The translations under genes were made by a program, and so were the position numbers. The notes beneath the pieces are model-generated. The model searched no databases. It was not told where the DNA came from and saw nothing but the letters and a program-made list of their open reading frames with translations. This document shows, one piece after another, positions 1 to 31,142 of a stretch of DNA of 31,142 bases (the first letter of the stretch is position 1; each line of letters starts with the position of its first letter). Origin of the DNA: a virus; the IMG/VR virus record IMGVR_UViG_3300025110_000075, positions 1-31,142 of that record; one strand, 5' to 3'.

Positions 1-450
1 AATCATTAAATCTGCGCGGCTTCCGGTTAGCTGACCAGTGATGCCGACGCTTTTTACGCTTGGTGCTTGGGCTGGAGAGCAATTCACATCGAAGCTTATC
101 CTCGACCACCTTGCATCGTCGGACTTCGGGCGTAAATGAGAAAGCCATGGCGTTTCAATGATTAGTTTTTGTAGGAAGATAGACATGTTGTCTGCACGTT
201 CTTTAGACGCGGAGATAATCATGATCTTTTTTTCGGGGTTATTAAAGAGGACCCACAACACGAACGCTCCAGTAATCCAAGACTTACCGACCCCACGGAA
301 GGCTTGAATCTGTAGTCGTTTTGGACCATTCTGTAAATAGTCAGCAATAGCGTATTGTGCTTTTGTAGGCTCGGGTAGATCAAGCTGCGACCACATAGCT
401 TGTAGAAACAGCTTGAAGTCGTCCTGTAACGCCTCTAGGACGTCGGTCAT
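1..450 (-). CDS. terL: Terminase large subunit, N-terminal part (cut by window edge)
   Basis: ATPase/nuclease that drives DNA into the prohead (T7 gp19 family). Translating from the ATG at 450..448 gives MTDVLEALQDDFKLFLQAMW and continues in frame through 150 codons to position 1. A Walker A motif, FRGVGKSW, lies near residue 57, and the family signature TGSRADL is at the cut edge, just before where Walker B is expected. The C-terminal nuclease domain lies outside the window. The ATG overlaps the upstream stop as ATGA (447..450), so the gene is translationally coupled to its neighbour. It is the last gene of the late block in this window. Confidence 0.95.
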   Translation of the reverse strand, partial: MTDVLEALQDDFKLFLQAMWSQLDLPEPTKAQYAIADYLQNGPKRLQIQAFRGVGKSWITGAFVLWVLFNNPEKKIMIISASKERADNMSIFLQKLIIETPWLSHLRPKSDDARWSRISFDVNCSPAQAPSVKSVGITGQLTGSRADLMI

Positions 451-1268
451 AAGCTACTAATTCCGTAACGATCAATGGCTTCTTTGCCATTTTTGTAGGC
501 AGATTGAAGGCCATTACTAATGCCATTACTAATACCGTTACCTAAATGACGACCTAAATCTGTTTCAGAAGTGTCTGGGATAGCGTTCAAAGCATGATCT
601 AAAGTACTGCCAGACTGTGTTTGATTTAAGATTTCAATAGCATTAGAGACAACATTAAATCTAGGCAAAACATATTTAAGTACTGCTTTACCGCCGTTAT
701 AGATAAGCTCTAGAGAGGAACCCGGAGCAAACCGTGGACCTTGAAGTCGAAGCTGATCCATTTTGTTGTCAGCCAACATGTAAGCAGCTTGTTCAACATC
801 AGTGGGTGCACCACGATCGCCTTCGGATCTATTTTGAGCAGCGTCTTGTGGTCGAAGGTTATTAGAGACATGAAACCCGCCAGAGTTAAGTGACCAAAAA
901 TGGTCAATATCTTCGTTAGGTTTTCTACTAGCAGTAATCTGTTTTTGTCGTTCGACTTCAGCTTGATAAAGATCAGCGCCTTTTCCAGGCCATGCCTCTT
1001 CAAAATCAGCTTGTCTAAGTGACTGGTCTAAACGACGCGCACGGTCACGAGCATTTCTATTGTATTTAATTGAAGTACGCATGAGGCGATGACCATCATG
1101 CTGTCCTCCACCTTTGTTATCCCACCGCCAAACTGTTCCATCCTCATCTATATATTGAGGGCGGGCTATACCATTTTCTTTAGCAAATTTAAAAACTGCA
1201 TAAGCTTGGTCTTTTTCTTCAGCGTCAGTGGGGTAAACAAAGAAGGAGACATCCTCCTGCTTTGCCAT
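447..1268 (-). CDS. 273-aa protein with HNH-like (His-Me finger) core, upstream of terL
   Basis: Probable nuclease-fold protein. The middle of the protein reads DHFWSLNSGGFHVSNNL followed by AAQNRSEGD. This matches the ββα-metal pattern D-H…N…N seen in small phage HNH proteins (D122, H123, N137, N146). The N-terminus has an acidic segment and a DGTVWRWDN stretch; the C-terminus (GNGISNGISNG) carries a short duplication. No zinc-binding cysteines are present. I cannot say whether it cuts DNA; HNH proteins beside terminase genes often assist packaging or terminase cleavage. The start ATG directly follows the T-tract of a strong terminator hairpin (1269..1293), and the stem contains the only Shine-Dalgarno-like AGGGG. 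Its stop overlaps the terL ATG. Confidence 0.75.
   Translation of the reverse strand: MAKQEDVSFFVYPTDAEEKDQAYAVFKFAKENGIARPQYIDEDGTVWRWDNKGGGQHDGHRLMRTSIKYNRNARDRARRLDQSLRQADFEEAWPGKGADLYQAEVERQKQITASRKPNEDIDHFWSLNSGGFHVSNNLRPQDAAQNRSEGDRGAPTDVEQAAYMLADNKMDQLRLQGPRFAPGSSLELIYNGGKAVLKYVLPRFNVVSNAIEILNQTQSGSTLDHALNAIPDTSETDLGRHLGNGISNGISNGLQSAYKNGKEAIDRYGISSL
511..534. repeat. Two tandem copies of a 12-bp unit inside the 273-aa gene
   Basis: ccattactaatg is followed directly by ccattactaata. Read on the minus strand this gives the duplicated peptide GISNGISNG. It is an in-frame duplication of no evident function. Confidence 0.8.
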
Positions 1269-1293
1269 AAAAAAAGCGCCCCTTTTGGAGCGC
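1269..1293 (-). terminator. Rho-independent terminator between the HNH gene and the 273-aa gene
   Basis: On the minus strand the sequence is GCGCTCC-AAAA-GGGGCGC followed by seven T. The stem has six G·C pairs plus one A/C mismatch, with a four-base loop. It lies 20 nt after the HNH gene stop, and the T-tract ends at the base before the ATG of the next gene. It therefore separates terL and its neighbour from the genes upstream, unless read-through or translation melts it. Confidence 0.85.
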
Positions 1294-1312
1294 GGTATTT
1301 ATTAGTTGTGGT

Positions 1313-1642
1313 TTATGAGATGTGGGAAAGAATCAATCCTTCCCTAAGTAAATTCAATCCAAAACGGGCTCTCATCCAAGAGCGCCAATGGTTACTTCCT
1401 TTGTCCTGATTACAACAGGTACACGCTGGTACGACATTCGATGAAATGTCTTCACCCCCAAGAGAACGAGGATGTACGTGATCAAGTGTGAGTTCATGTA
1501 ATTCATAAGTTATTCCGCAATAAACACATGTGCATCCGAAGTGTTCTTTGATGCTGCGCCTCCAAAGGCGCTTAGCTTCAGGAGACGTCATGGTTATTAG
1601 GTTGTATAGGTAGTGATCAGGAGTTGGAAGTAAGGGGGTCAT
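1313..1642 (-). CDS. HNH endonuclease with zinc-binding cysteines
   Basis: Small HNH nuclease of the McrA-like/phage type. Visible in order: CVYC (C39, C42), LDHVHPRSLGGEDISSNV (D54, H55 and N69 of the ββα-metal core) and ACTCCNQDKGS (C74, C77, N78). The two Cys pairs would hold a structural zinc and H55 is the expected catalytic base. At 109 aa it is a stand-alone domain, as in many phages beside terminase genes, where HNH proteins can be needed for cos or concatemer processing; it could also be a free-standing homing endonuclease. Start ATG 1642 overlaps the upstream stop (ATGA); an internal Met at residue 18 is an alternative. Confidence 0.92.
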   Translation of the reverse strand: MTPLLPTPDHYLYNLITMTSPEAKRLWRRSIKEHFGCTCVYCGITYELHELTLDHVHPRSLGGEDISSNVVPACTCCNQDKGSNHWRSWMRARFGLNLLREGLILSHIS

Positions 1643-1869
1643 TTAGTACGACTAGCTCTGTTTTTCGATCTCGCTTGAGGTCGTCCTTTTGTAGTGCTGC
1701 CTGAATAATGAGCAGCATCACGTGGATCACCTTTGCGGATCTTCAGTTGACGGCGTAGACGGTTTGCGTTTACACGCAGTGATTTACCCTTTTTTGTTTT
1801 GTTGTAAGCCTTTTGTTGGGATTTATGGTTTCCGTTAGCGTATTTAGGACCGCTAAAGCGCTTTTCCAT
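1639..1869 (-). CDS. Small, very basic 76-aa protein, possible degenerate HNH-like fold
   Basis: Lys/Arg-rich throughout, so nucleic-acid binding is likely. The C-terminal half reads KGDPRDAAHYSG…ARSKNRASRTK. This echoes short phage proteins with a 'GDgkDvdHk…qsrSkNRsk' pattern (D51, H54, N70, R71), a reduced His-Me finger. That relation is inferred from the motif only. It starts inside the end of the terminase small subunit (17-nt overlap) and its stop overlaps the HNH gene start, so it is co-translated with packaging genes. Confidence 0.75.
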   Translation of the reverse strand: MEKRFSGPKYANGNHKSQQKAYNKTKKGKSLRVNANRLRRQLKIRKGDPRDAAHYSGSTTKGRPQARSKNRASRTK

Positions 1870-2098
1870 AAAGCCTCCGCTGTACCATTTCTGGGTCTAT
1901 TTCAGGCATGACATTGGCAAGCTTCGACAAAGGGTTACCGTCATAGGCAACACCGCTGATGTCGTTAGTTTTAAGCCAATCACACGCTGCTTTTAGGTCT
2001 TGAGTTGTCGCTTCACCCGATTTAATACGGGCTAAGAACTCCTTAGTGACGAGGTTATGCAGTTCATTGAACTGATCCTCTGTCGCTTTCTTTTTCAT
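1853..2098 (-). CDS. terS: Terminase small subunit (DNA maturase A-like)
   Basis: T7 gp18-type DNA-recognition subunit of the packaging motor. The 81-aa sequence has the features of cyanopodovirus small terminases: an N-terminal FNELHNLVTKEFLARIKSGE helix, the LKAACDWLKTNDISGVAYD segment that looks like a helix-turn-helix, and a C-terminal EMVQRRLYG. Position fits T7: after the lysis region and before the large subunit, though here three small genes intervene. ATG 2098 overlaps the preceding stop as GTATGA. Confidence 0.88.
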   Translation of the reverse strand: MKKKATEDQFNELHNLVTKEFLARIKSGEATTQDLKAACDWLKTNDISGVAYDGNPLSKLANVMPEIDPEMVQRRLYGKAL

Positions 2099-2235
2099 AC
2101 GTTGTAGCCTTTGCGCTGACCTGGCAGCTTGGCTTTTACGGTGGGAGCAATACCAAGGCCAGGGTAGTATTTAACTGGCGTAGATTTACTAGGTTTAGCG
2201 TCTTTAATCGACGGCCATTTCTTTTTGTTTGGCAC
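2095..2235 (-). CDS. 46-aa basic small protein, GTG start
   Basis: A short ORF fills the gap before the small terminase. From GTG 2235 it reads MPNKKKWPSIKDAKPSKSTP, then VKYYPGLGIAPTVKAKLPGQ and RKGYNV, ending in TGA that overlaps the terS ATG. It overlaps the end of the upstream gene by 32 nt. It is Lys/Pro-rich with no membrane segment, and I do not recognise its function. Tight coupling on both sides supports it as a real gene, but the Shine-Dalgarno is weak. Confidence 0.55.
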   Translation of the reverse strand: MPNKKKWPSIKDAKPSKSTPVKYYPGLGIAPTVKAKLPGQRKGYNV

Positions 2236-2878
2236 TATTAATACTTACAATAGGTATAACGTCATGACAAAGAACTTCAACACGACTGCCAGGTCTAAAC
2301 ATAAACCCAGATATCATGATTTCTGTGCATTTAAGAGCACGCACAAGTTCGTAGTCAAGGCGTAATTTCTGTTCGTGTTTTCTGGCAATACTTTTACACA
2401 ACTGAATCATTCCCCAATCAAGGGGAACACTAAAGTTGATCTGCATACCAAAATTATTGTTGCGTACATATCCCGTTGAATCTGTAGGGATAGTGTCGTT
2501 ACCCATATAAAAGGGGCTAATTTGCATAGTAGCCCCGTTACAACTAACGTTATTGGCAAAGTATTGACGAGACGGTGCACCATTGTTTTGGAATTGCACC
2601 GCCTGATTAGTAACATTACCCGTTGCTGCTGCTACGGGGTTAGAGCTATTTTGGACTGTTGGATCCTCAGCTGCAAAAGCAGGTGTTACTGAGAGAAGAC
2701 TGATAGCGAGGTAGTGACTGAGGTTGATTCGATGACCTCGTCGATGCTGATGGACTCCACGACTCCCGCATCCCGAACGACAGTCTCCAGTTGGAACTGT
2801 TCGCCCGCGTTGGTTACGGAATAGGTTGTGGAATCGCTCAAAATATCCCCGCTTGGGGTGACGTTTGTTCCGGACCAT
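2204..2878 (-). CDS. Probable secreted/periplasmic protein; true start uncertain
   Basis: The open frame runs from ATG 2878, but the first ~50 residues are low-quality (Arg/His-rich) and lie opposite the well-formed end of the upstream gene. A signal-peptide-like stretch begins mid-ORF: INLSHYLAISLLSVTPAFA followed by AEDP, an AxA cleavage pattern. The mature part has two Cys (VSCNGA, QLCKS) plus ALKCTE and VLCHD, so disulfides are possible. There is no ATG, GTG or TTG at the signal peptide start. An ATC at 2728, preceded by GAGG with a 7-nt spacer, is a candidate, as is a -1 frameshift from the upstream gene. It sits in the T7 holin/spanin position, so a lysis or envelope role is possible but unproven. 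Confidence 0.7.
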   Translation of the reverse strand: MVRNKRHPKRGYFERFHNLFRNQRGRTVPTGDCRSGCGSRGVHQHRRGHRINLSHYLAISLLSVTPAFAAEDPTVQNSSNPVAAATGNVTNQAVQFQNNGAPSRQYFANNVSCNGATMQISPFYMGNDTIPTDSTGYVRNNNFGMQINFSVPLDWGMIQLCKSIARKHEQKLRLDYELVRALKCTEIMISGFMFRPGSRVEVLCHDVIPIVSINSAKQKEMAVD

Positions 2879-3036
2879 GATTTGTAATCACCACCCATGA
2901 TCTCGGTTTCGATAGTTCGCTCGATGTCAATGGTGGTAGTAGTGGTTGATTGCATAGAACCCTGAGTAAAATTAGGGGTTACTTGCTGGGCTGCAGCTGG
3001 CGAAGCCAATAGCAAAAGGATAAGTAGTTTTTTCAT
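2686..3036 (-). CDS. Conserved secreted protein with N-terminal signal peptide
   Basis: The 116-aa product begins MKKLLILLLLASPAAAQQVT, a clear Sec signal peptide with cleavage expected after AAA. The mature part is Thr/Ser-rich (STTTTTIDIERTIETEI) and β-strand-like, ending SVTTSLSVFSQ. I recognise the general type from marine cyanophages, where it is an uncharacterised structural or periplasmic protein. It overlaps the holin-like gene by 4 nt (ATGA) and its 3' end overlaps the next secreted protein in another frame. Confidence 0.85.
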   Translation of the reverse strand: MKKLLILLLLASPAAAQQVTPNFTQGSMQSTTTTTIDIERTIETEIMGGDYKSWSGTNVTPSGDILSDSTTYSVTNAGEQFQLETVVRDAGVVESISIDEVIESTSVTTSLSVFSQ

Positions 3037-3323
3037 GGGTCTTTTTTCTTAGGTTCGTCTTCAGGCTTAGATCTGTGGTTTGAAGTATTCAATCCAAAAG
3101 TGGCTAGTGCGCCAGTAAAGACACTGGCGACAAAGGTTATATCACCACCACTCTGGCCTTTTTTAATCATAGGAATATCTACGTAGTTAAGAGTGATAAT
3201 AAAACCACTCCAAACAACTACACCAAGGCGAACGAAAGTCCCAAGGATTTCAATGTCCTTTTCTGCATGTTCCTTTACCTTCTTTAAGAAGGGTTTTTTT
3301 TCTTCTTTGTTATTTTGCTCCAT
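3033..3323 (-). CDS. Small two-segment membrane protein, holin-like
   Basis: The 96-aa protein has a Lys-rich N-terminus, two hydrophobic segments (about residues 29-48, FVRLGVVVWSGFIITLNYV, and 62-80, ITFVASVFTGALATFGLNT) and a highly charged C-terminus ending KPEDEPKKKDP. This class II holin-like layout, together with its place just after the tail genes and before the small terminase (T7 gp17.5 position), suggests a holin. No sequence signature proves it; it may be another inner-membrane protein of the lysis set. Confidence 0.7.
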   Translation of the reverse strand: MEQNNKEEKKPFLKKVKEHAEKDIEILGTFVRLGVVVWSGFIITLNYVDIPMIKKGQSGGDITFVASVFTGALATFGLNTSNHRSKPEDEPKKKDP

Positions 3324-3703
3324 GCTTGTTTAAGTACGGGCTTCATTACCATTACAAGGTATTTAAAAATAGAAGTAGCAGTAAGGGTGGCAGCAACAGA
3401 GATAACTGCTGTTGTAGCTGCTGCAGTCATGATTTCAGTTGACGGCATTGGGACTTCTATGTCTGTAAATGGCACGTCAATCATCTGCACCTCTTTAGGT
3501 TGAGGTGGCTTAGTTTTGTTTGGTGATTTGTCTTCGTTCTTTCCTTTTATCCCTGGAGGTGGGCGCAGGTCACTAGGAGGGACTACAAGGGGCTTGTAAG
3601 AAGGTATCTTTGCCCTAGGTACTTCTAGGACCGGCGCAGGCATTCCAGGGGCTTCTGGAAGCGCTAGAGAGGGAAATGCTGGAGGGTTAGGCCACTGATC
3701 CAC
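3284..3703 (-). CDS. Proline-rich protein with C-terminal membrane segment, GTG start
   Basis: 139 aa. Start is GTG at 3703 (GTG GAT CAG TGG), since no ATG is available before the coding part. The first two thirds are Pro-rich (ALPEAPGMPAPVLEVP; SDLRPPPGIKG), then VPFTDIEVPMPSTEI, then a hydrophobic helix TAAATTAVISVAATLTATSI, ending in a Lys-rich tail. The topology suggests a membrane-anchored protein with an extended rigid arm, which would suit a spanin-like or virion-associated role; that is inference only. It overlaps the holin-like gene by 40 nt and the upstream 55-aa gene by 17 nt. Confidence 0.78.
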   Translation of the reverse strand: MDQWPNPPAFPSLALPEAPGMPAPVLEVPRAKIPSYKPLVVPPSDLRPPPGIKGKNEDKSPNKTKPPQPKEVQMIDVPFTDIEVPMPSTEIMTAAATTAVISVAATLTATSIFKYLVMVMKPVLKQAWSKITKKKKNPS

Positions 3704-3854
3704 CGAACAGTCCGCGTTCGATAAATTTCACTGCTTCATCATCAACAGTGTTATCGGTTTGTTCAGCCAGTTTGGTAAGCAGGTCAACAATCAAACGCTT
3801 GACCTTTTCAGAATTAATAAACGAAAAAAGAATTGGACGGATAAGGGTGATCAT
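3687..3854 (-). CDS. 55-aa conserved small protein
   Basis: Starts at ATG 3854, overlapping the upstream stop as TAATG. Reads MITLIRPILFSFINSEKVKR, then LIVDLLTKLAEQTDNTVDDE and AVKFIERGLFGGSVA, and stops at 3687. It has an amphipathic/hydrophobic N-terminal half and an acidic middle. The type recurs in marine phages next to tail genes but has no assigned function that I know. Coupling on both sides makes it convincing despite its size. Confidence 0.75.
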   Translation of the reverse strand: MITLIRPILFSFINSEKVKRLIVDLLTKLAEQTDNTVDDEAVKFIERGLFGGSVA

Positions 3855-4450
3855 TATTTAATAGGGGTAGGCCATGCCGTAGCGATGGCAGGGTTAGCAA
3901 CAGTCTCAATAACGGCAACACCGTTGTCATCAACGATACCTTTACCTTCACTGTCAGTTTTTTGACGATCAATAGTTGCTGCGCCAAACAGGAGTTCTTT
4001 CAAAGCAGGTACATCTTTACAAGCGTCGATTTCAGCTTGACGTGCGTTACACACAGTACGAACAGCAGCACGGTAGGTAAGCCACTGCGAAGAAACAGCG
4101 TAGTCAGTGACCTCGGCCGCTTTGACTACACGCCAGTCAGACGGTGTAAGCAGGGATGAAGCAATCTCAGCCTGTTTTGCTTTCCACAACGTTTTGAGAC
4201 CAGTTGATGTTTCTCCAGTTTCTTTGCCATCTTCATCTAGAGCAGGTTCGTCATTAAGCTGTTTGGGTTTATCAACACCCCAATAGAACCGCTGGTCATA
4301 AACCCCAACAACGGGGTCTGCGACTTCAACGATACCAATGGCTTGCTTTTCCTTCAAAGAAGTCAAGCGCAGCCAATTAGACGGATATTGCATTCCGTCG
4401 TGAACAAATGCCTTGTCGTATTGCAAGGTCTTACCATCAAGTTTAAGCAT
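3854..4450 (-). CDS. Probable tail fibre accessory/assembly-type protein
   Basis: 198 aa. The N-terminal part (KLDGKTLQYDKAFVHDGMQY and YDQRFYWG) resembles proteins downstream of cyanophage tail fibres. The segment LLTPSDWRVVKAAEV…WLTYRAAVRTVCNARQAEI has the 'LL.pTDWyv.ra.E…YRaavR.' pattern common in tail fibre assembly chaperones and fibre-tip proteins. It follows the large adhesin gene by 15 nt. The role is inferred from pattern and place. Confidence 0.7.
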   Translation of the reverse strand: MLKLDGKTLQYDKAFVHDGMQYPSNWLRLTSLKEKQAIGIVEVADPVVGVYDQRFYWGVDKPKQLNDEPALDEDGKETGETSTGLKTLWKAKQAEIASSLLTPSDWRVVKAAEVTDYAVSSQWLTYRAAVRTVCNARQAEIDACKDVPALKELLFGAATIDRQKTDSEGKGIVDDNGVAVIETVANPAIATAWPTPIK

Positions 4451-4465
4451 AGTTAAATGTTTTAA

Positions 4466-6913
4466 TTAGCGTGCGCGGGCAGTTTTGAACGGATGCTCAG
4501 CAAATGCCGCATAGACATAGGTGTTGCCACTGCCGTTTCTCGCAATGTGATCAGTCCTTTGTTTAAAGCCATTGCTTAAGAAATCAACTCCGTAATCAGC
4601 ATGAGTACCTTCCGCATTAACACTATTTGGTTTCAAAGCATCATCAGCCACATTTAATGGACTTCTTGTTGCATCAACTAGCTGCCAGTCATTAGAACCG
4701 CCATCTGATCTCTTCGTAAGCAACCATTTCACTTTAAACCCTGTATAAATAAACGGACCATCAGTTGAACCGTTGCCGGTGAACTTGCCAAAGGATGAGT
4801 AGCCTTCAACACTACTCCACGCATACATCAAATGACTCTTAGTGTTGATATTAGTATCAGATCCAAGATGAATTAGGCTTGAGGTTGGAAGCTGGCTCCA
4901 CCTGTTTGTAGCATTGCCACCACCAAAATCCGTTGTTGTAAATTCGCCATAAGCCAATCCCATCGAAGAATGATAGATAGCCCAGTTCTCGCTAGCCACA
5001 TCAAGTGTTTTGAAAATAATAAAATCTGGAGCTGCATTAAGACCGTGTGCAATACTTCCAGATCCGCCGCTTGAGGTTCCGGTGTAGGTTAAAATCGAGA
5101 ACCCAGCAGACGTATTGGCTCTCCCGGTTGAAGCAATACTTGCTCCATTAGTTCCAGCACTATTACTAAATGTCGAACCAGCATCCCAAGTCCAAGCTGC
5201 ATATTCAGCATTGTTTACGTTGACATTGCCGCTACCTGTGTGATCTCCATTTGAAGTATTAATAGTAAATCCGTCGCTATTAAAAGCTGATAAGCCACGC
5301 CCGGTTGGCTCAGTCTTTTCAACATTTGTATGGCTTGAACCTATATGCTTATATTGTCCACGCACTTCGTCATACCAAGCATGATGGCCTGGGTCATCCA
5401 TTCGTTTTATCCAAACTAGGTCTGGACTAAAAGACAAGCCTGAAATAGTATTAGTGTTAGAACCATTGCCATCATAGGTTTTTATATCCATCGCAGTCGA
5501 ACCATCGGCAATCGGCGGGTTGTCAAGGTTCTTCGTGCAGAGTGACTTGAAGCCTGTTGGGGGCGTGTGTGCAAATGGACGTTGGCCAAAGTTTATAATA
5601 ACTTTGTTATGCGTTCCAGTATGCAAACCAACAGCAGGGACGAGCCTAGATGCCGATACACTGGAATGAGCAATACCCAGTGATGATCCGTTTTTATAGA
5701 AAGTAAGAGTGTTTGCATCACAATCAAGTGCTACGCCAATGACATCATTAGTTGTCACCGTAGAGGTATAACTACTACTTACAGTTGAACCATTATGGTA
5801 AGTATTTCCTCCAACGTCCATTGACCAACTCGTACCAGTACCTGACCCAAGCCAAGGAAGACCAGTACCTGAAGTATCACGATTGAACTCATAATCATCT
5901 GCATCAGCCACTCCCCAACGGGCAATAGTCCCGTTAATAGTTGGTAGCTTCAGCTCCCAGTACCATTTTCCACTGCTCAATGCAAAGGTGGATCCGCAGC
6001 TAGTCCACTGACCACCAGAAGCTGTTCTTTCAATCTCTAGATTTCCGTTCGACAAAGTAGGGGTTGCGTTCGGTGATATAGCAAGAGGGTTCAACGTCGC
6101 ATAGTTGCCACCGTTATTGCCGGACGCTTCGTAGTTGGTTGGGGAGTCGATCAGGCTGTCATTTCCTGCACCAGATGCAACAGAAAGGTAATTAACCGTC
6201 CAAGTATTGCTTTTGCCGCTGCTATCCGTTCCAAGCGCAGCCTTGCTGCTGTTGTCGGAGAAGTCCAGGTGGAAGCCGTTGGTGCCATACGTTCCAGCGT
6301 ATGCAATCGGCACCCACAGGTTGTCGGTGTTAGTTTCTCCAAAATCTGTTGGCGCTAATGCTTGACCATCGATCAGAATGCACTCAGCTAGGAAACCATT
6401 AAAGCAGTCAGCATCGTTTCGCCCAATACGATGATCAACAGTATTATTGATCTGTAAGACTGCATTTGGTGGCGGCCAGTTATTTCCAGCCGTTAATGCT
6501 TGATCTACACCATTAACATATACTTTGACCCTGTTTGTTTGAGTAGCTTGTGTTGTGTCAACCGCTATAACAACATGATACCAGGCACTAGGATCTCTAA
6601 ATACTGCATTAGTGTAGACATAAAAACTATTGCTTCCACCAGCCTCTTCTACTTGAATCTGGTCATTGTTAAATGAAATAGAAAAATAATTACTTCCAGG
6701 TCCAACAAACATTAAACGTTGCGTTCCGCCTAGCTCACTGCGTTTAGTCCAACCGCTCCAGGTAAATGTTTTGCGGTTTCCAGCAGCGGATGGGGTACGG
6801 TTTAAATTACTTTGGTCGGCATCGTTAAACCGCAAGCTGCGTTCAATCTTGAAACCAGCAGCGCCGCCAGATTGACCGGCGGCACCTGCTAATACGTTAT
6901 TAAATATTGGCAT
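4466..6913 (-). CDS. 815-aa LamG/SPRY adhesin (tail fibre or tailspike)
   Basis: Likely receptor-binding virion protein. Domains in order: N-terminal Gly/Ala-rich adaptor (1-25); LamG/concanavalin-like domain about 25-185 (FTWSGWTKRS, WYHVVIAVDT, VKVYVNGV); a linker with DNLWVP and FHLDFSDNSS; a SPRY-like domain about 300-445 (GKWYWELKLP, VIGVALDCDANTLTFYKNG); then a C-terminal region with the phage-tail pattern SFSPDLVWIKR…GHHAWYDEVRG…AWTWDAGS, a motif often seen in cyanophage fibres. No enzyme active site is evident. It lies after the T7-type fibre gene, so the virion probably has two adhesins. It starts 6 nt after the upstream stop. Confidence 0.88.
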   Translation of the reverse strand: MPIFNNVLAGAAGQSGGAAGFKIERSLRFNDADQSNLNRTPSAAGNRKTFTWSGWTKRSELGGTQRLMFVGPGSNYFSISFNNDQIQVEEAGGSNSFYVYTNAVFRDPSAWYHVVIAVDTTQATQTNRVKVYVNGVDQALTAGNNWPPPNAVLQINNTVDHRIGRNDADCFNGFLAECILIDGQALAPTDFGETNTDNLWVPIAYAGTYGTNGFHLDFSDNSSKAALGTDSSGKSNTWTVNYLSVASGAGNDSLIDSPTNYEASGNNGGNYATLNPLAISPNATPTLSNGNLEIERTASGGQWTSCGSTFALSSGKWYWELKLPTINGTIARWGVADADDYEFNRDTSGTGLPWLGSGTGTSWSMDVGGNTYHNGSTVSSSYTSTVTTNDVIGVALDCDANTLTFYKNGSSLGIAHSSVSASRLVPAVGLHTGTHNKVIINFGQRPFAHTPPTGFKSLCTKNLDNPPIADGSTAMDIKTYDGNGSNTNTISGLSFSPDLVWIKRMDDPGHHAWYDEVRGQYKHIGSSHTNVEKTEPTGRGLSAFNSDGFTINTSNGDHTGSGNVNVNNAEYAAWTWDAGSTFSNSAGTNGASIASTGRANTSAGFSILTYTGTSSGGSGSIAHGLNAAPDFIIFKTLDVASENWAIYHSSMGLAYGEFTTTDFGGGNATNRWSQLPTSSLIHLGSDTNINTKSHLMYAWSSVEGYSSFGKFTGNGSTDGPFIYTGFKVKWLLTKRSDGGSNDWQLVDATRSPLNVADDALKPNSVNAEGTHADYGVDFLSNGFKQRTDHIARNGSGNTYVYAAFAEHPFKTARAR

Positions 6914-6919
6914 ATATTA

Positions 6920-7390
6920 TCACGCAATATAGTCTTTAGTGAGCGTACAAGTCACAGTTGTGCTGTTAAGCACGATGTAATCAATACGATCAATTTTGCC
7001 TGAAGCAGATGACAGGGATCCAAGACCCGCTGCACCACCAACAAATTTCATTGTTGTGGGGAAGCTACCAGAGTGGGTGCCACCATAGACAATAAAGATA
7101 GAGCCTGTTTGACCCTCAGCAGCCGTAGCAAGGTTGGCAAGGGTAAAGGAGGTCCAGTTAGCAGTAGTAGTGAACTTAAAGTTATTACCTGCATTCAGAT
7201 CAAAGCTGGGCGTAGCGCCAGTTGCATCAACGATGTCACCACGTTGTGCCTTGGTGAAGGTTTGAGCAGTATCCAAAGAAGCTTTAGCAGCAAGCTGTGA
7301 AGCTGTTGGAATACCACTAACTGTAATTTCTACATCAGAACCACTATTGTCATATACAAGGGTATCTGATTTAATTTTTCCGTAAGCCAT
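6920..7390 (-). CDS. 156-aa tail fibre-associated structural protein
   Basis: Begins MAYGKIKSDTLVYDNSGSDV, an N-terminus shared by many cyanophage fibre-related proteins. The rest is Gly/Thr/Ser-rich β-structure (FTTTANWTSFTLANL, GQTGSIFIVYGG, KIDRIDYIVLN) typical of short tail-tip or fibre domains. No enzymatic motif is present. It is placed between two large adhesin genes, with a 2-nt gap to the upstream fibre gene. A role as fibre cap or adaptor is inferred. Confidence 0.75.
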   Translation of the reverse strand: MAYGKIKSDTLVYDNSGSDVEITVSGIPTASQLAAKASLDTAQTFTKAQRGDIVDATGATPSFDLNAGNNFKFTTTANWTSFTLANLATAAEGQTGSIFIVYGGTHSGSFPTTMKFVGGAAGLGSLSSASGKIDRIDYIVLNSTTVTCTLTKDYIA

Positions 7391-7392
7391 GA

Positions 7393-10335
7393 TTAAGTAA
7401 GAACGACAAGTTTAGAGTTTGCACCAACAGTCAACGTGACACCAGAAGCGAGTGCCATAGGACCGACACAAGCGGCGTTTACGTTTGCACCGATAGATTT
7501 GTTAGCAGAAAGGGTTTGAGTAGTTTCAATAAAGGCTGCATCAATGTTGCCGATTGAATTATCGACATATGTTTTGGTAGCTGCGTCATTACCACTAGTA
7601 GGTGCAGCAAGGTTGACAATCTTTTTATTAGTAGCGTCTAGTTGACCACCAAGTTGTGGTGTGGTGTCGTCGCTGAGGTTTTGCATCCCAGCGCCTTGTA
7701 GTGCAGAGATACCAACAAATGAGAGGTTACCGCTACCGTCAGTTTTCAAGACTTGATCTTGGGCACCATCAGAAGATGGATAGGTAAGACCGTTTAGTTT
7801 GACAGTACCAGTGATGTCTTTACCGTTAACATCTAGGTTAGCTCCCAGTTGAGGGCTTAGATCATTGACAAGTTCAGGCCGATAAGCATCAAGACTGATG
7901 TTTACCTGACCAGTACGTTGATCAACTACAAACGTATCTCCAACTTTAAACTTACCGTTGTGGTCGGTGCTTGATTGATAGACCTTACCGTTATTTAGAT
8001 TCTTAACTTGATTGGCTTCAACAGGAACACCACCGTTAGCAGGGTCTGCACGGTAGTCAGTACCAGAGCCTACATACTCAAAGGTGTGACCACCCGTGGA
8101 GATATAGGAACGATAGAAAAAGCTGACAGCATCACCACTTTGAATTGCAGCAGCAAGACCAAGGTTGGTTGCAAGTGCTGTTGGATCAGGGTTCTCAATG
8201 TAAACATCCCATCCAGAACCATTTGCCGTAGCAGATTTAACCGGATAAGTATTAGACCCAATCGTCACAAGCATGTTGTCTTGTGGACGAGTAGCTGAAC
8301 CGTGCCAACTAGAATGTGCTTGTCGAGCACCGATAGTGAAGAACAGGTCTCCAGTAGATGCTGCAGCAGTTGCAGAGGCAGTAAAGATTGCAGTAGAAGA
8401 TTTACCGTCAGCAATCAGACCGTACCGACCGTAGTCAGTCGTACAGTTGCTGAGGTTGAGCTGACCACCATTGAGCGCCTTTGCGTGGTAGTGACAGAAG
8501 GTGCCGAAGAACGACACAAGCTGTGCATAACCGTTGTTGCAGCAAAGGATGCCAGGACCATCAAGCGCAATCTGTGTGAACGAATCCACCACCATCGAAC
8601 GAAGCGGTGAGTTAGTTGCAACGGCAGAGCCGTCAACCAAAAGACCACCGCCAGTAGGTCCGGAAGTGAGGTCACCACCAAATCCACCTTGGTTTACGTT
8701 GTTAGGATCAAAGAAACCACCAAGGCTGTTGTTAGCGTTGTATTCAGCTTGTGTATGGTTGTAGATCCCAGAGTCAGCAAAGTTCGTACAGTTCTGGATA
8801 TACGGAGACTTATAGATGACTGCGTTAGGATAGAACGCAGCAACAAATGCTTGGTTAGCAGGTAGACCGTAGGTATTGTCGGTATCAATAGCGTGCCCAC
8901 CACGGGTGCCGCTAGCCTTTAGGCCACCAAAAGAGAAGTTAGCAATCTGTGTACCGCTGTTAACGCGGAACATGTGGTTCTCTTCAGTTGCCGGTGTCGG
9001 GTGAATAAAGCAACTACGGAGAGATTGACCAATGATTGATACGTTGTTTTTGGTAACATCAATCGGCAGGGTTTCCCGATAGACACCAGGAGCCACAAGC
9101 ACAATGTCACCGTGGTCTGCTGAAGCGACAGCAGCTTTAATGGTCTTCATCGAGTCGATAATTCGATGACCATCATTGCTGTCATCACCATTAGCCTGGT
9201 CAACCCAGATAACAGTCGGCTGACTGACAAACGTACCGCCAGACGAAATACCTAGCCAGTTAGAACCACTCCAAACAGACAAGGTCTGATCGTTGGCGTG
9301 GTCATACCACATTTTGCCAACAGGCCAATCTGTACCTGATGGGGTTCCAGATTGGTAGACAGTGTCGTACCGCCTGTTACTGGCAGCAGTTGTGGCAATC
9401 TCGTCGTCATTACCTGCATCAGAAGGGGATGCATTTTGCTCAGCAAGTGTCCTGAAATCAACAGCTAAAATAGATTGAATATCAAGAGTGCCATTAGTAA
9501 TCTTGGCACCGCTAATAGAGCCATCAGCAATTTGACGGTTAGTAACTGAGTTAGGTGCAAGTTTGGGTTCAGTAACTGCATCTGCAACCAACTCGGCAGT
9601 GTCAACAGAGTCATCTTGCATTTTGGCAAGGCTAACTGAGTTGTTTTCAAGCTTAGGATTAGTAACAGCACCATCAACTAGCTCAGGAGTATCTACTGAG
9701 TTGTCTTGCATCTTAGCAAGACTAACCGAGTTATTTTCTAGCTTTGGATTGGTAACAGCGCCATCAACCAACTCAGGAGTATCTACAGAGTTATCTTGCA
9801 TTTTAGCAAGACTAACTGAATTATTATCAAGTTTGGCGTTAGTAACCGCAAGATTTACAAGCTCGTTAGTATCAACCGAGTTGTTCTGCATGTTGCGTAG
9901 CGCAACTGCATCGTCAGCTAGCTTGTCATTGTTGATTGCAAGATTAGCAATCTTCTCTCGCGTTACGTTCAGATCACGTATAGCGTCAGTAGTAACAGCA
10001 TCAGTAGCAATGTTACTAGCATCAATTTTCTCCTCTAGCTTGTAGCGAAGTTGTTTATGATTTTCGTTGAGGTCGTTAGCCTTAATAGAAGCACCCGGAG
10101 CAAACGTAGCTTCCGGTGTAGCGATGTCAGTATCACGGAAGACACGGACAATATCACCGTTATTAACGGTAGATGAAATAGTTACAGTACCATTGCCAGA
10201 AGGTTGGTAACCGGAAATGGAGTAGTTACTGGTAGAAAGTTCTGCTCCATTAACACTTACCTTGACCTCTGCTTGAGACAACGAAGGAAAAGTAATTGTG
10301 TAAGTGGCTGGAGCTGTGTATTGAGATTCAGCCAT
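7393..10335 (-). CDS. T7 gp17-type tail fibre with β-helix domain
   Basis: 980 aa. The N-terminus (YTAPATYTITFPSLSQAEV to about residue 105, FRDTDIATPEATFAPGASIK, LNENHKQLRYKLEEK) is the T7 tail fibre N-terminal domain that anchors the fibre to the tail. Residues ~115-290 hold a coiled, repeat-rich shaft with 30-aa repeats (LAKMQDNSVDTPELVDGAVT). About 370-680 looks like a right-handed β-helix (WVDQANGDDSNDGHRIIDSM; VLVAPGVYRETLPIDV), the fold of many phage tailspikes. The C-terminus ends GVTLTVGANSKLVVLT. It overlaps the gp16-like stop as TAATG. It probably binds the cyanobacterial surface; the receptor is unknown. Confidence 0.92.
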   Translation of the reverse strand: MAESQYTAPATYTITFPSLSQAEVKVSVNGAELSTSNYSISGYQPSGNGTVTISSTVNNGDIVRVFRDTDIATPEATFAPGASIKANDLNENHKQLRYKLEEKIDASNIATDAVTTDAIRDLNVTREKIANLAINNDKLADDAVALRNMQNNSVDTNELVNLAVTNAKLDNNSVSLAKMQDNSVDTPELVDGAVTNPKLENNSVSLAKMQDNSVDTPELVDGAVTNPKLENNSVSLAKMQDDSVDTAELVADAVTEPKLAPNSVTNRQIADGSISGAKITNGTLDIQSILAVDFRTLAEQNASPSDAGNDDEIATTAASNRRYDTVYQSGTPSGTDWPVGKMWYDHANDQTLSVWSGSNWLGISSGGTFVSQPTVIWVDQANGDDSNDGHRIIDSMKTIKAAVASADHGDIVLVAPGVYRETLPIDVTKNNVSIIGQSLRSCFIHPTPATEENHMFRVNSGTQIANFSFGGLKASGTRGGHAIDTDNTYGLPANQAFVAAFYPNAVIYKSPYIQNCTNFADSGIYNHTQAEYNANNSLGGFFDPNNVNQGGFGGDLTSGPTGGGLLVDGSAVATNSPLRSMVVDSFTQIALDGPGILCCNNGYAQLVSFFGTFCHYHAKALNGGQLNLSNCTTDYGRYGLIADGKSSTAIFTASATAAASTGDLFFTIGARQAHSSWHGSATRPQDNMLVTIGSNTYPVKSATANGSGWDVYIENPDPTALATNLGLAAAIQSGDAVSFFYRSYISTGGHTFEYVGSGTDYRADPANGGVPVEANQVKNLNNGKVYQSSTDHNGKFKVGDTFVVDQRTGQVNISLDAYRPELVNDLSPQLGANLDVNGKDITGTVKLNGLTYPSSDGAQDQVLKTDGSGNLSFVGISALQGAGMQNLSDDTTPQLGGQLDATNKKIVNLAAPTSGNDAATKTYVDNSIGNIDAAFIETTQTLSANKSIGANVNAACVGPMALASGVTLTVGANSKLVVLT
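9572..9841. repeat. Three tandem 90-bp repeats in the tail fibre gene
   Basis: The plus strand shows gtaac at 9572, 9662, 9752 and 9842, an exact 90-bp period, with strongly similar sequence between them. Translated on the minus strand, each unit is a 30-aa block containing NSVSLAKMQDNSVDT and a PKLE segment. Shorter related half-units flank the array on both sides. The array lies in the fibre shaft, so unit number may set shaft length. Confidence 0.85.
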
Positions 10336-13300
10336 TAGTTGTTCTGTAGTTGTCTAATACGTTCAATTTGTCCCAAACGAGTTGCTTCTTCAATTTGGTT
10401 GTTAGTAAACTCAAGTTCAGCAATTTCAGGAGCTAGTTCAACACGAGACATTGCGTACTTCTGTTCAGCACGAAGTCGTTGTGTAAGCATACGGTGGACG
10501 TTTTTGTAGTCAGCAAGCTTTGGATAAATACCGCTACGAGCTGCTTCTTTCCATTGTTCACGGAAGTTTCTACCTTCAGTTGTATTCATGACTTCACGAA
10601 TAGCCTGTTTAAAGCCACCGTTCTTACCCATTTCGTTTGTGATCTGTGAACGCATTTCAGGGGTAAGTTCAACACCTTTGCCATTTGTACTCAAGGTAGG
10701 GCGAGCATCAAATTCAATGTCGATCAAGAACTGCTTTTCATCGCTAAGGCTGTCGCTTTGCTTCATAAATGGTGAATAAGTATTCCAAGCTCTTTGGAAG
10801 AAGTTAGAAGGCTCACCGACCTTCCCGCCATCAATCCAATCGTAGACATCAGGCAGTTGGTCCTTGAAGACTGGGTTACGGTTAGCCAGGAGTTGTAAGA
10901 AATCCTGCTCCATCTCTTTGAGTTGCGGTGTCATCAGACGTGCAAACTCATTACGGAAACCGCTACCAGGAACAAGACCACTAAGGAAGCTTGCACCCCA
11001 GCGTGACAATGAGGCAGGGTTACCAGCCAACACGTCATTCATAGGTTCAAGACCAGCAAGAAATGACTTGTTAGTCAGGTTTGCTGCAAGAATATGACCA
11101 GCTTTATTAAGCATCAGCTCCAGTGACGGCTCATCAAGAGTGTCAAAGTGGTCCATGATGTCGGCAGTCAATGCCAACCAATCACTAATAGCACCAAGGT
11201 TGTCGTAGCTGTACCATTTACCATCAAGTCCCATGTAGGTCCGAGGTTTCCAATTGGCTTCACGGCGTAGCTTTTGCTTTTCTTTATCGTGCAGACCATT
11301 GCCACGTAGGCGGTCACCAGTGAACAAGGTACCAGCGCCAAGAACAGACAAAGTACCGATAGCACGGCGTCCCTTTAACTCAGCACGAATAGTGTTGTAC
11401 GCGGCTTCTGCAGTTTCAGGGCTATAGGGAACACCACGAGCCTCTAGCAGGTACCGGACATTTTCTTTGCTTTGACGTTGGTATGGGACGCTAAACGTAT
11501 CAACATCTCGTACAAACTTTCCTAGAGGTGTATGGCTTCTAGTGAATGCAAGGATACTCGTAGCTGTTTTAGGAAACATCATGAACGGTTTAAAAACAGG
11601 CGCTCTAGATAGCAGTGCATTGATGCTGCTAAGAAAAGGAGCTTCCAAGTTCATTGCTATCTCACGGCTTGCATAATCAACAGCTTCATCTGTGATCATT
11701 CCAGACTCGTCAAACATCTGCCCGTACGTATTACGAGCCATAGCTCGAACACGGTTAGCAGTGACTTTGTCACCAGCATTCATCAGAGTGTCGTAGGCAC
11801 GACCTCTTGCCTCAATGTTGGCAATAAAAGAACGAGTAAAGCCGTCAAACGCTGTCATAGCGTTGGCACTGAAGCGAAGCATTGGATGTTCAGCCAAGTC
11901 ATTCATAGCTTCAACCTGCACCATCATTGCTTTAGGTGCCGATTCACCACGCTGTTCTGCAGCTTCTGCAAAAGAATTCAGCAGAGCAATCTTGTCTTCG
12001 TTTTTACGTACGATGTCATCACGCATGATGTAGCCAACCGAAGCAGGGTCAGCAGATGCACGTTTAAAAACCTGACTCATGTGGTTAAAGGATCGACCCA
12101 AGGTCTCACCAATACCAACGGTGTACATATAGTGGGCTTTACGGAGAATAGCTCCGTCACCAGACATCATTGCGCCAGCGTACGTAGCAATAGGACGCTC
12201 AATCATCAGAGCGATGTTGCTGAACGTAGCTTTCAAGGGTGTACTGAGAGAAGAAAGCACAGAGTTATAGATATTTGACCATACACCCTGAAGCCATACA
12301 GACTCCAAATCGGGACGGCTGTCAAAGAACATCTTGCTGACAGTACCAGTGGTATTCCGTACGTACTGATTTAGCTTGGACATAGAGCTGACACTGCCAT
12401 CAGTGATGTCATAAGCAAGCATCAACGGTCCGAGCATTTCAGGACGTTGTTCTTTGACCGCACGAAGGGTGTCAATGGTGTCTGAGGTTTCCTCGGAGAT
12501 TTCCTTCAGCTTGTCAAGCGTATCTTGTTTAGTATTTTTAACTGCCTCTTTAGCCTTCTTAGGATCCATTTTCCAAAGATTCAGCATGTTTAAAGCACGA
12601 CCACGTACATAAGACGTCTGTCCTTTGACTTGCATCAAGAACTCAATACGATCAAGTACCTGTTCCTGTGCACGGCTCACAGCAGTCACGCTGTTTGCAA
12701 GGCGAGAAGCCTGAGCCATGTCAGAGATCTGACCAGCGGTCGAAGTAGCGACATAGCCTGCAGCACGGAAATGATCCATGTTGGCAAACTCTTTCGTGTA
12801 CTCCCCAATAGCCTTCATCACACCTGCATAGGCTTCAGAGCCAAGCTCAGTAAGTCCAGTGTCAAAATCTTCGTCAGACAGGTTCCGAAGCGTCCGCTTC
12901 ATTTCGGAGACATCCATCTCCAACAGGTCGGCAGCAATCTTTTCACCAGATTGCATCACCTCTTTGTGAGAGATATAACGACCACCATCAGTGCGATAGC
13001 CATACTCACCAGCTTCAATCAGTGTCTCTTTGAGACCTCTGATAACAGCTTGACCAGCATCACCAGCCTTATTAGAGAACTTGATGGCACCTTCAGTCAT
13101 CACACTGCCAAGTCGTCCGTAGACGGTGTCAATGTTCTTGTCGATGCGTACGGCGTCTACAGAAGCTCCAAGCACCCCTTTGGGATCAGCACTCCTAGAG
13201 CCGCTTTCAACAGCATCGTAGGCTTCGTGAAGGCCGAATATAGGCTGATTAAGCTGACCATCAGAATTGGAATAGTTGTATGCACCTGTTTCATCAAGTG

Positions 13301-14300
13301 CTTCAGTCCGACGCTTAGCAGAGTTGAGGACAGTATTTTCTACAGGGTCATCAGACAGAAAGTCTTCTGGATCCTCTTTCCAAACCTTGGCATTCTTTGC
13401 CTTTTCATTTTCAGGAATCCACTTAGTAACTTCTTTGACGCCTTTCCTTATTTTGAAAAGCTTGGCTGCACCCTGAAGGAAGTCACTAAACAATCCAGCA
13501 AAGATGCCTTCGTTAATGTTTTTGTTGCGCTTAACGTCGGGGCTGTCGGAATCAAGCGTAGCCCAGTCGTCAGAGACCCAGCTATAAGTTCTAGGCCAAC
13601 TCTTCTTAAGAGTGCCAGTTAGGTTGTCGTCAGTACTGGCTTCAGACACATAGTCAACACCAGCACCAACACCAGCGGTAAGACCAGTAGAGGCAAACCA
13701 TTGGAAAGCTTTATCGCTTCCAAGCTTCCAACCAAGACCTTGACGGCTGATGTTTGCAGCGTTATATGCTCTAGCACCTTGCAAAGCTCTACCAGCAAGG
13801 AAGATATTAGGAGCAACAACGGAGGAGATCTCACGTGTAGCTTGTGCTAATTTGCTTTCAAATTTAGGTAGCTTGGGGATATTGACGGCACCTTTCTTGT
13901 AGTGAAAATTTCCAGAGTCATCAATAGTGACTCCAGGATCACGAAGAACAATGTTGCCAATTGTGTTAATAGAATCAACAGCGAAGTCAACCACACCGAA
14001 TGGAATGGCTAACTTCTCCTCTTGATCTTGTTTAATAACTTTGCTTGCTTCGGCAAGGAATTGATCGGACAGCAGTCCTGAGTTTCCTGCCTCTTCAACG
14101 GGTTGAGCAGGTTCCGTAGAACCGCTATCTTGTGGAGATTCAGAAGTTTGTACAGCGTTAGCAGCCTCAACTTCATCTGCACCATCTAGTAATTTTGCTT
14201 GTTCAGCAGCAGCTAGATCTTGTGCATTTAAAGTTTCGATTGCTCCCTCTACTAACTCCGGCGTACCGTTAAGAATCTCATCCAGAAATTCATTTGCCAT
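10335..14300 (-). CDS. Internal virion protein, T7 gp16-like (1321 aa)
   Basis: Length is nearly that of T7 gp16 (about 1318 aa), the internal core protein ejected to form the DNA conduit across the envelope. It lies between gp15-like and the tail fibre, as in T7. The N-terminus is acidic/Ala-rich (LNAQDLAAAEQAKLLDGADE) and lacks the lytic transglycosylase domain found there in T7; that domain is instead at the end of the neighbouring gene product. The rest is largely helical with hydrophobic patches (TLSVLGAGTLFTG, ISDWLALTADIM). It starts 7 nt after the upstream stop region. Confidence 0.85.
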   Translation of the reverse strand: MANEFLDEILNGTPELVEGAIETLNAQDLAAAEQAKLLDGADEVEAANAVQTSESPQDSGSTEPAQPVEEAGNSGLLSDQFLAEASKVIKQDQEEKLAIPFGVVDFAVDSINTIGNIVLRDPGVTIDDSGNFHYKKGAVNIPKLPKFESKLAQATREISSVVAPNIFLAGRALQGARAYNAANISRQGLGWKLGSDKAFQWFASTGLTAGVGAGVDYVSEASTDDNLTGTLKKSWPRTYSWVSDDWATLDSDSPDVKRNKNINEGIFAGLFSDFLQGAAKLFKIRKGVKEVTKWIPENEKAKNAKVWKEDPEDFLSDDPVENTVLNSAKRRTEALDETGAYNYSNSDGQLNQPIFGLHEAYDAVESGSRSADPKGVLGASVDAVRIDKNIDTVYGRLGSVMTEGAIKFSNKAGDAGQAVIRGLKETLIEAGEYGYRTDGGRYISHKEVMQSGEKIAADLLEMDVSEMKRTLRNLSDEDFDTGLTELGSEAYAGVMKAIGEYTKEFANMDHFRAAGYVATSTAGQISDMAQASRLANSVTAVSRAQEQVLDRIEFLMQVKGQTSYVRGRALNMLNLWKMDPKKAKEAVKNTKQDTLDKLKEISEETSDTIDTLRAVKEQRPEMLGPLMLAYDITDGSVSSMSKLNQYVRNTTGTVSKMFFDSRPDLESVWLQGVWSNIYNSVLSSLSTPLKATFSNIALMIERPIATYAGAMMSGDGAILRKAHYMYTVGIGETLGRSFNHMSQVFKRASADPASVGYIMRDDIVRKNEDKIALLNSFAEAAEQRGESAPKAMMVQVEAMNDLAEHPMLRFSANAMTAFDGFTRSFIANIEARGRAYDTLMNAGDKVTANRVRAMARNTYGQMFDESGMITDEAVDYASREIAMNLEAPFLSSINALLSRAPVFKPFMMFPKTATSILAFTRSHTPLGKFVRDVDTFSVPYQRQSKENVRYLLEARGVPYSPETAEAAYNTIRAELKGRRAIGTLSVLGAGTLFTGDRLRGNGLHDKEKQKLRREANWKPRTYMGLDGKWYSYDNLGAISDWLALTADIMDHFDTLDEPSLELMLNKAGHILAANLTNKSFLAGLEPMNDVLAGNPASLSRWGASFLSGLVPGSGFRNEFARLMTPQLKEMEQDFLQLLANRNPVFKDQLPDVYDWIDGGKVGEPSNFFQRAWNTYSPFMKQSDSLSDEKQFLIDIEFDARPTLSTNGKGVELTPEMRSQITNEMGKNGGFKQAIREVMNTTEGRNFREQWKEAARSGIYPKLADYKNVHRMLTQRLRAEQKYAMSRVELAPEIAELEFTNNQIEEATRLGQIERIRQLQNN

Positions 14301-14306
14301 TAGTTG

Positions 14307-16814
14307 TTATCGAAAGGCAGGACGTATCATTGATGGATCGCGGAAGGCATCTTTATATCCATACTTGGCAGCTTTTTTGATGATGCCAGGGTAGTAGTTT
14401 CTGTTTTCTTCAGTAGCACCTACGCCGTAGCGTTGGACTGTTCCAGGTCCAGCGTTGTAAGCATAGATTGCCTCACGCAAATCAAACCCATAATTATCCA
14501 TCAAGTGACGAAGATATTTAGCAGCTCCAGGAATTGCAGATTCAGGATTGAATGGATCAACACCCATTTGTTCTGCAGTGCCAGGCATAAACTGAGCGAT
14601 ACCCATTGCACCAGCAGTGCTTAGACGTTGACCATGGATTACTTCAGGTAGATAACCACTTTCTTGTTCCAGCAAACCAGCCAGGATGGCAGCAGGAATG
14701 TCATATTGCTTGGCGGCTTTGCCGACAATATCTCCATAACCACTAGGCACCATCTCAGGACGGTAGTCACCAGGAAGCTGTGACATCACCTGGAGAGATA
14801 CATTAGGAGTCATCTGTCCCTGACTTCTAAGGAACTTAGCCTTAGCTTGTGGGGGAAGATCATCTCTAATAGCCTCAGCAGCAGGAGACAAAGAAATTAA
14901 AGGTATAGGATTACCTTGTGCTTGGTTAGCTAAGTTGTAAGCTTCAATCATTTTATTAGTTGCTGTAATCGGATCTACTTGTAATATCCGGCTAATACGT
15001 TGGATCTGAGGATGATGTTTAAATCCCCTTTGTCCAAAGTTGGCAGCGTCGTTGCGGAGAATAGTGGAGTTAACTAGACCCACTTGATCCAAAGAACGAG
15101 CGCCGAAGGTACGAATAATGCTGTTAACTCTTTCTTGCTCTACACGTGCGTTAGCTTGCAGATTTTGTGCAGTAGCGGCGTCAGCAAAGATGTTGTAACC
15201 GTTAGAGCTAAAGTTTCCAGTTCCTGGAGCAGACCAAGTATTGAACTCTTGAAGAGTGATGCTTAGAGCATCTTGCAGAGCATTGGGGTTATTTGCTTCA
15301 AGCTGTTGACGAAGATTCTCGTGGAACTTGGCTTGATAAATAGAGGTAACTACACCAACACTGGGATCTCTTGTACCAAGAGGAGTGACACTAGCCTTTT
15401 GCTCAACAGCATCTTTAATAGAATCTTCCTGAACTCTGTAGTTATCACCAGCGACTTTGTCAGTAGCTGCAGCAATAGCTCCATACCGTTGCTGAATTTG
15501 CCAAGGAAGTTGTCTAAGACGTTCAGACGTCAGGCTGTTGCTTTCGATCAGACGTTGTGCTGCTCTGTCAGCTTCTTTGAGCTGAATAGCGTCAACAGTT
15601 CGATGCAGTTTGAGCTGATTTAGAATTCTACTTTCCTTGCCATATGTATCTCTAAACTGATTTTGACGTTTGTCAACATCGTCATTAGTTAGAGTAGCTA
15701 GATCTACATTTCGCAGATACTCCTGTTCTTCTACAATGAAAGCATTATCTCTTGCTTTTTGATTACGACTGAAGTCTGCGTTAATGTCAGCCTCTGCCGT
15801 CTCTAGCAACGTATTCATGTCGATCTTTTTTAGGTCGGCATAGGTCTTGCCATTCATGCCAGGCATTTCACTTTTGGCAAACATCTCTTGCACGTCAGTG
15901 ACGCTGAGAAGGTTTGCTTTGATTGCCTTAGGCAGAACAGTTTCTACGAGATACTTATAAGCTGCAGCAGGACCACGTACGTTGCCTTTAGAGTCAACAG
16001 TGGTAGCAAGTGAATTAACTGCGTTGCTAATGTTGCCGTCTACAAGCAATGTGTTGATAGCACGGTCAGACTCTTGTGCACTTGTTTCTTGAGTCCAAGC
16101 AAATTCAACCTTTTGTCGTTCTTCATCTCTAGCCTTGTAGAGAATAGGAAGACCGTATTTAGTGATAAAACCAGGGTTAAAGCCGGTAAACCTGTCAAGT
16201 ACATTCGTCATGTATTGACCAGGCAAAGCCATTCGGTCAGCACGTGACATGGGAGTGCCATACTCCTGCTGATGAGCAGCCATCTGTTCAGCTTGAAAAG
16301 CCGGATAGTCTGACCAAGCTGCAGTAGCAGTATCAGCTACTTGGATCTTTTGGATCTCGTCCAGGTGATAGGCATTCAGTTTTTTAATGCCATTGATGAC
16401 ATGAAAAGGTTTGCCATCTCTTGCTGCTTTATCAGCAACACCATCCAACTGTTCTTGAGTCCGCCTCTGTTCAGCTTCGTACTTTTCTTGAGCTTCTAAA
16501 AGCTCCTCTTGGTTATAGATGCCTTGAGCAGCAAGAGCCTGACCTTCAGATTGGAACTTTTTGATCCGCTCAGTCTGAATACCACCAAGAACCTTTGCTG
16601 CAGCAGCAGAAAGCTCACTGATGGCTCTAGCAGTGTCACCAGCCCGTTTAGCATTAGCCATACGAGCTGCGTCGTTAGCATTGACCGACTGATTAAATTG
16701 GTCAATACCCTGTTGTAGTCTTTGATTAGCTTGCTGTTGAGCAGGCAGGAAGTCAGCAGTAGGGTCTGCACCTGCGCTACGGTTGCCAGCTAATCCTTGA
16801 TAAGAAGATGTCAT
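14307..16814 (-). CDS. Internal virion protein, gp15-like with C-terminal lytic transglycosylase
   Basis: 835 aa. Residues 1 to about 680 are helical and Gln/Ala-rich, as expected of T7 gp15-like core proteins. The last ~140 residues are an SLT-type transglycosylase: GLLEQESGYLPEV (E718 of the ES pair is the expected catalytic Glu), AGAMGIAQFMPGTAEQMG, and AIYAYNAGPGTVQRYG. This domain would cut peptidoglycan during DNA ejection. In T7 it sits at the N-terminus of gp16; here it is fused to the gene product just before. Start ATG 16814 overlaps the gp14-like stop by 4 nt. Confidence 0.9.
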   Translation of the reverse strand: MTSSYQGLAGNRSAGADPTADFLPAQQQANQRLQQGIDQFNQSVNANDAARMANAKRAGDTARAISELSAAAAKVLGGIQTERIKKFQSEGQALAAQGIYNQEELLEAQEKYEAEQRRTQEQLDGVADKAARDGKPFHVINGIKKLNAYHLDEIQKIQVADTATAAWSDYPAFQAEQMAAHQQEYGTPMSRADRMALPGQYMTNVLDRFTGFNPGFITKYGLPILYKARDEERQKVEFAWTQETSAQESDRAINTLLVDGNISNAVNSLATTVDSKGNVRGPAAAYKYLVETVLPKAIKANLLSVTDVQEMFAKSEMPGMNGKTYADLKKIDMNTLLETAEADINADFSRNQKARDNAFIVEEQEYLRNVDLATLTNDDVDKRQNQFRDTYGKESRILNQLKLHRTVDAIQLKEADRAAQRLIESNSLTSERLRQLPWQIQQRYGAIAAATDKVAGDNYRVQEDSIKDAVEQKASVTPLGTRDPSVGVVTSIYQAKFHENLRQQLEANNPNALQDALSITLQEFNTWSAPGTGNFSSNGYNIFADAATAQNLQANARVEQERVNSIIRTFGARSLDQVGLVNSTILRNDAANFGQRGFKHHPQIQRISRILQVDPITATNKMIEAYNLANQAQGNPIPLISLSPAAEAIRDDLPPQAKAKFLRSQGQMTPNVSLQVMSQLPGDYRPEMVPSGYGDIVGKAAKQYDIPAAILAGLLEQESGYLPEVIHGQRLSTAGAMGIAQFMPGTAEQMGVDPFNPESAIPGAAKYLRHLMDNYGFDLREAIYAYNAGPGTVQRYGVGATEENRNYYPGIIKKAAKYGYKDAFRDPSMIRPAFR

Positions 16815-17488
16815 CCTTGTCCTCCAATACGCTTAGTTTCAGGTGCAAATTGGTTGTATGTAGAAGCGCCAGAAACAGCAGCACTAGCAAGTCCACCAAT
16901 AAGACCAAGTGGTGAAGGACCTTTAACGAACTCAACATCCTGACTAGGTGCAGGACCCGAACGATATGGATTAGCTACTGACTCATACAAGCTTTGTTTT
17001 TGTTTGTTAGCTCTACGTCGAGAGTCATTAAGTCGAATCGTAGAAGCAATACGACCGCGAGCGAGATTAGCGACGTTAGCTCCACGCTGTCTGCCAATAG
17101 AAAGCTTGAGGTTTCGACCACGTGTGCGTGAACGACCACCTTCATCTACTTCAGTACCAGCCATTAACTTGACTGCTAGGTCTTGGTCTTGCATTAGGTA
17201 TTGGTTGATCTCATCATCTTCTCTGAGCTGTTCTTCAGAAGCGGCACGAGAAAATTCCAGACCTACCTCATCTTGTTTGCGCTCAACATCTAATTTTGCA
17301 GTATTGTATTCAGCAATCCCTTGGAGAGATTCTAGCTCATACTGCCTATTTCTTTGATTAGCTTTATTAGCAATAGAGCGGTTCTGAGCAGCAGCTTGGG
17401 CTGAGGCATCTTGGTGAGAACCAATAGCACTAGCAGCACCAGAAGCAGCAGACAGAACCCCTAACGTTGCACTAACGGGTTCGCACAC
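16811..17488 (-). CDS. Internal virion protein, T7 gp14-like
   Basis: 225 aa, close to T7 gp14 (196 aa). Begins MCEPVSATLGVLSAASGAAS, an Ala/Gly hydrophobic segment typical of the family, followed by a long Gln/Arg-rich helical region (AAQNRSIANKANQRNRQYEL) and a second Gly/Ala stretch near the C-terminus (LIGGLASAAVSGAS). In T7 this protein is ejected and inserts in the outer membrane. The order gp13-like, gp14, gp15, gp16 matches T7. It overlaps the upstream gene by 17 nt. Confidence 0.85.
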   Translation of the reverse strand: MCEPVSATLGVLSAASGAASAIGSHQDASAQAAAQNRSIANKANQRNRQYELESLQGIAEYNTAKLDVERKQDEVGLEFSRAASEEQLREDDEINQYLMQDQDLAVKLMAGTEVDEGGRSRTRGRNLKLSIGRQRGANVANLARGRIASTIRLNDSRRRANKQKQSLYESVANPYRSGPAPSQDVEFVKGPSPLGLIGGLASAAVSGASTYNQFAPETKRIGGQG

Positions 17489-17939
17489 GGCAAAATTCTA
17501 TAAAGGTTAAATTGTTAGGTCCATAAGGAAACTCCCGCAGGAATTTAAAACCTAGGAATTTGAGAAGCTTTAAATGGGTAGTGTTTCGCTTATCAACTAT
17601 GTTCCAAAGAAGCTTTTCAGATCGACCTTCTACATAGCGTTTCGCTTCTCTGGCGAATGTAATTGGATATTTATGTATGGCAGGAGTACAGAGCATCCAT
17701 ATTGCTCCCTGTGGGTTTACTCCTGCACAACCAGCAAGCTCACCGTTCGGTACTGTGAAGTAGACAGAGTCGCCATACTTAGCACCTAGTGGCAGGCTGC
17801 GTTTAGGGTCATGTCCATGACCTTCGACAACCTCTTTACGATCTTCTGGAAGTAGGTTACAGGCCACCTCATAGGCAGCCTGCATTGTGATTGGATGAAT
17901 GTATTTAGACACGCTTATGGTGCATGGGTGTGTAGTCAC
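17472..17939 (-). CDS. gp13-like protein with GNAT (acetyltransferase) fold
   Basis: 155 aa in the T7 gene 13 position, between tail tube B and gp14-like. The C-terminal half, EKLLWNIVDKRNTTHLKLLK and FLGFKFLREFPYG, resembles the GNAT 'N…R…h.fl.klGFk' acceptor-end pattern, while GELAGCAGVNPQGAIWMLCT could be the central strands. T7 gp13-type morphogenesis proteins share this fold. Whether it binds acetyl-CoA is not shown; a clear R/Q-x-x-G-x-G/A loop is not visible. It starts 35 nt inside the end of tail tube B; a downstream Met at 17887 is an alternative start. Confidence 0.75.
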   Translation of the reverse strand: MTTHPCTISVSKYIHPITMQAAYEVACNLLPEDRKEVVEGHGHDPKRSLPLGAKYGDSVYFTVPNGELAGCAGVNPQGAIWMLCTPAIHKYPITFAREAKRYVEGRSEKLLWNIVDKRNTTHLKLLKFLGFKFLREFPYGPNNLTFIEFCRVRTR

Positions 17940-20832
17940 CCTCCCACGTCATTGAAATAAACTGAGCAGGACCAGGGTGATGAGATTTCAGTACAAGATG
18001 ACAGTTTTTATTACGCTCATATACAGGAACTGTTTGAGTTTTCTCTGCAACAAAGGTTGCTTCATCTGCATCGTAGAAATCCATAAGTGTAGATTCATAC
18101 GTTGTTTCGATGTAGGTCTTACCCAAACGTTTTAGCCTTACATGAATCTGTCCTACAGGACCAAAACGAAGATGTACACGCTGAATAGTCAGCGATGCAG
18201 TAACGTCTGATGTAGTGATGTCTCCTGCCTTTTGTTTGACATAGATACGAGGAAGTTTGACATTTAGCTCAAAGAGCCAGCCAACAACAACAGCGTCACC
18301 AGCAAAATTACCATTGAACTTGTAGGTACTACCGCTCCGTTGGGTCTCGTCTTCAATAAACACTTCACCAGTGGACAGGTTTACTGCACCAAGCTTGGTT
18401 CCAGTGCCTGTAAAACTATGTGAGACAGTCGTGTATGTACCGTCGTAAGAACCTGCTGTCAGAGGTACCGACGAGTCAAGGTGTATAGAGTATTGGTCTC
18501 CAGAAACGAGAGAGCCAGAAGGACCGTAAAAGTTATCCGTTTCAATTTCACGAGCAGTATCAAGCTTTTGCAAAGCAATCTTCAACAGCTTGTAATCACT
18601 ACTAATGATGTACAACTCATCATCAAGCACAAACAAATGTGCAATGTTATGAGGTAAGGTCCATCTGAACCAAGCTGACTGAGCACGTTTGTCTCCAGTA
18701 TTGAAGTAGCGATAACCAAAGATATCTGCTGTACCAGACTTAGAGAAAAATATAGTGTTATTTTCCCTGCTGTTTGTCATGACGTCTAAATCATGAGGCA
18801 GTAGTTTAGGTGCAACTTTGGTTTGTTCAACCATGTCAGGTTCACCTTCACGACGGATATCGAAAACTTCAAAGAACCGACCGTTTACTCCAGCACTATC
18901 GACGAACCCTAAGGTTGTACCTAAAGAGATGGGATCAGTTTTAGGGCTGTATCTGTAAGTTGAGATGTTAGATAGTTTTCCCGTATCAGGGGTCAACGAA
19001 TCACTGTCAGTATGCAGCAGGAACTGCTGTGTTTCTGCAAAGATTACAAGACCAGTGTTGGTATCAATAGCAGTTTTAAGCTGCGTAGGCTGAGTAGAGC
19101 TTGCTTTAATATCGATAGGATCTGACCCACCAATGACTAAAGCAGATTCTTGGAAGAAGTTACCTGGATCACCAGCTCTGCTTAGGATGACATTGTCTTC
19201 ACAAAGGAATCCAAGTCTGTTTCTGTGGAAAAATGTTTGGCTAATCTTCTTACAGTCGTTTGAAGTATGATCAGCAATCTGAGCTTTAGAAATAAAAGAT
19301 GGGAAAGGATTAGTGTCGTCATCACCGACTTTACGGGTATCCCATGTGTATGTACCTACGGTAAAGCTACCATCAGATTGACGTTGGATAATATGAGGCA
19401 ATGTACTTGCATCTAGCGTTGTAGGAACAAGAGGTCCAATGGTTTCCTCCCAACTACCAGGACCATCTTGATCGTTGTTACCTACAAACTTAAGATAAAA
19501 ATCATCTTCTGCAGAGTCAGCACTACTAACGACTTTTACGATAAAACCATGTCTACATTGCCGTGGCAACTCTGAAGCATCATTAACCTCCATAGGAGTG
19601 ATGCGCCAAAGATCAGGCTGAGCTGTTGTTATATTAAATTTTGAATTATGAGTAATGAAGAATCCATTACCAACCTTGTAAACATTTGGTGTAAGATCCC
19701 TTTCGGCTTTATCTATATCAAGGATATTATCAGCAGTAATAGTTTGATTTGCATCAAAACTTGTAGGCGTTGGTCGGAAAGTGCCAAGATCTAATTTAGT
19801 TTTGACAGGTTGTACTTCTTCAATACGTATTGTATGGGTGACATTTTTCAGCCTAACTGTTACTTCAGTATTAGGAGCGTAGTTATTACCACCATGCAGA
19901 AGCTCTACAGTTGTATTGTAAACACCGACATATTCATCACCTTTAATATCTTCACCAGCATATTTAGAAAGGTTGACTTGACCCACTACAGTAAGACGAA
20001 CAACCATACCTGATCCTGGATTGCTGCCATTATTAATTTCAAATACTCCAGTGCCTTGAAACGGGAGTTCTGGACTTAAACCTTGGTATGTATTATTACC
20101 GTTATTTACACTTTCATTCCTATCAATAGTAATTCGTTGACCAGTCACTGAGTCGGTAACAACACCCGTCTTAGTAGGCTGGTAAAAAGGTGAATCGTTA
20201 GGATCTTTTAGGCTTATTTTTGTAACAGTGCCACGAGAAGCACTACCACCAACATAAGCATCATTGGCATTAGGACTAGCCACATCAAAGCTATATTCTC
20301 TGCCATGAGCTAGCTGACGAAGTTCAACAAATGCTTGAAATTTATCATTGCTGGTATTATTAATTGCACTTTGAGCACGATTAAGAGAAAGATCATTTGT
20401 GCGTTTAACTTCTTTGTTGACATTAGTCACAAAAGTAGTATCAGCAATAGTCAGGAATTTGATGTCTTCGTCTTCGGTGTGTGCGAGGTAAGAAATAGCA
20501 CTGCCACTATGAGCTACATCACCAGCAGAATCAGTTTTATTGCCGCTGCTGTCGTACACATCATTGGCGTGCCAAATCTTAACCGCACCGTTTCTTTGAA
20601 CCTGACCGATGTAAGCACCTTCACTTTTGTCACGGTAGTAACTAAACCAAGTACCAGCGGCAGCTCCAGACAGAGAGTTAATAAACCTACTACCAGGACG
20701 CTTTACCAGACCATCCGTGATGTCAGGGATACCGTTAACTAGATCTTTCACCTGTCCTGGTAGTACCAGCTCATCAGGTTGTTGTGAGATACCACCAGTA
20801 AAACTAGGGATAGTCTGAGTAATGCTTGCCAT
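17905..20832 (-). CDS. Tail tubular protein B (T7 gp12-like, tail nozzle)
   Basis: 975 aa. The N-terminus, MASITQTIPSFTGGISQQPD, carries the hallmark SFTGGISQQPDELVLPGQ opening of T7-like tail tube B proteins, followed by NGIPDITDGLVKRPGSRFI. The rest is mostly β, including FRWTLPHNIAHLFVLDDELY. At 975 aa it is longer than T7 gp12 (794), as is usual in marine cyanopodoviruses. It forms the distal tail nozzle. The ATG overlaps the tail tube A stop as TAATG. Confidence 0.95.
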   Translation of the reverse strand: MASITQTIPSFTGGISQQPDELVLPGQVKDLVNGIPDITDGLVKRPGSRFINSLSGAAAGTWFSYYRDKSEGAYIGQVQRNGAVKIWHANDVYDSSGNKTDSAGDVAHSGSAISYLAHTEDEDIKFLTIADTTFVTNVNKEVKRTNDLSLNRAQSAINNTSNDKFQAFVELRQLAHGREYSFDVASPNANDAYVGGSASRGTVTKISLKDPNDSPFYQPTKTGVVTDSVTGQRITIDRNESVNNGNNTYQGLSPELPFQGTGVFEINNGSNPGSGMVVRLTVVGQVNLSKYAGEDIKGDEYVGVYNTTVELLHGGNNYAPNTEVTVRLKNVTHTIRIEEVQPVKTKLDLGTFRPTPTSFDANQTITADNILDIDKAERDLTPNVYKVGNGFFITHNSKFNITTAQPDLWRITPMEVNDASELPRQCRHGFIVKVVSSADSAEDDFYLKFVGNNDQDGPGSWEETIGPLVPTTLDASTLPHIIQRQSDGSFTVGTYTWDTRKVGDDDTNPFPSFISKAQIADHTSNDCKKISQTFFHRNRLGFLCEDNVILSRAGDPGNFFQESALVIGGSDPIDIKASSTQPTQLKTAIDTNTGLVIFAETQQFLLHTDSDSLTPDTGKLSNISTYRYSPKTDPISLGTTLGFVDSAGVNGRFFEVFDIRREGEPDMVEQTKVAPKLLPHDLDVMTNSRENNTIFFSKSGTADIFGYRYFNTGDKRAQSAWFRWTLPHNIAHLFVLDDELYIISSDYKLLKIALQKLDTAREIETDNFYGPSGSLVSGDQYSIHLDSSVPLTAGSYDGTYTTVSHSFTGTGTKLGAVNLSTGEVFIEDETQRSGSTYKFNGNFAGDAVVVGWLFELNVKLPRIYVKQKAGDITTSDVTASLTIQRVHLRFGPVGQIHVRLKRLGKTYIETTYESTLMDFYDADEATFVAEKTQTVPVYERNKNCHLVLKSHHPGPAQFISMTWEGDYTPMHHKRV

Positions 20833-21452
20833 TAGCGACGTAGTGCGTGATGAGGTTTATAAGCGTTGTATGAGGTGCCATCAGGCCAACCCATAAAGGT
20901 GTGATCGCCTTGATCACATTCGTATTCCATACAGGCAGCACGTGCCTGGGATTCCTGTGTACCTAAAAGTTGTACAAGCTGAGGGTTACCAACTAGCTGA
21001 GCAGCAGCTCTGCCAGCAGCACGGTAAGTAATGTAGCGTTGAAAGACAGAAGGAAGATCGCTGAACTCGTAAAGCGTGACGACGTCCAGACTGAGGTCAC
21101 CTGTGAATACATCGGTGTGGTTGTACTTGTCATAGAGTCTTCCGTTGCGTTTAACTACATCAGTAGTTTTGATGTTTTGGTTATCGTGCACGTCGAACCT
21201 AATTACGTTAGGAGGAATGACAAAATAACCATTGGTGTCAGGTGAGTAAGTTACGTGATATTCAGTGTTAAAAGACCAGCCTTCATTCTGGACATCAACA
21301 TTGACTTCACGCAGAAGATTATGAATAAAAGAAATCTCAGGGTTAGTAAATTCGAGACTGAGACTGGTAACTGGAGACTGACCGATACTCCCCAGAATAG
21401 AGTTAACTGCGGATAGTTCGGTATCGAGTGTAATCGTAGAGGGAGTAGTCAT
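20832..21452 (-). CDS. Tail tubular protein A (T7 gp11-like, adaptor)
   Basis: 206 aa (T7 gp11 is 196). Features of the family are present: LDTELSAVNSILGSIGQSPV at the N-terminus and the helix RYITYRAAGRAAAQLVGNPQ near the C-terminus. It forms the ring joining the portal to the tail nozzle. The start codon is 6 nt after the T-tract of the terminator that follows the capsid gene, and no Shine-Dalgarno is visible in that gap. Confidence 0.93.
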   Translation of the reverse strand: MTTPSTITLDTELSAVNSILGSIGQSPVTSLSLEFTNPEISFIHNLLREVNVDVQNEGWSFNTEYHVTYSPDTNGYFVIPPNVIRFDVHDNQNIKTTDVVKRNGRLYDKYNHTDVFTGDLSLDVVTLYEFSDLPSVFQRYITYRAAGRAAAQLVGNPQLVQLLGTQESQARAACMEYECDQGDHTFMGWPDGTSYNAYKPHHALRR

Positions 21453-21458
21453 ATGGAT

Positions 21459-21484
21459 AAAAAAAAGGGGACCCGAAGGTCCCC
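21459..21484 (-). terminator. Strong terminator after the major capsid gene
   Basis: On the minus strand: GGGGACC-TTCG-GGTCCCC followed by eight T, a perfect 7-bp stem with a UUCG tetraloop. It lies 28 nt after the capsid stop, matching the position of the T7 terminator (Tφ) between genes 10 and 11. It should lower transcription of tail genes relative to capsid. Confidence 0.95.
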
Positions 21485-21511
21485 CGTAGATCTAATAAAT
21501 AGATAGGTAAT

Positions 21512-22645
21512 TCAGAAGTTGGCAGCGCCAGAGGTGTTGACCACACCGCTGTTGTCAACAGAAGGAGCGACGTCAACCACGAACTCCACAGCGGCTGCGG
21601 GGTTCAGGTAGTCAGCACCCATAGCGAGGCGTCCGACGATCAGGTCGCCCTGATACATCACAGACACGTCGTTACTGGTCACTTGGACTTGAGGTCCGAT
21701 AGCTTCCACAACACCTGCAGCTTCGCGTTGGAAGATCAATCCGCAGGACTTGCCGAAGACTTGACCACCGTAGTTATTGCGGGAGCCATAGTTGTTGCCA
21801 GTCACAGCAGTGTCAGCAGGCATGGTTTCACCAACGAAGTCGCCAGCCAGAGGCAGGCTGGAGTTAGTACCAAACTTACCCAGGAACGGAATGTTCATGG
21901 ACTTAAAGATCTTGATACCAGCGATTTCGATGATGCCATTGCCGGACTGCAGAGCGGTGCCCTGGACGTCACGGTTCACCAGGCCGTTAGTACCAACAGC
22001 TTGGATCAGCTCGTAGTACTGACGGGGGTTGATAACAGCCACACGTCCGTCAGAGCTAACACCCTTCTCGTCGAGAGCAGCAGCAGCGTCATAGAAGCCT
22101 GCAATCAGAGAGGTGGGGTTGGTAGCGTCAGAACCGTTGGTAGCAGTACCGAGACGAATCTGGGTACCACCGGGCTCGGTGTAGTTAGTAGCAGAAACAG
22201 GGGAAGCAGTACGTGCACCACGAGTGATGCTACGGAAGATCTTCCGGTCATAGGTTTCAGCCAGTGCGTAACCGATCTTGCGAGAGATCTCACCACGCAG
22301 CTCGTAATGAGCAAGGGTTTCATCCAGCTCATACAGGAAAGCGGAGCTGACCAGCAGGTCATCGACCGTGATGGTCTTCTCAGCTACCGGGGGAGCCTTG
22401 TCGGTGTTACCCAGGATCGGGGTGCCAGGGGTGTGATATTCCGCCTTGGTACGACCCGTGTAGATGAACTGAAGACTCTTGCCGTTCTTCAGCGTGCGCT
22501 TCATGACGAGGTCACGAGCGATGGAGTTGTATTGGAAACCCTTGAACACTTCTCCGGAGAAAAGATCCAAGTAAAGATCGCGGTTGTTAGAGGCGTTGCC
22601 TGTCAGATTAGCGCGACCAAGGTTTACCTGATTGGTATTAGCCAT
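21512..22645 (-). CDS. Major capsid protein (T7 gp10-like)
   Basis: 377 aa, HK97-fold capsid subunit of the T7-like type. Recognisable segments: DLYLDLFSGEVFKGFQYNSI, GRTKAEYHTPGTPILG, LLVSSAFLYELDETLAHYEL (N-terminal region) and VMYQGDLIVGRLAMGADYL near the C-terminus. It follows portal and scaffold, though a psbA-hli island is inserted between scaffold and capsid. No Shine-Dalgarno precedes the ATG (leader ends TTTACTACCA). A terminator follows. Confidence 0.96.
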   Translation of the reverse strand: MANTNQVNLGRANLTGNASNNRDLYLDLFSGEVFKGFQYNSIARDLVMKRTLKNGKSLQFIYTGRTKAEYHTPGTPILGNTDKAPPVAEKTITVDDLLVSSAFLYELDETLAHYELRGEISRKIGYALAETYDRKIFRSITRGARTASPVSATNYTEPGGTQIRLGTATNGSDATNPTSLIAGFYDAAAALDEKGVSSDGRVAVINPRQYYELIQAVGTNGLVNRDVQGTALQSGNGIIEIAGIKIFKSMNIPFLGKFGTNSSLPLAGDFVGETMPADTAVTGNNYGSRNNYGGQVFGKSCGLIFQREAAGVVEAIGPQVQVTSNDVSVMYQGDLIVGRLAMGADYLNPAAAVEFVVDVAPSVDNSGVVNTSGAANF

Positions 22646-22715
22646 TGGTAGTAAATAAAGTAATTAGAAATATGTAGCCCTTTCGATCGATCAAAATTTT
22701 TGTGGTCTATTCCCA

Positions 22716-22727
22716 CCGTCTAGACGG
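22716..22727. promoter_or_regulatory. 12-bp perfect palindrome in the capsid leader
   Basis: CCGTCTAGACGG lies 71 nt upstream of the capsid ATG, flanked by CCCA and AGGG-type sequence that could lengthen a hairpin. A second short palindrome (TCGATCGA) is at 22683. It could be a protein-binding site or an mRNA 5' structure. No function is shown. Confidence 0.4.
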
Positions 22728-22761
22728 CGAAGGGTATCTTCCGTAGAAGGCCAACGCCAAT

Positions 22762-22807
22762 AACTGAAGGGAGGAATCGAACCTCCCACTGAGTCACCAG
22801 ATCAGTT
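22762..22807 (-). other. tRNA-like hairpin element (TΨC-arm-like), not a complete tRNA
   Basis: On the minus strand AACTGA (22807..22802) pairs with TCAGTT (ends 22762). Inside lies GGGAGG-TTCGATT-CCTCCC, a textbook TΨC arm with the TTCGATT loop, placed exactly where it should be relative to a 3' acceptor strand. A stretch CTGATCTGGTGACTCAG just before it resembles an anticodon arm (C-U-GGU-G-A loop, Thr-like), but then the acceptor and D arm cannot be formed properly: there is no D-loop GG and the variable region is too short. The 5' edge includes the stop codon of the 38-aa ORF. It may be a tRNA remnant, an attachment site relic or an RNA structural element. Confidence 0.5.
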
Positions 22808-22918
22808 TAGAACAGTTTTTTTGTAAGCAGTTCCGCGATAACAAAGAGCGACTTCCTTCTCTTTACGGATGAAGTTCTTTTGCTCTTTGATAATGTAACG
22901 CTTTTCGAGATCAGACAT
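22802..22918 (-). CDS. 38-aa small protein between psbA and capsid gene
   Basis: From ATG 22918: MSDLEKRYIIKEQKNFIRKE, then KEVALCYRGTAYKKTVLN, stop. The end, LCYRGTAYKK, resembles the short 'LtYRGv.Y.k' motif of small cyanobacterial/cyanophage proteins (DUF4278-like); the match is by eye only. It is highly charged with no membrane segment. Its stop codon lies in the 5' strand of the tRNA-like element. Confidence 0.55.
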   Translation of the reverse strand: MSDLEKRYIIKEQKNFIRKEKEVALCYRGTAYKKTVLN

Positions 22919-22965
22919 AGTTCGTACATGGGTATAAACCTAAGCCCCGTTCCATGCTTAGGCAG

Positions 22966-23130
22966 TCATGCGTCTATAGTTGATTCAAGTACCATTTTGG
23001 TAAACTGTGTTTCCAAGAACTCAATATCTTGCTGCTCTTGCGGGTGACCACCAGGCCACTGTTTTTTATACAGTCTAAGTGCATCACGTATAACGCGAGC
23101 ACCTTCATCACAGACTCGAATGTCAAACAT
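22966..23130 (-). CDS. 54-aa small acidic/helical protein downstream of psbA
   Basis: ATG 23130 gives MFDIRVCDEGARVIRDALRL, then YKKQWPGGHPQEQQDIEFLE and TQFTKMVLESTIDA. The frame is open further upstream into the psbA 3' end, but there the residues are psbA shadow, so the internal Met is the likely start. The helical pattern and length resemble small conserved cyanophage proteins; no function is known to me. It lies 20 nt after psbA and would be co-transcribed. Confidence 0.65.
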   Translation of the reverse strand: MFDIRVCDEGARVIRDALRLYKKQWPGGHPQEQQDIEFLETQFTKMVLESTIDA

Positions 23131-23149
23131 AGATGAACGTACGAAGTAA

Positions 23150-24223
23150 TTAGCCGATTGCAGGTGCCTGCAGTGCCACGGGAGTTGAATCCACGGATGC
23201 AAGGTCAAGCGGGAAGTTATGTGCATTCCGCTCATGCATCACCTCAAAGCCGAGGTTGGCACGATTGAGAATGTCAGCCCAGGTGTTGATCACGTGGCCT
23301 TGACTCTCAGTAATTGATTGATTGAAGTTAAATCCATTCAGGTTAAATGCCATGGTAGATACACCAAGAGCAGCAAACCAGATACCAACAACAGGCCAGG
23401 CTGCCAAAAAGAAGTGGAGACTACGGCTGTTGTTAAAAGAAGCGTACTGAAAAATAAGACGACCAAAGTATCCATGAGCGGCTACGATGTTATATGTCTC
23501 TTCCTCTTGACCAAACTTGTAACCGTAGTTCAGTGATTCTTTTTCAGTCGTCTCTCGTACGAGCGAAGACGTGACCAAAGAACCATGCATGGCAGAGAAC
23601 AAAGACCCACCAAATACACCGGCAACACCCAACATATGGAAAGGATGCATAAGGATATTATGTTCAGCCTGAAAGACGAGCATGTAGTTGAACGTACCGG
23701 AAATGCCAAGAGGCATGCCGTCTGAAAAACTACCCTGCCCAAACGGGTAGACAAGGAAAACTGCGGATGCAGCAGCGACTGGAGCAGAGTATGCAACACA
23801 AATCCACGGCCTCATGCCTAGTCGATAACTAAGTTCCCACTCTCGTCCCATGTAAGCAAAGACGCCAATGAGGAAGTGGAACACGACGAGCTGGTATGGA
23901 CCCCCGTTGTAGAGCCATTCATCAAGTGAATTAGCTTCCCAAATTGGGTAGAAGTGTAGTCCGATGGCATTGCTGCTCGGTACGACGGCTCCCGATATGA
24001 TGTTGTTTCCCCACATGAGGGATCCTGAAACTGGTTCTCTAATTCCATCAATGTCTACAGGAGGAGCTGCAATAAATGCAGTGATAAAACAAATGGTTGC
24101 AGCCAGCAAGCAAGGGATCATAAGGATTCCAAACCAGCCGACATAAAGTCGATTATTAGTTGAGGTTACCCAGGAGCAAAACTCATCCCAGGTAGACCTC
24201 TGTTGTTGAAGTACAGCGGTCAT
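23150..24223 (-). CDS. psbA: Photosystem II D1 protein
   Basis: Complete D1 reaction-centre protein of 357 aa, a normal length. Visible hallmarks: [20 protein letters not shown] (first helix), [20 protein letters not shown] (Glu at the position equivalent to residue 130, the high-light type), [39 protein letters not shown] (Q_B pocket) and the Mn-cluster end [13 protein letters not shown], followed by a cleavable tail [15 protein letters not shown]. It replaces damaged host D1 during infection so photosynthesis keeps supplying energy. The gene is intact with no intron. It is part of the late structural block, 95 nt after the barrel gene, and has no visible Shine-Dalgarno. Confidence 0.99.
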
Positions 24224-24275
24224 TAAAAGTGCAGGGTTGTGATTGTTAAGGGTATGTATTTGAGCACTTTAATGA

Positions 24276-24308
24276 AGCCCTCCCAAGGCTCACGTCCAGT
24301 GGAGGGCT
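24276..24308 (-). terminator. Stem-loop between the barrel gene and psbA
   Basis: On the minus strand AGCCCTCC and GGAGGGCT form a perfect 8-bp stem around a 17-nt loop, only about 11 nt after the barrel gene stop. What follows is TCATTAAAG, not a T-tract, so it may be a weak terminator or an mRNA-end/processing structure that shields transcripts upstream of psbA. Confidence 0.6.
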
Positions 24309-24318
24309 GTATTAAATA

Positions 24319-24660
24319 TCAGAAACTATACTTAGCACCAATCTTGGTGCCGTATCCGTTGTCATCTTCACCAGTGATAAAGGAGACTTCACCATAAACA
24401 GACAGTTCTTCGTTCAAAGAGTACGAAGCACCGGCTTTACCAGACAGTTCAACATCACCGTCTTGACCATCAACTTGGATAAGGGCTGGTCCACCTTGGA
24501 CATACCAACCTTCACCTTCGTAGCCAACATGAACGTCGGTTACAGAACCGTTAAAATCATCACCAGTGTAACCAGAATTAGATTCAACATTTGCGTAAGG
24601 ACCAGCGATAGCGCCTTGTGCACAGCCGAGGAGGAAACCGGCAGCAATAATAGATTTCAT
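24319..24660 (-). CDS. Small outer-membrane β-barrel-like protein
   Basis: 113 aa with a signal peptide MKSIIAAGFLLGCAQGAIAG (AxA cleavage). The mature part is alternating β-strands (TDVHVGYEGEGWYVQGGPAL; GKAGASYSLNEELSVYGEVS) and ends GTKIGAKYSF. A C-terminal Phe preceded by alternating hydrophobics is the outer-membrane β-signal. About 93 mature residues could just form an eight-stranded barrel. It would sit in the host outer membrane during infection; possible roles are superinfection exclusion, transport or lysis, none shown. It sits between hli and psbA genes and so belongs to the host-takeover island. Confidence 0.75.
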   Translation of the reverse strand: MKSIIAAGFLLGCAQGAIAGPYANVESNSGYTGDDFNGSVTDVHVGYEGEGWYVQGGPALIQVDGQDGDVELSGKAGASYSLNEELSVYGEVSFITGEDDNGYGTKIGAKYSF

Positions 24661-24670
24661 GATTAAAGAG

Positions 24671-24823
24671 TTACTTTTTTTTTGCAGTTTTTGCGGAGCG
24701 TTTGAAGTTGGCAGCCGTGGGTGCTCCTTTAGACCCAGGCTTTCTCATTTTTTCACCACTGCCAGCAGCAATACGCTTGCGCTTAGCGTGGATGTTTGCG
24801 TAAAGACCTTTGCGTGCAGCCAT
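24671..24823 (-). CDS. 50-aa basic protein
   Basis: ATG 24823 gives MAARKGLYANIHAKRKRIAA, then GSGEKMRKPGSKGAPTAANF and KRSAKTAKKK. This is a small, strongly basic protein of a type I recall from many marine cyanophages, with no known function; RNA or DNA binding is likely from charge. A good Shine-Dalgarno (GGGAGG, 9 nt before ATG) is present, and the ATG overlaps the upstream stop (TAATG). Confidence 0.8.
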   Translation of the reverse strand: MAARKGLYANIHAKRKRIAAGSGEKMRKPGSKGAPTAANFKRSAKTAKKK

Positions 24824-24891
24824 TATTTCTTGCCTCCCTTTTTAGGGGGACGACCTTTCTTTGTTCCGTAAGTTCCTTTACCTTGTGGCAT
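24823..24891 (-). CDS. 22-aa basic micro-protein
   Basis: ATG 24891 reads MPQGKGTYGTKKGRPPKKGG then KK. It has a GRP(P) AT-hook-like core, so a minor-groove DNA contact is conceivable. The stop overlaps the next start as TAATG and its end carries the downstream gene's Shine-Dalgarno, so it at least acts as a coupled leader. I recall similar tiny ORFs in other cyanophages, which supports it being real. Confidence 0.6.
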   Translation of the reverse strand: MPQGKGTYGTKKGRPPKKGGKK

Positions 24892-24893
24892 AA

Positions 24894-25010
24894 TCAAGAG
24901 AGGGTTGTTACCGACATGTCGTCAGATTCTTCTTTCTTTTTAGCAGGTGCCTTTTTAGTAGGCTTGGATTCAGCAGGACGCTGAGCTTCTTCGTAGGGTC
25001 GTACAGTCAT
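24894..25010 (-). CDS. 38-aa charged small protein after hli
   Basis: ATG 25010 overlaps the hli stop (TAATG) and gives MTVRPYEEAQRPAESKPTKK, then APAKKKEESDDMSVTTLS. It is low-complexity, Lys/Ala/Pro/Glu-rich and probably disordered. No function recognised. Its coupling to hli and fit between genes is the main support. Confidence 0.6.
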   Translation of the reverse strand: MTVRPYEEAQRPAESKPTKKAPAKKKEESDDMSVTTLS

Positions 25011-25204
25011 TACCAAATACCAGGGATAATTTGTCCAGTTACAAAATAGCTACCACAAGCAGCAATGATGCCAAGCATAGCAAGCCTGCCATTAGTTCTT
25101 TCTGCACGCTCGTTGTGGCTTTCGGTGTACTTCTCATCAAATGTCATAGGTGGTTCTTTTGCGTAGATGTTTGTGCGACCGCCGTCTTCAGTAATAGTTG
25201 TCAT
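25010..25204 (-). CDS. hli: High-light-inducible protein (one-helix Lhc-like)
   Basis: 64 aa with the Hli/chlorophyll-binding motif ERTNGRLAMLGI (Glu and Asn/His-type ligands and the Arg salt-bridge partner) leading into one membrane helix, LGIIAACGSYFVTGQIIPGI. Hli proteins bind chlorophyll and help protect or assemble photosystem II. The N-terminal 30 residues are soluble and charged. It is coupled to the scaffold gene (ATGA overlap) and so expressed with head genes. It is usually found with psbA in cyanopodoviruses, as here. Confidence 0.96.
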   Translation of the reverse strand: MTTITEDGGRTNIYAKEPPMTFDEKYTESHNERAERTNGRLAMLGIIAACGSYFVTGQIIPGIW

Positions 25205-25983
25205 CGGAAGGTCACATCAGATCGTTCAAGTTTTTCAAGGACATCGTTGCGGTAAGCAGGATCACGGTCATACCGTGGATCAGCAATAGCAGAAACAACT
25301 TCTTCCTGACTACGGAAGACATCACTACTATTGTTGGCAGCTTTACCAGTCAGCATTCGTCCTTCAAATCCATTACTAGAGTCGTACTGTGCTTTCAATC
25401 CATTGACCATCATTTGAATAGCATCAGAATTACCAGTAGCAATGATGTCGTCGTAAGCTTCAATCTGTGATTCGGACATGTTATTACTTGCCCAATCAAT
25501 GACTTTATTATATTCAGCATCACCACCAACCGAGTTCTTAATAGCATTTACTTCACTATCAGAAAGCTCGACTGGCTCAGCAGCTTCGGGTTGAGGTGCA
25601 TTGGCTTGCATCTCCATGTATGCCTGGACAAGGTCTTGGCTACTCATCTCTGAGAACTTAGACATCATCTCTTTAGACAACTCACCCTTCTCTGCATACT
25701 CAGTAGATGCATCAGTGATTAAAGTTTGAGCAGGGGAAACTTCAGGCTCTTCTGTTTCTTCTTGGGAAGGCTCAGCTTCTCCCTGCTCATCTTCAGAACT
25801 TTCTCCAAGTTTCTTTTGGAGTTCAACGTACGCTTTTTCAAGGTCTGCGGCTGACTTATATTTACCAGCCAACAGTTGTTCCTGTTGTTCTTTAAGCTCC
25901 TGACCTACCTGAAGTGAGTCCTGTTCTTCATCAGTAAGTACATCAGCTTCAGGGGTGGGATCGTAGGAAAGTGTTTCTGCCAT
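25201..25983 (-). CDS. Head scaffolding protein (T7 gp9-like)
   Basis: 260 aa, strongly acidic and helical, as scaffolds are. Segments include LTDEEQDSLQVGQELKEQQE, LLAGKYKSAADLEKAYVELQ (a typical scaffold N-terminal helix) and the C-terminal YRNDVLEKLERSDV, probably the basic end that touches the capsid protein. It lies directly after portal (TAATG overlap). In T7 it is followed by capsid; here hli, barrel and psbA genes intervene. Confidence 0.9.
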   Translation of the reverse strand: MAETLSYDPTPEADVLTDEEQDSLQVGQELKEQQEQLLAGKYKSAADLEKAYVELQKKLGESSEDEQGEAEPSQEETEEPEVSPAQTLITDASTEYAEKGELSKEMMSKFSEMSSQDLVQAYMEMQANAPQPEAAEPVELSDSEVNAIKNSVGGDAEYNKVIDWASNNMSESQIEAYDDIIATGNSDAIQMMVNGLKAQYDSSNGFEGRMLTGKAANNSSDVFRSQEEVVSAIADPRYDRDPAYRNDVLEKLERSDVTFR

Positions 25984-27530
25984 TATTCAGTAGGTTGTTC
26001 TTCGGGTTGTCCCATCATGGCTTGTTCAGCCATTGGTGTTTTTGCAAGTTGACCAGCCTGACCAACAAGTGATTGACCAATCTGATCTTGCTGTTGTTGC
26101 TGCATTTCTTGTGCCATCTGCTCTTCAGTCTTAATAAGATTGAGAGCTTCAATACCTTGTGCAGCAGCAAGACGCTTGATGACCTCAGAAGGATTGATGT
26201 ACTTCATCAACGCTTCAGGTCCAAGTGTCTGTGCAATTGTTCCCATAAAGTTTGCAAGACTTTCTCGGTCTTGACCACGACCCAGCGCATTCACACCAGC
26301 AACAATCTGTGGTCGAACAAACTCCTTAGGGATCTTGGGTAGCTGTCCATTCCTTTGCAGAACCATCATGATCCTGTTCAGGTATGGGACAAGGAACTCA
26401 ACGGTCAGCAGACTGAAGAGACCGCCAAGCTGTTGCTCTAGTTCGAGCTGTGTGAGGCGTACCTCTTCTGCTGTGGTTCGTTCTGACTGTCGAATGTTGA
26501 GTTGCAGGAAGGCTTCACCAATACGACGTTCGATTTGCTGCGCCATGTTGGCGGCAGTTGCGAAGTCTGCTGTCTTACCAACCTGTACGACAGAAACATC
26601 ATCAGGTCTTCCCTGAATGATGGCACCGTTACCCGCCTTAGCGAGTGAGCCTGGCTTGGTAGTACTAGATGGTGACACCATAAATACAACCTTTGCAGCG
26701 GCTGCACTGCCTTCGATGAGTGCCTGGCTGAGTGAGTCAAGTGCACGGAAGTCACCAAGGAATTCCTCAACACGACCCCTGCCATAGTCCTCACCATCAA
26801 CAGTGTTGAACCTAAGAGGCAGCCAAGGGCTTGCATTCTTAGGAGCGGTGCTACGGCTACCAGGAATAACCTTGTCAAAGACCTCCTGGTGCCACACCCA
26901 GCGGCCATTATCTAGCTTGACATGGGTATAGACATCGCATTCTTTTTCGTTGCTCTGAGAGCCATCTACAACGCTCTTGTCGTCGTAACCAATCTCACCT
27001 AGCAACTCTTTGCTGATCATTTCTTTCGTAACGATCTCAAGAACATTGCCATTGCCGTCACGGTTAATAACAAACCGATTCAATGGGAAGTTCTTCAGAC
27101 CATCTTTGCCCATAAAGACAAGGGCGTTACCAGAGACAATCAAATGCTTGATTGCCTGGTGTACTACAACGCGGTCATTAGAAGCGGCGATGTAATCCAT
27201 GATGATCCGCTCAATCTTGCTGAACGAAAGGTCCAGTTCACTGCGGATCTCTGGGGAATCCATCTCACCCAACTTATCGTCACGTACCTGTAGCTTGAAG
27301 AAGGAAGTCTGGGGTGGTAACAACGCCAGCATCAGTTTGGATGCCAGCGTTACAACAGCTTTAGCTCCTACGGATTGCCAAGGAAGAGGCAACCGCTTGC
27401 GGGAGTTAACTGAGGAGGTGTCTTCAGTAAGCAGGTACGGCAACGTCAGCTCAGAACAATCAACAGCAGTACTCAGAAAAGAGTTGCGTTGAGATGAGAG
27501 CCGGTCGTAGCACATACGTGCACTAGACAT
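25983..27530 (-). CDS. Portal / head-tail connector protein (T7 gp8-like)
   Basis: 515 aa (T7 gp8 is 536). Conserved segments: LTLPYLLTEDTS near residue 30, PLPWQSVGAKAVVTLASKLM LALLPP, TTAEEVRLTQLELEQQLGGL (the long helix region), and a Gln/Met-rich C-terminus (EMQQQQQDQ, MMGQPEEQP). Forms the dodecameric portal vertex. It overlaps the small upstream protein by 8 nt. Confidence 0.96.
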   Translation of the reverse strand: MSSARMCYDRLSSQRNSFLSTAVDCSELTLPYLLTEDTSSVNSRKRLPLPWQSVGAKAVVTLASKLMLALLPPQTSFFKLQVRDDKLGEMDSPEIRSELDLSFSKIERIIMDYIAASNDRVVVHQAIKHLIVSGNALVFMGKDGLKNFPLNRFVINRDGNGNVLEIVTKEMISKELLGEIGYDDKSVVDGSQSNEKECDVYTHVKLDNGRWVWHQEVFDKVIPGSRSTAPKNASPWLPLRFNTVDGEDYGRGRVEEFLGDFRALDSLSQALIEGSAAAAKVVFMVSPSSTTKPGSLAKAGNGAIIQGRPDDVSVVQVGKTADFATAANMAQQIERRIGEAFLQLNIRQSERTTAEEVRLTQLELEQQLGGLFSLLTVEFLVPYLNRIMMVLQRNGQLPKIPKEFVRPQIVAGVNALGRGQDRESLANFMGTIAQTLGPEALMKYINPSEVIKRLAAAQGIEALNLIKTEEQMAQEMQQQQQDQIGQSLVGQAGQLAKTPMAEQAMMGQPEEQPTE

Positions 27531-27783
27531 TCAGACCTCCAGTGCTTCCACCACCTTGAGGAGTGTTGAGAGGAATCTTCAGTGAGTCAGTTCCTTTTTT
27601 TGAACGAACATCAGTTGATTTCTTCTTACCATACTGAACGTTAGGCTTAGTTTCTTGTTCAACTTTCAGTGCATCTTGTGGTTTTGGAAGTGGCTTAGGA
27701 GCTTGTGGTGGTGCTGGAGTTGGAGGAGCTGGAGCAGGTGGTTCGATTTTTGGTGTTGATGGTGTAGAGCGGTTAAAGCACAT
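27523..27783 (-). CDS. 86-aa proline-rich protein before portal
   Basis: The likely start is ATG 27783 (MCFNRS…), which overlaps the preceding stop as TAATG; the frame also opens 9 codons earlier. N-terminal half is Pro/Ala-rich (KIEPPAPAPPTPAPPQAPKP), then basic (YGKKKSTDVRSKKGTDSLKI), then PLNTPQGGGSTGGLNV. The short protein with MCF start and Gly-rich C-terminus is of a type common just before phage portal or head genes; function unknown. Confidence 0.75.
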   Translation of the reverse strand: MCFNRSTPSTPKIEPPAPAPPTPAPPQAPKPLPKPQDALKVEQETKPNVQYGKKKSTDVRSKKGTDSLKIPLNTPQGGGSTGGLNV

Positions 27784-27965
27784 TAGAATTGCATTCGTTG
27801 TTTGAACCATTCGACGACATGACGTTGTCCAGCTCTATACATGAGCTGACTTAGGTCATCGCCAGGAGTGGGGTTAACAGGTGGAAAGATTTCTTCGAGT
27901 TCTTCGTAGATCTGCTCAAGGTTTGGTCCGAGGATTGCCTCAAGCGTATTGGGGGAGGTTGACAT
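27783..27965 (-). CDS. 60-aa small protein before the pre-portal gene
   Basis: Likely start ATG 27965 (MSTSPNTLEAILGPNLEQIY), continuing EELEEIFPPVNPTPGDDLSQ and LMYRAGQRHVVEWFKQRMQF. Acidic first half; the C-terminal part GDDLSQLMYRAGQRHVVEWF looks like a short helical module seen in small T7-like phage proteins. Starts 26 nt inside the end of nrdB exon 2. No function recognised. Confidence 0.75.
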   Translation of the reverse strand: MSTSPNTLEAILGPNLEQIYEELEEIFPPVNPTPGDDLSQLMYRAGQRHVVEWFKQRMQF

Positions 27966-28212
27966 TTGAGTGCTCAAAGAAAGCTGGCATACGAGCTGCT
28001 TTTGTTTCGGAAAGCTCAGGGGCTTTGCCTTCATACATCAAGCGATCACTAGAATCCAGCCAAAATTTTTTACTTAGATATTTATCGGCGTGCTCACCAA
28101 GAGGTTGCATTACCCAATTGATAGTTGCCTTCCTGAGTTTATCAAGAGAAGGACTGATGTTATACCCCAGCTCAGTATGAACCAGACTATTGGCAGCCAC
28201 ATGAATTTGTTC
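27940..28212 (-). CDS. nrdB: nrdB exon 2: ribonucleotide reductase small subunit, C-terminal part
   Basis: Second exon of the interrupted nrdB. It starts directly at the 3' splice site and reads EQIHVAANSLVHTELG, giving E148 and H151 of the second ExxH metal-ligand pair once joined to exon 1. The C-terminus ends ARMPAFFEHSNVNLPQYA; a C-terminal tail with the aromatic residue is usual in class I small subunits for docking to NrdA. The open frame could also be started by TTG at 28215, but that TTG is intron sequence, so it is not an independent gene. Stop TGA-type end at 27940 precedes the 60-aa gene. Confidence 0.9.
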   Translation of the reverse strand, partial: EQIHVAANSLVHTELGYNISPSLDKLRKATINWVMQPLGEHADKYLSKKFWLDSSDRLMYEGKAPELSETKAARMPAFFEHSNVNLPQYA

Positions 28213-28446
28213 CAAGTGTTATCGTAAAGGCTCTTTATCCTTTACTTCTGCATCTTTACCATTGATGCAGGTCAGACTATATCTTCACCAAAAGGTGCTA
28301 GGCACTCGTGTCTCCATTACTGTGTTGCCACTCGGGAGTTAGTCGTTGAACCTTCCAGCTTGTGGGCTGGCTTGGCTGCTGATTGTCCAATATAGGAGGA
28401 GTTCCAGCAATTCACCTAGTTTTTTATAGTAGGGACCAACAAATCA
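28213..28446 (-). ncRNA. Group I intron (234 nt, no ORF) in nrdB
   Basis: Self-splicing intron. Core elements on the minus strand: P1 formed by exon AGTAGAGAT with intron GTCCCTACT, including the U·G pair at the 5' splice site; P3 CTAGG/CCTAG; P7 GACTA (28344..28340)/TAGTC (28279..28275) within GGTTCAACGACTA and AAGATATAGTC, the conserved R and S blocks; AATCAGCAGCC as Q; P8 CACC-TTTT-GGTG; P9 TGCATC/GATGCA; a further hairpin GTAAAGG/CCTTTAC; terminal G before exon 2. Splicing joins GAT|GAA in frame and removes the TGA that would end exon 1. It holds no endonuclease gene. Confidence 0.95.
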
Positions 28447-28887
28447 ATCTCTACTTATGTCTGCGGAAACTGTTCTCATACCAGCGTCACCATTAAAGCG
28501 AAAGAATGGTAAAAGAACGAAGAAGATCGCACGCTCGGCAACAAGTGCTTTGGTGATCGTGTGATCTGGATGTGCCTCCCAAGCGGCTTTAAGCCTAAGG
28601 GCTTCTGCCTCAGCTTTTTCATCAACGCCGTAAGCATTGGCGATGTAACCAAGTGCGAGGTCGTGATTCTCTTCGTCCTTGACATTGGACAGTAGGAGTT
28701 CCCTTGCATTACTCGGTACGTCAGAGGAGAGAGCATTAGTAATAAAATCTCCCACAGGTAGTTCCATATGCCTCAATGCAAGTGCACGGAAGATCGTTGC
28801 TTCCGCACCTTCTTTGCATGTACCGGCAGTTGTCTGGACAGGAGTCCATTTTCTTTTTCGATTGATTAGTTTTTGATACGGGTTCAT
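28447..28887 (-). CDS. nrdB: nrdB exon 1: ribonucleotide reductase small subunit, N-terminal part
   Basis: First 147 residues of a ferritin-like class I small subunit (237 aa after splicing). Metal-ligand candidates in order: E42 (HMELPVGDF), E72-x-x-H75 (DEENHDLAL), E118 (LVAERAIFF), then E148/H151 from exon 2. The residue four after H75, where the radical Tyr normally sits, is Leu79. Reading on past the 5' splice site gives a TGA immediately, a false C-terminus of ISRD. ATG 28887 overlaps the nrdA stop (ATGA). The product pairs with NrdA to make dNTPs for phage DNA. Confidence 0.93.
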
Positions 28888-30269
28888 TCTTGACAGTCAC
28901 AGGTAGGTTCAACCTCAGGTTCGAGGAGTCCTTCCAAGTAAGCTTCAACGTCTTCTTCATCCAATGCAGCATATGCACTTGACTTATCTTGTACGTCCCC
29001 CATTACTTGCAAGGAGTAGTAAAGGGAGGTTTGAGGAGATTCCAACCACTCTTCGATAAAGGCGTTGTCATAGTTGACAACATCACTCCAACTGTTGAAG
29101 CTATACCCGTGAAGAAGTCCCGTGCGGTCGAGTAAAACCATGATGCCATCAGCAACACGCTTGTAGTTTTCCCAACCGACTTCACTAGCGATCTCTACAT
29201 CGCCATAGTTATATGTTTGTACCCCGAACGTACCGCTGTCGCGGTCTACCGTCCGGCTGATAGGCGGAGCGATTTCTGGTGTTGCAGTAAAGCCATCCAG
29301 ATCCTTGCTTCGATAACTGCAGGAGGCAGTGGGTGCGATAGCAAAGGCTCGAACCATATCATTAGAACGAGCAATCTGGGCGGCAGAATCAACGCCAGAG
29401 GCAAGGGCAGAAACCAGTTCATAGGCTGGTGTGCGTACCACTTCTCCTGCATTGAAATTGACCAGAGCAACTCCGAACTGCTCATAAGTTATGCCGTACC
29501 GCCGTAGGAGATTGGCAAGTCCGAGCATTCCGAGTCCGACTTGTCGGTCAGTTTTGCTTGGCAAATACTCTCCTGAATCGCCAACCCCAGTTCGACCATG
29601 GAGTTCGCACAGTTGGGACATCCCTTCAGTAAAAGCTCGCGGAATGTCGGCATATTCACAGGCAGAGAGATTAACGTGCTGTAGTAAGCAGGTTCCCCTA
29701 GACGGCAAGTACACTTCAAGACAAACGTTTCCTCGAATTCGGTTTCCATCATTGTCATACTTAACTTTGTTTAGCCAAATGTCACCTGACTTGATTCCAT
29801 GTAAAAGTTCCTCCTTAAACGTACACTTCTCCCACCATTCTTTGGTGATGTTGATGCATCGTTTGACCCAAGGTAGTTCGGATCGAGGAGCAAGAATAAA
29901 GTCACGAGCATCAGGGTGGGATAAATCAAGGTGGCAAACAATCGCACCATTGCGATAGGTTCCACCACGCCTGAGGATCTCATTTAATGTCGAATAGATT
30001 TTTGCAAAGGAGACGGGTCCGCTAGCAATGAGCTTGTCATTTCCCTTTGTTGATTCCGTTCCCTTGGGTCGTAGTTTCGACAGGTGAATCGCGCAACCTG
30101 CTCCATTTCGTAGAGCATGACTAGCAAATTTCCAGCTTGCTTCAATTCCATTGGGACCCTCCATTGAGTCTTCAACAGTGAACACCGTGCACGACACCGG
30201 CAGCCTGGACGTTGGATTATCCATCCAAGATTGGACACGTCCCGTGCGAGAAATATATGAGGTGGTCAT
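28884..30269 (-). CDS. nrdA: Ribonucleotide reductase large (catalytic) subunit
   Basis: 461 aa, much shorter than E. coli NrdA and without the N-terminal ATP-cone. Catalytic features: C27 (PVSCTVF), NVCLE (N181, C183, E185) and C194 (GTCLLQHVNL), then PTASCSY for substrate phosphate. SLYYSLQ (Y417, Y418) matches the class I radical-transfer Tyr pair, and the C-terminus PTCDCQE carries the shuttle cysteines. With the ferritin-like partner next door this is a class I enzyme, although short cyanophage forms have been labelled class II. It supplies deoxynucleotides during infection. Overlaps mazG and nrdB by 4 nt each (ATGA). Confidence 0.95.
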   Translation of the reverse strand: MTTSYISRTGRVQSWMDNPTSRLPVSCTVFTVEDSMEGPNGIEASWKFASHALRNGAGCAIHLSKLRPKGTESTKGNDKLIASGPVSFAKIYSTLNEILRRGGTYRNGAIVCHLDLSHPDARDFILAPRSELPWVKRCINITKEWWEKCTFKEELLHGIKSGDIWLNKVKYDNDGNRIRGNVCLEVYLPSRGTCLLQHVNLSACEYADIPRAFTEGMSQLCELHGRTGVGDSGEYLPSKTDRQVGLGMLGLANLLRRYGITYEQFGVALVNFNAGEVVRTPAYELVSALASGVDSAAQIARSNDMVRAFAIAPTASCSYRSKDLDGFTATPEIAPPISRTVDRDSGTFGVQTYNYGDVEIASEVGWENYKRVADGIMVLLDRTGLLHGYSFNSWSDVVNYDNAFIEEWLESPQTSLYYSLQVMGDVQDKSSAYAALDEEDVEAYLEGLLEPEVEPTCDCQE

Positions 30270-30649
30270 GGGTTAACTAGATCGTTCAATACAGGTGGTT
30301 TGTAGTTAGGTCCCTTCAGGACTTTGCCGTCAGCTCGGCGGATAGGTGTACCGTCCAAACCAAGCTTTGACATGTTTGATTTATGGACACGGTCTAGTGC
30401 TTCCTCTAGATCCCATTCCATATTTTCTGCGTACTGAAAGCAGACATAGACAAGATCTGCCAGCTCTTTCAGTTCAGCTTCGTAAGGTTCATTGTAAAAT
30501 GCACTGCGGAACTCTTGGTATTCCTCAGCGATCAAAGCCAGTTGCATAGTCCGGTTCTCCGAACTGTTCTGAATCCCATAGGCTGAGCGGAATTGTATTG
30601 CTTGATCGCTCGGACTCTTCGAGGTGCAGTGTTGTGTTGTGGAGTTCAT
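30266..30649 (-). CDS. MazG-like nucleotide pyrophosphohydrolase
   Basis: Helical NTP-PPase of the MazG/HisE superfamily. The core QLALIAEEYQEFRSAF and ELKELADLVYVCFQYAENM carry the EExxE and ExxD metal motifs; the C-terminus GTPIRRADGKVLKGPNYKPP is the usual tail of phage members. Start ATG 30649 keeps the first helix (QAIQFRSAYGI), giving 127 aa; a shorter start at 30547 (MQLAL) has a better Shine-Dalgarno (GGAG) but would lack that helix. With the long start it overlaps the DUF3310 gene by 125 nt. It may adjust nucleotide or ppGpp pools; substrate unknown. Confidence 0.85.
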   Translation of the reverse strand: MNSTTQHCTSKSPSDQAIQFRSAYGIQNSSENRTMQLALIAEEYQEFRSAFYNEPYEAELKELADLVYVCFQYAENMEWDLEEALDRVHKSNMSKLGLDGTPIRRADGKVLKGPNYKPPVLNDLVNP

Positions 30650-30824
30650 TCTCAAGGTAGTGGATAGCCTTTTTAAGATCTTCGATCTCTGTTTGAGGAC
30701 TCTTGAAACCGGCTCGGCAAATATATTTAATAGCATTGCCTCGAAAGTAATTTAGTCCTTGATCTCTAATGAAGTCCCAGACTTCGATGGATCCGCGGGT
30801 GTAGTGGGTGGGTGATTCGGCCAC
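30525..30824 (-). CDS. DUF3310 protein (T7 gp1.7-like nucleotide kinase family)
   Basis: 99 aa. The DUF3310 core is plain: HYTRGSIEVWDFIRDQGLNY, then FRGNAIKYICRAGFKS and LKKAIHYLENEL. In T7 the related gp1.7 has nucleotide kinase activity and affects ddT sensitivity, but most members are uncharacterised. The C-terminal 30 residues after the domain (SERSSNTIPLSLWDSEQFGE) are encoded in the stretch shared with mazG. It starts 73 nt before the upstream gene ends. Confidence 0.9.
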   Translation of the reverse strand: MAESPTHYTRGSIEVWDFIRDQGLNYFRGNAIKYICRAGFKSPQTEIEDLKKAIHYLENELHNTTLHLEESERSSNTIPLSLWDSEQFGEPDYATGFDR

Positions 30825-30961
30825 TTAGTAACTAGATTGGATACGGTGTTGGAAAGACAGAAGTTTTGCTTCTGTAATGCAAGGAAGACTGTGATGATGT
30901 CTTCCTTATCTGCTTCAGGTAGAAGATCCTCAAGCCTTCTTAGCTTGAAGCTCTGCTCCAT
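30752..30961 (-). CDS. 69-aa conserved small protein between exonuclease and DUF3310
   Basis: Core MEQSFKLRRLEDLLPEADKE, then DIITVFLALQKQNFCLSNTV and NLVTKW is a helical, conserved-looking segment I associate with marine cyanophage small proteins next to replication genes; the rest (PNHPPTTPADPSKSGTSLEI) is encoded in the overlap with DUF3310. The start is uncertain: ATG 30961 gives 69 aa, ATG 31024 gives 90 aa with a longer overlap into the exonuclease gene. Function unknown. Confidence 0.7.
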   Translation of the reverse strand: MEQSFKLRRLEDLLPEADKEDIITVFLALQKQNFCLSNTVSNLVTKWPNHPPTTPADPSKSGTSLEIKD

Positions 30962-31142
30962 CGTCAGTTCTGTCACTGGCATCGGTAGGACACCAGGGGA
31001 TGACTGTTCGTCTAGTGGAGTCATACTCTTTATTGGTAAGGATCTTTGCAAGGCGTGCATTCACTAAGGCATCCTCTTCAGTCAAGTCTTTGTCTGTAAA
31101 CGCCTTTAAAACGGTGTCCCAGGTATAACCACACTCATCAAA
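30930..31142 (-). CDS. Exonuclease (T7 gp6-like), C-terminal end, cut by window edge
   Basis: Frame open from the right edge to TGA at 30930. It reads FDECGYTWDTVLKAFTDKDL, then TEEDALVNARLAKILTNKEY and DSTRRTVIPWCPTDASDRTD. The pattern 'W..v...f...gLTeedAL..ARlArIL....YD…w.P' matches the C-terminal end of T7 gp6-type 5'-3' exonucleases, and the location (just before the nucleotide genes and head genes) fits. Only 70 residues are visible, so the active site is not seen. Confidence 0.75.
   Translation of the reverse strand, partial: FDECGYTWDTVLKAFTDKDLTEEDALVNARLAKILTNKEYDSTRRTVIPWCPTDASDRTDDGAELQAKKA

Follow-up and report, generated by a model that had tools for sequence, protein, structure and literature searches.

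An optional group I intron, predicted to be self-splicing and carrying no open reading frame (ORF) of its own, appears to interrupt nrdB of T7-like cyanophages and to have been moved horizontally among divergent cyanopodoviruses, a reading to which we assign a probability of about 0.9. It was located in the window, i.e., the whole analysed stretch of 31,142 bases from an IMG/VR virus record, which was recognized as a T7-like cyanophage by its portal, capsid, and psbA genes together with nrdA/nrdB on the minus strand. The Rfam model RF00028 (Intron_gpI) aligned end to end (model positions 1–253) with window positions 28456–28248 on the minus strand and scored 71.9 bits (E = 1.3e-16), for which the gathering cut-off is 50 bits, and the Rfam scan of the window gave no other match. 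Judged from its sequence, the segment 28213–28446 is a group I intron. A preliminary description had proposed that nrdB is interrupted within an ExxH metal-binding motif by a compact group I intron lacking a homing endonuclease gene, and had suggested such a covariance-model search; both the match and the borders bear this out. The motif concerned is the second ExxH metal-ligand motif, and the minus-strand orientation of the gene had not been given in that description. The features are collected in Table 1.

Table 1. Features of the interrupted nrdB gene and its intron (window coordinates).
Feature	Positions	Strand	Basis
nrdB exon 1, codons 1–147, ending ...ISRD	28447..28887	−	phrog_6799 positions 1–147; tblastn of the spliced protein to phages
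nrdB exon 2, codons 148–237 and stop, starting EQIHVAA	27940..28212	−	phrog_6799 positions 148–238; tblastn
Group I intron without its own ORF	28213..28446 (234 nt)	−	Rfam, 71.9 bits; identical borders in 11 related contigs
Omega-G, terminal intron guanosine, 3′ splice site TTG/GAA	28213..28213	−	Sequence; invariant in every intron-bearing locus
P1, exon AGTAGAGAT with internal guide sequence, U·G at 5′ splice site	28428..28455	−	Rfam, alignment
P10, guide AUUUGUU can pair with exon 2 AACAAAU, 7 bp	28438..28444 with 28211..28205	−	Read from sequence
P3, CUAGG/CCUAG	28415..28419/28302..28298	−	Rfam, alignment
P4-P5-P6 domain, outer P6 helix with 3 covarying pairs	28350..28409	−	Alignment
P7, guanosine-binding helix, GACUA/UAGUC	28340..28344/28279..28275	−	Rfam, alignment
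P8 hairpin CACC-UUUU-GGUG; one pair covaries among relatives	28286..28297	−	Alignment
P9 hairpin CUGCAUC...GAUGCAG	28248..28270	−	Rfam, alignment
Terminal hairpin (P9.1/9.2-like) GUAAAGG...CCUUUAC, 2 covarying pairs	28224..28245	−	Alignment

The spliced NrdB matched phrog_6799 (RNR class Ia beta) over positions 1–238 of 238, while the unspliced ORFs each matched only their own part of this family (1–147 and 148–238). These ORFs, 28444..28887 (147 aa) and 27940..28215 (91 aa, TTG start), are the two false genes that a gene caller had been expected to report. When the spliced 237-aa protein was compared with uninterrupted cyanophage NrdB, as had been advised, at least 80% of its length was matched in 56/56 phage records, all of them uninterrupted, at 35–90% identity. 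For P-GSP1, S-CBP4, and P-RSP2 the DNA match fell into two pieces but spanned only ~710 nt, indicating that no intron is present there. Exon 1 ends in GAT opposite the invariant G of P1 and the intron ends in TTG, so that removal of 28213–28446 generates a GAT/GAA join and a single open 237-aa frame running through ISRD/EQIHVAA, as predicted from the outset. The neighbouring joins GATT/AA, GATT/GA, and GAT/AA, which were inspected by hand, lead to a stop or a frameshift, leaving GAT/GAA as the join that works. The first in-frame codon of the intron is a stop in all 12 copies, namely TGA in eleven including the window and TAG in contig L182, where both bases of the stop were changed with the P1 pairing kept. 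Nearly the whole intron sequence is ribozyme. The suggested lack of a homing endonuclease gene was also substantiated, as no endonuclease ORF was found in the introns of 234–237 nt and the longest stop-free stretch in any frame is 38–68 codons.

The interrupted gene probably encodes the beta subunit of a class I ribonucleotide reductase of the Cyano SP type, as judged from the ligands compared at D147, E148, and H151; the residue numbers E148 and H151 given earlier were correct. In this type of beta subunit, D lies in the second sphere and the first-sphere ligands are E, E, H, E, E, and H (PMC6370689). In P-SSP7, whose NrdB is 78% identical, D146 is a second-sphere residue and E147 and H150 are first-sphere metal ligands (Table 3 of PMC6370689), which correspond to D147, E148, and H151 of the window. 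The intron hence falls between two metal-sphere residues. The surrounding motif ISRDEQ[IV]H is nearly invariant across 83 intronless loci, though its codons vary. Cyanopodovirus NrdB (window 27940–28887, spliced) gave no Pfam family match at E 0.01 despite its identity as a class I reductase beta subunit, and Pfam-based surveys would miss it. Furthermore, annotation of the intron-bearing contigs is expected to yield two false genes in place of NrdB, which would then be lost from surveys that use ribonucleotide reductase as a marker gene.

Pattern scans detected the same ORF-less intron (234–237 nt) with the same position and borders in 11 further IMG/VR contigs (L162, L163, L177, L179, L180, L181, L182, L183, L184, L185, and L186), all of whose introns exceeded the Rfam cut-off. 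L179/L180 and L184/L186 are near copies, giving 10 distinct intron-bearing loci including the window. The comparison set thus consisted of 12 intron-bearing loci, most of them on fragments, and 83 intronless loci. The first intron pattern scan had found other group I introns but none in nrdB. At least 600 intronless or other relatives were seen in the nrdB scan, indicating that the intron is rare. One intron-bearing cyanopodovirus contig, L193 (NYUL01000043.1), which gives the same pattern hit as L183, is filed within the gammaproteobacterial MAG CPC44, where it was most likely misbinned. A second compact group I intron was observed in the major capsid protein gene of two intron-bearing records (L196, G005 25772–25998; L197, G010 43967–44197); these lie at two different sites, scored 98.3 and 109.6 bits, and were only distantly similar to the nrdB intron by BLAST. 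Elsewhere in the window, positions 4466–6913 encode an 815-aa protein with Laminin_G_3, SPRY, and DUF7483 domains that adjoins the tail genes and is probably a fibre or adhesin.

Ten distinct introns were aligned on ten helices (P1, P3–P9, and the last hairpin, with P7 as a pseudoknot) comprising 56 named pairs. Pairing was kept in 560/560 cells of this alignment and fell to 25–44% when the partners were slid by one to three columns. The core pairings drawn in the preliminary description (P1 with its U·G, P3, P7, P8, and P9) were accordingly all present and fully paired in the ten introns. Six pairs were altered on both sides, and these compensatory changes were located in P6, P8, and the last hairpin only. 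P3, P4, P5, and P7 showed no variation among the aligned copies, hence no covariation, so that their support is the Rfam model. The U of the exon at the 5′ splice site pairs with an invariant G (alignment column 20/31), and P1 of the window contains one A·C mismatch absent from most relatives. The partner of the guide in P10 occupies +2 to +8 of exon 2 in a register shared with P1, and its GUU/AAC part is invariant among relatives. The single-sequence fold was also more stable than shuffled sequences (z = −2.3). That two ORFs are split by an in-frame stop, as in a broken gene, might suggest an assembly artefact or an nrdB pseudogene without any intron. The same insert with the same borders, however, occurs in the 11 other contigs, whose exons are intact and give a continuous frame when joined, and together with the Rfam match and the compensatory changes this makes such an explanation extremely improbable.

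We infer splicing, including that in vivo, and its chemistry from these sequence features. The ribozyme would fold in the transcript, in which P1 sets the 5′ splice site at the U·G pair, P7 binds free guanosine, P10 positions exon 2, and the last nucleotide of the intron, a G, specifies the 3′ splice site. The intron would then excise itself and GAT and GAA would be joined, restoring the 237-aa NrdB. In unspliced RNA, the stop codon directly after exon 1 would end translation at the splice site and may thus have an insulating role. Translation affects intron splicing in T4, as stated in the title of a 2007 article by Sandegren and Sjoberg that PMC3653736 cites.

The divergence of the intron was compared with that of its host gene among nine distinct phages. 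The mean divergence was 6.2% (0.062) for the intron, 17.0% (0.170) for nrdB codon positions 1+2, and 43.1% (0.431) for position 3, and the intron value was below that of positions 1+2 in 35/36 pairs. Part of this low divergence is ribozyme constraint. In the nrdB tree of 94 sequences the intron-bearing phages are scattered, and the intron state requires 7 changes, at least 6 of which are forced by well-supported branches, although such changes do not tell gain from loss. The nearest relatives of the window, L005 and L002, are intronless. Intron-bearing L181 and intronless L027 show no difference in the 240 nt upstream of the site and a single one in the 150 nt downstream. The low intron divergence, scattered tree distribution, and this near-identical presence/absence pair indicate that horizontal spread, with no homing endonuclease encoded by the intron itself, is most likely, as far as can be read from the sequences. 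An old intron of this phage group, inherited vertically with many losses and kept similar by ribozyme constraint only, would fit the location of variable intron columns mainly in loops and compensated stems, and the correlation between intron and nrdB distances (Mantel r = 0.69, p = 0.0016). This correlation makes some vertical descent likely, with transfer mostly among relatives or mixed with descent. Constraint alone, however, does not reverse the order of distances, which differs between intron and host gene: the window and L163 differ by 1.7% (0.017) in the intron and 35.9% (0.359) at nrdB position 3, whereas L181 and L179 differ by 4.3% (0.043) and 11.4% (0.114), and the L179 intron is nearer to the intron of L184 (2.6%), a more distant phage, than to that of L181 (4.3%). 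We thus regard purely vertical inheritance as unlikely, and horizontal movement would account for the pattern of divergence and distribution.

If the same intron was moved horizontally among divergent cyanopodoviruses at one conserved site, its movement must rely on a trans factor or ordinary recombination, since it encodes no endonuclease. The predicted HNH gene at 1313..1642 had been put forward, as speculation, as a trans mobiliser, but it is also found in nearly all intronless cyanopodoviruses, and its presence is thus uninformative on this point. HNH matches occurred in five of the 12 intron-bearing records, only in those long enough, and HNH genes are common to intronless phages too. A free-standing endonuclease beside nrdB could instead cut the intronless gene at the insertion site, similar to the collaborative homing of F-CphI for S-PM2 psbA. 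PF02945 Endo VII-type genes indeed adjoin nrdB in the intronless phages S-B28, S-SRP01, and DSL-LC07 and contigs L025 and L071, and their Endo VII motif is also the one used by F-CphI (PMC6083498), so that these genes are candidates for such a partner. The 12 intron-bearing records, many being fragments, gave no match to PF02945 or GIY-YIG, although the PF02945 search does recover the genes of S-B28, S-SRP01, and DSL-LC07, and nuclease and intron were linked in no record; this route is accordingly held to be doubtful. The Endo VII-type genes of intronless cyanopodoviruses encode 93–156 aa (L157 3710–4150, L155 3656–4126, L187 3704–3985, L025, and L071), and their position varies: some phages have the gene inserted immediately downstream of nrdB, others have it upstream, on the nrdA side.

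The sequence AGTAGAGAT was observed before the site in 10/10 distinct intron-bearing loci versus 17/83 intronless loci (Fisher p = 1e-6, kinship ignored), a preference that could reflect a requirement for the guide sequence or, equally, short co-conversion. Movement by reverse splicing into RNA, followed by reverse transcription and recombination, would demand a target that already matches the guide. This agrees with the guide match at all intron-bearing sites and with the existence of matching empty sites (AGTAGAGAT/GAACAAAT in 13/83 intronless loci), but the intronless sisters L002, L004, and L005 lack AGTAGAGAT, a pattern that looks, suggestively only, more like short co-conversion; we consider reverse splicing rather improbable. 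Compared with these three sisters, the window differs at 9, 9, and 8 of the 27 nt before the site and is near-identical further out and downstream. We do not claim that these 27 nt were co-converted, as 6% of close intronless pairs also show 8 or more differences there. It is also conceivable, though not probable, that the ribozyme-only intron is a parasite persisting by frequent transfer via an endonuclease of co-infecting phages that is unlinked to the intron.

The element is of a known kind; new here are the 11 further contigs with the same-site intron, its structural conservation, and the pattern of divergence and tree distribution. No mention of a cyanopodovirus nrdB intron was found in the part of the literature covered, and the word "intron" is absent from the paper on the Cyano SP reductase (PMC6370689). 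Marine T7-like cyanophages thereby become a further group of phages in which a ribonucleotide reductase gene contains a group I intron, the site here lying inside the radical-cofactor motif. They also offer naturally occurring loci with the intron (12) and without it (83), one near-identical pair among them, in which the spread of an endonuclease-less intron can be studied.

Phage introns have been described in T4 nrdB, Twort nrdE (PMC3653736), T4-like cyanophage psbA (PMC6083498), and the Pf-WMP3 polymerase; nrdF was not in the SPbeta region examined. The T4 nrdB intron (group IA, I-TevIII) had been cited as a case of parallel targeting. It is likewise a group I intron in phage nrdB, but the likeness extends to the gene and not to the site: the T4 intron must be placed somewhere from codon 207 to codon 222, upstream of its ExxH motif (E247-x-x-H250), while the cyanophage intron is inside ExxH, so that the target site is not the same, and T4 was rejected as a parallel insertion. 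The profile comparison of NrdB with T4 and with solved structures gave only weak matches around this motif. The T4 intron, 598 nt long, has or once had a gene for an HNH-type endonuclease, in contrast to the 234-nt cyanophage intron without an endonuclease gene. The psbA intron of S-PM2 likewise interrupts a metabolic gene of a cyanophage and contains no nuclease gene (PMC6083498), but S-PM2 is T4-like and F-CphI adjoins its psbA, whereas none of the 12 intron-bearing records (mostly fragments) linked such a nuclease to the nrdB intron. The intron of PMC3428280 shares both the intron class and the T7-like cyanophage type, but it encodes a nicking HNH endonuclease and resides in another gene of a phage with a freshwater Phormidium host. 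The Twort nrdE introns, one of which lies near conserved ribonucleotide reductase residues (PMC3653736), and the Bastillevirinae introns, which were shown to splice (PMC11878797), are similarly phage group I introns, though located in other genes of other phage families.
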